Source: a virus. From it: DNA of 50,348 nucleotides. The notes beneath the pieces were generated by a model, which saw only the letters and a list, made by a program, of their open reading frames with translations, was not told the DNA's origin and ran no database searches. The first letter of the stretch is position 1, and the number at the start of each line of letters is the position of its first letter. This document shows, one piece after another, positions 1 through 50,348 of the stretch. The position numbers and the translations under genes are program-made. The stretch covers positions 1-50,348 of IMG/VR virus record IMGVR_UViG_3300044824_000086. The stretch is one strand, 5' to 3'.

Positions 1-126
1 GTTGATGAGGAAAGGATTGAGAGGGTTCAGGTGACGAACGAAGCGACGAGGAAGGTGAAGATGGTTTATAAATATTGTGGCGAGGGCGCGGATGTTAAGA
101 AGGAGAGCAATGAAAGTAATAGTTAG
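1..126 (+). CDS. C-terminal part of an unidentified protein
   Basis: Frame 1 is open from the first base to a TAG at 124-126. The 41 visible residues are charged, and the tail is rich in Glu, Lys, Asn and Ser (it ends KKESNESNS). The start lies outside the window, so no function can be assigned. Its end overlaps the next gene by 17 bases, and that gene's ribosome binding site (aaggagagc) lies inside it. This tight packing matches the rest of this operon and supports real coding. Confidence 0.5.
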   Translation, partial: VDEERIERVQVTNEATRKVKMVYKYCGEGADVKKESNESNS

Positions 127-280
127 TCCAAAAGAATTTCAAAAACTAATGGATATTGCATCGAAGGACGCAAGAGATGGAACGAACAGTTTAGCGAGTA
201 GTCTTGTACCACTTCATGAACGCGGTCCGTTAGAATCGATTGAAGTAGTGATAGATTTTACGAAGGAGGTTGACGAGTAA
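110..280 (+). CDS. Small hypothetical protein (56 aa)
   Basis: I chose the ATG at 110 because AAGGAGAG lies 5-10 bases upstream; an upstream in-frame ATG at 77 has no such signal and would add only basic residues. The protein begins MKVIVSPKEF and is acidic at the end (DFTKEVDE). No family is recognised. The stop TAA shares its last A with the ATG of the next gene, so the two are probably translationally coupled. Codon use is richer in A and T than in most neighbours. Confidence 0.6.
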   Translation: MKVIVSPKEFQKLMDIASKDARDGTNSLASSLVPLHERGPLESIEVVIDFTKEVDE

Positions 281-444
281 TGGATTGGAATAAACGTCGT
301 ATAACGAAGGAGATGATGGATCAGGTTGATCAATGGTTAGAGGAAGGTATTACGATAACGAAGGCTGCGGAGAGGTTGAGGGTGAAGCCTGGGACGATCT
401 ATGCAAGAAGGGTTGATAGGAAGAAGGAGGGGAAAGATGGATAG
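280..444 (+). CDS. Small helix-turn-helix-like protein (54 aa)
   Basis: This short gene starts at the ATG overlapping the previous stop (TAATG) and ends with TAG at 442-444. Residues 25-45 read roughly GITITKAAERLRVKPGTIYAR, which has the spacing of a helix-turn-helix, with a likely recognition helix after VKPGT. It may be a small DNA-binding regulator or excisionase-like protein. The TAG lies inside the next gene, whose ATG is at 437. The function is inferred from the pattern only. Confidence 0.55.
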   Translation: MDWNKRRITKEMMDQVDQWLEEGITITKAAERLRVKPGTIYARRVDRKKEGKDG

Positions 445-949
445 ACTACTCACATTCACAATCATATTTATGTTAATAGCAACGCCAGTTGCTTATGGGA
501 GAGGTGGTCATGGAGGGGGAGGTCATGGTTATGGACATGGTGGACATGGTAGTTCTAATAGTGGTAGCTGCGGCAGTAGTAGTAGCAATAGTCGTGGCGG
601 TACTACTATAGGTAATGTAGCTGGTCAAGCTGTCGTTGGTGGTTGCGCAGGAGGGGGCTATGGACATAGTGGGCGAGGTGCTGGAGACGGTCATAGTGAT
701 GGCGTTCGTGGTGGGAATTGTGGCAGCAATAATGGCAACGGTCGCTCTAATAATAGGAGTAATGTCGCTGGCCAATCTGTCGTTGGGAGTGTTGTTGGGA
801 GCAACATCGCTGGAAGTGTTAGCAATAATAGTGGTAGTCGTACTTCGACTTCTGGAGGGATGATAGGGGTGAGTGGGCCAGCGACGACTCCGACTGCGTC
901 GGGTAGGGGACAGGGGTGGGGATGTACGACGTGGGAGCGGTGTAGGTGA
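437..949 (+). CDS. Secreted Gly/Ser/Asn-rich repeat protein
   Basis: From the ATG at 437 (AGGAGGGGAA upstream) the product is 170 residues. The N-terminus is a plain Sec signal peptide: MDR, a hydrophobic run to about residue 17, then ATPVAYG as a likely cleavage region. The mature part is almost only Gly, Ser, His, Asn and Val. Motifs recur: GHGG copies near residues 21-40, then two copies of NVAGQ(A/S)VVG. The repetitive DNA leaves long opposite-strand frames, which I treat as shadows. A secreted low-complexity protein is unusual in a phage; it may act in the periplasm or on the cell surface, but this is inference. Confidence 0.65.
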   Translation: MDRLLTFTIIFMLIATPVAYGRGGHGGGGHGYGHGGHGSSNSGSCGSSSSNSRGGTTIGNVAGQAVVGGCAGGGYGHSGRGAGDGHSDGVRGGNCGSNNGNGRSNNRSNVAGQSVVGSVVGSNIAGSVSNNSGSRTSTSGGMIGVSGPATTPTASGRGQGWGCTTWERCR

Positions 950-1233
950 TAGCATTTTATGTCGCGGTCATTGGGATGGTTCTATTAATAGCGCCTTATG
1001 CGAGGAATGACCCAGAGATTCATCAACAAGCGACGAAGGTGGAGGTTGACGAAGTGAGGATTGGAGATGAATTTAAGGTGCGAGATGAGGACTTATATCG
1101 TTGCGCGGCATGTACGTTTAATTGGGATAGCGTTGAGAGGGGTGTAGAGTGTCGATTGGGTAGGGCGGATGATTGCGAGGGGCCATCAGAGGATGGAGAG
1201 GAGGTTAATGAATGCGTGGCCAAGGCAAAGTAA
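946..1233 (+). CDS. Small membrane-anchored Cys-containing protein
   Basis: The start is a GTG at 946 that overlaps the previous TGA by three bases, suggesting translational coupling. The first 20 residues (IAFYVAVIGMVLLIAPYA) form one membrane segment with no charge. The rest is acidic and soluble, with four cysteines around residues 53-77 (CAAC, then CRLGRADDC), a possible small metal site or disulfide pair. No family is recognised. The predicted form is a single-pass inner-membrane protein with the acidic tail outside. Confidence 0.55.
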   Translation: MIAFYVAVIGMVLLIAPYARNDPEIHQQATKVEVDEVRIGDEFKVRDEDLYRCAACTFNWDSVERGVECRLGRADDCEGPSEDGEEVNECVAKAK

Positions 1234-1436
1234 CGACAACCTGTTATTTATGTGGCAAAGTCGATGAGGCGTATCCATCAGTGGCGGCACGGAGGCATTT
1301 CTGTAGTAGCCAATGCGAGGGAGACTTCGCCTCGTTGCTACACATGTGGGCGATATCGTCGATTGTGGCGTTAAGGAATGGTGGCGAGGGAGGGGCGACG
1401 TTAAAGGATATTATTTGGGATACGAAGGAGGCGTGA
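1212..1436 (+). CDS. Small zinc-finger-like protein (74 aa)
   Basis: ATG at 1212 is preceded by GGAGAGGAGGTTAATGA, a strong ribosome binding site. The sequence has CYLC near residue 11 and, about 18 residues later, HFCSSQC, a Cx2C...Cx3C pattern typical of a treble-clef or MYM-like zinc knuckle. The C-terminal half has a hydrophobic helix (MWAISSIVALRNG). It may bind nucleic acid or protein. It overlaps the previous gene by 22 bases and ends two bases before the next ATG. Confidence 0.6.
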   Translation: MRGQGKVTTTCYLCGKVDEAYPSVAARRHFCSSQCEGDFASLLHMWAISSIVALRNGGEGGATLKDIIWDTKEA

Positions 1437-1437
1437 G

Positions 1438-1719
1438 ATGGATGAATATAAACCTGGACGAGTTGTTACGTTAAAGAGCGATCCAAGTGGTCAGATAAGA
1501 TTTATATATAGTAGAAATGGTGATTTTGTTATTATGCAACTTGGTTTTGGACCATGGGCGCGAATGGTAGAATACAAAAAAGAAGATTTAGATTTACATA
1601 TGTGTGCATATTGTCATAAAGATTATGGTATTGACTACGGTGACCTCCCTGGGAAGAGGAAGAAGATTGGATTTCTTTGTTCGAGGTGTAAACAGGAGGC
1701 AAGAAGGTTACGAGTTTAA
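1438..1719 (+). CDS. Zinc-ribbon-like hypothetical protein (93 aa)
   Basis: The ATG at 1438 follows GGAGGCGTGAG. Residues 1-50 look like a small beta-barrel (PGRVVTLKSDPSGQIRFIYS, then DFVIMQLGFGPW), possibly SH3-like. The C-terminal 40 residues carry CAYCHKDYG and, about 24 residues on, CSRCKQEARR, a four-Cys zinc ribbon. The base composition is more AT-rich than the flanking genes. This is the last + strand gene before the convergent junction. Confidence 0.65.
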   Translation: MDEYKPGRVVTLKSDPSGQIRFIYSRNGDFVIMQLGFGPWARMVEYKKEDLDLHMCAYCHKDYGIDYGDLPGKRKKIGFLCSRCKQEARRLRV

Positions 1720-1939
1720 TCGAGAACCCACCACATTAGCTCATCATCGAAGTGTAGATGACACGAAGGTTGCCACGAGAAGATGTCGTCGAGTCGAAGG
1801 GGGCTTAATCGATCGCGCACAAGGGCGGTAGGGGCGAATTTAATAGGGGGGTAGGGTGATGTGCCTCTATCGATAAAAAGGCGTTGCGCCACAACGGGAT
1901 TAAGCCCCCCTTCGCCACTATCGGCGCTAAATTCCCAGT
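1720..1939. other. Convergent intergenic region with inverted repeats
   Basis: No convincing gene is seen in these 220 bases between the + operon and the minus late cluster. A 16-base inverted repeat lies at 1795-1810 (CGAAGGGGGCTTAATC) and 1898-1914, with one extra C in the right arm. A third, shorter version of the arm (AGCCCCCTTCGATTA) lies at about 1947-1961 inside the end of the last minus gene. The repeat encloses the minus-strand terminator at 1874-1896. I see no T-run terminator on the + strand. Confidence 0.5.
1874..1896 (-). terminator. Rho-independent terminator of the late cluster
   Basis: On the minus strand a stem CGTTG/CAACG with loop TGGCG is followed by CC and then TTTTT. 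It lies about 45 bases after the stop of the last late gene (1940), in the right orientation to end late transcription. The stem is short, so it may be only part of the termination region. Confidence 0.55.
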
Positions 1940-2101
1940 TCACTTTAGCCCCCTTCGATTATGACGGCGCTTCGACTTCGACCTACGTTTCTTATGATAA
2001 GGGAGTCGTTTCCCTTTCGGAGTATGAGCTTCCCACCTCTTCGCCATCTCAGGTTCGTTTGTATACATCCAGCCACGCTGAGCCTCGGATTCAAATGACA
2101 T
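1940..2101 (-). CDS. Small phage protein with KGKRLP-type motif (53 aa)
   Basis: The start ATG at 2101 has AGGAGG eight bases upstream, right after the previous stop (TAG, 2111-2113). The protein begins MSFESEAQRGWMYTNEPEMA and continues with KRWEAHTPKGKRLP. Short proteins with a QRGWMYAN...MAKRWE...TPKGKKLP pattern are common near phage structural genes; their role is unknown. The C-terminus is very basic (KKRRSKSKRRHNRR), suggesting nucleic-acid binding. This is the last gene of the long late cluster. Confidence 0.7.
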   Translation of the reverse strand: MSFESEAQRGWMYTNEPEMAKRWEAHTPKGKRLPYHKKRRSKSKRRHNRRGLK

Positions 2102-2110
2102 CTCGACCTC

Positions 2111-2515
2111 CTATATAAATAACGACGCTAACTTAGTGAGCATATCCATCGTGGACATTCCCATCTCACCGACGCTCTGAGGTAGTGCAACACCTGTGGG
2201 TCCAAGCGTTGATGCGGTGCCTCCGATTCCACCAGGTCCAAGCGCGGCGCTAGGAGTCCCCGGTGCGGAGCCACCTCCGATAAATTGTTTTAAGATGTCC
2301 GCCGCGCCGAAGCCTTGGCCGATTGATGGTGCACCTCCTCCCATAGCCATATTAGGTGAGCGAGGGGGTGTAGGCAATGGTGCTCCAGGAGATTGATAAC
2401 CCTCGTCAAATACGTTCGTAGCCTTACGTTTCTTCGAGGCGTTAGGCACCATCATTGAATTGAGAAATCCATAAGGGTCGGATATTAGACTCCCATAGCC
2501 TGTGTCGTCTGCCAT
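2111..2515 (-). CDS. Pro/Gly-rich hypothetical virion protein (134 aa)
   Basis: ATG at 2515 has AAGGAGATAACA upstream. The sequence has an N-terminal segment with DPYGFLNSMM and a basic KKRK patch. A low-complexity middle follows, rich in Pro, Gly and Ala, and the end is amphipathic (STMDMLTKLASLF). No family is recognised. Its place directly after the large internal-type protein suggests a small virion or ejection accessory protein, but nothing in the sequence proves this. Confidence 0.55.
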   Translation of the reverse strand: MADDTGYGSLISDPYGFLNSMMVPNASKKRKATNVFDEGYQSPGAPLPTPPRSPNMAMGGGAPSIGQGFGAADILKQFIGGGSAPGTPSAALGPGGIGGTASTLGPTGVALPQSVGEMGMSTMDMLTKLASLFI

Positions 2516-2517
2516 TG

Positions 2518-5067
2518 TTATCTCCTTAATCCAAGGGGATCGTCGTTATCGTTAACGTCGTTAGCATCTTCAATCGTTGGAAACCCAAAGAGGTAACGTG
2601 CTGTAGAAGAATACTTATCAGGGATGTCACCTTTTATGGAACGGTAGATTTTGTTTGTCAGTCCAAACGCTTCTTCAGGTTTAGGTACTGTGAGACCTTT
2701 TTTTGATAACTCATAACCTATATCAATGAGAGGTGAACCACTATATTTAGGAACATGAGGTTGAATATAAGGGAAGCCTGACTTCGCTTCAAACTCACCT
2801 CTCACAAATGGAAGATGTAAAAACCCCTCGATTAACGACGTACCAAAGTGCCTCGCAGTTGTCTCAGCTAATCCTATAGCGAGTGCATATCGAACGAGTT
2901 TCGTACCGCCAAGCGTCCCAAAGGCGTCGCGTTTCCATTTCAATGCATCTCGGATCATATTAATCTTAAACTCAGTGAGTTTAAATGGTGTTGATTGGAA
3001 CATCGTAAACCCACGAATGATGGGGTTCTTCTGCCATAGAGGTTGGTCGCCACCGGAGCGAAAATTCGAGGAGAGGATCGTTTCGGTGATAGCTCTCATA
3101 GCGCGGTCGATAGGCATATTTTGACGACCAGCTTTAACAATACCTGCTAATACGCTCACACCATTGTCGAAGGCTTCAATGGCGGTTACGGGATTACCGA
3201 TAAAACGTTGGAGATTGTTCATCGTTTTAGATAGACGTGGAAGTTCGTCGAGATAACGAGAGAGGGATTGTCCATTAACGAATACTCTTACTGCCTGTAA
3301 CTCAGCTGGACGGCCACGTAGACCTAAATTATTCATATAGGTTTTGACGGGGATTTTAGCCATCGAATAAATACCTTTGGCGAATGGTTCTGTACCGTAT
3401 GTCGCAAAGGTATTAGCGAGTTTGGTTAAATGTTTAACGCCTGTTGATAGAGATAAACCTATTAATCGAGCATACTCAAATCCGACAGCTCCATTAAGGC
3501 CACTCTCCCAAACGCTTTGCTTAGGTGCGTAGAGATTCTTCGTTACCCAATTTTGCATATATTCTCTAAGGCGAGGTTGTTGGATTGTGTTGATATATTG
3601 AGACCACCTTTTGAGAAAGGGTTGATAGGCGATTTTAAATTCTGCTGTCGGGATATAGGCATCCATTGCAGCGTGGACTGATGGAAACCAACTTCGAGCT
3701 CCGGGGGTACGAGACATAAATGGTAAGAGACCGGGGATTTGTTGAGCTTGAGTCGCCTTAGCGAATACGTTTTGAGCTTCAGGGGAGTCGAGAAGATGAG
3801 ACCAAATACGTGGCATGTAGGCTTTCTCGTTGATAATGGGAATGCCAACTGATTTAAGAGCATCACGTGTGGAGGTCATATAATCGCGTATTGATTTGGA
3901 GGCTTTTTGCTCGGCGCGAGTAAGGCGAATACCGATGGGGAGTTCGTCGGCGGCGGCCATGTAGACACGGACACCGGGATTGTCATGGGCAAGGGAGGAT
4001 GATATGATTGAGTGCTCGTCGCTCAGCCTCTTTAAAGGTATGGACATTCTTTTAAGCGCATCCTTTGCGTCGGCTAATTCGTGATTTAGACGACTAACCT
4101 GAGGGTCCATTTTATTTGGAATCTTATTGATGGTACTCTCAAGGTGAGCGATGGTGTCGTTTAAACGATTAACTTCGGTAATAGTATTTTGGTGTCTGGC
4201 GAAGAGAGGTTTGAGGCGACGAGTAACCTCCTTCGTTGCGTCAGGGATATCGCTTAGAACGTCTTTAGACCATTGTTTCATACGAACGTGGTTACTGATG
4301 AAGGTTTGGGAGCCCTCGAACATATCAATAACGGGGTTGTCTCGTAATGAGAAGATACGTGCGAAGATATTATGAGGAGATTGAACCGTTGCGCCACGTC
4401 GAAGGTCGCGCCAAGGAGTTTGTGGAACTATCTCAGGGATCATGGGTTTGATACGCTTGGGGAGTATCTTCGTACCTTTCTCATAAGGAGGCTGGATACG
4501 TTCTTTGCCAGATAATTCATTAACGAAGTCTTTAACGTAGTCGTAATTCTTAAATAATCCTTCGTCGAATGTAATAGAACCAGTCGTATCGCGTAGTAAT
4601 GATTGCTTAGGTGGCGCGACGGTATCACTCTCAGCAGACTTAGCGATTGCATTCTGTGAGGGTGGGGGTTTGCCACGAACGTTCTCTTGCATACCTATGA
4701 AGGTAACGGGTTTTTTGGGGGTTTTAATTTCCTCAGGTGTGCCGCTGGCAAGGCGTTTAACGAGGTTACGAGCGCCTTTTAATATCGAAGGAACCTCTTC
4801 AATAGCTTTCTTGGGAGGCATTACTAAGCCTACGTCAACGCCAGATTGTGGAACATCCTCTGTTAGCTTCTTAAAAATTGGATTCTTTTTTAGTGGCTCA
4901 ACAGCTTTAACGACCTGCTCGTTAAGAGGTTTCATCCACGCAGGATTGAGCATATTAGTAACACGTTGTAATAAAGATTGACGATAGAGCCCTAATGGGT
5001 CAGCGTTCTCTAACTTCTCAGGTCTTACGCTACGAAGCCCAAGAGGGTCGTCATTGTCAATCGGCAT
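2518..5067 (-). CDS. Large internal virion/ejection-type protein (849 aa)
   Basis: I take the ATG at 5067, which overlaps the previous stop as TGATG. The N-terminus holds DNDDPLGLR and ADPLGLY, and the extreme C-terminus again reads DNDDPLGLRR. Residues 48-81 match the N-terminus of the putative metalloprotease at 12208-13044 at about two positions in three. The middle is helical. Around residue 413, AYMPRIW resembles the NYxPR-type motif of large phage ejection or polyvalent proteins. The size, place at the end of the tail genes and composition suggest a protein carried in the capsid and ejected with DNA. No enzymatic domain is identified. Confidence 0.65.
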   Translation of the reverse strand: MPIDNDDPLGLRSVRPEKLENADPLGLYRQSLLQRVTNMLNPAWMKPLNEQVVKAVEPLKKNPIFKKLTEDVPQSGVDVGLVMPPKKAIEEVPSILKGARNLVKRLASGTPEEIKTPKKPVTFIGMQENVRGKPPPSQNAIAKSAESDTVAPPKQSLLRDTTGSITFDEGLFKNYDYVKDFVNELSGKERIQPPYEKGTKILPKRIKPMIPEIVPQTPWRDLRRGATVQSPHNIFARIFSLRDNPVIDMFEGSQTFISNHVRMKQWSKDVLSDIPDATKEVTRRLKPLFARHQNTITEVNRLNDTIAHLESTINKIPNKMDPQVSRLNHELADAKDALKRMSIPLKRLSDEHSIISSSLAHDNPGVRVYMAAADELPIGIRLTRAEQKASKSIRDYMTSTRDALKSVGIPIINEKAYMPRIWSHLLDSPEAQNVFAKATQAQQIPGLLPFMSRTPGARSWFPSVHAAMDAYIPTAEFKIAYQPFLKRWSQYINTIQQPRLREYMQNWVTKNLYAPKQSVWESGLNGAVGFEYARLIGLSLSTGVKHLTKLANTFATYGTEPFAKGIYSMAKIPVKTYMNNLGLRGRPAELQAVRVFVNGQSLSRYLDELPRLSKTMNNLQRFIGNPVTAIEAFDNGVSVLAGIVKAGRQNMPIDRAMRAITETILSSNFRSGGDQPLWQKNPIIRGFTMFQSTPFKLTEFKINMIRDALKWKRDAFGTLGGTKLVRYALAIGLAETTARHFGTSLIEGFLHLPFVRGEFEAKSGFPYIQPHVPKYSGSPLIDIGYELSKKGLTVPKPEEAFGLTNKIYRSIKGDIPDKYSSTARYLFGFPTIEDANDVNDNDDPLGLRR

Positions 5068-6548
5068 CACTTCACCAGACCTTCAGATTTATACATATTG
5101 ATAACTTTAGAGAGCGCCGTGCCTCGATAACCCATTTTGATGAGACGTTGCGTCGCTTCGTCTTCGCTTAGAGGTTGGAATTCTCCCATACGAACTCCAG
5201 GACCAGCATTAGGAGATTGCGGTGGACGGATAGCGTTAATATCCCTCTCAGGAGCAACGTTAGATTGAGCAAGGTTAGTGGGGCGAACTCCTTCTAATTC
5301 GGACTCGGAGGTTGGAGTAGAAGCAACTTGTCCACGAGGTATCGTATACCCAGGTTTTAGAGCAAGGGGATTAAACGTCGGAGCCTTCTTAGGAGGTGTA
5401 GGAATCTGTGATGGTATTGGTGGAGGGGGGTTATTGATTAGGTCCGAAGTACCTCGTTCACGTTCACCTTGCGGAGCAGCGTTATATTCTCGTTGAGATT
5501 CAGGGTTGTCGAATACGACTTTAGGCGCGAGAGGAATACCTCCTGGGAGGCGAGGCGTCGCGGATGGAATCGTAGGTGCGCCGCTACTTACGCCTAATGA
5601 CGATGTGAACTCTTGTCCTTCTTTCGAGGAAAGCCATTGATCTCGCGTTGGAATCGTAAGTGGTGGTATCAATTGTTGCGCAGTCTTGCGATCCTTCTGC
5701 GGAATCATGTCGGCTTCTTTTATCATCGCTTCGTGTTCGGCCTTGAGCATATTAACGTACTCGTTATAGCCTGTGTTAACCTCCTTAGCGATGGCGAGTT
5801 GATCACGTTGGCCTTGGAGACGATCACGTGCAGCATCACGAGTATCACGATAACGGTCACGGGCTTCTTGAGCACGAGCACGAGCGTCCTCGCGATCGTC
5901 ACGAGCCTTATCTTCGCGGCGACGTTCTTCAAAACCCTCTTGATAACGCTGGTCGCGACGCATACCTTCGATACGACGATTAACTGATTCTGCGTCACGA
6001 GCTTCGTCACGGCGAGCGTCTTCTTCTTCTTTATATTGCTGACGGGCGATTGCGTCTTGCTCACGTTGGGCAGCAGATTTCTCTGACCAATCGAGACGTT
6101 CTTGAGCTAATTTCTCAGCCCTCGTTAACGGGAGCTCAGGCACGAATTTACCCGTCTTAGCCTCAGTAGCCCAAGGGTTATTCTGAGCAACTTCGCGATC
6201 CTCGGTAGGCATCTCTTCAGGAGATGGGCCGGCTTTCTTAGTGATCGTCCCCCAAAATTTATTCCACGGTGACCTCGTATCGATGGGTTGGACGACAGAT
6301 TGAAATATCTTCTCCATCTCGGGGGTAGCTTCGTGGCCACCGTATAACTCTTGGAATGACTTTAACGCCTGAAGGTGACGAATACCCTGTTCGCCAGCGT
6401 CAGGGTGGCCGAAGAGTTGCATCAACATTGGGATAACTTGCTCAAGGTGAGCGTTAGCCTCTCTCATCCCTCCAACGCGAGATCGTGAGGTCATTTGAGA
6501 TAGAGGGTTCGTCCCGGGGAGATAGATAGAGTTAGGTCCGAAGTCCAT
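5067..6548 (-). CDS. Coiled-coil internal virion protein candidate (493 aa)
   Basis: The first 90 residues are mixed and helical. Roughly residues 150-285 are a highly charged Arg/Asp/Glu/Ala-rich coiled coil. Residues 300-450 are Pro-rich and probably disordered. The last 35 residues (from LSEDEATQRLIKMGYRG) form a compact helical tail. This layout resembles core or ejection proteins of short-tailed phages, which form helical tubes. The gene overlaps the 849-residue protein gene by the TGATG arrangement, so the two are coupled. The function is inferred from context. Confidence 0.55.
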   Translation of the reverse strand: MDFGPNSIYLPGTNPLSQMTSRSRVGGMREANAHLEQVIPMLMQLFGHPDAGEQGIRHLQALKSFQELYGGHEATPEMEKIFQSVVQPIDTRSPWNKFWGTITKKAGPSPEEMPTEDREVAQNNPWATEAKTGKFVPELPLTRAEKLAQERLDWSEKSAAQREQDAIARQQYKEEEDARRDEARDAESVNRRIEGMRRDQRYQEGFEERRREDKARDDREDARARAQEARDRYRDTRDAARDRLQGQRDQLAIAKEVNTGYNEYVNMLKAEHEAMIKEADMIPQKDRKTAQQLIPPLTIPTRDQWLSSKEGQEFTSSLGVSSGAPTIPSATPRLPGGIPLAPKVVFDNPESQREYNAAPQGERERGTSDLINNPPPPIPSQIPTPPKKAPTFNPLALKPGYTIPRGQVASTPTSESELEGVRPTNLAQSNVAPERDINAIRPPQSPNAGPGVRMGEFQPLSEDEATQRLIKMGYRGTALSKVINMYKSEGLVK

Positions 6549-6550
6549 TA

Positions 6551-7342
6551 TTACCTCCCTATTAGTCTATTAACGAAGGTGCGAGTCATCGAACGGGAGC
6601 GAACGATTGATGGGCCATTGGCGAGGCGCCCACATATAGACCATATCGCTATCCAGAAATATGCTATAGGAACCAACTTCGCTCCCCATCTATCACCATC
6701 GACCCACTTTGCTACCTGCGCCAATGGGAGGGTCATCGTCGTGCGCACGATCACTTTAAGCCATGAATGAGATTTCATCATAGGGACGAGATGCGAGGCC
6801 ATCCAACGGTAGCCTCCATCAACGAGCGATCCACGATAGAAATGATGGTCACGGAAGCGACGAACTTCGTTGGTAAGGTTATCCGCCTCAAGGAATATAA
6901 AGCAGCATAACGACGCACTCGTGCCACCACCACCGCCCGAAGTCGACGTGGCCTGAGTATTAACCCCAATTGAGGGCGACGCAAAAATATAATTAAACCA
7001 TTGCGATAGTAAGTCTTTTACGGATGATGTCGCTCCACTCGCTCCTGACTGGACCGCAGTATTACCTAATTGAAGCCCAGATGCGGCCTTCGCTGGAGCT
7101 GAGACTCCGGGTGCGCTTGATAAAAGAGAATATTGCTGCGCGGCGCTAGTCGAGGCGGCATCCTGAGCACCTTGGTTTAATAATGAATATTGTGGAGATG
7201 CTGATAGATTACCATTCACAAACGCTTGTAAACCTGGAATGGTTGAGGCAAGGCTCGTTGTTTGTCCAGGTAAATATATCGGTGAGGCTTGGGTCGTGGT
7301 GGTGGAATTAGAGGTCGTTGGGTCTTGTGAACCGTAACTCAT
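6551..7342 (-). CDS. Virion-cluster protein with CFI-box-like C-terminus
   Basis: Residues 1-145 are low complexity (Ser, Thr, Ala, Gln, Gly) and start MSYGSQDP. After a GGGGG linker comes CCFIFLEADNLTNEVRRFRD, then a helical region with GYRWMASHLVPMM and MTLPLAQVAKW. This matches the pattern of the CFI-box domain (CFIATAAYGS, then EVxxLRxFRD, a Tyr/Pro segment and a final hydrophobic helix). That domain is usually at the C-terminus of bacterial envelope proteins; here it ends a protein of the tail/internal cluster. Its role is unknown; membrane association during DNA entry is possible. Confidence 0.55.
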   Translation of the reverse strand: MSYGSQDPTTSNSTTTTQASPIYLPGQTTSLASTIPGLQAFVNGNLSASPQYSLLNQGAQDAASTSAAQQYSLLSSAPGVSAPAKAASGLQLGNTAVQSGASGATSSVKDLLSQWFNYIFASPSIGVNTQATSTSGGGGGTSASLCCFIFLEADNLTNEVRRFRDHHFYRGSLVDGGYRWMASHLVPMMKSHSWLKVIVRTTMTLPLAQVAKWVDGDRWGAKLVPIAYFWIAIWSICGRLANGPSIVRSRSMTRTFVNRLIGR

Positions 7343-7352
7343 CTTATGACTC

Positions 7353-7769
7353 CTATAGGAGCTTCGTTATAGAGACTTTACCTGCTACGTAGCCATATCG
7401 CTCGAAGGCGTCGACGTGGTTGGTCACAGCCTCGATACGAGAGATACCGACATTACGAAGGCGTTCGTCGATAGCGGCGTTGAATTGGTCCGAGGCACGG
7501 GGGTCTCGATTTAATACTTGAGTGATGAAGAATACGTCGCCAAGTCCGGTGCGATGGCCGGTGAGGTAGGCGAATATTTTATCCTCCCATACGCCTAATA
7601 TGGTCATATATATCGAAGGTTGTTTAATTGATTGGATTACTTCGTCGCATGTTACCCACCATAGACCTCGCTCGAGGGTAGCGAATTCTCCCATAAGAGG
7701 TAGCAATTGTATGAAGGCGTCGTCATCTCTAAGCAACGGAAATATAGGCGCGAAGACTTTCTCTTTCAT
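7353..7769 (-). CDS. GNAT-like small protein of the virion cluster (138 aa)
   Basis: The order of elements resembles a reduced GNAT acetyltransferase: an acidic N-terminal helix, a strand pair IYMTILGVWEDKIFAYLTG, then VFFITQVLNRDPRASDQFNAAIDERLRNVGISRIEAVT, then AFERYGYVAGKVSITK. The last piece is like the conserved 'F...GF...' end of GNATs. The usual acetyl-CoA loop (Q/RxxGxG/A) is not clear, so activity is doubtful. Similar GNAT-fold proteins occur between tail and internal genes of short-tailed phages. The assignment is by pattern only. Confidence 0.5.
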   Translation of the reverse strand: MKEKVFAPIFPLLRDDDAFIQLLPLMGEFATLERGLWWVTCDEVIQSIKQPSIYMTILGVWEDKIFAYLTGHRTGLGDVFFITQVLNRDPRASDQFNAAIDERLRNVGISRIEAVTNHVDAFERYGYVAGKVSITKLL

Positions 7770-7770
7770 C

Positions 7771-7980
7771 TTACACCAACCCTAATACTTTAGCGATGAG
7801 CTGAATGCGTTGAGCATCAGTTGTGCAAGCAGCGAAGGTGGTTTTATTCGCTGACGAAGCTAAAGGAGGTAGTTTCGTATAAATGTCCTCAAACTCGAAT
7901 TGAAGATCACGTTCGAGGTCGCTATCGGTAGCGCCACTCTTTTTAACCGCTTGGACTCTAATTCTCCTCGGTGGTAGCAT
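7771..7980 (-). CDS. Hypothetical protein (69 aa)
   Basis: ATG at 7980 follows GAAGGAGGCTAAC, a clear ribosome binding site. The N-terminus is basic (MLPPRRIRVQAVKK), the middle acidic (DLERDLQFEFEDIYTKL), and the end is a short helical segment. It resembles no family I know. It sits tightly between the nozzle-type gene and the GNAT-like gene and is probably a small virion accessory protein. Confidence 0.55.
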   Translation of the reverse strand: MLPPRRIRVQAVKKSGATDSDLERDLQFEFEDIYTKLPPLASSANKTTFAACTTDAQRIQLIAKVLGLV

Positions 7981-7981
7981 G

Positions 7982-10381
7982 TTAGCCTCCTTCGACTGCG
8001 TAGGTTGGATCGCTCAATTGAATAACCATTACGATCTCTCGTAGGGACCATTGACCATATAGAGTAATCGACGCATCAACCGTCGCGCCCTGATAACCAG
8101 CGTTGGGTGGACTATAATGTTTAGTCTCCCCTGTATAGGAGGTGAAGGTCGATACGGTGTCGGTGCCGAAGGGAGATTGCCCGAAGCCTTCGTTACCAAA
8201 ACCTGCACCAGTGGCCATATCTCCCATTGGTTGAGAGTACACAGCGTCTTGGGAGGCTACGATAATAGCCTCAGTATTGGTTACTCCCGTAGGCATCTTA
8301 CCGAAGATATAGATGTCGCTGAGATATTTACCAATCTCAGGAGCTTGGCAGTCGTAGTCACCCGTTGTGATGGTTGAAGTTATGATGGTGCCGTCGTCGG
8401 TTGTACCTTGCAAAGCTTCATATACGAGGCCAGTCGTAGGCGAGCCTATATAAAGGTTGTCGGTATCGGAGGTAAATAGCGACGTCCCTGTCCAACCGTT
8501 GATCGTATACCATTGGCGTTTTATTTCGTCCCAACATAGAACGTAATTGGGGTAGGTTGATGAGCCTTGAGGGATGAATACGAAGACTGTGTGGTCGTAA
8601 TATGCCATCATTATCGTCGGGAGGTAGGTTGATGAAACGGTGTCGAGGTAATTCTTAACCTTATTGGGGCCGTCTTCGGAAATGTCTGAGAACGCCGAGC
8701 CGCTGAAGAATATAATAGAATTATCCGGGGTATAGAAGTATATCCCATTGGGAGACTTCACGAAGGCTTGCACACCTACTCCACCATATTCACGCGATAA
8801 GGCGATGGGAGGCGTTGTGAGATTCTCTGGAGAGAATTGCCATATGGAGTCGGTCAGTCCGAGATACGCATACCCCCACTTTGAGGTGCCCCACATAATT
8901 GCGTGGCCTTGATTGGGCTCGATCTCGAGGAAGTTATTGATGTGATCGTATACGTCGTAGGTGTATTGCTGAGATACCATCACGCCCGTGGGATAGGTGA
9001 GATTAGCTTGGTCGGTTACGTTAGCGAGAATAACATAATTATTATGAATGAATATGACCTTAGGAATATATGGCGTATTGGTATTCTGCGTCACATACAC
9101 CGCCCCAAGGTTAGCATCCGCGATATTATCAACATAGGTGGTCGTCGTCGTATTCCCAAATCCAGTAACGAGTCTAATCGCATTAGACGACCCTCCGATG
9201 CGGTAGAGATTACGTTGAAGGAGACGAGTCGAACTGCTCGTTGGGATGTAAATGAGGTTGGCGGAATTGCTCGAACAATTTAATCCATTAGCCATATACG
9301 CGGATTGGTTCCACGATACAGGCGACAACGCACTCTCCAAACCAGTATCCGATACGAAGGTCGTATACCAGAAATACGACCCATTAAGATTGCCTGAGCT
9401 CGCGATGTTGGCTTTAATCGAGGCTTGTTGAAGGTGCATGAAGTCTAATGTCACGATCACAGGGCCATTGGCGGTGGGGCTAAATGAGAATAAAGCTCCG
9501 GTGATATTACTCCAAGATGGTGAACCCGAGGCGGACATATTTATTTTAGGAATATAAACGGTATAAGCGCCTAATGCTGCATTAAGTATCGAGGGACCGT
9601 AATTTAAAGCTCCACCGACAGTGCTACCGTATATATTGCTTGAGGTGTTAGTATATAACCCTATATTGACTTCATTTGCTGGCGAGTACCATGAGGCTGC
9701 ATAGATGTAGAGAGTAATATAGTCTGTCGTTGGAGATGCGGAACCGTCTTGACGATGGGTGAGGTCCAACGCAGGGCTGAAGTTTTTTTGCCACACGGCG
9801 AGATTAGTGCTACCGGAGGTGTCGAATTGGATACCTTGAAGGCCAGTGACGAAGTGGCCATAGTCAGGGGCAACGGTGGAATTGTTGCCGGAGGTGAGGG
9901 TCCAGTCGGAGGTGCGCTCGAAGTCTTCGATCATTTTATAGTCATTAGGATCGGGAACGCCTAATGGTTCGAGTAGAGATTGATTCTTACGGAAGATACG
10001 AGCTTTGCCAACTTGGTCGACGATGATTAGGGCGTTTTGATATTGAACAAGTTGACAGATTGTCGAAGTGTTGATGTCACCTGCTGAACCAATAGCGGTC
10101 CAAGAGGGAGCACCGATTGGAGAAGTATAGAGTTGACCTCCATAAGCGCACACCAATAATTTGGTCGAAGGGTCCGACCAGAATGTCCCAAGGCCGGTGA
10201 TGGGATTAGAACCTAATGAGGAAGCGACGAATCGTATTAAACCATTACGAGTATCGAGGCTACCTCGACGTGGCCGAACGTTCTCGAGCTTGGCGAATAT
10301 TCCCTCAGCGAGCTCAGTGGTGTCGCTATACGAGTCGAGGCCGAGGAATTGTTTGATGCGGATTACTTTGGTCGTAGGCAT
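7982..10381 (-). CDS. Tail nozzle/stabilisation-type protein (799 aa)
   Basis: The ATG at 10381 overlaps the previous stop (TAATG); an upstream in-frame start would lie inside the adaptor gene. The N-terminus (KQFLGLDSYSDTTELAEG...ENVRPRRGSLDTRNG) matches the opening of phage tail nozzle/stabilisation proteins, in which a repeated 'G..N..P..G....R.G' strand begins a beta-propeller. The rest is beta-rich (Ser, Thr, Tyr, Asn), with a probable inserted jelly-roll at about residues 165-330. It lies directly after an adaptor gene, as in T7- and P22-type tails. It is expected to form the distal part of the short tail. Confidence 0.65.
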   Translation of the reverse strand: MPTTKVIRIKQFLGLDSYSDTTELAEGIFAKLENVRPRRGSLDTRNGLIRFVASSLGSNPITGLGTFWSDPSTKLLVCAYGGQLYTSPIGAPSWTAIGSAGDINTSTICQLVQYQNALIIVDQVGKARIFRKNQSLLEPLGVPDPNDYKMIEDFERTSDWTLTSGNNSTVAPDYGHFVTGLQGIQFDTSGSTNLAVWQKNFSPALDLTHRQDGSASPTTDYITLYIYAASWYSPANEVNIGLYTNTSSNIYGSTVGGALNYGPSILNAALGAYTVYIPKINMSASGSPSWSNITGALFSFSPTANGPVIVTLDFMHLQQASIKANIASSGNLNGSYFWYTTFVSDTGLESALSPVSWNQSAYMANGLNCSSNSANLIYIPTSSSTRLLQRNLYRIGGSSNAIRLVTGFGNTTTTTYVDNIADANLGAVYVTQNTNTPYIPKVIFIHNNYVILANVTDQANLTYPTGVMVSQQYTYDVYDHINNFLEIEPNQGHAIMWGTSKWGYAYLGLTDSIWQFSPENLTTPPIALSREYGGVGVQAFVKSPNGIYFYTPDNSIIFFSGSAFSDISEDGPNKVKNYLDTVSSTYLPTIMMAYYDHTVFVFIPQGSSTYPNYVLCWDEIKRQWYTINGWTGTSLFTSDTDNLYIGSPTTGLVYEALQGTTDDGTIITSTITTGDYDCQAPEIGKYLSDIYIFGKMPTGVTNTEAIIVASQDAVYSQPMGDMATGAGFGNEGFGQSPFGTDTVSTFTSYTGETKHYSPPNAGYQGATVDASITLYGQWSLREIVMVIQLSDPTYAVEGG

Positions 10382-11190
10382 TAAGCACCTACCGTGGGAG
10401 GAGTCAATCCTAATAGATTGCAATACTCAGTGAGGTAGGCGACGCTCATAGCTTTCTGTCGCATCATCTCAGCGCATTTATACGTCGCGTAGGAGACGAT
10501 TGCACGATGGAGCTCAATCGGAAAGCGAGGCGACTGAGTATCGGTCGCGAGCATATTATCCATCCCTTGATACCATAGGTCATAAACAGGCGCGGGGACA
10601 TAATTGGGAGTGACGTTTAGAGTAATCTGGTATAATCCTCCTACCATCTCGCGTGTCGTCCACATTACGCCATTGTCGTTATAGGTGGCTCCTGGCGACG
10701 TTGGCCATGTAGGTTGCGTCGGTCCACTCGTACCAGCGGTCGTACATTCATAAAAGTAGTCATTAGGCGACGTTGGGATAACGTAGGAAGTCGTCGATGG
10801 TGTAGCCGCCCAAACGCTATAGGCGAAGTTAGCTTGCCATGTTGTTAGCGTTCCGTCGATAGGCACCGAATTAAGGTAATATCCTCCTGGGATCGTTGTG
10901 GAGAATTGATATATCATACCTTTGTTGGTTACGTCGATTTGAGGAATGGGAGTGCCGTCATCACGCGCTAACGACTTAATCCCCAATACTTGCCAAGGGA
11001 GGTTATACGTTGCTACACCCGTCGTAATATTGAGACTCGTATGAACGAGATAAACCTTACCTTTAATGCAAGCCTCTTTGATACCTTCGTTAATATAAAG
11101 GTTGATGTCACTGTCGAAAAAGAACGACGCATTAACATTCTCCTGAGCGAGGTTCTGACGAACTAATAGTCTAATATCTTGTCGTGTCAT
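10381..11190 (-). CDS. Head-tail adaptor with an inserted beta domain
   Basis: Residues 1-60 (MTRQDIRLLVRQNLAQEN...DSDINLYINEGIKEAC) have the helical N-terminus seen in adaptor/tail tubular A-type proteins. A strand-rich part follows. From about residue 112 there is an inserted module with YEC TTAGTSG, QPTWPTSPG and DNGVMWT. This small carbohydrate-binding-like repeat is common in phage fibres. The protein returns to adaptor helices at the end (PIELHRAIVSYATYKCAEMMRQ). It overlaps the nozzle gene. It probably joins portal and nozzle and may expose the inserted module on the virion surface. Confidence 0.6.
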   Translation of the reverse strand: MTRQDIRLLVRQNLAQENVNASFFFDSDINLYINEGIKEACIKGKVYLVHTSLNITTGVATYNLPWQVLGIKSLARDDGTPIPQIDVTNKGMIYQFSTTIPGGYYLNSVPIDGTLTTWQANFAYSVWAATPSTTSYVIPTSPNDYFYECTTAGTSGPTQPTWPTSPGATYNDNGVMWTTREMVGGLYQITLNVTPNYVPAPVYDLWYQGMDNMLATDTQSPRFPIELHRAIVSYATYKCAEMMRQKAMSVAYLTEYCNLLGLTPPTVGA

Positions 11191-11199
11191 CTGCTCACC

Positions 11200-12198
11200 T
11201 TAGAAACTAAACGTATCAAGGACTAAATACCAACCAACGACGCCGTTAAGCCATATTGTCTGCGGTACGAGCAATGGCATATCGATTACAGCAAATACCG
11301 AAGCAGCTGCACTTGAGGCGATAGTTTTATTACCACTGCCGGTTGAGATTGATGAGATTGATAACGACCCACTTGCTAAGACTTCGACGGTAAAAGATGC
11401 ACGTTTTGCTTGTACGGGAACGTATGTTGATAGAGATTGCGATATGTAACCACCCGTATTACCAGCGGTCGCGATTTGAGGATTGCTAACGAGAACTTCG
11501 AGTGGGGAGATATACCAATTTGAGCTATCACACCAGATTTTAGTTTTTTGACTAATCATCGCATTACTACCGATTCCTACGGTAGCTCCCCACCAGTTGC
11601 CTGAGGCGAGGTTGAGGGTGCACGTCCCGGCGCCTATGGATTCGACCTCGATCCAATTACCGCTGATGGTGGCGTTAGCTGCGGGGATGCCGTTGAGGTT
11701 ATAGTTGTTGGCGCTATTAACGATTATTAGTTTACAGAAGTCGGTTGTCAATATCGTGTAGTTATTGCCAGTTGATTTGGTGGCGATGGTGTAAGGTCCA
11801 AGAGGCGCAGCGTTTGCGGCTGCGAGGGGGCCAACTGTTGAACCATTAATCTGAACGTACATACCTGCGCTTGTGGTCCAGATTGAACCATTCGTGGGGG
11901 CGGCGACGGAGGCAACGGGGGTGAGAATAACAACGCCTTTGTTCTCGTCGATTTGAGGGGCGTTGGCTGTAGAGCCTAAGTTAATGAGACCTTTCGTTGC
12001 GTGGCTCGTCGATGAGACGGTAAGGTTAGCCGACGCTGTATTGTTACCAAATATCGTATATCCTTGCATGGAGAAGTTGGCCGATTTGAACATCATTTCT
12101 TTGTCGACGGAGGTGAAGAATGATGTCATGTCGGTGTAATAAGGGTTCTCACCTAACGAGGGGATGGTCCAAGCGTAATTTGTTGTCGATCCTGACAT
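11200..12198 (-). CDS. Tail fibre or appendage protein (332 aa)
   Basis: ATG at 12198 follows TAGGAGCCCACT. The N-terminus (NYAWTIPSLGENPYYTDMTSFFTSVDKEM) is a typical phage appendage anchor. Next come a small beta domain and the segment GSIWTTSAGMYVQINGSTVGPL, a motif repeatedly found in fibres. The C-terminal 180 residues are beta-rich, with Ser, Asn and Gly (IWCDSSNWYISPLEV). The place between the metalloprotease and the adaptor, and the composition, support a receptor-binding or appendage role. Confidence 0.55.
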   Translation of the reverse strand: MSGSTTNYAWTIPSLGENPYYTDMTSFFTSVDKEMMFKSANFSMQGYTIFGNNTASANLTVSSTSHATKGLINLGSTANAPQIDENKGVVILTPVASVAAPTNGSIWTTSAGMYVQINGSTVGPLAAANAAPLGPYTIATKSTGNNYTILTTDFCKLIIVNSANNYNLNGIPAANATISGNWIEVESIGAGTCTLNLASGNWWGATVGIGSNAMISQKTKIWCDSSNWYISPLEVLVSNPQIATAGNTGGYISQSLSTYVPVQAKRASFTVEVLASGSLSISSISTGSGNKTIASSAAASVFAVIDMPLLVPQTIWLNGVVGWYLVLDTFSF

Positions 12199-12207
12199 AG
12201 TGGGCTC

Positions 12208-13044
12208 CTATGGTCTATATAACTTTTGCACTAACAATCTAAGCTGATCTCTAAGATAATCCTCACCACTTTTACCTTGAGCATTCGCATGTTCCTCGAA
12301 CCACTTGGTATTCTTCTCAACATTAGGCCACTCTTTACGATATATCTTCGGCAAGCCCGTTCGCTCTAACATTTCATTACCTAAAAAGTCTGCTATGGAT
12401 TCATTAAACTTACCAAAATATGTCGGATTGTTATACAAATTCTCTCGCGCCTCAAGACTTGCCGGCATACCCTCTGCATTAAGCGCATCCCGTGTGAGGT
12501 CCCAATGTAGTGCATGACCTCCTTCGTGGCCAACGGTGGGGACAAACTCACCTGGGATGGGGAGTCCACGAGGCCATTTCTGAGCGGCTGGCTTAGTATA
12601 TCCTACTGGCATCGTAGAAATCTCAGGAGTCCAATCTTTGTATTGAGGATCACCAGTAAGCCATTGCCTTGAAGGTCTCGTGAATGCGCCTCCCCAACCA
12701 GAAACCTTCTCACCTGGAAGTGCAGCTGTAATTTCTGGACTATAAACATCGATACGCTCCCCAGGAGGGAGTACATGAAAGTGTTCAAGGTCTTTATAGA
12801 GACTCGATGGAAAGCCCTTCGTCATTAGCTTTAATAACGACGCCACCGACTCAGGGTCACGTTCGATTAAACCATGAGGGATAAGACTCTTTAACATTTC
12901 CGAGGTCGCCGCACCTGAGGTCATCCCCACATCAACACCCGACGCGGGAATATTCTCGGTGAAGAATTTAAATATCTTATTACGTTTCAACGGCTCGAGG
13001 GCGCCTCGAACTTGTTGATTGAGAAGGTCAAACATTTCGCTCAT
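12208..13044 (-). CDS. Putative zinc metalloprotease (HEGGH) of the virion
   Basis: The protein is 278 residues. HEGGH at 173-177 is an HExxH zinc motif in a helix (VGHEGGHALHWDL). Glu215 in FNESIADFLGNE, about 40 residues on, is a suitable third ligand, as in gluzincins. Residues 8-41 closely match residues 48-81 of the 849-residue internal protein. That shared module could be a capsid- or ejection-targeting tag, or mark a protease-substrate pair. No signal peptide is seen. It sits among adaptor and fibre genes. The start ATG at 13044 has a weak ribosome binding site; Met4 is an alternative. Confidence 0.65.
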   Translation of the reverse strand: MSEMFDLLNQQVRGALEPLKRNKIFKFFTENIPASGVDVGMTSGAATSEMLKSLIPHGLIERDPESVASLLKLMTKGFPSSLYKDLEHFHVLPPGERIDVYSPEITAALPGEKVSGWGGAFTRPSRQWLTGDPQYKDWTPEISTMPVGYTKPAAQKWPRGLPIPGEFVPTVGHEGGHALHWDLTRDALNAEGMPASLEARENLYNNPTYFGKFNESIADFLGNEMLERTGLPKIYRKEWPNVEKNTKWFEEHANAQGKSGEDYLRDQLRLLVQKLYRP

Positions 13045-13046
13045 AG

Positions 13047-13943
13047 CTAATCCACATCATGCGAGGCGGCAAAGGTGTCGCTCGCTGGATAGGTTAACGA
13101 CGTTCCCTGAGTATCTTTCACAGCATCAGGGGCATTAGCACGGGAGAAGTCTTCGAATATGGCGTCGGCGAGTAATTCCTTATAATGGACGTCCTCAATC
13201 TTATAACGCTCCATCCAGCCACCCTTCGGATCAAGAGAATCTTTCACGCGAAAGCACTGACGAAGGGCGTGTGATTCAATTAGGTCCTCAGGTAAGTACA
13301 ATTGCGAAGGCGTTGACACCGTCGGCAGCACAGCATCGACATATATCTTACCGTATATTCTCAATGGATATTGCTGATCCGGGATGGGATAGATCTCAAT
13401 CTGCGATAACATCGTCCCACCGTCGATATCAAAGCCAGCATCGGCCCAATAAAGAGGTTGGCCTGTCTCGAGGCGCGATGGATCGATGCTATTAAAATAG
13501 GCTTGGGATTTCTTCGGTAGAGACGTTTGGTAGGTAACGTCGTAAACCTTTAATTGAGGCGTAGGGAGTTTATATATATAGAATGAGATGGTATATTCCG
13601 ATCCGGTTAGAGTAACCTGTGACCATCCTCCTATAGTTATCGAAGTTGGAGATGTCTGAGTTAAGATTTGAAATTTACTGTCGCTCCAGTCGAGGGTCAT
13701 CCACCCTCCTACCATCGCAGCGGTGAAGGTCGTCCCGTGACCTGTAATCGATCCACTCGTATTAACGTCGACGGTCCCTGTGGCGTAGGGTCCAGTGGTG
13801 ATGATGTTACGAGTTATATTAAGACATTGCCAATCCATACGAGCTAATTGGGCATACGAATCCTGAACGAATGACCTCACAAGGTCAGGTTGCAACCCAG
13901 GACATAGTCTAAATATATTATTCGTTATCGAGGCGAGGCTCAT
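13047..13943 (-). CDS. Second head-tail adaptor-like protein (298 aa)
   Basis: The N-terminus (SITNNIFRLCPGLQPDLVRSFVQDSYAQLARMDWQ) has the helical shape of an adaptor/connector. A beta domain follows at about residues 40-120, with GTVDVNTSGSITGHGTTFT. This motif is common in phage connector proteins of short-tailed phages and is followed by MVGGWM. The C-terminal half contains PEDLIESHALRQCF and a helix with RYKIEDVHYKELLADA, again adaptor-like. It resembles the protein at 10381-11190 in plan. It starts just downstream of a 45-bp dyad (13960-14004). Confidence 0.55.
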   Translation of the reverse strand: MSLASITNNIFRLCPGLQPDLVRSFVQDSYAQLARMDWQCLNITRNIITTGPYATGTVDVNTSGSITGHGTTFTAAMVGGWMTLDWSDSKFQILTQTSPTSITIGGWSQVTLTGSEYTISFYIYKLPTPQLKVYDVTYQTSLPKKSQAYFNSIDPSRLETGQPLYWADAGFDIDGGTMLSQIEIYPIPDQQYPLRIYGKIYVDAVLPTVSTPSQLYLPEDLIESHALRQCFRVKDSLDPKGGWMERYKIEDVHYKELLADAIFEDFSRANAPDAVKDTQGTSLTYPASDTFAASHDVD

Positions 13944-13959
13944 CTCATTACCTACCTAT

Positions 13960-14004
13960 GGGGCCATGATAGCAGTTGATCGGATAAACACCCATCATGG
14001 CCCC
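13960..14004. promoter_or_regulatory. 45-bp nested dyad with regulator-like palindrome
   Basis: Outer arms GGGGCCATGAT (13960-13970) and ATCATGGCCCC (13994-14004) are a perfect 11-bp inverted repeat. Between them lies a 21-bp imperfect palindrome (13972-13992, starting GCAGTTGATCGGATAAAC). This is one of five related sites in the window (also 32506, 38846, 40915 and 44256). It sits between a foreign-looking gene block and the adaptor gene, 17 bases upstream of the adaptor's ATG. It could be an operator, a terminator hairpin, or both. On the minus strand the arm is not followed by a T run. Confidence 0.55.
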
Positions 14005-14017
14005 CCTTCGTCATTAG

Positions 14018-14335
14018 TTACGTCGTTGGAATCGTGCCCTGGATTGTAGCGATCTGAGCTTTAATTGCGTCTAAAGCTGCCGAATCATCCGCGCTTAGAA
14101 CCTTACCTTCAAGGGCCGTCACTGCCGCAGCCAGCGTATTCAACGCCGTCTGAATGTCTGTAATAACCTGTAGCATGTCTTTCTCCTTTCTCGTTATGAG
14201 AGTTATTTGATTTTGGAGGTCTTGGATTTGTTTATAAATAGTCTGCCAAGCCTCATCCTGTGCCGCTTTGTCAGTCTCCGCTTTGTCGATGATCCCCTTG
14301 AGCAGCGCCTTCTCTTTGACTGTCAGTGCCATCAT
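14018..14335 (-). CDS. Coiled-coil protein of the lysis block (about 105 aa)
   Basis: The start is ATGATG at 14335/14332. GGAGG lies six bases before the second ATG, which overlaps the previous stop. The whole protein is helical with heptad patterns (KDMLQVITDIQTALNTLAAAVTALEGKV) and ends TIQGTIPTT. Similar short coiled coils occur in phages near holins and tail-fibre chaperones. There is no membrane segment. It is the first gene after the dyad, inside the GC-richer block, and its codons (GCC, CTG) differ from the core genome. Confidence 0.5.
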   Translation of the reverse strand: MMALTVKEKALLKGIIDKAETDKAAQDEAWQTIYKQIQDLQNQITLITRKEKDMLQVITDIQTALNTLAAAVTALEGKVLSADDSAALDAIKAQIATIQGTIPTT

Positions 14336-14619
14336 TTACCTCCATTGAGTTGCTTGTGGAGGTCGTCAATGGAAGGTCCGCCATCCGCCGCATCCTTCCT
14401 CAGCTGCATCTCGCTTCGTTCCTGGCTCGTCTTGGATGTCCCGTAGATCACCCCTATGATCGTCCCAAGGACCGTTCCAAGGAAGAAGCCCAGGATGGTG
14501 TTGGAGTGGTCCTTGCCGCTCTCGGGGATGGGATACCAGACCGCCAGGAAGCAAAAGACGATGACGCAGAACATCAGCCCCGCCGCTATGCCATAGAACC
14601 ATTTGTCTTTGGCGGTCAT
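14332..14619 (-). CDS. Two-pass membrane protein, holin-like (95 aa)
   Basis: Two membrane segments are clear: residues 9-27 (YGIAAGLMFCVIVFCFLAV) and about 41-60 (TILGFFLGTVLGTIIGVIYG). A charged C-terminal tail of about 35 residues follows. The loop between them is short and polar (PESGKDHSN). The size and plan fit a class II holin. The 'NTILGFFLGTVLGTIIG' segment is typical of small phage holin-like proteins. It overlaps the coiled-coil gene and neighbours other small membrane proteins, so a role in timed lysis is likely but unproven. Confidence 0.55.
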   Translation of the reverse strand: MTAKDKWFYGIAAGLMFCVIVFCFLAVWYPIPESGKDHSNTILGFFLGTVLGTIIGVIYGTSKTSQERSEMQLRKDAADGGPSIDDLHKQLNGGK

Positions 14620-14620
14620 G

Positions 14621-14824
14621 TCACCTCCCTATGTGAAACTTATGGACCGGCCCCACAGACCCGATAGACCCGAAGTCCACAAAGCAACTGAGCAGCCACA
14701 GGACCAGCACTATGATTACGACCGCTTCCAGGATTCTCTTGATCGTCGGGTTCATCGGGACGTAGGTCTCGACAAGCCACAGAAGCACGCCTACGACGAT
14801 AATTACTATGATGATTCCTATCAT
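14621..14824 (-). CDS. Thivi_2564-family small membrane protein
   Basis: This 67-residue protein has two hydrophobic helices: residues 1-18 (MIGIIIVIIVVGVLLWLV) and 32-48. They are separated by ETYVPMNPTIKRILEAV, then VLWLLSCF. The motif LLWLVxTYxPMxxxIKxIL followed by VLWLLS is the hallmark of the Thivi_2564 family. These two-pass proteins of unknown role are often seen in phages and prophages close to lysis genes. RBS GGAGGGACC precedes the ATG. Its position beside a holin-like gene suggests a helper in lysis or membrane change. Confidence 0.65.
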   Translation of the reverse strand: MIGIIIVIIVVGVLLWLVETYVPMNPTIKRILEAVVIIVLVLWLLSCFVDFGSIGSVGPVHKFHIGR

Positions 14825-14832
14825 GGTCCCTC

Positions 14833-15573
14833 CTACTGGTTGTCTACGAGAGCCTGGCGCATCTGACCCATCTCTTCATTCGTCATCTTCCCGGTTTTTA
14901 CCCACTCAGCCATCTTGTTCAGCACGTCCTGTTCTTTATCCGTAATGGCCTGACGTTCCTGGACTGATGCTGTCTTGTACGCCGTCCCCGTCGTGCCAAG
15001 AGGGATGTTAATGATCGAGAACATCGGTCCGCCGGCCAGGGCCTTATTGTTGAAGTCGTAGCCTCCAAAGAACCCTATCGAGGGATTCATGGCCGTCAGG
15101 ATCGAATTAAGGGTACTCGTATTGACTGCCGAGCCTCCGAAGGTAGCCGCCAACTGAAGAAGGTTGATCATGAACGAGGCGCCGACCACGTCGCATTTCT
15201 GAGTCGATACGGCGTCAGGGCTGGCGAAGAAGCCCTCGAACCTACCGACGAGAAGCCCGTTGTCATAGTTGATGAGGTCCACGCCCACACCTGGGGCTGT
15301 CGTATGGATGCCCTTCTGCTCGTAGATGAGACCCACGTCGCCCGAGAGATTCGCCGGGAATACCCACTGGAGCCCGGTAGGCACGACGATCTGTCCGCCA
15401 AGGCCCATCTTGGGAGGGTTGCTCCGGGGCGGCCAGGGCTGTGGGGCGAGATAGGCGGCCTGCATCTGCTCGTTTGTCATTACAGGCGGCAGAGGGGTCT
15501 GTTGTGCCGAGCAGGTAAATGCGAGAGCCCCCATTGCAAGAGCCACAGCCAAAAATACAAGAACGGTTTTCAT
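14833..15573 (-). CDS. Secreted or outer-membrane protein, unknown (246 aa)
   Basis: A Sec signal peptide is evident: MKTVLVFLAVALAMGALAFTCSAQ, with cleavage probably after CSA. A Pro-rich stretch follows. Then comes a beta-rich part (GLGGQIVVPTGLQWVFPANLSGDVGLIYEQKG, later NYDNGLLVGRFEGFF and PSIGFFGGYDF) that looks like strands of a small outer-membrane barrel. The last 40 residues are helical and charged. Export to the periplasm or outer membrane during infection is expected. The function is unknown. A phage gene coding an exported host-type protein inside a GC-rich block suggests acquisition. Confidence 0.5.
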   Translation of the reverse strand: MKTVLVFLAVALAMGALAFTCSAQQTPLPPVMTNEQMQAAYLAPQPWPPRSNPPKMGLGGQIVVPTGLQWVFPANLSGDVGLIYEQKGIHTTAPGVGVDLINYDNGLLVGRFEGFFASPDAVSTQKCDVVGASFMINLLQLAATFGGSAVNTSTLNSILTAMNPSIGFFGGYDFNNKALAGGPMFSIINIPLGTTGTAYKTASVQERQAITDKEQDVLNKMAEWVKTGKMTNEEMGQMRQALVDNQ

Positions 15574-15586
15574 TTTGTTGCCTCCT

Positions 15587-16036
15587 TTATTTGAGACTCA
15601 TTACTGCGTCACGAATTGGAAACCATATCTCCCCTATGGGCGAGAGGATGTAGGTCTGCATCTCTTCCCACGCCTGAGCCACGGTCCAGCCCTGCACCTT
15701 GACCCGGTAGGCTGCGCATACTAGACCAGTTCGGTCCTGTCCTTGTTGACAATGAACGTAAACAGGCTGGTTAGTAGATAGTCTCATAGCCTGAAGGCTC
15801 ATTGTAACTTGACCACTGTCTGGAGCAAACACAGTCATTGGATAAGCCACGAGTGCAAACTCATTAAACGGCGGGTTATCTACGTGAAATTCCTCAAGAT
15901 TGATAATGGTCTTAATTCCCAACTGTTTTAGGGTCTCGTAGTTGGCAGGCCGGGCCCCTCGGTATATCTTCCCATCTTCCACGATCCCCACGTTGGTCAG
16001 GCCGGGTAGGTCGATTATGTGAGTGGTCTTGATCAT
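15587..16036 (-). CDS. Protein tyrosine/dual-specificity phosphatase-like
   Basis: The 149-residue protein carries the Cys phosphatase signature HCQQGQDRTG at residues 95-104 (HCx5R, Cys96 and Arg102). The N-terminal part (IYRGARPANYETLKQLGIKTIINLE) is the usual lead-in of atypical dual-specificity/PFA-DSP-type phosphatases. Asp73 in FAPDSG may be the general acid. The length suits a compact catalytic domain. It has no signal peptide, so it would act in the cytoplasm on phosphoproteins or inositol phosphates. It overlaps the next upstream gene by 4 bases. A phosphatase in a lysis block is unusual. Confidence 0.7.
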   Translation of the reverse strand: MIKTTHIIDLPGLTNVGIVEDGKIYRGARPANYETLKQLGIKTIINLEEFHVDNPPFNEFALVAYPMTVFAPDSGQVTMSLQAMRLSTNQPVYVHCQQGQDRTGLVCAAYRVKVQGWTVAQAWEEMQTYILSPIGEIWFPIRDAVMSLK

Positions 16037-16797
16037 GGCTTCAATCCCTGCATCTGCGCCTCCAATTCCGCAATTGTCAGCCCCAAAGGCGACTTCCCGG
16101 TGGCCGTGATGAACTCCCGATCGGCGATGGCGTATGCTTCCTCAGTGAACGCAGTGAAGAAGTCAAAGGTCATCAGGTACTTTTGCCCCCAACTGATAAG
16201 GTAAAAGCCTTGGTTATCGTATCCGGTGAGGATGATTGCGTGCCCCCCAAGGATGGTCTGGTCGCCTCCGACATCCCAAATTCCAGGGGGCGGAGCATTG
16301 GCCGGCATGATCGACTGAGGCACCTGGAAGCCGATATAGGCGCACCCACACTCATAGATCGTGCGTTTGATGTCATCGAGGTTCCGCACGTCCGTCTCGA
16401 TGAAGGCCATGATCTTGTGATGGGTCTCCTCATTCATTCCCGTCACGGCCCCGGTATTGAGGAGGTAGGTGAGAACGTCCTGCTCAACACCTCCTTGGTC
16501 GGTTGATGGATTGGAGGGGTCGTACCCGCACGCCGCCTCGTAGGTCATCAGGCAGCACGCATCTGGCTCGACGGTCTCTACTCCCCAGGAGTTGACGGAC
16601 ATCAACTGGAGCATGTGGTATATCGCGCTGATCGTGCAGCAACCCAAGGTATCATTCAAATACATTCCCGTGTTGGCCGGCAATTTGTCGGCATAATCGA
16701 TGGCCGGGGGCAAGACTATCGGAGTCGCCAACTTCATCATAGCGCTCATGTGAGGGATGTTTCCGTACTTCCGGGGTTGTCTTCCTAATTTCATCAT
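16033..16797 (-). CDS. Papain-like (C1-type) cysteine peptidase homologue
   Basis: Residues 48-60 (NDTLGCCTISAIY) look like the active-site Cys helix of C1-type peptidases. His186 lies in GGHAIILTGYD, the expected strand-turn. The third site, normally N-S-W-G, reads I-S-W-G at 201-204, so the Asn that orients the His is missing. The protein may be a weakened enzyme or a binding protein. There is no signal peptide or propeptide. The gene overlaps the phosphatase and lysozyme-like genes by four bases each (ATGA), so the three form one translational unit. Confidence 0.6.
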   Translation of the reverse strand: MMKLGRQPRKYGNIPHMSAMMKLATPIVLPPAIDYADKLPANTGMYLNDTLGCCTISAIYHMLQLMSVNSWGVETVEPDACCLMTYEAACGYDPSNPSTDQGGVEQDVLTYLLNTGAVTGMNEETHHKIMAFIETDVRNLDDIKRTIYECGCAYIGFQVPQSIMPANAPPPGIWDVGGDQTILGGHAIILTGYDNQGFYLISWGQKYLMTFDFFTAFTEEAYAIADREFITATGKSPLGLTIAELEAQMQGLKP

Positions 16798-17186
16798 GTC
16801 TCGTTTTCCTCCTTTGTTGCCTCTACGATCAAACTATCCGTACACCTGTTCCCCGTCTCCTGACGCACCATAGCGCACAGGAGTGCGGTGATGTCCATCA
16901 CAGTTATTTTCTCATGTCTGTCGAATCCTGTCCACAAACAAACGTCGGCTATGTACTTCTCGGTGTCGTTCTCGAAGGAGGGAGCATACCGCATGATCAT
17001 CTTCTCGGGGGTGTCGAATCCTTCCGAGAGGTAGTGCTGAAGGATGATACGCCCGGCCCTGAGCCCGTGGCCGACCGTGTCAAACTGGCAGAATCCGTCC
17101 TCCTGTCCGGTCTGACCTACCCATTTGTTGTTCTCGGAGTAGCGGATGTTCATCCAGTTGTTCAACCTTGTTCCTAAGTTGTCCAT
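16794..17186 (-). CDS. Phage lysozyme-like/structural lytic protein (130 aa)
   Basis: I start at the ATG at 17186, behind AGAAGGGAAAGGAAA; upstream in-frame codons overlap another gene. The sequence NWMNIRYSENNKWVGQTG, GFCQFDTVGHGLRAG, then YAPSFENDTEKYIADVC and TGFD follows a phage family annotated as structural or lysozyme-like. That family reads NPGNIR...W.G...GFxxF....G.RA...L......T....I..WAP..ENDT..Y...V....G. It is a candidate peptidoglycan hydrolase (endolysin or virion hydrolase). No catalytic residues have been verified. Confidence 0.6.
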   Translation of the reverse strand: MDNLGTRLNNWMNIRYSENNKWVGQTGQEDGFCQFDTVGHGLRAGRIILQHYLSEGFDTPEKMIMRYAPSFENDTEKYIADVCLWTGFDRHEKITVMDITALLCAMVRQETGNRCTDSLIVEATKEENET

Positions 17187-17347
17187 TTTCCTTTCCCTTC
17201 TGGGACGAGATTCGCGGCTACGTGCATCGAGCATTCCATCTCCACAGGCCACTTTGTCCACAGGGCCACAAACGCATCACACCTTTCCTTATCATCCATC
17301 GCCTCGATAAGGATCAGCCATGTAGGCTCGTAGCCGCAGGGGTTCAC
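17174..17347 (-). CDS. Small hypothetical protein (57 aa), GTG start
   Basis: This gene fills the gap between the coiled-coil membrane protein and the lysozyme-like protein. Its GTG start overlaps the previous stop as GTGA, and its stop TAG (17174-17176) lies inside the next gene. The sequence runs VNPCGYEPTWLILIEAM and continues through two Cys residues, with VEMECSMHVAANLV near the end. No family is recognised. Tight coupling on both sides and sensible codon use support coding. Confidence 0.55.
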   Translation of the reverse strand: MNPCGYEPTWLILIEAMDDKERCDAFVALWTKWPVEMECSMHVAANLVPEGKGKWTT

Positions 17348-17784
17348 TTCGCTATCCTCAATATCAATTCCAGGAATCCCATGATCAGCCCTGCCACGGC
17401 AAATACGGTCGCCCAGGTTACCGAGCTCTGATTTGCTTTCCCGGCCAGTTCGGCCTTGCTCAATTCCAGCGTCCTGATCTTTTCTTCAAGCCTTGCAACC
17501 GATGAATCGAAATCTCCTCTCAGACAGAAAGCAGCCATCCGGTCCTTCACGGTGTTGTATTCGGTCTTGTTGACTAGCTGTGCCGTCTGGTCTTTCAGGG
17601 CCTCGCGGAACTCGTTCATGGCCGCGAGCCTGACGCTCATCTTCTCGTCGGCCTTTTCCAAGGCCGTTGTATTCAGCTTGAAATGAAGTTCGATCCTCTT
17701 CTCAAGATCGCTGATCTTATTGAGAAGGAACTCCTTGAGGGATACGCCGTCTTGGAAATCGAATCTGTTGTCTTGAGCGCCCAT
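17344..17784 (-). CDS. XhlA-like coiled-coil protein with C-terminal membrane anchor
   Basis: The protein is 146 residues. From about residue 15 to 120 it is one long heptad-rich helix (LLNKISDLEKRIELHFKL, then ARLEEKIRTLELSKAEL). The end (VTWATVFAVAGLIMGFLELILRIAK) is a single membrane helix with a short charged tail. This is the plan of XhlA/hemolysin-like lysis proteins, which sit in the inner membrane with the coil in the cytoplasm. It is upstream of the lysozyme-like gene in the same unit, as in known lysis cassettes. Confidence 0.55.
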   Translation of the reverse strand: MGAQDNRFDFQDGVSLKEFLLNKISDLEKRIELHFKLNTTALEKADEKMSVRLAAMNEFREALKDQTAQLVNKTEYNTVKDRMAAFCLRGDFDSSVARLEEKIRTLELSKAELAGKANQSSVTWATVFAVAGLIMGFLELILRIAK

Positions 17785-17851
17785 TATTTCTTCATCCTCT
17801 CTTCAAGCCTCGCAACCGAAGTGGTTGTCTACGTTACTATTCTCCTTTGCC

Positions 17852-17944
17852 TTACTGTCGTCTATCAATCATTCCCATATCGGGACTCGTCTCTCGTCGT
17901 ATCTGCGTCAACAGCAATCCCTGGTCCGGGTCAAAACAGTCCAT
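17852..17944 (-). CDS. Possible 30-residue peptide
   Basis: A short frame starts at the ATG at 17944, overlapping the end of the beta-helix gene, and stops at 17852. It reads MDCFDPDQGLLLTQIRRETS and ends with basic residues. The ribosome binding site is weak. The remaining bases to 17785 hold no other candidate. It could be a small peptide or simply untranslated spacer; I lean slightly to spacer. Confidence 0.25.
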   Translation of the reverse strand: MDCFDPDQGLLLTQIRRETSPDMGMIDRRQ

Positions 17945-19526
17945 AACCTGTACTCTGATAAGCACCGATGTTCCATGCCCCGCTTGCCGGTCTTTGCGCC
18001 CCCGTGATGTCCAGATCGAGGGGGGTGATGCTTAGATTTGTGAGGTTGGCGCCGTTACTCTTTGCTGCCGTATCCGATACGGAAAGTCGATAATTGTTCG
18101 ACTGTGATCCTACCGTGTATGAAATAAAGGATGGTGCTCCTGTCTGCCCGTTAGCCTGAGAAATAGCTGTTTGAACTGGGGTATTGACGTTCCAGGTATT
18201 ACCACTCCAACTTCCTGCTGTCCACCATTCTATCGCAGTACTTCCTGTCGAGCCAGCGTTTACGTCATTATAGTCGAACGATACAATGGATTCTTGTGAC
18301 GAGTAGGCCATTTCTACCACCGCTGCTTGCAGGGCGGGATGGCCGGTTGCGCCGTGACTTCCCGTATTGAAAATGATGTTATTCTCGATAACCACACTCC
18401 CCGATGACACCGTTCCGAGAACTACGCCAAGGGGATAATTTGCAGCATAATTATCGACAAAGGTGTTATTAGCTATGACAATACTGAGCGAGGTCGTACC
18501 CGATCCCGCTGTGATGGCAATCCCTGACGCCGAAAAGTTGTCTATTATGTTGTTGAAGACTTGAAGTCTTATCTGTGCCGGACCGGCACCCGAGAAGTTG
18601 CCAAACATCGCACTATTAACGCCCGCATTTCCACCATAAAAGTAATTATTCCATGCTCTATCAAGATCGAAATCCCATTGAATGCAGTCGGGGTGCTGAA
18701 TGCCTAAATCTGTTCCAGATGTCGCGATGAATGTACAGTTATAGACATCTATGCCAGTTGAACCCTGTATGCCATCGGGGCCATAGTGACCTTGGTTTGG
18801 GTCTGCCATGATTGAAAACAGGCTGTCGTGAATAAGGATGTTTCCGAAAGCAGAGTTGATTCCACCTGTCACCCTAACGTTGTGGTCTCCTATTAAGTTG
18901 GTGACAGATACATGGCCAACTTCAAACGTGTAGGGCCCCTGGGCTTGAACACCATCGGCTATACTGTCTATCTGAACGTACAGAAGTTTGTTACCGTCGT
19001 GGGGACCACCTTTTGAGAAAATGGCAGCCTCTTGATTACCTCCTGAGTCAGCACTACGGAGAGTATTATACAGTTCAAGATTCTGGTTTCCATTTCCGTC
19101 ATTGCCGTTTATCGTAACATACCCACTGTAGGTTTGCCCCCCCTGTGCCGAAGGCACGCAGTCTATGAGCCAATAATACAAAGCGTTGCCATCAAATACC
19201 ACTTTCCCGCTATGACCAGAAGGATAAGGAGATAGGGCGCCTGTGGCGATGGTGATTTGACTTACGTTGGTTCCAGAGACTCCGACTGCCAACATACTAT
19301 TTGCCGTCGCGGTATAGGTCATCCCTGAGCTTCCACCGTCGATATAGAGCGTATCTCCAGGATTGACCCCAGCACCTCCCCATACTACTCCGGTTAAGGC
19401 CCAAGCATTCGTCCACGATGTGCCGTTATTGGAGCCCTGAGAAGCGTTGCTACAGTACCAGTTGGCCGCGAAGGCATGGCACGGGATAAATAGTATGATA
19501 ATAAATAAAAACCTTTTAATAAACAC
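17931..19526 (-). CDS. Secreted right-handed beta-helix protein (531 aa)
   Basis: I start at GTG 19526, which overlaps the previous stop; residues upstream lie in the other gene's frame. The N-terminus FIKRFLFIIILFIPCHAFAANWYC is a clear Sec signal. The mature part begins with the WYCSNASQGSNNGTSWTNAWAL pattern of pectate-lyase-like/parallel beta-helix proteins. It then has repeated IxIxNN/N-G-x rungs (VVIENNIIFNTG, LSIVIANNTFVDN). The C-terminus ends DLDITGAQRPASGAWNIGAYQ, a typical last rung of such secreted proteins. It may bind or cleave a polysaccharide; catalytic residues are not evident. A signal peptide argues against its being a simple tail spike. Confidence 0.65.
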   Translation of the reverse strand: MFIKRFLFIIILFIPCHAFAANWYCSNASQGSNNGTSWTNAWALTGVVWGGAGVNPGDTLYIDGGSSGMTYTATANSMLAVGVSGTNVSQITIATGALSPYPSGHSGKVVFDGNALYYWLIDCVPSAQGGQTYSGYVTINGNDGNGNQNLELYNTLRSADSGGNQEAAIFSKGGPHDGNKLLYVQIDSIADGVQAQGPYTFEVGHVSVTNLIGDHNVRVTGGINSAFGNILIHDSLFSIMADPNQGHYGPDGIQGSTGIDVYNCTFIATSGTDLGIQHPDCIQWDFDLDRAWNNYFYGGNAGVNSAMFGNFSGAGPAQIRLQVFNNIIDNFSASGIAITAGSGTTSLSIVIANNTFVDNYAANYPLGVVLGTVSSGSVVIENNIIFNTGSHGATGHPALQAAVVEMAYSSQESIVSFDYNDVNAGSTGSTAIEWWTAGSWSGNTWNVNTPVQTAISQANGQTGAPSFISYTVGSQSNNYRLSVSDTAAKSNGANLTNLSITPLDLDITGAQRPASGAWNIGAYQSTGYGLF

Positions 19527-20556
19527 TAGCGCCTCCACTTGAGGACAAACTTCCGGTAACGCTGCCCGCAGTCTTGGTTGTCTGGATATTCGTAGGCCCA
19601 ATATATGAATTATTGTATGTCGTGTTTGTTGAGTCGTAGACCGGACCGGCTTCCGTAGCGTTGGCATTCAGCGTTCCTGCCGTATACGATCCGGTAGCAG
19701 GAGCCAGGACATAATTGGTACTTGCCGGGGTCCATAGAAACGGCCCAGTAATGGGGGGTCCATCTGTCCCCCATATCAAATTCCCAGTTATCGTGAGGGC
19801 ACTTGTGCTGTTATTCCTGCATCCTGGGTTCTGACCATTGTTCGTCGTGCTTGAACCCACGCAGTTGCCATTTACCGTTAGCGATGCCCCGCCAGGACTA
19901 AAATAGCAGCCCGGCCCAGATGCACCTATGCAGTTTCCGTTTATGGTAACAGGCGTACCGGAACTGGAGAATTGTATCCCGTAGTCGCTCGTCCCACCTG
20001 TTCCGCTGGTATAACTGCCGGTAAATGTCATTGGGGTACTTCCAGAAACATTATCCGATATCGCATCCACGGAGTTCGTCGTTGAACTCGATATGCCATT
20101 TCCGAATATAGTTCCTCCGCCAGATGATCCAGAAATGGATACAGCATGTGTCGTTCCCGCCTGAGTATTAAAATGAGCGGTAGTTGAGGGAAAGCTTGTG
20201 GAATTGCCTAAGCATCCGGTGGTAGTTGCGGTGCAAAGGGTGAAGCCGCCCCCGGCAGTTGCACCTGTCCCATTAACATCGGTACGCAATGTTGGGGTGG
20301 CCGATACGCTACCGGGGTCAACATTGATGGCGATAGAGGCGCAACCGTTTGCATAGAGATTATCACTGGACGTGAAAGTGGGCATAGTTGAGTTAGCGCC
20401 AGAGCATGTGCAGGAGCCCGTTGATGCCGTACCCCAACCATTCGCGACATTTATGTTGGCTGAAGCTACGGCGGCGCATCCGAAGTAATTGGTTGCCAAA
20501 GCCCACGAGGGAATTAGGAAAGCCGCCAGGATTGCCAGTATTGAGAGTTTCTTCAT
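19516..20556 (-). CDS. Secreted Cys/Ser/Thr-rich beta-repeat protein (346 aa)
   Basis: A signal peptide is plain: MKKLSILAILAAFLIPSWALA, then TNYFGCAAV. The mature protein is rich in Ser, Thr, Gly and Asn. It repeats strands such as VTINGNCIG, LTVNGNCVG and LTITGNLIWG, each with a Cys or Trp nearby, which suggests a beta-helix with stacked Asn and disulfides. It lies directly upstream of, and overlaps, the beta-helix gene, so the two exported proteins are probably made together. The function is unknown. Confidence 0.55.
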   Translation of the reverse strand: MKKLSILAILAAFLIPSWALATNYFGCAAVASANINVANGWGTASTGSCTCSGANSTMPTFTSSDNLYANGCASIAINVDPGSVSATPTLRTDVNGTGATAGGGFTLCTATTTGCLGNSTSFPSTTAHFNTQAGTTHAVSISGSSGGGTIFGNGISSSTTNSVDAISDNVSGSTPMTFTGSYTSGTGGTSDYGIQFSSSGTPVTINGNCIGASGPGCYFSPGGASLTVNGNCVGSSTTNNGQNPGCRNNSTSALTITGNLIWGTDGPPITGPFLWTPASTNYVLAPATGSYTAGTLNANATEAGPVYDSTNTTYNNSYIGPTNIQTTKTAGSVTGSLSSSGGASVY

Positions 20557-20566
20557 GGTCAGCCTC

Positions 20567-21241
20567 CTAATAGCTCGTCTTGGTGAGTTTCAAACCGACA
20601 GTGCAGCCGGTCGTGGAAGTCGCAGGTGCCGTGGTCAGCTTGAAGCCGAGAACGTCGTTTGCCACAAGAGCCGTCGATGTCCAACTGCCGTTCGGAGCAG
20701 CTTGACTCATGACGGCGCTTCCCGTAAGGGTCGGATGGTTGCCGCTTCCTATGATGCTGGCAGTCGGAAGAGTACCCGTTGTGAAGGTCAAACGAAGCAC
20801 ATCCACAGCAACCGCATTGGCGTCCGTCGCACTGCATACGATGGTCCATTCGTCAACGGTCGCTCCGTAAGAAATAGGTCGATAAACGATAGTATTGACC
20901 GCTGTGCCAGGAGGGAAGACCGCACCGATGTCCTCGGTTGGCATCACGTTCGCATTGACCGCCGGTCCACTATTGGGCCCGCATGTCGCACAGTAGGTGA
21001 GGGGATAGCCATCATCCATGGTACCAAAGGGAATGGGTGCTACGCCACTATCGACGTAAGCTGTACCTCCAGCATTCATCTTTGGGACATTGCCAGGGGC
21101 TACGCTTCCTGATTGAACCATATTACCGCCACCGCCAACGCCACCGCTATAGGTAGTTTGAGACTCGCTATAACGCCACATAGAGAATGAGATTAGAATT
21201 ATTGCTAAAATAAACAATAAAACAACGATGGACTTTTTCAT
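20567..21241 (-). CDS. Membrane-anchored or secreted protein (224 aa)
   Basis: The N-terminus MKKSIVVLLFILAIILISFSMWRYSESQ is a signal peptide or uncleaved anchor; no good cleavage site follows, so anchoring is likely. The rest is a Gly-rich linker and then a beta-rich domain of about 150 residues with CATC and later TGCTVGLKL. RBS AAGGAGATG precedes the ATG. It is the first gene of the block of exported proteins and its composition is intermediate between core and block. The function is unknown. Confidence 0.5.
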   Translation of the reverse strand: MKKSIVVLLFILAIILISFSMWRYSESQTTYSGGVGGGGNMVQSGSVAPGNVPKMNAGGTAYVDSGVAPIPFGTMDDGYPLTYCATCGPNSGPAVNANVMPTEDIGAVFPPGTAVNTIVYRPISYGATVDEWTIVCSATDANAVAVDVLRLTFTTGTLPTASIIGSGNHPTLTGSAVMSQAAPNGSWTSTALVANDVLGFKLTTAPATSTTGCTVGLKLTKTSY

Positions 21242-21250
21242 CTCATCTCC

Positions 21251-21874
21251 TTAGTAATAGATCGCCACGTTAACCGTCGCATTAGCCGAAGCAGCGTCGT
21301 TTATTATTATTAGCCTCGTCATCGCGGTCCATTCTTGTAATTGAAATAACGTCCCTGCAGCGATGGGGAGACCGAAGTTGGAGGGGGTATTAGCGTTTGA
21401 GCCCGCCGGCGATCCATCAGCGGTTACTCGTATCGTTGCTCCCTCGGGCATTATCGAGACCGCCTTCGCAGCCATACCTCTCATCACTGGCATTGTGATT
21501 CCGTTAGAGGCTGCGTTAGCGTAGGTCGTAGCGCCTACCTGAAGGGTCTCGGTCATTGATAAGGTCGTCGCTTTATCTACGAGAAACCACCCTGTAGCGT
21601 TGGCGCCGCTTGTTAGAGAACCCGAATCAACGACGGTTTGTAAGATGGTGAAAGCGTTGGAGGCACCCGAGGTCGAGCCCTGGAGTTTCATCCCAGGGAG
21701 GGCGTTATTACCTGCGTAAAATCGCACGATTGCGGGTTGTTTTTGATCGACACCTATATATGAGGTTGGGTCAATTATCCACCCAGGGAGGGTTATGGCA
21801 TTAGAGCCTACGAGCACATACCGTAACGTGATCCCCCATGAACCGCTGATTCCAAATGTCGTCTGACCGGCCAT
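21251..21874 (-). CDS. Beta-rich virion protein (207 aa)
   Basis: ATG at 21874 follows AAAGGAGTACGACG. The protein contains the segment MKLQGSTSGASNAFTILQTV, then DKATTLSMTETLQVGATTYA. This recalls small surface-exposed beta modules (SGATxTV...G.F..GETL) repeated in phage decoration and fibre proteins. The end (FQLQEWTAMTRLIIINDAASANATVNVAIYY) is a beta strand series. Composition returns to the core genome type here. It is likely a structural protein; exact role unknown. Confidence 0.5.
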   Translation of the reverse strand: MAGQTTFGISGSWGITLRYVLVGSNAITLPGWIIDPTSYIGVDQKQPAIVRFYAGNNALPGMKLQGSTSGASNAFTILQTVVDSGSLTSGANATGWFLVDKATTLSMTETLQVGATTYANAASNGITMPVMRGMAAKAVSIMPEGATIRVTADGSPAGSNANTPSNFGLPIAAGTLFQLQEWTAMTRLIIINDAASANATVNVAIYY

Positions 21875-21886
21875 CGTCGTACTCCT

Positions 21887-22105
21887 TTAACCTTCTTCGT
21901 TATTTAGAAATGGATACATTATGTCGAATATTTGACGCCACCAATAACCAATCTCTGCACCGAGGAATAGACCTTTAGGGGCCACGAAATTAGGTAGCGC
22001 CATATCAAGACCCCACGATGAGAATAGGTCTGCGCGTTGAGAACCCGTTGTAACCGTCTTACCGAATACTCCCCACGAAGCGAAGGCGCGATTATTAAGG
22101 CTCAT
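21887..22105 (-). CDS. SWG-repeat small protein, second paralogue (72 aa)
   Basis: The ATG at 22105 overlaps the stop of the preceding paralogue as ATGA. The first 30 residues have two copies of a short motif, RAFASWGVFG and DLFSSWGL, matching YAFVSWGVF and HFFASWGL in the gene just upstream. The C-terminus is different and aromatic-rich (GYWWRQIFDIMYPFLNN), possibly membrane-interactive. This is a clear tandem duplication with divergence. No family is known to me. Confidence 0.6.
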   Translation of the reverse strand: MSLNNRAFASWGVFGKTVTTGSQRADLFSSWGLDMALPNFVAPKGLFLGAEIGYWWRQIFDIMYPFLNNEEG

Positions 22106-22287
22106 CCTCGATACCCCCATTCGTCTTGACCCCACCATAGCCACCTTATCAACCAATTAGCTACAACCGTTGCTGATGGAAGTATTCTCATCAATCCCCA
22201 CGAAGCGAAGAAATGGACTCTCTGCGCCGACGTTGATGATGGTGCGAATACTCCCCAGGAGACGAAGGCGTAGTCTTGAGTGCTCAT
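22102..22287 (-). CDS. SWG-repeat small protein, first paralogue (61 aa)
   Basis: ATG at 22287 overlaps the previous gene's stop (ATGA). It reads MSTQDYAFVSWGVFAPSSTS, then VHFFASWGLMRILP, and ends with a Trp-rich tail (WLIRWLWWGQDEWGYRG). The two SWG motifs are about 16 residues apart, as in the neighbour. The Trp-rich end could insert into a membrane or pack in a virion subunit. It has no clear homologue in my memory. Confidence 0.6.
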   Translation of the reverse strand: MSTQDYAFVSWGVFAPSSTSAQRVHFFASWGLMRILPSATVVANWLIRWLWWGQDEWGYRG

Positions 22288-22631
22288 ACGTCTAATTTAC
22301 CCGTGAAGAAGGCTTTAAGGTAGTGCCAACGACTTAGCGTGGGGACCTTTAAATTATTAAAGAAGTGCTCCAACTTCGCCACCGATTCGGATAGCTCTAA
22401 GGTGTGGTGCTCCTTCGCAACGCGCAATAACTCTTGGTCGAGGTCGTTAGGCGTTGGGAATACTCGTCCTTCGTGCATCTCCTTATAGACAGTTAATATC
22501 GCTTTATCAACGTGCTCACGAGGGATTCCTTTGCTAACGAGCCATTTGATTTGCCCCTCGATTGTGCGATGGCCACCTTCGCTATAGGGCTCAAGGAGGG
22601 CTTTAAGGTCAATCTTAACTGTCGAATCCAT
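22284..22631 (-). CDS. Helical hypothetical protein (115 aa)
   Basis: ATG at 22631 follows GGAGGCCACG. The sequence is charged and helical (IEGQIKWLVSKGIPREHVDKAILTVYKEM, then LDQELLRVAKEHHTLELSESVAKLEHFF) without membrane segment or Cys. It ends KAFFTGKLDV. It sits between fibre-type and SWG genes; small helical proteins in such a place may be assembly chaperones, but no motif supports that. Confidence 0.55.
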   Translation of the reverse strand: MDSTVKIDLKALLEPYSEGGHRTIEGQIKWLVSKGIPREHVDKAILTVYKEMHEGRVFPTPNDLDQELLRVAKEHHTLELSESVAKLEHFFNNLKVPTLSRWHYLKAFFTGKLDV

Positions 22632-22641
22632 CGTGGCCTCC

Positions 22642-23754
22642 TTAGATTAACTTTAGACGCGTGGTGTAAGTTGAATTATCTGTGAGGCAACTCGCTACGT
22701 TAGCGGCTGAGGTAACGTTATCGTCTTTATATAATACACAATTCCCATTAGTGTCGGTTATTACCATTTGATTGCGAAGTATCCAACTCATCACGCGAAC
22801 ACGGTCGAGGACGCTACCAGAGGTTAATGACGTCGAATCGGTATAACCAGAATTAAGCGCATTGTAAACGGCGGTTGGTAATACGTTACCTGTCGTTGCT
22901 ACGTCGTTATTGAACGAGGCATTGTTGATACCAGTTGCGCCTACTGTCACGACTGGGGTGGCTGAATTGAGTGAAGTCTTTTGTAAAGTGGTGAAGTCGA
23001 TATTACCGGAGGATATGATATTTACTCCCAATAGCGCCGCCGTCGTATTTGCAGTCGAGTTACCTACGTTTTTAATATTAACGTCTGGTAGACCTGAAGC
23101 AGCTGGCGCGGCGATTGCTGACGAAACCCAATCTATCGTATCGCCTTTTACGAGAGCCGACGCACCTGAGCCGGTGAAATTGATAGGTTGCGTCGTGCCG
23201 ATGGTGGCGCTAATGGTCGCTACAGAGGTGGCGCCGATGTTGTTGATATTTTTCACATTGACGTCGGGCGTTCCGGCTGTCGCTGGCGTAGCGACGGCGG
23301 TTCCGTTATAGTCCCATACGTCTACCTTGGGGATACCACTCACTGAAACTGCGGCGACTGCACTACCATTCCATGCGGTGACGTTAGCGGGATAATCCGT
23401 CAATGAGGTTAATTGAATCATCACAACGACAGGAACCGCGTTTGTGGCGCCTTTGAGATTCAATATAACCCAATTGGCTGAGGCGGCGAGGGCTGCGTTT
23501 GGGATACTCAATTGGTAGATACCTGGGAGGTTAGTACCATTGAGCGCCACAAAGTTCCCCGAGCCATACGTGCCAACGGTCCCGGCGCCTAATGAAATGA
23601 CGGTCTCATTCGCTGCGGCTTCGCGATAGTAATAACACGTCCCTGCGTTGGCCGAGGTGAGACCAGCTAATAAGGCGCCCGTCGTTGAAGATGAATCAAA
23701 TATCGGAAACGCTATCATTTTAGATGTCGTTCCCGCTGGAATTGTTAGAAGCAT
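22642..23754 (-). CDS. Fibre/appendage protein with BppU-like N-terminus (370 aa)
   Basis: Residues 1-115 match a module often seen in phage appendages: KMIAFPIFDSSSTTGALLAGL, CYYYREAAANETVISL, then GIYQLSIPNAALAASANWV and VVVMIQL. Next come repeats of a W-N-G-S-A-V / G-I-P-K-V-D-V type (WNGSAVAAV, then PDVNVKNI twice). These form an extended beta stalk. The C-terminal 60 residues are a small cap with RVRVMSWILRNQMVITD. It is probably a side appendage or tail fibre. Ten bases overlap with the next gene. Confidence 0.6.
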   Translation of the reverse strand: MLLTIPAGTTSKMIAFPIFDSSSTTGALLAGLTSANAGTCYYYREAAANETVISLGAGTVGTYGSGNFVALNGTNLPGIYQLSIPNAALAASANWVILNLKGATNAVPVVVMIQLTSLTDYPANVTAWNGSAVAAVSVSGIPKVDVWDYNGTAVATPATAGTPDVNVKNINNIGATSVATISATIGTTQPINFTGSGASALVKGDTIDWVSSAIAAPAASGLPDVNIKNVGNSTANTTAALLGVNIISSGNIDFTTLQKTSLNSATPVVTVGATGINNASFNNDVATTGNVLPTAVYNALNSGYTDSTSLTSGSVLDRVRVMSWILRNQMVITDTNGNCVLYKDDNVTSAANVASCLTDNSTYTTRLKLI

Positions 23755-24326
23755 GGATTACCCCCACCTTGTCCTTGAGGTTGCCATAAGTAACCTTCTT
23801 TGAGCCACGTAGCCCCACCTGCGCTCGGAGTGTAGGTGGCATAGGCACCACCACACTCGTTATAGAAAGTGAGGTTAGATTCTGCTGTCGCTGGCCATGA
23901 GGTGTCGGTGCCACCGTAATAACAGTCATTAGTGGCGAAGTTGATGTCAGTGCCGGAGATGTTGAAATACCATCCGAGGTAGGCCGACCATGACGAACAA
24001 GCGATGCCGAACCAATATTGGGTGCCGGCGACTAGACTCGCATAGGAAATGTTGCTCGTCGTTGTGCCATAAGAGACGTTACTAAGGGAGCCTCCACCCG
24101 TTGCTATCGACGCTAATAGAGTGTGAGGTTTACTCGGACTCCCTCCATCATCGGAATATAAGGCTACGAACATCGTTTGACCGGCGCTATAGCTTGCGCT
24201 TTGTAATAATGTTATCGACGTTAATGATCCATTAGACGCTGGAGTCGACTGAGCCTTAAACCAAACGATATTGGTAGAGGCGTCGGCTTCTACGACTGGA
24301 TTGTCAGAATAACCAAACGTGGCCAT
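23745..24326 (-). CDS. Jelly-roll-like structural protein (193 aa)
   Basis: The protein is beta-rich: TSITLLQSASYSAGQTMFVALYSDDGGSPSKPHTLLAS has the shape of a lectin/CBM-type jelly roll. ASLVAGTQYWFGIACSSW follows as the usual next strand pair ('L.aGtyyW.a'). It ends in a Gly/Gln-rich tail with Cys. It overlaps the start of the fibre gene downstream. A surface carbohydrate-binding role fits, but is inferred from the fold pattern. Confidence 0.55.
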   Translation of the reverse strand: MATFGYSDNPVVEADASTNIVWFKAQSTPASNGSLTSITLLQSASYSAGQTMFVALYSDDGGSPSKPHTLLASIATGGGSLSNVSYGTTTSNISYASLVAGTQYWFGIACSSWSAYLGWYFNISGTDINFATNDCYYGGTDTSWPATAESNLTFYNECGGAYATYTPSAGGATWLKEGYLWQPQGQGGGNPCF

Positions 24327-24333
24327 GTTGTCC

Positions 24334-24642
24334 TTATACGAAGGGCTCTAAATATCCAAGACGATAAGCCTGAGCGAGATTAGCTACGTTATATAGAGCG
24401 TTATAAAGGTCGGTGAATACGCCCGTCGCGTACATCATATTGGTGGCATCATTAGCGGTGACACCCGTCCCAGCGAATTGTGGGAGGGCGGCGATTTGAG
24501 TAGCGTTAAGGCCGTAGGTCATAGCGTTGAATTTATCTGCGAGCATTTTGCCATATACGATGTCACCGATTAACGAGGTGGCTCGACCGTTAATTGCGTC
24601 CACCCAATTTTGAAAGGTCATATTGTTAGCGTAGTTCATCAT
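24334..24642 (-). CDS. Helical hypothetical protein (102 aa)
   Basis: The start is ATGATG at 24642 behind GAGGTTATT. The sequence is helical and rich in Ala, Asn and Tyr (MTFQNWVDAINGRATSLIGDIVYGKMLADKFNAMTYG). It ends YLEPFV. There is no membrane segment or Cys. It lies directly after the radical SAM gene and before fibre genes. I do not recognise it; its neighbours make it a possible partner or target of the modifying enzymes, but that is only an idea. Confidence 0.5.
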   Translation of the reverse strand: MMNYANNMTFQNWVDAINGRATSLIGDIVYGKMLADKFNAMTYGLNATQIAALPQFAGTGVTANDATNMMYATGVFTDLYNALYNVANLAQAYRLGYLEPFV

Positions 24643-24650
24643 AATAACCT

Positions 24651-25547
24651 CTATTTGGCGATTCTGAGTTTACGCACGGGCGTCAAATAGCCTCGTGGGT
24701 TGGTCATGAGCGTCAGGTTGTAACGATTGGCTATGTGCTCACGATAGATTTGGTCTTTATACGAAGCGCGTTGGCGAGCCTCTTGTTTCATCGCTAAGTC
24801 GCTAATGACGTATTTACCAGCTTTAACCTTGGGAGACTTCTCTTTCAATAACTCCACCCACGCCGGAGACATATCGTCGACGGTCTCCACGCTACGACGC
24901 CACGCCATTGGTATCGCTCCCCCACATTGGAAACAAAATTCGACGATTTGATCGGTGAAATGTAATGGGGAGCGACGCCACCAGCCTACCTCGATAGGCC
25001 ACGCTTTGCTACCATCTCCATTAAGAAGGTCGAGATTCGCTGCCACCTCACAGAAATAAGCACCTCGAGGCGTGATGGCTGCGGACCAACTATTCTGGAC
25101 CCAACAATGGTCGATCATGTAGCACTGCTCGATTGGGTCGGCAATAACCTCACTGATCTTTACGAGCAGAGGCGCGTGTAGGATGTCATCGCGGGAATGG
25201 TCATTAATGAAGATGTGGCCGAAGGTCGTAGAGATTACTTCGCTATAGTGAGTGTAACCGTCTGGCAAAGTGGTCCATAACCCAAGTTGGTCTTTAGGAA
25301 ACTTCGACCTCGCATACTCGCACATCTCAACGAAGTGCTTGTGTAATAGAGGCTCGGCTCCTTGGAAACCAATTACGCCACGATAACCTTCCATTGAGTC
25401 GATAGCTTGATGAAAGGTCTCAAGGGTCATATTGGTAAGTTGGTCTTGTTTGAAGTGACCAACGAAGCGTGTACAATTGGAACAATGTTTGACGCATCGA
25501 TTTGTGATCTCTATAGCTATTGAATCCATATCTCGTAGAGGTCTCAT
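24651..25547 (-). CDS. Radical SAM enzyme with C-terminal Cys region (298 aa)
   Basis: CVKHCSNC at residues 18-25 is the CxxxCxxC motif that binds the [4Fe-4S] cluster of radical SAM enzymes. FQGAEPLLHKHF lies about 40 residues on and matches the GGE-type S-adenosylmethionine region. LWTTLPDGYT follows as the next barrel strand. Further cysteines (CYMIDHCW, YFCEVAA, FCFQCGG) suggest a SPASM-like auxiliary cluster domain. Such enzymes often modify peptides or sugars. The gene is coupled (ATGA) to the zinc-ribbon gene and follows a glycosyltransferase within the virion cluster. The substrate is unknown. Confidence 0.75.
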   Translation of the reverse strand: MRPLRDMDSIAIEITNRCVKHCSNCTRFVGHFKQDQLTNMTLETFHQAIDSMEGYRGVIGFQGAEPLLHKHFVEMCEYARSKFPKDQLGLWTTLPDGYTHYSEVISTTFGHIFINDHSRDDILHAPLLVKISEVIADPIEQCYMIDHCWVQNSWSAAITPRGAYFCEVAANLDLLNGDGSKAWPIEVGWWRRSPLHFTDQIVEFCFQCGGAIPMAWRRSVETVDDMSPAWVELLKEKSPKVKAGKYVISDLAMKQEARQRASYKDQIYREHIANRYNLTLMTNPRGYLTPVRKLRIAK

Positions 25548-25780
25548 ACTAACACCTCACCGCTCGCGAACTGCTCAAGTTTCCCCTCCATTTCATCTTT
25601 CAACTTAGCGGCATAAAGCAAATATGCGTCTCGGCATTTTTCACAAACTCCACCATCAAGGTTTGCGTAAAAACTATTAAAGGTTCCTTCGAGATACATT
25701 TGAGCGTCGCCAAAATTCTCAGCTTCGTAAGAAACTATCTCCTTGCATCTTGGGCATTCTGTAATGATAGTTATTTTCAT
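25544..25780 (-). CDS. Zinc-ribbon small protein (78 aa)
   Basis: CPRCKEIV at residues 9-16 and, about 33 residues later, VCEKCRDAY form a four-Cys zinc ribbon. The remainder is helical and acidic (KLKDEMEGKLEQFAS). The gene starts at the ATG next to the previous stop and overlaps the radical SAM start by four bases. Its AT-rich codons differ from the flanking enzymes. It may support the neighbouring enzymes or be an unrelated insertion. Confidence 0.6.
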   Translation of the reverse strand: MKITIITECPRCKEIVSYEAENFGDAQMYLEGTFNSFYANLDGGVCEKCRDAYLLYAAKLKDEMEGKLEQFASGEVLV

Positions 25781-25781
25781 A

Positions 25782-26606
25782 TTACATCACCCCCACTGGA
25801 ATTTGCTGAAGGCCAGGAGGTAACATCATACCGGATTGAGGAGCGAATGGTTGGAGACGTTGCGCTGCCTGCTGAGCTTTAATTGCCTCGATATAGTCGT
25901 GGTATTTCTCGTCGACCTCAGGTAGAATCATCCCCCACAGGACCAATATCTCAAGCATCTTTTGGACCTTCGTTTCGATGGGCATTGTGTATTGGTGCCA
26001 ATAGTAGTTGTCGTAAGGGCGATTGAATTTGGGCTTGAGGTCCTGCTCGATGGTGAGATGTTTCAAGCCGAATCTCGCTATGTTGCGACTGAGCGTATAA
26101 TCGTCCATCAAGTGCGCCGGGTCTATTATCCCACTCATCTTCTCACTACACACTGGAAAGATATTATTGATGGCCTCTTCGCGGGTGAGATCAAGGGGAT
26201 ACCACAGGTCAATACACCAATCACTCGCCGCACAGAACCAATTGCAAGCGCCGATATATCGTCCATCCCGTTTCTCGTATCCTGTGGGGCGAAATCTCAT
26301 CGCGGCCATATCCTTACCTGTAAATAGGACCGTATCTTTATGAAGCAACGATGTTACGTCCATAAGGTCGGGGTTGATAAGGGCGTCGGCGTCGATATAG
26401 ACGTTCCAATCGTTATCTTTTCCAAGGTCGTATATCTGTAATTTCTCCATCGCCGGAGGTAGGTGAGGCGACTTCCTATCCGATATGATGTGAAAGTCGG
26501 CTCCTATCTTCGAGGCGTAGTGACGAAGCCACGGAAACGTAAGCTCCGTTAGCGCTGGTGCGTAATTATCAACAACCACGGTGAACAAGACTTTTTTCTC
26601 TCTCAT
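25782..26606 (-). CDS. GT-A glycosyltransferase-like protein (274 aa)
   Basis: The N-terminus KKVLFTVVVDNYAPALTELTFPWLRHYASKIGADFHII is the first Rossmann-like strand-helix of a nucleotide-sugar transferase. VYIDADALI at residues 69-77 has the D-x-D metal motif (Asp72, Asp74). GACNWFCAASDW and DDYTLSRNIARFG are typical later elements of GT8-like enzymes. The last 25 residues are Pro/Gln-rich. It lies just upstream of the zinc ribbon and radical SAM genes. It may glycosylate a virion protein or host surface sugar. Confidence 0.7.
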   Translation of the reverse strand: MREKKVLFTVVVDNYAPALTELTFPWLRHYASKIGADFHIISDRKSPHLPPAMEKLQIYDLGKDNDWNVYIDADALINPDLMDVTSLLHKDTVLFTGKDMAAMRFRPTGYEKRDGRYIGACNWFCAASDWCIDLWYPLDLTREEAINNIFPVCSEKMSGIIDPAHLMDDYTLSRNIARFGLKHLTIEQDLKPKFNRPYDNYYWHQYTMPIETKVQKMLEILVLWGMILPEVDEKYHDYIEAIKAQQAAQRLQPFAPQSGMMLPPGLQQIPVGVM

Positions 26607-26642
26607 CTCTATTCTCCTTCCCTTCGTTCGTTTAGATTCGAA

Positions 26643-26665
26643 GGAGGGCCTTCCCGAGACCCTCC
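26643..26665 (-). terminator. Hairpin between decoration and glycosyltransferase genes
   Basis: GGAGGG and CCCTCC form a six-bp stem around an 11-base loop, in the 72-base gap after the putative decoration gene. The minus-strand side is followed by TTCGAATC, not a T run, so it is a weak terminator or an RNA-processing/stability hairpin. It would let the capsid and decoration genes be made at higher level than the enzyme genes downstream. Confidence 0.35.
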
Positions 26666-26678
26666 CCCGTTGACGTCG

Positions 26679-27824
26679 TTACGACCCTATCGCAATATAA
26701 GGAACCGCATTCGCATAAGCGATATTTGCGTTAGGGTAAGCCTCCATTGGGATCGTCTGAATCTCCATCTCACGACCCCACACATACGAACACGAAACGT
26801 TATTTGCCGTCGCACCATTTGCGGCGGTAATCTGAATGAGACCATTACTTAATGTGAATGTCGCTGCTCCTGCCGTAGGAGTCTGCTGCATACCTTCGAT
26901 TATGATATTGGTACTATTGAGCCCAGCGATTTGGTTCATAAATGACCACACCAAGACGTATTGACTATTAGGTGTGCATAGCGCCGTTGCTACCGTTGGC
27001 GTCTGCTCTACAACCATACGATCATACGCCATACCTGAGGCTGGCAATTTAACGTAGGTCGTGATACATGATGTAACCGCGTCGGTAGCGTTGAATGTTA
27101 ATGTCGAAGCGGTCATATTCGCCTTCGCCTGATGTGATGCTGCTGTCGCTCCATGCGGGAGGTATTGTACCACATTCGTTGCTGTCGTCCCAACTGCTCG
27201 ACAATTCTCAATCGCCATCACGCCATTCGCACCTGATGCCAATGTTGCAACGTTTGCGGCGGTCGTTTGGTTCTCATTTTGAACGAGGTTATCCCATATC
27301 ATTTTCCACGCCTGGGTGATATAGCCTATGCTCATTATTGAGCCATTCCCTGCGTAGGTATTGATTGGGGTCCGATTGCCGAAGGTTAGTGTCGAAGTGA
27401 ATTGCATCTGATTAGCGGCAAGCGTTGCTGCTTGGTCAACGAGAGAATAAGCCACGTTAGCGATTCCTGCATAGAATATGTACGCAGGGGGGTAGTTGAG
27501 GGTGAACTGATTCGCCGTCGTTGCGTTTCCGATGGTTTGGTTCTCCTGCCATATGATTGGAGGAATACCGTCCATGAATACTTTAATGTTACCTGTGTTG
27601 CTCTGGTTAGAACCTGTGCCTAAGACATATTGAAAGGTGAGGCCACTATTCTCTTCAGGAAAGATTATACGGTCGATGTAGGTTAGACCGAAGTTAGCAG
27701 CAGTGATCGGATAACCTCCTGGAGGATAGGCGCCGTCAAGAGCCATTGTTCCCGAGACCGCACGACGCGAACCCCATGCGTCGTATCGATCTGGTGATGT
27801 TAAGGTGTTGAATGTTATAGCCAT
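26679..27824 (-). CDS. Virion decoration or structural protein (381 aa)
   Basis: ATG at 27824 follows AAGGAGAAACGACT. The protein is beta-rich and full of Ala, Thr, Asn and Gln (AITFNTLTSPDRYDAWGSRRAVSGTMALDG at the start). It includes ATFTLSNGLIQITAANGATANNVSCSYVWGREM near the end. Its place after the capsid gene and small Ig-like gene, with a strong ribosome site, fits an abundant head-surface protein. No named family is recognised. Confidence 0.55.
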   Translation of the reverse strand: MAITFNTLTSPDRYDAWGSRRAVSGTMALDGAYPPGGYPITAANFGLTYIDRIIFPEENSGLTFQYVLGTGSNQSNTGNIKVFMDGIPPIIWQENQTIGNATTANQFTLNYPPAYIFYAGIANVAYSLVDQAATLAANQMQFTSTLTFGNRTPINTYAGNGSIMSIGYITQAWKMIWDNLVQNENQTTAANVATLASGANGVMAIENCRAVGTTATNVVQYLPHGATAASHQAKANMTASTLTFNATDAVTSCITTYVKLPASGMAYDRMVVEQTPTVATALCTPNSQYVLVWSFMNQIAGLNSTNIIIEGMQQTPTAGAATFTLSNGLIQITAANGATANNVSCSYVWGREMEIQTIPMEAYPNANIAYANAVPYIAIGS

Positions 27825-27836
27825 AGTCGTTTCTCC

Positions 27837-28154
27837 TTATGATCCGATTATCAACGCTGTCATGTTGAAGGTGCTACCATCGGCTACGGGTGAGTTGGTA
27901 GCGTTGTAGGCTAATATGGAATAGGTAGTCGTCCCATTAGCCCCATTGAATGCGAAGGTGACAGGTTGATTGGCAGCAGCCGCACCGTTGTTGATGGGGA
28001 TGACGAAGTTGACGTCTGTTAGCCCCACCTGAGCGGGGGTGAAGATGATACCCGCTGAGTTGTAGCTCGTTACGACGAAATCAACCTTATTAACCGTGCG
28101 TGATCCGAGCGAGGCTGTCCACATAAATGTTGCTTTGAAAGCGAGTGCTGCCAT
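27837..28154 (-). CDS. Small Ig-like structural protein (105 aa)
   Basis: The protein is nearly all beta strands (ALAFKATFMWTASLGSRTVNKVDFVVTSYNSAGIIFTPAQVGL, then VTFAFNGANGTTTYSILAYNA). It ends MTALIIGS and has no Cys. Such compact all-beta proteins downstream of capsid genes are often capsid decoration proteins. RBS AAGGAGGGTCCG precedes the ATG. Confidence 0.55.
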   Translation of the reverse strand: MAALAFKATFMWTASLGSRTVNKVDFVVTSYNSAGIIFTPAQVGLTDVNFVIPINNGAAAANQPVTFAFNGANGTTTYSILAYNATNSPVADGSTFNMTALIIGS

Positions 28155-28164
28155 CGGACCCTCC

Positions 28165-29037
28165 TTACGGTGCTATCTGGAGATAGGCCATAGCCCAGTT
28201 GTTTGCGCCCTGGATACGCATTGTCCAACCCAATATCGGCTGGAGTGCGTTCGATACGTTGGCGACGGTGCCGTTTTGAGCGCCCGGTCCAAGGCCAAAT
28301 CCCATTACGCCGACTGCGTTGGTTAAGATGGCGCAAGGTCCCCACGTTTGGAACCAACCATAGTAGTCGTAGTTGGCCGCATTGGCGGTGTTATTGGAAC
28401 CGGGGATGGTTACGAGGGGTACGCCACACGGTACGCCTGTGGGGAGCGTAGCGTTCATCGTCACGGGGCGATCCCATATCGACTGGGTGAGGGAGACGTT
28501 GGCGCCTGTGGTGAGGGTGAAGGGAAGGGGGTCGAATAGGGTCACCGTCATAACGTTGTTGGCGCCGATGAGCGTCGTGTTGGAGGTGGCGGCGATTCGT
28601 ATCGTAGTCTGAAGGTTAGCCGCCGACGGGATTACGATATTCATATACCCTCCGAAGAAATAATTCGGAATGGTATAGGCGACCTGAGCGATTAGCTGGA
28701 ATTGATACGAGCCAGCCGTAGCGTTCGCGTAGACTGCGCAGTTGTTACAGTTGTTGGCGAGAGACGTTCCAGAGAGGGCTGACTGATATAACTCCCCAGG
28801 GATTGCGTTTGCGGCGTTGGCGGTGCGGCCATAATAGAACACTCGCTCGCCAAGGATGATTTTATCTCCTATCGTATGCGAAGGATACATCGTCGAGCCC
28901 GTTGTTGACCCAACCGCGCTCGTTTGGAGGTCAACGCGCTCATACGAATACACGCCAACCTTAAACGCCGTCGCGTCGTGCTTAGAGCCTCGTTCGGCTC
29001 CTGGAACTGCGATATACTGATTGCCTGTGGTTGCCAT
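28165..29037 (-). CDS. Capsid-adjacent structural protein (290 aa)
   Basis: ATG at 29037 follows TAAGGAGAATCGAAG. The sequence starts MATTGNQYIAVPGAERGSKHDATAFKV and contains HTIGDKIILGERVFYYGR, an opening often seen in decoration proteins after the major capsid gene. Cys occurs in ANNCNNCAVYA and GVPCGVP. The rest is beta-rich with Ala, Asn and Thr. It is the first gene after the capsid gene and a structured spacer, so high-level synthesis is expected. It is probably a head-surface or vertex protein. Confidence 0.55.
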   Translation of the reverse strand: MATTGNQYIAVPGAERGSKHDATAFKVGVYSYERVDLQTSAVGSTTGSTMYPSHTIGDKIILGERVFYYGRTANAANAIPGELYQSALSGTSLANNCNNCAVYANATAGSYQFQLIAQVAYTIPNYFFGGYMNIVIPSAANLQTTIRIAATSNTTLIGANNVMTVTLFDPLPFTLTTGANVSLTQSIWDRPVTMNATLPTGVPCGVPLVTIPGSNNTANAANYDYYGWFQTWGPCAILTNAVGVMGFGLGPGAQNGTVANVSNALQPILGWTMRIQGANNWAMAYLQIAP

Positions 29038-29055
29038 CTTCGATTCTCCTTACTT

Positions 29056-29167
29056 GCCTATTGGCAGGCTCTACACCTCATTGGCTTGAAGTGGTGGTGG
29101 TTCTTTTCGGGGGGAGGAGAACCACCAAGACTCCCTTCTCGGGATTGGGGAAGGAGGCAGGCCCGAG
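29056..29167 (-). terminator. Set of hairpins after the capsid gene
   Basis: In transcription order (minus strand) there are three hairpins. One is CTCGGG/CCCGAG (29162-29167 with 29138-29143). The next is a 10-bp stem TGGTGGTTCT/AGAACCACCA (29118-29127 with 29095-29104). The last is TGCC/GGCA around TATT (29055-29066). None is followed by a long T run, so they may tune or stabilise the capsid mRNA rather than end it. Confidence 0.5.
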
Positions 29168-29190
29168 GAACCTTACCTCACATAATACCG

Positions 29191-29376
29191 TTACGTTAGG
29201 TTGATGATCGCGCCCTGGAGACGTGGCTGCGTGCAAATGAGGTTGCCCATCGTGAGCAATTGCCTCACGTAGGCATCCTGATCTGTGGGAGTCTTCTCCG
29301 AGGTCCAACTAAAGTTCTTATTCTTATTTAATACGAGTTTCCAGAAGTCTGTGTTGAGGAAATACATAATCCCATT
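29191..29376 (-). CDS. Major capsid protein, exon 2 (61 aa)
   Basis: Reading from 29376, the frame gives NGIMYFLNTDFWKLVLNKNK and continues to NLICTQPRLQG before the stop at 29191. It fits exactly after exon 1, which ends DNHCP in the same codon phase. The spliced protein is 316 residues. The tail has the MYFLNTDYW...QPRLQG pattern common at the end of phage major capsid proteins. Codons upstream of 29376 in this frame belong to the intron core, so a start at 29481 is not real. Confidence 0.8.
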   Translation of the reverse strand, partial: NGIMYFLNTDFWKLVLNKNKNFSWTSEKTPTDQDAYVRQLLTMGNLICTQPRLQGAIINLT

Positions 29377-30076
29377 CGTTCTGTTACTTAGTAACCTCTT
29401 ACGAGGCGGGCGATCATTTCTGTCGCCTCTGCATGTTTCCATGCAGTCCAGACTATATCTTAGCTTTCGCTCTCCGTACATAGTCGTTACACCTTCCTTT
29501 CGTCAACTAACGAAAGGCTCGGCTCGGTATTGCCTTCGACGTCACTCGTTAAGGTGTCCACCGAGTTCTCGGAGTTTTCAATATTAAGCATGGGAAGGTC
29601 TATATACTCCTTATGTTTCAAAGCTGTAATTTGGTCATATAAATCAGTCATCTGAACCATAACGTCTTCAGGCACTCGATTAACTCGAACACCATGCTGT
29701 TTATATCGCTGACTGATACCAAATAACTTAATAGCAAGATCAGCTTCTTCAGCTTTGATTATAAGTAAGTCTTTGATAGCAATTAAAAAGAGCACACCTT
29801 TCAATCCAGTAACCATCCAACGATAAGTTGTCCGATGATTCTGTCCCCTCTCAGATTCCTTATATATGGAACCTTCAAAGACTTTTTGCAGTTCTATCAA
29901 GGGATAAGGGTTACAATTCTTGATATGAACGACTAATGTGTAGAAAACGTTACCGCTCTTTCTCAAGACCTTATTAAAGGTTACGCAGCCTTCTCCATCA
30001 AAGAACCCTGCAAAATATGAAAGTTGTTGTTCTTCTGTCATTGCTCCTCCCTTTAGTTTAATAGGCCCCCTTGCTG
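29377..30076 (-). mobile_element. Group I intron in the major capsid gene (700 nt)
   Basis: The 5' splice site: the exon ends GCCCU and the guide GGGGC follows after a short loop, with the U-G wobble at the junction. The 3' end is G at 29377. The core is recognisable: GGCAATACCGAGCC (P-type element, 29521-29534), GACTA (29481-29485) pairing with TAGTC in AAGATATAGTC (29451-29461) as P7, and a stem CTGCATG/CATGCAG with GAAA loop as P9. More hairpins (GGCGA/TCGCC, GTTAC/GTAAC) follow. Exons join in phase 0. It carries the LAGLIDADG gene at 29487-30041. Confidence 0.85.
29487..30041 (-). CDS. LAGLIDADG homing endonuclease of the intron
   Basis: The start at 30041 (ATGACAGAAG) lies five bases after AGGGAGGAGC; a longer frame would begin in exon 1. 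LSYFAGFFDGEGCVTF near residue 10 is the LAGLIDADG helix with catalytic-type Asp and Glu. LKGVLFLIAIKDLLIIKAEEADLAIKLF gives the second half of the core, as in single-motif enzymes that act as dimers. The length, 184 residues, is usual. Its stop falls within the P7 region of the intron, so coding overlaps the ribozyme core. It would promote intron homing into intronless capsid genes. Confidence 0.85.
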   Translation of the reverse strand: MTEEQQLSYFAGFFDGEGCVTFNKVLRKSGNVFYTLVVHIKNCNPYPLIELQKVFEGSIYKESERGQNHRTTYRWMVTGLKGVLFLIAIKDLLIIKAEEADLAIKLFGISQRYKQHGVRVNRVPEDVMVQMTDLYDQITALKHKEYIDLPMLNIENSENSVDTLTSDVEGNTEPSLSLVDERKV

Positions 30077-30841
30077 AGGGCAATGGTTATCTACGACCAG
30101 AGCCATGTGGCCATTAAATTCTATACCCGAGAAGCCCACACTGGCCAAGTCCGCGTTCGATCCATGCTCAGCGAAGAACCGTTGCTGAGGCTGAACACGA
30201 GCCCATATCTTATCGTAGATCGCCTGACACGTTACTGCAAGGTCAGGTTTACGTTTACCGATTGTGCAAAGGCCAATCATCTGGTTGATGATGTCGACTG
30301 TGACCGGTCCACCCGTGGCGTTATACTGAGCCTTCCACCACGTCGCGTCGGTTGTGCGCTCGAGGTTACCATAGATGTCGTAGTTCGTTCCATCATCTAC
30401 GGCGTTGGCGAGACCGTCGAAGTCTTTGTTGTTATTGCCTGTGCCATCAGTAAACAACATCGCGCTGAGCAATTCGTCCATCGTCATCGAGGCCGTTTCC
30501 ATCTTCGACTCCAATAGGCCCATTATTTTCTCATCACCCTCAGCTATGGCGAGGTCGGTCCCTGGAATCGTCACGTTTACGTATAGAGCCTTCCAAAGCC
30601 ACTCAGCTTGGGTCTGCGTCTGCTGATAGCCTATGTCGAAGGTATCCATTCCGAAGTATGACCCTCCAGGGAGCATCTTGTAGATAACTGGCTGGACGAT
30701 CTTCAAGCCACTGTCGAACACTATCTTTGACTTAGCGAGAAGCCTCGCCAAAAACGCGTTCGATATAAATATCTGCTCCTGAAGCTCAGGGAGATATTTC
30801 TTTCTTACTGCTACGTCAAGGTCGTTATAACTTAGTGCCAT
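30077..30841 (-). CDS. Major capsid protein, exon 1 (255 aa)
   Basis: ATG at 30841 follows TAAGGAGATGGCAC. The protein begins MALSYNDLDVAVRKKYLPELQEQIF and continues through VYKMLPGGSYFGMDTFDI, MDELLSAMLFTDGTGNN and FNGMA-type segments to DNHCP. This matches the plan of HK97-fold capsid proteins of short-tailed phages, with the MEMDELLS-type helix and final FGGIxV-like segment. Without splicing, translation runs seven codons into the intron and stops at 30053. It follows the scaffold gene directly. Confidence 0.85.
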
Positions 30842-30887
30842 TGTGCCATCTCCTTAGATTAATTGGGAGATGGTCCAGCGATCAACC

Positions 30888-31736
30888 TCACTCCGCAGGG
30901 GCGTTGATTTTGGGGCCACTGTCATCGTGAGGGAGCGAGCCATCTTTGAATCCTGTTAATACTTCTCGTGTGCGTGCGGCGAATCCTTTAGGTTTCTCCT
31001 TAGGGAAGGTCAACGCGGCGGGGGCTTCGTGTGAGCCCGATTCGTCTCCCTTACCCTTCTTCGCCTCGGTCTGCTCGGCCATGCGTTTCTCTAATTCAGT
31101 CTCTACGTCTTTCTTTACGAGGTCCTCATGATAGAAATCGTCATACGCAGCTTTGAGATCCGCCAACTTCTTATCTAACGCGTGTTTGACAAGTTTCTTC
31201 GTATCCATGTCGAATTTGCCTGTGCGCGAATAATGTTGGCGATGGAGGTCCTCAAGTTGCATATTAGAGTCCAATAAACGGCCAAATTCGTTGAACCTCG
31301 CATTGTAGTGGGTGTCGAGGTTCGTTTGGAATTGTTTAACCATCTCAGCAATCTCAGCCTTGGTGTAGTAGTCGCGGTCGTCGTTGCTACCTCCCTTAGC
31401 TCCTTTGCCTCGTGGAGACTGGCGTTGGCCGTCACCGCCTTGGTCCCCTTGGCCTGTGCCCATGTCTTTGAGCGACGTCCAATCGATTGCGTTAACGTCG
31501 ATACCACTAGCACGAATCGCTCTCATTATGGGTTCCGTACCTTCGCCATACTTCTGCCATGCGCCAAGGTGGTCACGAAGGTCGTCAGCTGAACTAAATC
31601 CAAGCTCATCGATGAGCGTCTTAAACGCTGCATTTTGCTGACTCTTCGTCGTATAATCGGCATTCATGGAGTCGTATAGCTCTTTCAATTCGGGGTTTGC
31701 CTTGATTGCTTCAATCTGCTCTTTCGTTAATGCCAT
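30888..31736 (-). CDS. Scaffolding protein (282 aa)
   Basis: The N-terminus ALTKEQIEAIKANPELKELYDSM is helical. A Gly/Asp/Gln-rich linker occurs at about residues 100-125, followed by a long charged helix from about 128 to 225. The tail is Lys-rich, with KPKGFAARTREVLTGF. Acidic/helical proteins of this kind directly upstream of the capsid gene are scaffolds in podoviruses and P22-like phages. The start shares the A of the previous TAA (TAATG). Confidence 0.7.
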   Translation of the reverse strand: MALTKEQIEAIKANPELKELYDSMNADYTTKSQQNAAFKTLIDELGFSSADDLRDHLGAWQKYGEGTEPIMRAIRASGIDVNAIDWTSLKDMGTGQGDQGGDGQRQSPRGKGAKGGSNDDRDYYTKAEIAEMVKQFQTNLDTHYNARFNEFGRLLDSNMQLEDLHRQHYSRTGKFDMDTKKLVKHALDKKLADLKAAYDDFYHEDLVKKDVETELEKRMAEQTEAKKGKGDESGSHEAPAALTFPKEKPKGFAARTREVLTGFKDGSLPHDDSGPKINAPAE

Positions 31737-31912
31737 TAGAGCACCTCCCCAATAGCGCCGTCTTTAAGCTGAACAACGTCTCCAGCTTTAGTAATAAGAT
31801 GCTCAGAACTAATTCCATCACTATTAAAGATGGCTCTATGGAGATCATAACCCTCAAACCATACACAATAAATCTTTCCGTCTTTGATCTTTTCTACTGT
31901 TGCTTTCATCAT
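31736..31912 (-). CDS. Small beta-rich protein (58 aa)
   Basis: ATGATG at 31912/31909 follows AAGGAGACCACG. The sequence reads MKATVEKIKDGKIYCVWFEG, then HLITKAGDVVQLKDGAIGEVL, a likely small SH3-like barrel. The stop overlaps the scaffold start. Codons are AT-rich compared with the scaffold and portal. No family is recognised. Confidence 0.6.
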   Translation of the reverse strand: MMKATVEKIKDGKIYCVWFEGYDLHRAIFNSDGISSEHLITKAGDVVQLKDGAIGEVL

Positions 31913-31981
31913 CGTGGTCTCCTTTGCTCACTCCCATCCTTCCCTTGGGGTGGTGAGTGGGACGTCGTTTAGATTTTACTT

Positions 31982-32341
31982 CTAGCCTACCTCACCCATT
32001 CCGCCACCTTGAGGAGGCGTGGGAGGTCTCGGTATCATCCCCTCGTCGCCCATACCAGGGCCATTTGCTCCTGCGGGCGCACCACCTTGGGAGGCGGCGC
32101 CCTGGAGAATCGTGAGGCACTGTTCTACTGCTGCTTGTAATTGAGGATTCTCCTTCGCCGCTTCGACCAATATATTAGCCGCTTGCATCACCTTCGCTGA
32201 GCCACCTTGGTCGCCGCGCTGTCGACGAAGCATCGACGATACTGATTCGTCCTCTTCGTTGTTCATCTGAGGGCGGCCTCTATCGCGAGATGGGGGCATA
32301 GGCGGTTTACGAGGCTCGCCACTTTCATAATCAGGTGTCAT
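31982..32341 (-). CDS. Hypothetical virion-cluster protein (119 aa)
   Basis: The protein is Pro/Gly/Arg-rich at both ends (MTPDYESGEPRKPPMPPSRDRG, and IPRPPTPPQGGGMGEV). A helical core, KVMQAANILVEAAKENPQLQAAVEQCLTILQGA, lies near residues 48-82. Such a helix flanked by disordered arms could be a portal or scaffold accessory. No homologue is recalled. It overlaps the next upstream gene by four bases. Confidence 0.55.
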   Translation of the reverse strand: MTPDYESGEPRKPPMPPSRDRGRPQMNNEEDESVSSMLRRQRGDQGGSAKVMQAANILVEAAKENPQLQAAVEQCLTILQGAASQGGAPAGANGPGMGDEGMIPRPPTPPQGGGMGEVG

Positions 32342-32487
32342 GCTAATTTCCTCCCACGCTTATGGCCACGTCGAGATTTACGACGCCCTGGGAGCAACGC
32401 CTTCTCTGCGCTTAACGACTCTGGTTTACGTCCTTTAATGTGCTTGATGGCGTCTATATTACCTGGGTTTCCTCCGGTGTCGCTCAT
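32338..32487 (-). CDS. Small basic protein (49 aa)
   Basis: The ATG at 32487 follows AGGAGGTTCGAC; upstream codons of the same frame belong to a different gene region. The first half is neutral (MSDTGGNPGNIDAIKHIKGR) and the end is very basic (PGRRKSRRGHKRGRKLA). It is a likely nucleic-acid-binding peptide, perhaps packed with DNA in the head. One of the five 21-bp dyads (32506-32526) lies just upstream of its ribosome site. Confidence 0.55.
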   Translation of the reverse strand: MSDTGGNPGNIDAIKHIKGRKPESLSAEKALLPGRRKSRRGHKRGRKLA

Positions 32488-32505
32488 GTCGAACCTCCTA
32501 TGATA

Positions 32506-32526
32506 GCTGTTTATCCAGCAAACAGC
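32506..32526. promoter_or_regulatory. 21-bp dyad, site E
   Basis: GCTGTTT and AAACAGC are perfect 7-bp arms around ATCCAGC. The site matches those at 13972, 38846, 40915 and 44256. Like them, its minus-strand side continues with CTATCATAGG. It covers the end of the small gene at 32511-32684 and lies 18 bases upstream of the next ATG. A regulator-binding site is likely. Confidence 0.55.
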
Positions 32527-32684
32527 GATGATTGCGTTAAGGGGGGACCCTCTCCTACTCCTTCGAGGAGAAGGTCCCAATGGTCAACTACACCACCATC
32601 TTTCTGCCGCGCCTGTGACCGCGCTTCCGACCCCTCTTTCCACGATGTCTCCGTGCCATATTCGCACCATCCGGCTTGAATCAC
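32511..32684 (-). CDS. Small hypothetical protein (57 aa), GTG start
   Basis: The frame from GTG 32684 to TAA 32511-32513 gives VIQAGWCEYGTETSWKEG, then EARSQARQKDGGVVDHWDLL. The composition (Trp, Gly, Glu) looks like true protein and not a shadow. Open codons continue upstream (ALPEWLTGR) but without a standard start. The GTG lacks a good ribosome site, so the start is uncertain. It is coupled to the previous gene's stop. Confidence 0.45.
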   Translation of the reverse strand: MIQAGWCEYGTETSWKEGSEARSQARQKDGGVVDHWDLLLEGVGEGPPLTQSSLFAG

Positions 32685-32692
32685 TCTACCCG

Positions 32693-32863
32693 TTAGCCAC
32701 TCGGGGAGTGCCTTCGCTTTGTATCACTACCGTCGCGAAGGGGGCGTCCATCGTCGTCATTGCTGACGGCGACACTTCGATTTAACAATTCTTCAACAAC
32801 TTTAGCCATCCATTCAGGGATGACTTGAGCACCAGCGTGATCGATACTATATAATATAAACAT
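32693..32863 (-). CDS. Small hypothetical protein (56 aa)
   Basis: ATG at 32863 lies three bases after the previous gene's stop. The protein starts MFILYSIDHAGAQVIPEWMA and has an acidic then basic C-terminus (DDDGRPLRDGSDTKRRH). Only a weak ribosome site (GGGACGATAGAG) is present. It has no recognised family. It is part of a run of four tiny genes between portal and head genes. Confidence 0.5.
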   Translation of the reverse strand: MFILYSIDHAGAQVIPEWMAKVVEELLNRSVAVSNDDDGRPLRDGSDTKRRHSPSG

Positions 32864-32865
32864 CT

Positions 32866-32994
32866 CTATCGTCCCGTAGGTGTCGTCACTGTCGTTCGTT
32901 TCGCTTTGTGCTGAGAGCGAAGTCCGACATTACGGGTGGATTTCATTGTACATCGCTTAGATGTCGATGTTGAATGTTTTAATTTACGTGGCAT
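32866..32994 (-). CDS. Very small basic protein (42 aa)
   Basis: ATG at 32994 follows TAGGAGTAATATT, right after the portal stop. The product is Lys/Arg/Thr-rich (MPRKLKHSTSTSKRCT, later HKAKRTTVTT). It has no hydrophobic core. It may bind DNA or the portal. Small basic proteins recur at 32338 and in the tail of the gene at 1940. Confidence 0.5.
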   Translation of the reverse strand: MPRKLKHSTSTSKRCTMKSTRNVGLRSQHKAKRTTVTTPTGR

Positions 32995-33004
32995 AATATT
33001 ACTC

Positions 33005-34744
33005 CTATGCTACCCTCGGTATTTGGTGCATACCTTGCTCTTGATGACCACCTGCGCCTTGCGACGGTGTTTTAGCCTGTTTCTGCTTGGCTCCCTTTCC
33101 ATGACCCATCGGTTCGACGCCCATCATTTGCTCAACGATTGTTCGTTTCAATACTTCGTCACGATTGGGAACCTCAAGGGTATCCAACACATATTTCCTA
33201 TCGACGGCCCCCATCTGAAATAATTGCGTCGCCACCATCCCCTTTTGCCACTTAACCATCGATAACGACGAATCCGGCATAACCTTAAATCCGAATAGAC
33301 GATAGGCGGCCTTATATGGTACGTTCGCTTCGTCGATCGCCTTACGGATGAGATTACGCTCGAATAGATATTGTTTATAATGCTCGGTCTCGCCTACGAT
33401 GGCCAATACGCGATCGTCGGTATAGAATTGAATGATGCGACTAACGATCTTATGACCGACGCGTTCCATTAATTTCTCAATCTGTCGAGCCTTCAATCTG
33501 ATCGCGGTCGTAGAAGCGAGTTGTAATAGCTCGACGCCTACGCCACTTGTCAACTGACCGGGTTTTTTACCACTGGAAACTTCTGTATCTCCAGCCAAAT
33601 CTTTAAGCCCTTGCACCAACATCGTAGCGATTTGAGTGAGTCCGCTGGGGAGGGCGGTGCCGGATTCGCGACGGAGGTTTCGACCTGTGCGGACTTTGAC
33701 TTTTTGCCCTGGCTCATTCGATAGATTTTTCCAATCTTCTGCGGTGAGCGCATCGTAGTCTCCTATCCAGATCGCATTGCTCATAAGGTTAGCATTCTCT
33801 AATATCGTCGCTAAGAGCTTATTGAACATCATTTGGGGCATCTCTAATTGAGATAATTCGGTTATCCCATACGCGCTATCGATGTCCATATTCCACATCA
33901 TCGAGTCGTATGGAATTTCCCCATCCATATAAGGGTTATTTTCGTCCTCGACGATACGACCTCCCGCCACGACGATATGCCTCTGTGCGCTATAAAGGCG
34001 CTGATCGTTCTCGTCTAATTGGCGGTCCATTAGCCACCAATCGTCGACGATCGAACGAGGTACAACCGACGATCGCGAGGTATCTCCAAGGCCGAATAGT
34101 TGCTTCGCCTTGGATAATAGTCCGTGGCCACCTTCGTCACGATTAGAGTAATCTGCTTTAATATCGTCACGAACCGAAGGGTATTTCTCAGCGAGGTAGT
34201 CGGTTGGACGGATTGTACGCATATTACAATATTCGCCGTAAGGGATGGCGTAGGCTCGTTTGATAAAGGGGTCGAAGATGAAGTTACGAGGATCAACGAC
34301 GACGATATCAACATTCCCATTACCGTAGTCGAGGGTACGGTCCCAAGGGGTCTTAACGTGGCATAGGCCGAAGACTTGTTCGAGGGTGATGAACTCGGTT
34401 AACTTTGCGCCGAATTGACGCTCGTCGAATATGGATTCCGAACCCTTCTTAATAACCTCCGCGGCGGCGTCCATATTAGGCCCCATCTTCATCGGGACGA
34501 TATCAACGATTGGTTTACTATCCGTCAATAGCGATACCTTCTTCTCTATCGCTTGGCCGAGATAGTTCATCGTAGCGTTGATTTTATACGATGGGCGACG
34601 CTCCGGCCATATCTTACCTCTAAGGATATCGTTAGCTCTATCCCACTCTTTGCTATATTCCTCACGATATTTCTTACCTTCGTCGTAGCACTTGTCGAGG
34701 TAAGCGATTATATCTTTCTCAGCTTTGCCGATGATATTAGCCAT
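33005..34744 (-). CDS. Portal protein (579 aa)
   Basis: The ATG at 34744 overlaps the previous stop (TGATG). The sequence has the usual portal order. An N-terminal helix (KDIIAYLDKCYDEGKKYREEYSKEWDRANDILRG) is followed by SYKINATMNYLGQAIEKKVSLLTDSKPIVDIVP. WDRTLDYGNGNVDIVVVDPRNFIFDP is the wing strand set, and LLATILENANLMSNAIWIGD starts the stem/clip. The C-terminus is Gln/Lys-rich. It lies between terL and scaffold, as expected. It forms the 12-mer ring through which DNA enters and leaves. Confidence 0.8.
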   Translation of the reverse strand: MANIIGKAEKDIIAYLDKCYDEGKKYREEYSKEWDRANDILRGKIWPERRPSYKINATMNYLGQAIEKKVSLLTDSKPIVDIVPMKMGPNMDAAAEVIKKGSESIFDERQFGAKLTEFITLEQVFGLCHVKTPWDRTLDYGNGNVDIVVVDPRNFIFDPFIKRAYAIPYGEYCNMRTIRPTDYLAEKYPSVRDDIKADYSNRDEGGHGLLSKAKQLFGLGDTSRSSVVPRSIVDDWWLMDRQLDENDQRLYSAQRHIVVAGGRIVEDENNPYMDGEIPYDSMMWNMDIDSAYGITELSQLEMPQMMFNKLLATILENANLMSNAIWIGDYDALTAEDWKNLSNEPGQKVKVRTGRNLRRESGTALPSGLTQIATMLVQGLKDLAGDTEVSSGKKPGQLTSGVGVELLQLASTTAIRLKARQIEKLMERVGHKIVSRIIQFYTDDRVLAIVGETEHYKQYLFERNLIRKAIDEANVPYKAAYRLFGFKVMPDSSLSMVKWQKGMVATQLFQMGAVDRKYVLDTLEVPNRDEVLKRTIVEQMMGVEPMGHGKGAKQKQAKTPSQGAGGHQEQGMHQIPRVA

Positions 34745-35040
34745 CAGTCTAACCACCTACGAGAATCGAACTCTAATCCATGACGTTTAAGGTAATTAAC
34801 CTCCTCGACATATTCTTCCTCCTCTATTGAGATCGAGGTAGGTTCGCCATCTCTCATATAGCCCCTTTCGACCGCACTTAACGACTGCGAGGAGTCAGCC
34901 GCTATAGATTGATGAGGTGCGGAGTGAATTACTTCCGAGCGACTACGAAGGCGTATATTCGAGATGACGAAACCTACCCCGATGCCGATGAGGAGGGCGA
35001 CCATTAGATAGACCAATAGTGTGATTGTGAGGTTAAGCAA
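34744..35040 (-). CDS. Single-pass membrane protein (98 aa)
   Basis: Residues 3-30 (NLTITLLVYLMVALLIGIGVGFVISNI) form one long membrane helix with a basic following stretch (RLRSRSEV). The rest is soluble, Ser-rich, then acidic (EEEEYVEEV). No lipobox is seen. The gene overlaps the portal start and the previous gene by a few bases. It could be a membrane anchor for assembly or a spanin-like part, but it has no clear match. Confidence 0.55.
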   Translation of the reverse strand: MLNLTITLLVYLMVALLIGIGVGFVISNIRLRSRSEVIHSAPHQSIAADSSQSLSAVERGYMRDGEPTSISIEEEEYVEEVNYLKRHGLEFDSRRWLD

Positions 35041-35560
35041 CTCTCACCTTATGATCCTGCGCCCATCGATTGCCACAGAAATTAGAGCAGAATCGCTGTC
35101 CAATGTGATCGGGGACGAAGATCGCGTGGCATTGCTCGCACTCGACCTCCTTCGCGTTGAATGATTCACGTCCCCACCCAGGATCAATCGACGGTATCGC
35201 AACCATACCTTGCTCGATCATCGCTAAGACCAATCCCGCGACGAGATGCCAACGTGGCACTTTCAATACGACGTCGGCCACTTCCTCCGCGAGTAATTTA
35301 AAATTCGGCGGAATCATTTGTAATATCAGATTCGCCGCCATGTCAAGATCGATTGGCTCTGATAGCGATGGCGAAGGGTCGAAGGGTCGCTCCTCGGTGT
35401 TGAGACTCGCATCTATAGGAGGTTGTTCGGGTGTCGACTCTTGAGGAGCGACGCCTTCGACTTCGACAATATCATCAGCCCATTCATCATCAGGACCATC
35501 AACGTGGAGATTCGTATTGGGTAAGTCTTTCGTTTTCACTACTGTTCTCTTTGGCATCAT
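35033..35560 (-). CDS. Hypothetical protein with C-terminal zinc finger (175 aa)
   Basis: The start is ATGATG at 35560/35557 after GAGGGAGGGA; codons upstream belong to the copied terL tail. The first 90 residues are Pro/Asp/Glu-rich and probably disordered. Residues 95-130 contain helices (ILQMIPPNFKLLAEEVADVVLKV). The C-terminus has CEQCHAIFVPDHIGQRFCSNFC, a Cx2C...Cx3C zinc finger. A small finger near terminase may aid DNA packaging. Family not recognised. Confidence 0.55.
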   Translation of the reverse strand: MMPKRTVVKTKDLPNTNLHVDGPDDEWADDIVEVEGVAPQESTPEQPPIDASLNTEERPFDPSPSLSEPIDLDMAANLILQMIPPNFKLLAEEVADVVLKVPRWHLVAGLVLAMIEQGMVAIPSIDPGWGRESFNAKEVECEQCHAIFVPDHIGQRFCSNFCGNRWAQDHKVRVA

Positions 35561-35574
35561 TCCCTCCCTCGTTA

Positions 35575-35615
35575 ATAATTCAACCACGACGTCTCGCGTC
35601 CCATGCGACCGTTGT
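35575..35615 (-). pseudogene. Duplicated 3' tail of terL (remnant)
   Basis: The minus strand here codes NGRMGRETSWLNY and then a stop. This is nearly identical to the true end of terL at 36102 (DGRLGRETSWLNY). The match continues into the shared downstream bases: AATTATTA followed by GAGGGAGGGA. Thus the last dozen codons of terL and the following ribosome site exist twice, at both ends of the two-gene stretch 35616-36101. It has no start codon and is a relic. Confidence 0.75.
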
Positions 35616-35837
35616 TCACAAATCTATCTCAGCTACACCACAAGTATCACAGCGGTCATCTTGATAAGATGATATAAAATTATGCCTCTTTCTAACTAAA
35701 CATCTCACATTGAAATAACCAGAATTGAACCACCAAAATGGGAATCGCTCTTCTCGCTCTAAATCATCGGAGCCGCCTTGAAAAAGTTTATTATAAAACT
35801 CTCGGCACACAACTGCAAAACTATTAGATATCTGCAT
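35616..35837 (-). CDS. Hypothetical protein in terL-downstream insertion (73 aa)
   Basis: ATG at 35837 lies five bases after GGAGG and overlaps the end of the gene at 35824. The sequence has several aromatic residues (FPFWWFNSGYFNV) and a C-terminal CDTCG pair. It is AT-rich compared with terL. No family is recognised. It lies between the two copies of the terL tail, so it appears to have been inserted together with its neighbour. Confidence 0.55.
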   Translation of the reverse strand: MQISNSFAVVCREFYNKLFQGGSDDLEREERFPFWWFNSGYFNVRCLVRKRHNFISSYQDDRCDTCGVAEIDL

Positions 35838-36084
35838 ATACACCTCCTAACATAGTCGCCTTAGCCGTCTCTAAGTCGTGGATAAGTTTATCAATCTCAT
35901 CCATCCCTCCGATGACCCACTCATCACAACTATGCGGGAGATAGGCCACGTTAGCAATCTTATCTCCACCATTTCTTGAATCATAAACCGCATGAGCCTC
36001 GTTAAGATAATGATCGCAATAACCCTCTTCGATATACTCCTTACAAGGTTTCGTCGTTAATTTAACATCTCCTTCTTTATACAT
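35824..36084 (-). CDS. Hypothetical protein in terL-downstream insertion (86 aa)
   Basis: ATG at 36084 follows GAGGGAGGGAACAACG, just after the terL stop. The protein has CKEYIEEGYCDHYLNEAHAVYD, then HSCDEWVIGG and a helical tail. Cys and His spacing might bind metal. AT-rich codons and the flanking duplicate tails mark it as an inserted gene. The function is unknown. Confidence 0.55.
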   Translation of the reverse strand: MYKEGDVKLTTKPCKEYIEEGYCDHYLNEAHAVYDSRNGGDKIANVAYLPHSCDEWVIGGMDEIDKLIHDLETAKATMLGGVYADI

Positions 36085-36101
36085 CGTTGTTCCCTCCCTC
36101 A

Positions 36102-37928
36102 CTAATAATTAAGCCAACTCGTTTCCCGTCCGAGTCGGCCATCTCCGACGCTCATCATCTCATTATAGCCACGTTCATAGTCCGATAGCGGTTCAGCCTT
36201 AACGTGACGTTGCGTATGACCTGGAACCTGACCCATCTCTTCCAATAGCGACGACGATTGATACGACTGCGCCATCGTTATAAGCGCTATCATATATGCC
36301 ATCACCCTATCGTCATAACAATTCGAATCGGCCTCCCCACCGTAGCCGACGCCTCGTTTGATGAAGGTGTTCATCTCCTCGACTAATTCTTCGCTTCGTA
36401 TCGCCAACATATCAGCGTTAACGGCGGCTGAAGTATAGTCGCACATATGAGGGCGCGTCGATACGTTAGTGACCCAACCTAATTTATTGCTATCATACTT
36501 CCCAACGTGGTCGAGATATTGCCATCTATATAAATTCCAATAGTGTTGCTTAACCTCGCTCAACGTCGTAAGGCCATGATTATTAACTTCGATTGATAGC
36601 ATCCCCTCGTTGTAGAAATTCCCCAAGACCATCAATTGTTTACCCAACATAACTGGGTCGATACGCATTACGAACTCAGCAACCTGTTCGACTGGCCTAC
36701 CAGGCGACGGAACCTTCAGCACTTCGATAACGCTATAATCCCCATCACCCTCGTCGAGATATTCCATATCAACGCCCTGGTCACTACGAGCATTACCTTC
36801 GCCTACGTCGACACCAAGGACATATTGCGCCCCCTCGATAGGCATCTCCCATATCTTTAGCTCACCATATTCATCCTCGATGAGTCCGAGGGTATCTGAA
36901 AGTCGACCAACGAAAATAGGTTCGCTGACTCTGGCCATATATTCTCTAAGGCGAGCCCTGTTGAAATAGGGACGACCTGCTGATATAAACGCTTCGACAT
37001 CATCAACCGGATACTCCTGATGGAATTTATCGAGCGCATCTACGTCTGGATCAGAGCTAAAGTTAGCGATCTTATCTCTACGCCATAGCAATTGCTCTAA
37101 CGTCGCACCATACTTCGATATGTGCATCTTTTCTTCGTCATCGAGTTGCGATGTGAATAACTTCTTAGCGCGTTCAGACTTGAACTCTAAGCGATAGGCG
37201 GGGTCTTCTAAGTAGCTGAAGAACACATTGCGGAAGTTATTACGACGCTTCTTACCATCTACCCACGTATTGTGGAAGTAATTTCCTACGCCATAGGCCG
37301 TAGACTCGTTGATACGAAATACGGCATTCTCCAACGACGCTTCGACCGCTGTCATTAGCTCGCCAGCGTTATCATATAGCCCCACTTCTGAGAAATGTGC
37401 CGCTACGAATCCACCTGATCGCGCTGCGGCTCGTCCTCGATTAGCTGAGAACACTTCAATTGACGATCTAAGACCTGGTTCAAATGCTCGTGACTTATCG
37501 TTAGGATTTTCAAAAGTAAGTTCGTTTTTGCTAACATAGCGGGTGAGGGGTTTGAATCGAGCTGGAAGTTCGTCATAAAATAACTTGGACATGTTAAATA
37601 TGCGGTTGAGCCCTTGCGTGTCATGTGCCACAATAAACGCTCCAGCATTTTTATTGGTAACGACGTGGTGGAAGATTCGTCCTTCGACATATGTCGACAT
37701 CCCCTCCCTTCGAGCCTTTAGAATATTAATCCACGCCCGTCCCTTCGACTTTAATTCCTCCTCGATTATTTTATCAAGTTTTAATTGCGCTGGCTTAAAT
37801 TTAAATGGTAATATCTGAGGAGGTATCTTTCGCTTTGGATCACCCTCCGTTTTGATGCGAAGTAACTTCTCCGCATAATAGGCGAACTCTTTGACACGGG
37901 AGATGTCGAAGGATTGGTCGACGTTCAA
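36102..37928 (-). CDS. terL: Terminase large subunit (608 aa)
   Basis: The ATPase N-terminal half has a Walker A-type KARREGMST at residues 71-79 and a Walker B-type strand FVAAHFSE ending at Glu181. The nuclease half has VLGVDVGEG (Asp374), LSIEVNN (Glu447) and CYDDRVMA (Asp539/540), the three acidic positions of an RNase H-like terminase nuclease. The length and order are usual. It overlaps the small terminase gene by four bases. It pumps and cuts DNA during packaging at the portal. Confidence 0.9.
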   Translation of the reverse strand: MNVDQSFDISRVKEFAYYAEKLLRIKTEGDPKRKIPPQILPFKFKPAQLKLDKIIEEELKSKGRAWINILKARREGMSTYVEGRIFHHVVTNKNAGAFIVAHDTQGLNRIFNMSKLFYDELPARFKPLTRYVSKNELTFENPNDKSRAFEPGLRSSIEVFSANRGRAAARSGGFVAAHFSEVGLYDNAGELMTAVEASLENAVFRINESTAYGVGNYFHNTWVDGKKRRNNFRNVFFSYLEDPAYRLEFKSERAKKLFTSQLDDEEKMHISKYGATLEQLLWRRDKIANFSSDPDVDALDKFHQEYPVDDVEAFISAGRPYFNRARLREYMARVSEPIFVGRLSDTLGLIEDEYGELKIWEMPIEGAQYVLGVDVGEGNARSDQGVDMEYLDEGDGDYSVIEVLKVPSPGRPVEQVAEFVMRIDPVMLGKQLMVLGNFYNEGMLSIEVNNHGLTTLSEVKQHYWNLYRWQYLDHVGKYDSNKLGWVTNVSTRPHMCDYTSAAVNADMLAIRSEELVEEMNTFIKRGVGYGGEADSNCYDDRVMAYMIALITMAQSYQSSSLLEEMGQVPGHTQRHVKAEPLSDYERGYNEMMSVGDGRLGRETSWLNY

Positions 37929-38512
37929 TTAATCTCCTGTTCATTTTCACGAGCTTGATCTAATACCATCTCCCACGCATCATTCTCATCGCTTGATAAC
38001 GTTCCCTCGATCGCTTCGACGGGTTCGCCTGTTATCGTATCATTCTCGATGGTGCGCTCAGTGATGCGACGAGATACGACTTGTTCCTCGATCATTCGTT
38101 CGTAGGTTGCGCTACCGTCGTTATCTTGTGGAGCGATACCTTTGACGTTAGTAATCTTAACCGCCAACGCCAACATATCCGTGGCCGAGCGTTGACGTAT
38201 CCTGATGTCAATGGGATTACCAATGACCTCGTTAATTCCGTCTGCCCCTCCCTCGATTAGCTTCCTATGCAATGACGCTCCTAACTTCCCTGCCGTAAGA
38301 ATATCTTTCCTAATCTCCATCATATCATCCATCTCGCGCTCTTTGAGCTTACGGTACTCCATCTGAAATAATGGAGACCTTATCACCGCACCGAGGGATG
38401 ATTCATCACGACCCAATTCGAGGGCAATATCTCGCTGGCTTTGACCAAGCATGAGCCTACGCATAATTTCGTGATGAATGGGGTGAAGTTTGACGAGACC
38501 GTTATTACTCAT
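37925..38512 (-). CDS. Probable terminase small subunit (195 aa)
   Basis: I use the ATG at 38512 (MSNNGLVKL); three codons upstream there is another in-frame start with no better site. The N-terminus has a helix-turn-helix (EIMRRLMLGQSQRDIALELGRDESSLGAVI), as in small terminases that bind the packaging site. A long charged helix follows, with RKLKEREMDDMMEIRKDIL. The C-terminal third is acidic. Its position directly upstream of terL strongly supports the call. The ribosome site is weak. Confidence 0.7.
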   Translation of the reverse strand: MSNNGLVKLHPIHHEIMRRLMLGQSQRDIALELGRDESSLGAVIRSPLFQMEYRKLKEREMDDMMEIRKDILTAGKLGASLHRKLIEGGADGINEVIGNPIDIRIRQRSATDMLALAVKITNVKGIAPQDNDGSATYERMIEEQVVSRRITERTIENDTITGEPVEAIEGTLSSDENDAWEMVLDQARENEQEIN

Positions 38513-38564
38513 ATGACACACTTCGCACGGGTAGATAATTTCTAAACCTCTCCATAATATAGAG

Positions 38565-38592
38565 CATATACCATATTCTACACAGATGTCAA
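38565..38592 (-). promoter_or_regulatory. Sigma70-type promoter, late operon P1
   Basis: On the minus strand TTGACA (38587-38592) is followed after 16 bases by TATATG (38565-38570). The site lies about 55 bases upstream of the small terminase gene. A perfect -35 box makes this the likely main promoter of the late cluster. Confidence 0.65.
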
Positions 38593-38640
38593 GTAAAACT
38601 TTGTATAACTTCTCTTCATAGGGGTAGACAGTATGGAGTG

Positions 38641-38669
38641 ATATGATTGGAGAAAAAATTTCGTGTCAA
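38641..38669 (-). promoter_or_regulatory. Sigma70-type promoter, late operon P2
   Basis: TTGACA (38664-38669) with a 17-base spacer and TCATAT (38641-38646) on the minus strand forms a second, weaker candidate upstream of P1. The -10 box is poor, so it could need an activator. Confidence 0.45.
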
Positions 38670-38845
38670 CCTCCCTACGCGTTTTTCGCCTCGATCACGT
38701 AGCGTCCAGGGGTATGGAGGTCGTAGGCTAAGAGACTATGGCTATAGGTCTTTAGTATTAATGACGATAGCTACGGTCCATTAGGCCACGCATGTAGGGC
38801 GTAGGACTATGGCGCAAGGGTAGATTCGGCTATGGCGATATGATC

Positions 38846-38866
38846 GTAGTTGATCGGGTAAACTGC
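38846..38866. promoter_or_regulatory. 21-bp dyad, site B
   Basis: GTAGTT and AACTGC-type arms surround GATCGGGTA. Of the five sites this is close to the consensus GYAGTTkATCsGGTAAACTGC. It continues with CTATCAATGG, like sites A and E. It lies 175 bases upstream of late promoter P2, in the middle of the control region. Confidence 0.55.
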
Positions 38867-38921
38867 TATCAATGGGGGGATTAGGTCGTAACGTTATGTG
38901 GCGAAGGATATAACGCTATGC

Positions 38922-38951
38922 AAGAAGAAGGCCACCGTGATCGTGGTGGCC
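38922..38951 (-). terminator. Terminator after the isolated minus gene
   Basis: The minus-strand stem GGCCACC/GGTGGCC (7 bp, 8-base loop) is followed by TTCTTCTT. It lies just after the stop at 38971, so it should end the transcript of the single gene and separate it from the terS promoter. Confidence 0.6.
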
Positions 38952-38970
38952 CTCATTGCTACGATTCGTC

Positions 38971-39321
38971 CTACTTCTTATGCTTCTCTACGATCTTGCC
39001 GTATTCTTCAGTACTGATCTTGCCTGAGGTAAAATCGATCACCGCTCGCTGGAGCTCCTTGTCAAGCGCCTTGAACGTCTTCACTTCGGCGGTTTGCGCT
39101 CCAGGTTTCACGCACTCAGGCGGGCGATTGTCCTCGCGTATCTCAATATCATGGCCTCTGAGGTAACGCCGATATGCAACCTTTGTGCCGTCGTTGAGAA
39201 TAGCTTCGTCAATCGATTCTGGTACGTTAACCGTTTTTTCGACGGTCACGGCCTCGTCGCTCCACTTCCCCGCGCTCACGTCCCACTTCTTGAATGTCCA
39301 CTTACGGTCGTCGGTTTTCAT
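38971..39321 (-). CDS. Isolated hypothetical gene of the control region (116 aa)
   Basis: The ATG at 39321 follows GAGGTAGAAAC. The sequence (MKTDDRKWTFKKWDVSAGKW, then VEKTVNVPESIDEAILNDGTKVAYRRYLRGHDIEIRE) is charged and beta-then-helix. It ends with a Lys-rich tail (EYGKIVEKHKK). No family is recognised. It has its own terminator, and sigma54-like elements lie upstream, so it is a separate transcription unit. It may be a regulator or replication-linked protein. Confidence 0.6.
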   Translation of the reverse strand: MKTDDRKWTFKKWDVSAGKWSDEAVTVEKTVNVPESIDEAILNDGTKVAYRRYLRGHDIEIREDNRPPECVKPGAQTAEVKTFKALDKELQRAVIDFTSGKISTEEYGKIVEKHKK

Positions 39322-39378
39322 GTTTCTACCTCACATGGGAATTTGATTGCATGGCATCCACGTGCCATAGAATAGTAG

Positions 39379-39395
39379 ATGCAGGAATTGTGCCA
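39379..39395 (-). promoter_or_regulatory. Sigma54-like -24/-12 element 1
   Basis: The minus strand reads TGGCACAATTCCTGCAT. GG and GC are separated by the required 10 bases. The match to TGGCAC-N5-TTGCW is good except for CTGC in place of TTGC. It is about 60 bases upstream of the gene at 39321 and correctly oriented. Confidence 0.45.
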
Positions 39396-39580
39396 TTGAG
39401 AATCCCTTGCAATCATTGGCCTATTTGCTATCATTCGTAATTATTGTCGAGGCAATAATCGTATGGATAACGATATTTGTGGCATAAGGTATTGGAATCA
39501 TTGGGGTTATTACCTCGACACAATTTACCTATGTTAAACGCTTCGGCTCGACACAATTGTCGCCTCGCGTCGTCGCACGT

Positions 39581-39596
39581 TGCAATAATCGTGCCA
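39581..39596 (-). promoter_or_regulatory. Sigma54-like -24/-12 element 2
   Basis: The minus strand reads TGGCACGATTATTGCA, a full match to the RpoN consensus TGGCACG-N4-TTGCA. It faces the gene at 39321 from about 260 bases away. It overlaps two of the direct repeats, so its sequence may also be part of a repeated binding site. Confidence 0.5.
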
Positions 39597-39716
39597 TTGA
39601 GCAATTATGATGATTGCACGACGATGCAACTATGAGGTCGATTGCGTGGAGACGTGGTGATGAGTGATGATGGGCTCGACGTCAGGTAGCGTCATCAGAT
39701 GATTGTGTCATCAAAG

Positions 39717-39736
39717 ATTGTGATCGATTTCACAAT
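39717..39736. promoter_or_regulatory. CRP/FNR-like 20-bp dyad
   Basis: ATTGTGATCGATTTCACAAT is a 20-bp dyad with perfect seven-base arms; its core TGTGA-N6-TCACA is the half-site arrangement bound by CRP-type activators. It lies 27 bases before the inverted repeat of the AT-rich region and about 230 bases before the early promoter. Binding by a host protein is inferred. Confidence 0.45.
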
Positions 39737-39762
39737 GTATGAATTATTGAACCTACGCCCGC

Positions 39763-39855
39763 AAGTAAGGATAGATAGAGAGATAATGATTATTAATAAT
39801 TATTAATATATTTTTTTATATCCATACATACATACATTTACACCTATCCTTACTT
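39763..39855. repeat. AT-rich stretch between 12-bp inverted repeats (candidate origin)
   Basis: AAGTAAGGATAG at 39763-39774 and CTATCCTTACTT at 39844-39855 are a perfect inverted repeat. The 69 bases between are nearly all A and T, with TTATTAATAATTATTAATAT and CATACATACATAC-type short repeats. This resembles a DNA unwinding element flanked by initiator sites. No initiator gene is recognised in the window. Confidence 0.5.
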
Positions 39856-39947
39856 CCGTGCATGCGTCCAATATTATGAGAGTGTGCCGCCATTCACAAG
39901 CTCGACGTTATTGTCGAAACTTTCTACCCCTAACAACAACTATTTAC

Positions 39948-39976
39948 TTGCTTTGCTTCGATATTCGTGATATAGT
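39948..39976 (+). promoter_or_regulatory. Sigma70-type promoter of the early operon
   Basis: TTGCTT (39948-39953) and TATAGT (39971-39976) are separated by 17 bases. The first gene starts at 40023. The -10 region overlaps the dyad ATAGT-ATTAA-ACTAT, and CACCATACGTGG follows downstream as another small dyad, both suited to a repressor. Confidence 0.65.
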
Positions 39977-40022
39977 ATTAAACTATCACCATACGTGGTA
40001 GAATAACTTTATTGGAGGCTTT

Positions 40023-40199
40023 ATGCGAGATCGTGACCTATTCATTCATGACGTACCAGGACATGTCCACGCGAAGTTGAAATGGGAGGCGATTATTAAA
40101 GACTTAACGGTGAAGAAGTTAGTTATGGATATATTAGAGACTCATACGATTGAAGTAGAAGAGTCTTTACCTCCAAATCCATTACTGAAGGAAGATTGA
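40023..40199 (+). CDS. Ribbon-helix-helix regulator (58 aa)
   Basis: ATG at 40023 follows TTGGAGGCTTT. The protein begins MRDRDLFIHDVPGHVHAKLKWEAIIKDLTVKKLVMDIL, the strand-helix-turn-helix of Arc/MetJ-type proteins (compare 'xLxIRxVPxxVHxxLKxxAxxxGxSxxxxVxxxL'). It is a likely dimeric DNA-binding repressor. It is the first gene of the early operon, and the next gene has the same fold. It may bind the dyads at the promoter or the 21-bp sites. Confidence 0.65.
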   Translation: MRDRDLFIHDVPGHVHAKLKWEAIIKDLTVKKLVMDILETHTIEVEESLPPNPLLKED

Positions 40200-40200
40200 T

Positions 40201-40542
40201 ATGAGCAAGAAGATCACAATCGAACTACCGGATGATGTGTATAAAAAGGTCAAAGTGAAGAATGCCACAATAGAAACGACGATGCAAGAAGTTGGATTAA
40301 AGGGATTTAAGGATTATATTAAAGATGAAGTCTCAGAAGGTGAAAAGGTTAATGAGTCGCTACCTAAAACGCGACCGTTAAAGAATTTTGAAAGTCCATC
40401 GTGGACAAAGATGGCTAAAGTTAAATATAATTTAAAAGAGGAGGAATTAGAGAAGTTATGTCAAAAACAAGCTAAAGAGGATGCCGAATGTGGAGTCGTA
40501 CCAGATTATACGAATGACCTATGGGCAGGGAAATATGATTGA
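40201..40542 (+). CDS. Second ribbon-helix-helix protein (113 aa)
   Basis: The N-terminus MSKKITIELPDDVYKKVKVKN, then TMQEVGLKGFKDYIKDE, is a typical ribbon-helix-helix domain: an ITIELPDDV strand and two helices. The C-terminal 60 residues are charged, with SWTKMAKVKYNLKEEELEKLC. Two such regulators in series suggest an early control pair. The gene starts one base after the previous stop and overlaps the next by eight bases. AT-rich composition. Confidence 0.65.
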   Translation: MSKKITIELPDDVYKKVKVKNATIETTMQEVGLKGFKDYIKDEVSEGEKVNESLPKTRPLKNFESPSWTKMAKVKYNLKEEELEKLCQKQAKEDAECGVVPDYTNDLWAGKYD

Positions 40543-40912
40543 TAATGACGATCCTGATCTCAAATTAACAGCGAATGAAGCGCTCATCATCGCAAATATG
40601 GACGATTGTTCACCAGAGCGCTTCGTAAAGTTATCAAAGCGATACTCAAAAGATTGGCCTTATGATAAATGTCTCATGTATATTAGAATTTATCGTCGCT
40701 TCGTTCCACGAGGTTATGCGAGTCGTGAACTACGCACACCGGAGGCTATTGCGGAAGGAATTAAAGAGGGGCGGCGTTTCTTGGAGTCATATGATAGAAG
40801 CGTTGAGAAGTATAAAGATGATGACGAATATATGGGCCATAAGAAAGCGATGATTGAGGTGCATAGAGAGTGGTTTCCTGAGCTTAGCCCGGAGACGAAG
40901 GTGGAGGAATGA
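40535..40912 (+). CDS. Hypothetical protein (125 aa)
   Basis: I start at ATG 40535 (MIDNDDPDLKL), which overlaps the previous stop. The protein is helical and charged, with DCSPERFVKLSKRYSKDWPYDKCLMYIRIYRRF and later AIAEGIKEGRRFLESYDRSVEKY. No family is recognised. It ends right before the dyad at 40915. Like the two regulators upstream it is AT-rich, so the three may have arrived together. Confidence 0.6.
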   Translation: MIDNDDPDLKLTANEALIIANMDDCSPERFVKLSKRYSKDWPYDKCLMYIRIYRRFVPRGYASRELRTPEAIAEGIKEGRRFLESYDRSVEKYKDDDEYMGHKKAMIEVHREWFPELSPETKVEE

Positions 40913-40914
40913 GC

Positions 40915-40935
40915 GAGGTTTATAGGGCAAACTGC
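40915..40935. promoter_or_regulatory. 21-bp dyad, site C
   Basis: GAGGTTTATAGGGCAAACTG and one more C. The right half AAACTGC matches sites B and D, and GTTT/AAAC arms are kept. It continues with GGTCATAGCGAAGG, close to the flank of site D (CCTCATCGGGAAGG). It lies 137 bases upstream of the -35 box at 41052. Confidence 0.5.
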
Positions 40936-41001
40936 GGTCATAGCGAAGGTCGAATCACGGCATAAGGCTTGCATCGAATCAAAAATCATGCCATAGGTTA
41001 A

Positions 41002-41036
41002 TGGGCATATGCCCAAAAGGGGTTATGGGCATATGA
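41002..41036. promoter_or_regulatory. Palindrome TGGGCATATGCCCA plus half copy
   Basis: A perfect 14-bp palindrome at 41002-41015 is followed at 41025-41036 by a second ATGGGCATATGA copy. The pair lies just upstream of the promoter at 41052. This spacing (about two helix turns) suits a dimeric activator or repressor site. Confidence 0.5.
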
Positions 41037-41051
41037 TTTTAATAATAGTGC

Positions 41052-41080
41052 TTGCCAAGGGTATCAAACCGTGCTATACT
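41052..41080 (+). promoter_or_regulatory. Sigma70-type promoter
   Basis: TTGCCA (41052-41057), 17 bases, then TATACT (41075-41080). This is a close consensus match. It should start RNA near 41087 and drive the second early operon. Confidence 0.65.
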
Positions 41081-41092
41081 ACCTATATGATT

Positions 41093-41182
41093 AGCTGGCA
41101 AGCGATCAGCCTACGATCAATCAATCCATTAATTACGACCAGGGCCGCTCACGACGGACGCGCATACCTTTGCTTGCCAGCT
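41093..41182 (+). ncRNA. Long-loop leader hairpin
   Basis: AGCTGGCAAGC (41093-41103) and GCTTGCCAGCT (41172-41182) form a perfect 11-bp stem enclosing 68 bases. It begins a few bases after the predicted transcript start, so it would be a 5' leader structure. The interior has GATC-rich words but no strong inner hairpin. It may be an attenuator or stability element; no known riboswitch is recognised. Confidence 0.45.
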
Positions 41183-41230
41183 ATTGCGCGCACGATAATG
41201 GGTGGCCCTTCGTCGTCTATGGGAGGGCGT

Positions 41231-41401
41231 ATGAAAGATTCGTATGTTTTGCTTGGATTGCTTCAGAAGCGAGCACCTACTTCGGTTGAGCAGGCCACAT
41301 TATCAAACGAGTACAACAAGATTCCGACGGAGGAAGAAAGGTTTAAATGGGCGGTGTGCGCGTTGGCGGACGGGATCTTGTACGGGAATTGGCCGTGGTA
41401 G
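41231..41401 (+). CDS. Small early protein (56 aa)
   Basis: ATG at 41231 follows GGGAGGGCGT; longer frames upstream would run across the promoter. It begins MKDSYVLLGLLQKRAPTSVEQATL and continues with KWAVCALADGILYGNWPW. The N-terminal half is helical with conserved hydrophobics. No family is recognised. It is the first gene of this promoter's operon. Confidence 0.55.
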   Translation: MKDSYVLLGLLQKRAPTSVEQATLSNEYNKIPTEEERFKWAVCALADGILYGNWPW

Positions 41402-41428
41402 TCGTAGATTAAACGAGGGAGGTGGTGT

Positions 41429-41797
41429 ATGAGTAGTAGCATCAAAATCGAAGCAAAGCGGGTACGAAATATTATCGAAGCGACGTTTCCTGATAATCAC
41501 AAACGTAGCGTCTATGTTAACGTGGGGAGTGTCTATCTCTGCGGGCTCAATTGGAGCGGCGGAACGAAGCGAGAATATCGTGCGTGTACTATCGATGGCA
41601 AAGCGATTGAGAATAAGTACGATATGGGAGCTCCTGCGCCGTGGAATAATCCCTTCGAGGGAAAGCGAATCGACGTTCCCGAGGGCGTTGCTGTCGTCGA
41701 GGGTGGGTATTTCTGTGGGAAGAAGTCGACGCTGAGAATCACGGTCAATGCGGCCAATATGCCGAAGTTGCTGCCGGAATGGGTGAAGGTGTCATGA
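41429..41797 (+). CDS. Hypothetical early protein (122 aa)
   Basis: ATG at 41429 follows GAGGGAGGTGGT. The sequence has alternating strands (IKIEAKRVRNIIEATF, KRSVYVNVGSVYLCGLNWSG, then GVAVVEGGYFCGKKSTLRITV). It is likely a small beta protein of core composition. No family is recognised. It overlaps the next gene by four bases. Confidence 0.6.
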   Translation: MSSSIKIEAKRVRNIIEATFPDNHKRSVYVNVGSVYLCGLNWSGGTKREYRACTIDGKAIENKYDMGAPAPWNNPFEGKRIDVPEGVAVVEGGYFCGKKSTLRITVNAANMPKLLPEWVKVS

Positions 41798-41973
41798 TGG
41801 CCACGAAAATAATAATTCTCGTAGATGCGATCATTATCTCAGCGATATTGGTTATGATGGTGGTGGCGTCGAATCGACAGGCGACGCGCATCGAGGATCT
41901 CGCGTCGGTCGTCCAAGGGTTGGAGCGAGAGGTGTCGATGGTGACAAACGAGAACGAGGCTACACAGAGGTAG
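41794..41973 (+). CDS. Small membrane protein with coiled tail (59 aa)
   Basis: ATG at 41794 overlaps the previous TGA (ATGATG). MMATKIIILVDAIIISAILVMMVVASN is one membrane helix; the remainder (RIEDLASVVQGLEREVSMVTNENE) is a short coiled coil. It resembles early phage membrane proteins that modify the host, but is unassigned. Confidence 0.55.
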   Translation: MMATKIIILVDAIIISAILVMMVVASNRQATRIEDLASVVQGLEREVSMVTNENEATQR

Positions 41974-42001
41974 AAAATATTTTAACGAAGGAGGGAGTCG
42001 T

Positions 42002-42178
42002 ATGAAAGCAATCCCAAGAGGTCCTGTCCGAAAACCCAAAGCAAGTTGTAACGAGTGCTTTGGGAGGGGAGTCGTCACGTGGGTGGAGTCGGACACGAAG
42101 AGAGTCGTCGAGCCGTGTGCGTGTGTTTTTAGGGCACCCGTGAGACAGAAAATTCGTGTAGGAGGAAATCATGGGTAG
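42002..42178 (+). CDS. DnaJ-type zinc-finger small protein (58 aa)
   Basis: ATG at 42002 follows AAGGAGGGAGTCGT. It has CNECFGRGVV, the CxxCxGxG half of a DnaJ zinc finger, and later CACVFRAPVRQK. The N-terminus is basic (PRGPVRKPK). It likely binds zinc through four Cys. It overlaps the next gene by eight bases. Confidence 0.6.
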   Translation: MKAIPRGPVRKPKASCNECFGRGVVTWVESDTKRVVEPCACVFRAPVRQKIRVGGNHG

Positions 42179-42473
42179 GACATATCACATTCAGTGTCGA
42201 GGCGAGGTCAAGTCGAGGGAACAGATTAAAGACTCCTGGCCTCATCGAGCACATAGCGAGAGAGAATGCTCGCGAAGGCCGGATTGTCGTAGTTGCGTCG
42301 TCATCAACCCCCCACCGAAGTGTCCGTCGTGCGGACTCATGTTACAGTCAAAAGATACGATTACGACGATAGCGTTTCCTGACTGCGTCAGCCTCATTCG
42401 AGTGAATAATCATATCGCACGAATGTTGGTCGAGGCGCTCGAAAAGGTCGGTTATCAAAGCGAACGATATTAA
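42171..42473 (+). CDS. Cys-rich early protein (100 aa)
   Basis: ATG at 42171 follows TAGGAGGAAATC. It has a Cys cluster CSRRPDCRSC at about 33-42 and CPSCGLML at 51-58, a likely zinc ribbon pair. The C-terminus is helical (NNHIARMLVEALEKVGY). It is probably nucleic acid or protein binding. Unassigned. Confidence 0.6.
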   Translation: MGRTYHIQCRGEVKSREQIKDSWPHRAHSERECSRRPDCRSCVVINPPPKCPSCGLMLQSKDTITTIAFPDCVSLIRVNNHIARMLVEALEKVGYQSERY

Positions 42474-42488
42474 ACGAAGGAGACCCCA

Positions 42489-42707
42489 ATGAACGTAGAC
42501 GAAGCGTATAAGGTCGTCTTGCAGTCGATACCGCAATTAGATGTGGAGACGTTGAAACGACTCGCATTATCACGACCGCCATCTCGCGGGGGGATTATTA
42601 AGGAGGTCGAGGTGCCGTTTGAATTGGACCAGGAGGCGCACCGAGAGTTAACGAAGCGCGGATATTGCATTAGAGGTCTAAGATGCGAACGAAGGAGGCC
42701 ACGATGA
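42489..42707 (+). CDS. Hypothetical protein (72 aa)
   Basis: ATG at 42489 follows AAGGAGACCCCA. It begins MNVDEAYKVVLQSIPQLDVETLKRLAL, helical, and has a short segment with FELDQEAHRELTKRGYCI and a basic end (RCERRRPR). It overlaps the next gene's ATG by four bases. No family is recognised. Confidence 0.55.
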   Translation: MNVDEAYKVVLQSIPQLDVETLKRLALSRPPSRGGIIKEVEVPFELDQEAHRELTKRGYCIRGLRCERRRPR

Positions 42708-43393
42708 ATAAGAAAGAGAAGATGGTAGAGGCGATTGTTGATGCGGCGTTTCAACTTAAGAAGTCGATTGGGGTGGAGATTGTCCATAGCGCCATAGTCG
42801 AAGCGACCGATGCGGAGGTCGTCGACGCATTCGAGGCGGCAGCAACGATCATTATGGGGGTCGAACCGCAAGATTTTATAGATATGGGGATTGAGAAGTC
42901 GGACGAGCAAGAACGAGTCGCCATCGAATATTTCGAGGGGACGAAGGTTAGTCAATTCGGCTTTGATCATACGTCGTCGAGTTTCTATAATGCGTTGGGG
43001 CTTGATGCGGATGGGCCGGAGCATGAGTTGTTGTATAATATTGGCCTCGAAGGGAAGGCGAAATATAGCGCGAGGGTGGGAGGGGATGTCGTCGAAGCGA
43101 TGAGACTAACGATGCGCGATTATGGCGCGGAGATGTCGACGCTAACGAGGTCGATGCACACGTATGTGCTGATAGGGTCATGGGTGGAGTATTTATTACA
43201 TAGGCTCGAAACGCTCGAGGCGCACCAATGTGAGAGTTGTAAGACGTATGATGAGTGCACACTCGAATCGAAGCGGCCTCGTCGAGATATCGAAGTGATG
43301 GGTGGGGGACGTGACCTCGATGAGTTATTGCGAACGATAATGATGATCGATCCGACGGCGTCGCATGGGGGGAATAAACCGTATTTGAATTAA
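42704..43393 (+). CDS. Hypothetical early protein (229 aa)
   Basis: ATG at 42704 follows GAAGGAGGCCACG and overlaps the previous stop. The first half is helical and acidic (EAIVDAAFQLKKSIGVEIVHSAIVEA). The middle has SSFYNALGLDADGPEHELLYNIGLEGKAKYSARVGG. The end has CESCKTYDEC, a possible zinc site, and GGRDLDELLRTIMMIDP. It is the largest unknown early gene. No family is recognised. Confidence 0.6.
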   Translation: MNKKEKMVEAIVDAAFQLKKSIGVEIVHSAIVEATDAEVVDAFEAAATIIMGVEPQDFIDMGIEKSDEQERVAIEYFEGTKVSQFGFDHTSSSFYNALGLDADGPEHELLYNIGLEGKAKYSARVGGDVVEAMRLTMRDYGAEMSTLTRSMHTYVLIGSWVEYLLHRLETLEAHQCESCKTYDECTLESKRPRRDIEVMGGGRDLDELLRTIMMIDPTASHGGNKPYLN

Positions 43394-43396
43394 TCG

Positions 43397-43480
43397 TCCA
43401 GGAGAAGCGCGCGCTAAGGTGGGCGAGAAACCGACGGGACTAAGTGAACAGAGGTTAGATTGTACTCGCCCACTCCTGGA
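43397..43480 (+). ncRNA. Structured intergenic RNA element
   Basis: TCCAGGA (43397-43403) pairs with TCCTGGA (43474-43480), and GTGGGCGAG (43419-43427) with CTCGCCCAC (43465-43473). The two helices abut on the 3' side, giving about 16 bp with a 15-base insert (holding GCGCGCGC) on the 5' side and a 37-base apical loop. It lies between the stop at 43393 and the ribosome site for 43500. It is not a tRNA: no T-arm or anticodon arm. Its role is unknown. Confidence 0.55.
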
Positions 43481-43499
43481 TTTAACGAGGAGGATAGCA

Positions 43500-43640
43500 A
43501 TGGCGACTAAGCGTAAATCGATGTTTCTCGGGAAGGTGAAAGCGAAGTCGGATGGGGTCTTGTCGAGCGAAGCAATAGCGACGATGTTGTTGCTCGTAGG
43601 GTGGACGCCTCGGTTAGTGATGACGGTAGAGAAAAAATAA
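43500..43640 (+). CDS. Small basic protein (46 aa)
   Basis: ATG at 43500 follows ACGAGGAGGATAGCA. It begins MATKRKSMFLGKVKAKSDG and ends in a hydrophobic helix (IATMLLLVGWTPRLVMTV). The stop shares its last A with the next ATG. It is unassigned. Confidence 0.55.
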   Translation: MATKRKSMFLGKVKAKSDGVLSSEAIATMLLLVGWTPRLVMTVEKK

Positions 43641-44026
43641 TGGACACCTCGCTTAGAAAAGGGAATATAATATTATTAAAACGATTGCTCGCTGATCATA
43701 TTTGCGTCGTCGCTTGCGTAGAGGGAGCGACGGTGCGGTATAGACGCGTCGATCAATCGCCAGAGACACTCGACGCCACAGTCGAGATAGGAGGCGTAAT
43801 CAAGTTGGCTGAGGAGATGGAACGAATGATGCCTCGGGATTTCGTCGCGGCGGTCGACAAACAAAGGTCGTTTATATTCCGACCGAAGCGAGAGGCTACG
43901 ACGTCGTCGAGGAAGGTTAGTGCGAAGCGAGCCTTGGAGGAGATGTTCGCGAAGGGAGATAAATTAACGATTGATAAGATTATGGCGTTGTTTGGAGATG
44001 AAGGGGAGAAGGAGGTGGAGGGATGA
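43640..44026 (+). CDS. Hypothetical protein (128 aa)
   Basis: The ATG at 43640 overlaps the previous TAA (TAATG). The sequence has a first half of strands (NIILLKRLLADHICVVACVEGATVRYRRVD) and a Lys/Arg-rich C-terminal part with RALEEMFAKGDKLTIDKIMALFGDE. It overlaps the next start by four bases. No family is recognised. Confidence 0.55.
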   Translation: MDTSLRKGNIILLKRLLADHICVVACVEGATVRYRRVDQSPETLDATVEIGGVIKLAEEMERMMPRDFVAAVDKQRSFIFRPKREATTSSRKVSAKRALEEMFAKGDKLTIDKIMALFGDEGEKEVEG

Positions 44027-44253
44027 GTAACAAAGAATTTAAAATAGGCGACTATGTTAAATATGGTCGTAAATGGTTACAATCTGCGGGGGTTTATACT
44101 GGGAACTTACCACGAGGAGTTGGTCAAATAATTGACATCGAAGCTCTCGGTAATGGAACCAACCTCGTTGTTATTCAGTGGAATTTTGAAGATATTCCTA
44201 AGAGAGTTAATACGAAGAATCTCATTCATGTTGGAGATATAGAAGCGGTGTGA
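44023..44253 (+). CDS. SH3-like small protein (76 aa)
   Basis: ATG at 44023 follows GGAGGTGGAGGG. The strands KEFKIGDYVKYGRKWLQSAGVYTG, then GVGQIIDIEALGNGTNLVVIQWNF and TKNLIHVGDIEAV, give the pattern of a short SH3/KOW-like barrel. AT-rich codons, unlike its neighbours. The dyad at 44256 follows its stop directly. Confidence 0.6.
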   Translation: MSNKEFKIGDYVKYGRKWLQSAGVYTGNLPRGVGQIIDIEALGNGTNLVVIQWNFEDIPKRVNTKNLIHVGDIEAV

Positions 44254-44255
44254 GC

Positions 44256-44276
44256 GTAGTTTGCGGGGTAAACTGC
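44256..44276. promoter_or_regulatory. 21-bp dyad, site D
   Basis: GTAGTTTGCGGGGTAAACTG plus C. AGTTT and AAACT are perfect arms. The flank (TGAGCG before, CCTCATCGGGAAGG after) closely matches site C. It lies 43 bases upstream of the GTG at 44320. Confidence 0.55.
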
Positions 44277-44319
44277 CCTCATCGGGAAGGGGGCCGAGGA
44301 TTAGCGAAGGAGGCACATC

Positions 44320-44499
44320 GTGACAGCAATGTCGAGATTAATTGAAGCGTGTAAGAGGCTACGATATCGCCCTGACCAAGATAGGCGACGGAATGGGAAG
44401 TTATTATTGGGGGCGAAGTTCGTCGTCGTCGAGTTGGAGACGTATAGCGAGATGAAACGAGCATTAAAGGAGGTCGAAGATGCAAACGAGGAAAAGTGA
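44320..44499 (+). CDS. Small basic protein (59 aa), GTG start
   Basis: GTG 44320 has GGAGG six bases upstream, better than the ATG three codons later. It begins with TAMSRLIEACKRLRYRPDQD and ends with a helix ETYSEMKRALKEVEDANEE. It overlaps the next gene by 20 bases. Unassigned. Confidence 0.55.
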   Translation: MTAMSRLIEACKRLRYRPDQDRRRNGKLLLGAKFVVVELETYSEMKRALKEVEDANEEK

Positions 44500-44677
44500 A
44501 ATGGTATCGTTCGATTGGAGGAAGATGAGGCGATTGGAGAAGGCATATATTAAGGCCAGCGAGGCTCAGGAAGATACGTTCATATTCGAGGGGCGACCTT
44601 ATGTAACGATGTATGCGAAATATGTCGTCGAGTATTTAAAAACGCAGTTGTCGAGAACGATGAGGATTGAGGTATGA
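44480..44677 (+). CDS. Hypothetical protein (65 aa)
   Basis: ATG at 44480 follows AAGGAGGTCGAAG. It reads MQTRKSEMVSFDWRKMRRLE, then KAYIKASEAQEDTFIFEGRP, and ends with a helix (AKYVVEYLKTQL). The short strand-helix plan is not linked to a known family. It overlaps the nuclease gene by four bases. Confidence 0.55.
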   Translation: MQTRKSEMVSFDWRKMRRLEKAYIKASEAQEDTFIFEGRPYVTMYAKYVVEYLKTQLSRTMRIEV

Positions 44678-45582
44678 ATGAAATAACCGCATACGACAAT
44701 TTTAGCCTTTCGATGTATCGAGATTGTCCACGAAAATTTTATTGGAGAATTATACGCCAAATGACGAAGGCGAAGGGCATCGCAATCGCAGCGGAGTTTG
44801 GGTCGGGGTTGCATCGCGCATTGGAGACGTATTATGGGGCGCAAATGTCGCGAGAATCGAGGGAGCAAGCGAAATTGGACTTTTTATCGTATTATGCGCC
44901 TCTATATGCCCAGGGGGGAGGTGAAGCGAGTGATGATAAACGCACCGTCGCGAAGGGCGTCGCGATATTGGAACAATATTGGAAACATTATGACGTAGAG
45001 CCATTTCAAGTGATAGCGACGGAGGTGGGAGGGGCGATAGAGTTGAGGCCCAATCTCATTTACACGAGTAGAATCGACCTTATTGTCCAGTGGGACTCGC
45101 CTCGGGGGATATATGGATTTGACCACAAAAGTACCTCCGCAATGGATACTATTGTCCCAAAACCAAATAATCAATTTAGTGGCTATATCACAACGCTATT
45201 AGAGATGTATGAGAACGTCTTGGGGTTCCAGGTTAATCTGATTGGAGTCTTCAAAACCGAGAAACAAAAAGATAAATATACTGGTCAGATGGTGCCGAGG
45301 GAGATATTTCAGAGGGTGGTGACGTCGCGCACACCTATCGAGGTCGAACAATGGAAACGGGAGGTTATCAATACGGTCGATCATATTAATCGAGATATTG
45401 ATACGGGAGTGTGGTCGCGCTTCGATAAGTGCAAACCCTTCAGAAACAGTATGTGCGCTTATCATGACCTCTGTCTATGCCAATCAATTGAAATGCAAGA
45501 GAGGCTTATCGAAATGGGTGCGTATGTTAAAGAGCCCTGGTCTGCTTACAAGGATGATCCTGTAGAGGAGGTAGTCGAATGA
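44674..45582 (+). CDS. PD-(D/E)XK exonuclease, RecB/Cas4-like (302 aa)
   Basis: SLSMYRDCPRKFYW near residue 11 is the usual opening of RecB-type nucleases. GSGLHRAL has the active-site-type His47. Core residues are Glu117 (ATEVGG), Asp135 (TSRIDLIV) and FDHKST with Asp150 and Lys152. The C-terminus has CKPFRNSMCAYHDLC, which with Cys18 suggests an iron-sulfur cluster as in Cas4. With the Sak4-like and DUF669-like genes downstream it forms a recombination and end-processing module. Confidence 0.8.
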   Translation: MNEITAYDNFSLSMYRDCPRKFYWRIIRQMTKAKGIAIAAEFGSGLHRALETYYGAQMSRESREQAKLDFLSYYAPLYAQGGGEASDDKRTVAKGVAILEQYWKHYDVEPFQVIATEVGGAIELRPNLIYTSRIDLIVQWDSPRGIYGFDHKSTSAMDTIVPKPNNQFSGYITTLLEMYENVLGFQVNLIGVFKTEKQKDKYTGQMVPREIFQRVVTSRTPIEVEQWKREVINTVDHINRDIDTGVWSRFDKCKPFRNSMCAYHDLCLCQSIEMQERLIEMGAYVKEPWSAYKDDPVEEVVE

Positions 45583-45782
45583 GCGATTTCTCCTATAGTG
45601 CGAAGTGTCCTTTTTGTGGCCATCGTTTCGCACCGGATGATGGGGGGTGTGGATGTCAAGGAGAACAGGCGTATTATGAAGGGTTAGAAGAGGAAGAATG
45701 GGCGAAGGAGGCTGAGGAGGAGGAACGATACGATTGTCCCATTCATGGGAAGCAGGATGGGAGCGAGTGTCCGAGGTGTTAA
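45579..45782 (+). CDS. Zinc-ribbon acidic protein (67 aa)
   Basis: CPFCGHRF at residue 10 and GCGCQGEQA form one Cys set, and CPIHG...CPRC at the end another. The centre is very acidic (EGLEEEEWAKEAEEEER). It overlaps the nuclease stop by four bases. It is probably a small zinc protein linked to the nuclease. Confidence 0.6.
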   Translation: MSDFSYSAKCPFCGHRFAPDDGGCGCQGEQAYYEGLEEEEWAKEAEEEERYDCPIHGKQDGSECPRC

Positions 45783-45796
45783 TGAGGAGGTGAGAG

Positions 45797-46060
45797 ATGG
45801 CTAAGCTCGTATGTGTGCAATGTCAAAGAGAACTCTATCCAGAGAAGAATGGTTTTAAGGTTGTCGAGATGGCGAGCTTCGGACCATATCAGGTGTGGGA
45901 TAGCGATAAGTGGAAGTGTCCTACGTGTGGGATAGAGGTCGCTGCGGGGTTTCCGATTTTTCCATATCTCGAACACTTTGAAGAGGGGTTTCAAGCGGAG
46001 TTAGAACGGATAAGAGATTCAAAGAGATTGATCGATTGGTGTTATAATGATGGTAGGTAA
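45797..46060 (+). CDS. Zinc-binding protein (87 aa)
   Basis: ATG at 45797 follows GAGGAGGTGAG. CVQCQRELY at residues 6-14 and CPTCGIEVA, about 32 residues on, give a four-Cys zinc ribbon. A helical tail (EEGFQAELERIRDSKRLIDW) follows. Similar to neighbouring small zinc proteins. Unassigned. Confidence 0.6.
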   Translation: MAKLVCVQCQRELYPEKNGFKVVEMASFGPYQVWDSDKWKCPTCGIEVAAGFPIFPYLEHFEEGFQAELERIRDSKRLIDWCYNDGR

Positions 46061-46083
46061 ATAAATAAACGAGGAGGCGTATT

Positions 46084-46461
46084 ATGGAAAGAATCGTGAA
46101 GTTTCATTTGTATGGAGATTACATATTCGACGGGAAGATGAGCGAGGCGATAGAGTTCGCGGATAAGTTGATTAGTGTTAAGTCTCAAGGTTGGGGGAAG
46201 GAGGCAACCTTCGTAGCGAATGAGGACGATAAGGTCGATTTTGAGTTGATCAATAAGTCTCAATTCGCCACCGCTGAGGATGATATAGTGAGATTCAATA
46301 AGAAGGCCGTTGAGGAAGCGGAGAAGGCTGCAAGCGAAGAGAGGTCGAAGCGATGGGAACAGGATAAGAAGGTTAAGGAACTTGAGAAGGAGCTCGAAAC
46401 GCTAAGGTCGGTGTGTCCTCATCCGACGACATCAAAGGACGATGATGAAATCACAATATAG
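46084..46461 (+). CDS. Coiled-coil protein (125 aa)
   Basis: ATG at 46084 follows GAGGAGGCGTATT. The first 50 residues look like a small alpha/beta domain (VKFHLYGDYIFDGKMSEAIEFADKL). Residues 75-110 form a charged coiled coil (KAVEEAEKAASEERSKRWEQDKKVKELEKEL). It overlaps the next gene by 20 bases. Unassigned. Confidence 0.55.
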   Translation: MERIVKFHLYGDYIFDGKMSEAIEFADKLISVKSQGWGKEATFVANEDDKVDFELINKSQFATAEDDIVRFNKKAVEEAEKAASEERSKRWEQDKKVKELEKELETLRSVCPHPTTSKDDDEITI

Positions 46462-46630
46462 CTACGACCATGAGTGTCCAATATGCCACGAATATCATCA
46501 TAATCGGAAGTCGAAACGATGTGATGAGGAGGCTAAGCGGTTGTGGCCTATGTTTAGGGCGATTATGCTGATGAGAACGCGAGGGAAGAAGTTTTATATA
46601 CCGCCAAGGGAGAAGGAGGTTAAGCGATGA
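46442..46630 (+). CDS. Zinc-finger-like small protein (62 aa)
   Basis: ATGATG at 46442 gives MMKSQYSYDHECPICHEYHHNRKSKRC, a Cys-His-rich start with CPIC, HHN and a later Cys that could bind zinc. A basic C-terminus (RTRGKKFYIPPREKEVKR) suggests nucleic-acid contact. It overlaps the next gene. Confidence 0.55.
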   Translation: MMKSQYSYDHECPICHEYHHNRKSKRCDEEAKRLWPMFRAIMLMRTRGKKFYIPPREKEVKR

Positions 46631-46800
46631 AAGTTACGAGAGGCGAACCGAAGGAGTTTAAACCTATCACCATCGTCATTGAGAGCACTGTGGAGTGCAC
46701 TGAGTTGATTGCTATGTTAACCTTTGCGGAGGAAAGTTTCGTTCATACGGCGAAGGATTTAGCGAGAGATATTGTGATGGGGATAAGGAGATATTTATGA
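46627..46800 (+). CDS. Small hypothetical protein (57 aa)
   Basis: ATG at 46627 follows AAGGAGGTTAAGCG and overlaps the previous stop. The product begins MKVTRGEPKEFKPITIVIES, has a two-Cys segment (STVECTELIAMLTFAE) and ends with a helix (ARDIVMGIRRYL). Its stop overlaps the ATPase start as ATGA, so the two are probably coupled. Confidence 0.6.
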   Translation: MKVTRGEPKEFKPITIVIESTVECTELIAMLTFAEESFVHTAKDLARDIVMGIRRYL

Positions 46801-47654
46801 TTGCAACACTACTTATTGGTGAGCCAAAGTCAGGTAAGACGAGATCCTTGGAGACTCTCCCCGGAGGTACAGTCCTATTTGCATTCGATAAAGGAGGATG
46901 GAAGTCATTAGATTCTGCTTATGATAATCCAACTGTCGTAGCGAATAAGATACCTCGCAAACGATTGAAGAAATTGAAGTTCCCTCCGAAGGATGATCCG
47001 ACGTTGAGAGGGTGGCTTGCGACGGGCGACGTATTGGCGAAGGATGAGATATTGGTCGTCGAATACGTGTCATCGGACCTCATATCGATAGACCAATACG
47101 TGAAGGCGGACTCGTCGATGTTTATTAACTTTGGACGAGATGTCAATGAGCTATGGAATCGTCGCCAGGAGTGTATTGATAAGGGGATTTGGCACGTCAG
47201 CATCGATAGCCTCACTACCTTTAAAAACGCCATCATAGAGTTTATGAAGGTTATGAGTGGTAATCGTATGTTGACGTTGCCTAATTGGGGATGGGCCATT
47301 GATAAGATGATAGAGGTATTTGATTCGATACGTGGCACCGACTTCGACTTCATATTAATTTGCCACATCCAATCGGAGAAGGATGAAGTGACGGGTAAAA
47401 TAATATCGGCACCTCTCGTATTTGGGAAGGGATTGCCGAAGGAGGTTCTCATTAGATTTGATGATAATTTTATGGCGTCGACGGATAGAGGTCAGATGGG
47501 CCAAGAATACTTTTGGGTTCCGGTGCCGATAGACTTCTTGGTGGGGGTTGGGACGAGGAACTTCGACGATTTGCCTGGGAGGATTGAACCGAATTTCGGC
47601 AAACTCTACGGGGCGCGGTTGATTCATGGTGAGACTAAAAAGGAGGCGAAGTGA
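46797..47654 (+). CDS. Sak4-like RecA-fold ATPase (285 aa)
   Basis: Walker A GEPKSGKT is at residues 8-15, directly at the N-terminus, as in phage Sak4/AAA_24 proteins. Walker B is WHVSIDSLT with Asp137. LICHIQSEKDEVTG (His190) is the sensor strand, typical of this family. The short length and lack of extra domains agree. Sak4 proteins aid single-strand annealing or recombination with a partner SSB. The downstream DUF669-like gene is its usual neighbour. Confidence 0.8.
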   Translation: MIATLLIGEPKSGKTRSLETLPGGTVLFAFDKGGWKSLDSAYDNPTVVANKIPRKRLKKLKFPPKDDPTLRGWLATGDVLAKDEILVVEYVSSDLISIDQYVKADSSMFINFGRDVNELWNRRQECIDKGIWHVSIDSLTTFKNAIIEFMKVMSGNRMLTLPNWGWAIDKMIEVFDSIRGTDFDFILICHIQSEKDEVTGKIISAPLVFGKGLPKEVLIRFDDNFMASTDRGQMGQEYFWVPVPIDFLVGVGTRNFDDLPGRIEPNFGKLYGARLIHGETKKEAK

Positions 47655-47836
47655 TGGTTGCTATAATCGAGTATGACGACCCAATCGACGCAACGTTGAT
47701 GAGCGAAGACGAAGGTAGCGACGACATCAAACTATTCGATAGCGTCGAGGATGCCCAGGCGTTTATTGATGAGTATGGAACCGAGGCGAGTCATTATGTG
47801 TTTGTCATGTTTCCGAGCGAAGGGGAGCTGGCGTAA
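47654..47836 (+). CDS. Small acidic protein (60 aa)
   Basis: ATG at 47654 overlaps the previous TGA (GTGATGG). It begins MVAIIEYDDPIDATLMSEDE and continues with KLFDSVEDAQAFIDEYGTE, a strand-helix pattern with many Asp and Glu. No family is recognised. It could be a DNA mimic or regulator; nothing proves that. tRNA-Gln follows in the gap. Confidence 0.55.
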   Translation: MVAIIEYDDPIDATLMSEDEGSDDIKLFDSVEDAQAFIDEYGTEASHYVFVMFPSEGELA

Positions 47837-47845
47837 TCGCATCAT

Positions 47846-47916
47846 TCACGGATCGTCTAATGGTAGGACGATTGGCTTTGACCCAATAAATGCAGGTTCG
47901 ATTCCTGCTCCGTGAG
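47846..47916 (+). tRNA. tRNA-Gln (anticodon UUG)
   Basis: Acceptor TCACGGA (47846-47852) pairs perfectly with TCCGTGA (47909-47915), and the discriminator base is G. The D-arm GTCT...GGAC, the anticodon stem ATTGG/CCAAT with loop CTTTGAC, and the T-arm GCAGG/CCTGC with loop TTCGATT are all present. The anticodon TTG reads CAA for Gln. CCA is not encoded. It is the only tRNA seen and may supply a rare host codon. Confidence 0.85.
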
Positions 47917-48035
47917 TTTATATGAAGGAGGTATAACGAAGTAACTAAATCGAGTTGGGGAGGTGACGACACAAACAGACGTACCAAAGGAAGTGACGAA
48001 CCAACTAATTAATCTAATCAAAGGAGAACGAATCA
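47917..48035 (+). other. Spacer with possible short peptide
   Basis: The gap has GAAGGAGGTATAACG and later AAGGAGAACGAATCA, the site for the next gene. A 26-codon frame from a GTG near 47964 (VTTQTDVPKEVTNQLINLIK) ends across the next ATG. It lacks a good ribosome site, so I do not call it a gene. Confidence 0.3.
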
Positions 48036-48482
48036 ATGATTGATGTAGAAATGAGTTTCGGTAAAGCTGAGATGGAAACGAAGAGGTTGGTGTTGCCTGT
48101 GGCGAAGTATTCGTTTATGGTTGATGATATTAAACCTGGGAATACTCAAGCGGGTAGACCGACGTGGTCGTGGAAACTTCGCGTAACGTCGTGTGACGCA
48201 CATCCGGAGCTCGTCGGACGAAATACGTTCATTAATACTGTCCTACCCTGGCTCGATCCCGCGACGGGGAAGATCGATACGAGTGGGATGTTTGTGCTCG
48301 TCGGTTTGCTTGGTGGCCTCTGTATGGGCTGGAAGGGGACACAATTCGATGATACACCGGCGTTATATATGGGTGGAACGGCGACGGCGGATGTTTCAGT
48401 GAAGGTGCGGACGGTGAAGGATCAAGCGACGGGTAATGAAGAGCAGATAGAAGATAATACTTACAAATGGATAAAGAAGTAG
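48036..48482 (+). CDS. DUF669-like recombination-module protein (148 aa)
   Basis: Residues 1-30 (IDVEMSFGKAEMETKRLVLPVAKYSFMVDD), the later KLRVTSCDAHPELVGRNTFIN and ALYMGGTATADVSVKVRTV, then EEQIEDNTYKWIKK match the plan of DUF669-type phage proteins. These are OB-like, ssDNA-binding proteins that sit beside Sak4-like ATPases. The length is usual. The start at 48036 follows AAGGAGAACGAATCA. It probably coats single-stranded DNA for recombination. Confidence 0.65.
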   Translation: MIDVEMSFGKAEMETKRLVLPVAKYSFMVDDIKPGNTQAGRPTWSWKLRVTSCDAHPELVGRNTFINTVLPWLDPATGKIDTSGMFVLVGLLGGLCMGWKGTQFDDTPALYMGGTATADVSVKVRTVKDQATGNEEQIEDNTYKWIKK

Positions 48483-48491
48483 GAGGTAACG

Positions 48492-48680
48492 ATGCGAGAT
48501 GAAGAATATCAATACGCAGCAAAAGAAGTGAGTGGCCCTAAACAGAAACCATTGGAAGAGCAGATCGCATCGTTGAGAAAAGAGATTGCAGAGTTGCAAT
48601 CATCGATTAGAGCGTTGAGGATACACCAACACGCTCAAGATGGGAGAGTATTTGTGCCTATGGACATTGGGTACTATTAA
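48492..48680 (+). CDS. Coiled-coil small protein (62 aa)
   Basis: ATG at 48492 follows TAGGAGGTAACG. The protein has a helical heptad region (EEQIASLRKEIAELQSSIRAL) and a tail ending FVPMDIGYY. It probably forms a dimer; function unknown. The 58-base gap to the next gene has only GAGTG/CACTC as a tiny hairpin. Confidence 0.55.
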   Translation: MRDEEYQYAAKEVSGPKQKPLEEQIASLRKEIAELQSSIRALRIHQHAQDGRVFVPMDIGYY

Positions 48681-48738
48681 TGGTGAGTGAGCACTCGATC
48701 ACATATCTAACTAATCAACTAAAGGAGGCAGTATCGTT

Positions 48739-49086
48739 ATGAGAGAAATCGAAATCGTAGCAACGAAAGGTAGTGAGAAAGAAGGGAACGTTGAGAAGTT
48801 CCCTGGGATGTGCGTTCAGTATGATAGTCTCAAAGAGGCCGACCAGCACCTCGGGAAGGATAGCGGGGGAGGGTCGATTGCGCTCGCACTGTTGAATTTG
48901 CAGGTTAAGACCTCAGCGCTCAATAAATTGAGGGTCGCTAATTCGGCACCATCGATGAATAAGCAGTTGCTCACGTGGCGGAAAGAGGACCCGAAGAAGT
49001 ATGTTGCCGCGATTGAGGCGATGGTTGGTGCGGGGTTGATGGAGGAGTCGTTCCTCGTCGAAGCGCGCAAACTGATTAAGTCGTAG
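48739..49086 (+). CDS. Hypothetical early protein (115 aa)
   Basis: ATG at 48739 follows AAGGAGGCAGTATCGTT. The sequence is charged and helical (EIEIVATKGSEKEGNVEKFP, then LALLNLQVKTSALNKLRV, KKYVAAIEAMVGAGLMEESFL). No Cys or membrane part. It neighbours the recombination genes. Unassigned. Confidence 0.55.
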   Translation: MREIEIVATKGSEKEGNVEKFPGMCVQYDSLKEADQHLGKDSGGGSIALALLNLQVKTSALNKLRVANSAPSMNKQLLTWRKEDPKKYVAAIEAMVGAGLMEESFLVEARKLIKS

Positions 49087-49100
49087 TCGTATCGTAGCGA

Positions 49101-49143
49101 GGGCGTAGGTGAACATTGTGCTCACTCTCGTTTGCCTACGCCC
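49101..49143 (+). other. Intercistronic hairpin before the methyltransferase gene
   Basis: GGGCGTAGG (49101-49109) and CCTACGCCC (49135-49143) form a perfect 9-bp stem around a 25-base loop, with an inner GTGA/TCAC. ACCTTTA follows, a poor T run. It may be a weak terminator or a regulator of translation of the next gene. Confidence 0.45.
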
Positions 49144-49165
49144 ACCTTTAATCAAGGAGATATAA

Positions 49166-50348
49166 TTGAAAATCCCCCTCGACGCAATCATAATCCCCCC
49201 CGATCGTCAGCGCCAAGACCACGATCAGGCTCATATCGATAAACTCGCGTGGTCGATTAGAGAGTATGGCCTATTACAACCCATCGTCGTCGAACCCATC
49301 GAGAACGATCGTTATTTATTGGTGGCAGGGGAGTGTCGCACCAAGGCGTATCGACAATTGGGTAGATTAGAGATCGAAGCGTCGACGTTAGGCCAGCTCA
49401 ACGATTACCAACGCACTGTGTTAGAATATGAAGAGAACGCCCGTCGTAAGCAATTATCCCCTGAAGAAGATTGCCTCGCTAAAGATAGAATCCATCAGAT
49501 GTACGTCGCCACGTATGGAGAGGGTTATAAAATAGGCGAAGATAGAACGAAGGAGCCAGAGGGGTGGACGCAAGAGAAGACGGCGGAGATGTTGGGAGAG
49601 GATAAGTCGACGCTGTCGATTGATTTGAAGATAGCGAAGGAGATCAAGGCGGGACGGATTGATACGAAGAAGTTTACGTCGAAAAAGGCGATGTATAAAG
49701 CGATTACGCAGCGAGATGATAGAGCGATTGATGAGATATTGGCGAGGGTGGAGGCGCAGTCGTGGGAGGATAAAGGCGATGATAGGATTAATATTATTTG
49801 TGGGGATTCGATTGAGGTGTTGAAGGATGTGGCCACCGAGTCAATAGACCTCATAATAACCGATCCTCCTTATGGCGTCGACTTTGATACTGAGTATAGA
49901 CAGGAAAGGTCGTGGGGGGATCAGACATTCAGCGACATTCCGAGCGAGGTGCTGAATGATTTCTCCTACGTAGCGAAGGAGATGTATCGAGTGTTGAAGT
50001 CGGGAGGGCATATTTATGTCTTCTTTCCAATGGCGAATTATGCGGCGTTTAAGGACGAGTTAGAGGAGGCGAAGTTCTTAGTGAGACCGGTGCCGTTAAT
50101 ATGGACGAAGGAGGGTAGAGGTAGCGCACCGTTGGCGAGGAATGATTATACGTATGCGATGTGGTATGAACCGATATTCTACGCCACGAAGAGCGCGGGG
50201 AGGCCATTGAATTATCCACACCGTAAGAATGTAATTGATGATTGTCCTCCGGAGAATGATAAGATTCACCCCGCGCAGAAACCTACGGCGTTGATAAGAT
50301 GGTTAGCCGAGAATTCGTCGTTGAAGGATGAATTGATATTAGACCCTT
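49166..50348 (+). CDS. ParB-domain/DNA methyltransferase fusion (partial)
   Basis: The frame starts at TTG 49166, five bases after AAGGAGA, and is open to the last base (394 codons). Residues 1-110 follow a ParB/Srx-type pattern: HIDKLAWSIREYGLLQPIVVEP, then LLVAGECRTKAYRQLG, then acidic helices and an HTH-like WTQEKTAEMLGEDKSTLSIDLKIAKE. From about 212 a beta-class methyltransferase begins: INIICGDSIEVL, with TDPPYGVDF at 232-240 (DPPY), later HPAQKPTALIRWL, and LILDP at the cut end. It should methylate adenine N6 or cytosine N4. Confidence 0.75.
   Translation, partial: MKIPLDAIIIPPDRQRQDHDQAHIDKLAWSIREYGLLQPIVVEPIENDRYLLVAGECRTKAYRQLGRLEIEASTLGQLNDYQRTVLEYEENARRKQLSPEEDCLAKDRIHQMYVATYGEGYKIGEDRTKEPEGWTQEKTAEMLGEDKSTLSIDLKIAKEIKAGRIDTKKFTSKKAMYKAITQRDDRAIDEILARVEAQSWEDKGDDRINIICGDSIEVLKDVATESIDLIITDPPYGVDFDTEYRQERSWGDQTFSDIPSEVLNDFSYVAKEMYRVLKSGGHIYVFFPMANYAAFKDELEEAKFLVRPVPLIWTKEGRGSAPLARNDYTYAMWYEPIFYATKSAGRPLNYPHRKNVIDDCPPENDKIHPAQKPTALIRWLAENSSLKDELILDP

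Follow-up and report, generated by a model that had tools for sequence, protein, structure and literature searches.

A group I intron with a LAGLIDADG endonuclease gene in the major capsid gene of a virus from IMG/VR

Does the major capsid gene of this uncultured phage end early, or is it interrupted by an intron whose removal restores its end? The viral record IMGVR_UViG_3300044824_000086 has 50,348 bases, all of them within the window (the whole stretch of DNA that was analyzed), and carries a split capsid gene on its minus strand. According to the original prediction, which gave no strand, this gene is interrupted at 29377–30076 by a group I intron that carries a LAGLIDADG gene. These coordinates hold, on the minus strand, and a mobile group I intron of 700 nt almost certainly interrupts the gene after codon 255. 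Exon 1 (30077–30841, minus strand, 255 codons) ends in DNHCP at 30077, and exon 2 (29191–29376, minus strand, 61 codons plus stop) starts in the same phase at 29376 and runs from NGIMYFLNTD to IINLT, the DNHCP end and the NGIMYFLNTD start being those originally proposed.

The two exons are parts of a single protein of the PHROG 9953 family (major head protein), to which exon 1 belongs. The unspliced open reading frame matches this family with E = 2.3e-40 (139.9 bits), and exon 2 by itself matches positions 267–328 of the 329 in the profile (E = 5.5e-8), which is the end missing from exon 1. The alignment of the spliced protein with capsid families, suggested beforehand as a check, bears this out: the joined 255 and 61 codons give a protein of 316 amino acids that scores 182.4 bits, with residues 5–314 covering profile positions 9–328, and an independent HMM gives 254 bits for the spliced form versus 188 for the unspliced one. 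Exon 2 adds exactly the 61 C-terminal residues that had been said to depend on splicing. Capsid homologs occur in phages Mx8, Mx9, BUCT555, and others. Homologs ending near residue 255, named at the outset as contrary evidence, were not seen, as nine annotated phage proteins align uninterrupted through the exon 2 region and the frame is open across the junction in all IMG/VR homologs with the G-x-M-Y-F-L-N-T motif (30/30). The closest homologs have open frames of 314–316 codons, and that of the closest one in IMG/VR (L069) has 316, the predicted spliced length. By profile scores, homolog frames, and the scan of junctions described below, removal of the intron gives an intact capsid gene, and the annotation of its product is corrected from 262 to 316 amino acids.

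The capsid gene lies in a cluster of structural genes, with a P22-like portal at 33005–34756. Queries with capsid exon 1, the portal, and the exon 2 region found no DNA-level or close protein relatives of the phage in IMG/VR. No DNA-level relative with an empty site was found, and hence the empty site is known at the protein level only. In the same-strand run as the virion genes is a putative radical SAM protein (24651–25547, minus strand) with a CxxxCxxC motif, for which the Pfam match to Radical_SAM (E = 6.6e-5) is under the curated cut-off. A protein of 274 amino acids at 25782–26606 (minus strand) looks glycosyltransferase-like by eye, with a DxD-like YIDADAL, and has no match in Pfam. The sole tRNA found is a tRNA-Gln with anticodon TTG (47845–47917, plus strand).

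Both splice sites have the nucleotides expected of a group I intron. The last base of the 5′ exon is U (30077), the last base of the intron is G (29377), and exon 2 follows in phase. The U-G wobble and guide pairing announced for the boundary are found in P1 (30065–30081, minus strand), where GCCCU (30081–30077) pairs with GGGGC (30069–30065), with a terminal U·G at the splice site; the outermost pair, 30081-30065, has a probability of 0.98 in a fold of the whole intron. When 165 frame-keeping U/G pairs were scored with the capsid HMM, the junction 30077/29376 was at most 0.4 bit from the best one, and it was the one found with a P1. Splicing at 30060/29380 instead would give a protein of 323 amino acids and scores 254.6, or 0.4 bit above 30077/29376, but inspection by eye gave no P1 for it, its product disagrees with the 314–316 codons of the closest homologs, and the P1 with its U·G fits 30077, so that these alternative sites are extremely improbable. 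No clear partner for a P10 pairing of exon 2 was seen by eye in the P1 loop. Weak P10 pairings are common among group I introns.

The ribozyme itself is detected by covariance search, a check proposed with the original prediction, which had named the lack of a group I hit as contrary evidence. With an E-value threshold, Rfam Intron_gpI matches 29651–29429 with 49.8 bits (E = 2.2e-11); when the record is searched with this family alone, E is 2.2e-13. The default Rfam scan gives no report at the intron because this score is 0.2 bits under the gathering score of the family, which is 50. The presence of the endonuclease gene between P2 and P3 also leads the model to mis-assign P2. The stretch 29590–29377 (214 nt) folds with a z-score of −6.5, and none of 200 shuffles was equally stable.

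The catalytic core (29429–29574, minus strand) contains all the helices from P3 to P9, including the P3/P7 pseudoknot, as in group I introns. These are P3 (29574–29570/29476–29472), P4 (29565–29560/29528–29523), a 4-bp P5 (CCUU/AAGG), P6/P6a (29522–29492), P7 (GACUA at 29485–29481 with UAGUC at 29455–29451), a 3-bp P8 with a GAAA loop (29471–29462), and P9, a 7-bp stem with a GAAA loop (29446–29429). The P7 strands GACTA and TAGTC and the GAAA-capped P9 had been recognized in advance, and so had a P-type element, GGCAAUACCGAGCC, which corresponds to J5/4 and the 3′ strand of P4. In the minimum-energy fold, the remaining 3′ part (29377–29428) forms the hairpins P9.1 (29427–29409), P9.2 (29406–29395), and P9.3 (29395–29383), the last two sharing one base, followed by the terminal G. 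On the 5′ side, a P2 (30063–30058/29587–29582) and a P2a (30051–30046/29597–29592), spanning 29582–30063 with the endonuclease gene within their loop, are proposed from pair probabilities of 0.5–0.7; their duplex energy alone is not above chance.

Pairing in the core is conserved with introns of two other phages (IMG/VR loci L108 and L141). In a hand alignment of the three cores, 15 helix columns are compensated, that is, both sides changed with pairing kept, and these changes fall in P3, P4, P5, P6, P8, and P9. Such covariation in helices that are all intact is hard to reconcile with a degenerate remnant that no longer splices, for which the capsid gene would end at residue 262 and exon 2 would be a relic. 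An Rfam score under the cut-off, the short P8, and the absence of P7.1/P7.2 could be taken as signs of decay, but the last two recur in other capsid-gene introns, and a 3-bp P8 is common to the related introns L107, L108, L126, and L141. In addition, the frame of exon 2 is still open, its conserved motifs YFLNT and MGNL are retained, and the homologs examined all extend past the junction. A remnant is therefore very improbable, and we retain the reading of an intron that splices.

In most of the aligned phage introns, P7 and P3 are separated by P7.1/P7.2, an insert that marks subgroup IA. Here UGUA alone separates P7 from P3, and the sequence thus lacks the P7.1/P7.2 of group IA2, the typical phage subgroup. 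In blastn searches, parts of the core match introns in annotated split phage genes, namely those of the KIL1 terminase, the PVP-SE1 primase/helicase, the RHph_N3_13 ribonucleotide reductase, and the RudolfBernhard_Bas96 Sak4, and Rfam also finds introns at these loci. Matches between the intron and plasmids are weak and short.

The intron encodes a LAGLIDADG homing endonuclease of 184 codons (29487–30041, minus strand), with its ATG at 30041, its TAA at 29489–29487, and a Shine-Dalgarno sequence GGGAGG at 30051–30046. The family, as originally named, is confirmed by Pfam PF00961 (E = 1.2e-6, above cut-off) and by the predicted fold, and phrog_5046 matches with E = 1.2e-20. The AlphaFold model (pLDDT 85.5) has the alpha-beta-beta-alpha-beta-beta-alpha LAGLIDADG fold, and its best Foldseek matches are I-CreI (E = 6.5e-8), I-CvuI, I-Vdi141I, and I-MsoI. 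With I-CreI (PDB 4aae, 1bp7) the protein shares the predicted fold and the single-motif form, but the identity is only about 20%, and by sequence the protein has no relative in PDB and no match among annotated phages. The motif YFAGFFDGEG is invariant among 15 relatives, with E17 at the acidic position. Most relatives in IMG/VR are apparently free-standing, and they mostly end near residue 146. In the model, residues 148–184 have no secondary structure and a pLDDT of about 57. The gene has a G+C content of 0.37, versus 0.52 for the flanking genes.

The gene overlaps the ribozyme core, as the original prediction also stated. The 3′ end of the frame (29487–29604, minus strand), about 38 tail residues, overlaps the 3′ strand of P2, P3, P4, P5, and P6, and the stop lies just before P7. 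The body of the endonuclease thus extends to about 29604, shortly before P3 (29574), which makes the P2 loop the most likely location of the gene, and the tail at 148–184 that the model leaves unstructured is an incidental product of the ribozyme core sequence.

This layout suggests how the intron would work. The pre-mRNA would adopt a compact group I fold with P1 to P9 but no P7.1/P7.2; guanosine would attack after U30077, and the freed U would attack after G29377. Ligation would join CCU to AAU and restore the frame of the capsid protein of 316 amino acids. As the capsid product is needed in large amounts, splicing must be efficient. On an unspliced message, ribosomes would read seven intron codons and stop at 30055–30053, for a predicted product of 262 amino acids that ends in QQGGLLN and lacks the conserved C-terminal part. 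The endonuclease ATG follows this stop at a distance of 11 nt, so that such ribosomes could initiate there by translational coupling, and because the endonuclease frame continues through P3–P6, its translation should disrupt the ribozyme. Each transcript would then be either spliced into capsid mRNA or translated into endonuclease, a competition that should follow from the layout. As for a role of P2a in hiding the Shine-Dalgarno sequence of the endonuclease, 5.6% of shuffles perform equally well and there are stronger partners elsewhere, which leaves it a mere possibility.

The endonuclease, probably an I-CreI-like homodimer, would cleave an intronless capsid gene close to the exon junction, and repair of the break would then copy the intron into the cut gene. 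A CCAUU/AAUGG inverted repeat around the junction was considered as the target of a dimer and rejected, as its odd center misfits a 4-nt overhang. One may also consider, as a less likely reading, that the intron splices while its endonuclease no longer cuts or moves it, either because it has become a passenger, fixed or domesticated, or because it serves as an RNA maturase. A maturase role has been published for the LAGLIDADG protein of a Thermotoga intron (PMC3984707), and it is unusual for the core to encode the tail of an endonuclease. However, the active-site motif is intact, E17 included, the frame is complete and preceded by a Shine-Dalgarno sequence, and the predicted fold is I-CreI-like, all of which speaks against this reading.

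Several parts of this arrangement have published precedents. Mycobacteriophage LittleE has a probable group I intron in its capsid gene with a LAGLIDADG I-CreI-like gene, and its splicing was shown by RT-PCR and protein sequence (PMC3706429). The intron described here likewise lies in a capsid gene and encodes an I-CreI-related LAGLIDADG endonuclease. In LittleE, however, the opposite strand encodes the endonuclease and the class of the ribozyme was left unclear (PMC3706429), whereas here the endonuclease gene lies in sense orientation and overlaps P3–P6, in a capsid gene of PHROG 9953. A further precedent is lactococcal phage Tuc2009, which PMC3706429 names as having a group I intron in its capsid gene. 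A survey of phage introns documents endonuclease genes that overlap conserved parts of the ribozyme, and it reports one LAGLIDADG family (PMC11878797). The intron is thus a clear but ordinary mobile element, and the combination is new only as an instance.

Closer counterparts come from IMG/VR, which was searched for the compact layout with a ribozyme sequence pattern only. The pattern matches 61 stretches, so that the layout is widespread. Host genes were assigned by the open frame beside the core, which is downstream for most loci and upstream for L094 and L132, and numbers are raw counts of loci irrespective of kinship. About half of the 61 are in the PHROG 4574 family of major tail genes (32 in one sequence cluster, in which L085 was typed). 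The others include introns in major capsid genes of five families besides PHROG 9953 (PHROGs 267, 10, 2263, 371, and 1357), in a tail gene (792), in a portal gene (145), and in a possible RNA polymerase subunit gene. In this survey, compact introns are often in virion genes.

Among these, L108 and L141 share with our intron the 36-nt P7-P3-P8-P7 layout, J7/3, the 3-bp GAAA-looped P8, a nearly identical P9, and an endonuclease frame that runs through the core. They differ in that their endonuclease is HNH by motif (by eye) and their capsid protein belongs to PHROG 371 (from a search run on L108), which is unrelated to 9953. No published description of these two introns was found. In L109, L136, and L094, as here, a LAGLIDADG gene runs across the compact core within a major capsid gene, but the capsid family is PHROG 1357, the insertion sites are others, and the frame stops downstream of P7, not upstream of it as here.

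These observations allow the tentative proposal, possible but short of probable, that compact introns (without P7.1/P7.2 and with a GAAA-capped P8) are a class that has repeatedly invaded the genes of the most abundant virion proteins (major tail genes, and major capsid genes from at least six PHROG families) and swaps LAGLIDADG and HNH endonucleases framed through the core, so that translation and splicing would compete on each transcript. Any tie between the compact layout and capsid genes is not exclusive, as introns with an insert of P7.1/P7.2 length are also found in capsid genes (PHROGs 1328, 9953 twice, 283, 11589, and 29), as well as in polymerase, reductase, and terminase genes. A 2014 review names polymerases, reductases, and terminases (PMC3984707), and our survey suggests that capsid genes are a more usual home of phage group I introns than that review implies. 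It also suggests that introns of this sort fall narrowly short of detection in default Rfam scans.

Some loci from IMG/VR deserve mention on their own. L084, L085, and about 30 similar loci represent a widespread compact intron of PHROG 4574 major tail genes. L149 and L201 are group I introns with an insert of P7.1/P7.2 length, located at other sites of PHROG 9953 capsid genes. Near weak group I matches, L020 and L038 have LAGLIDADG proteins with apparently two motifs in one frame.
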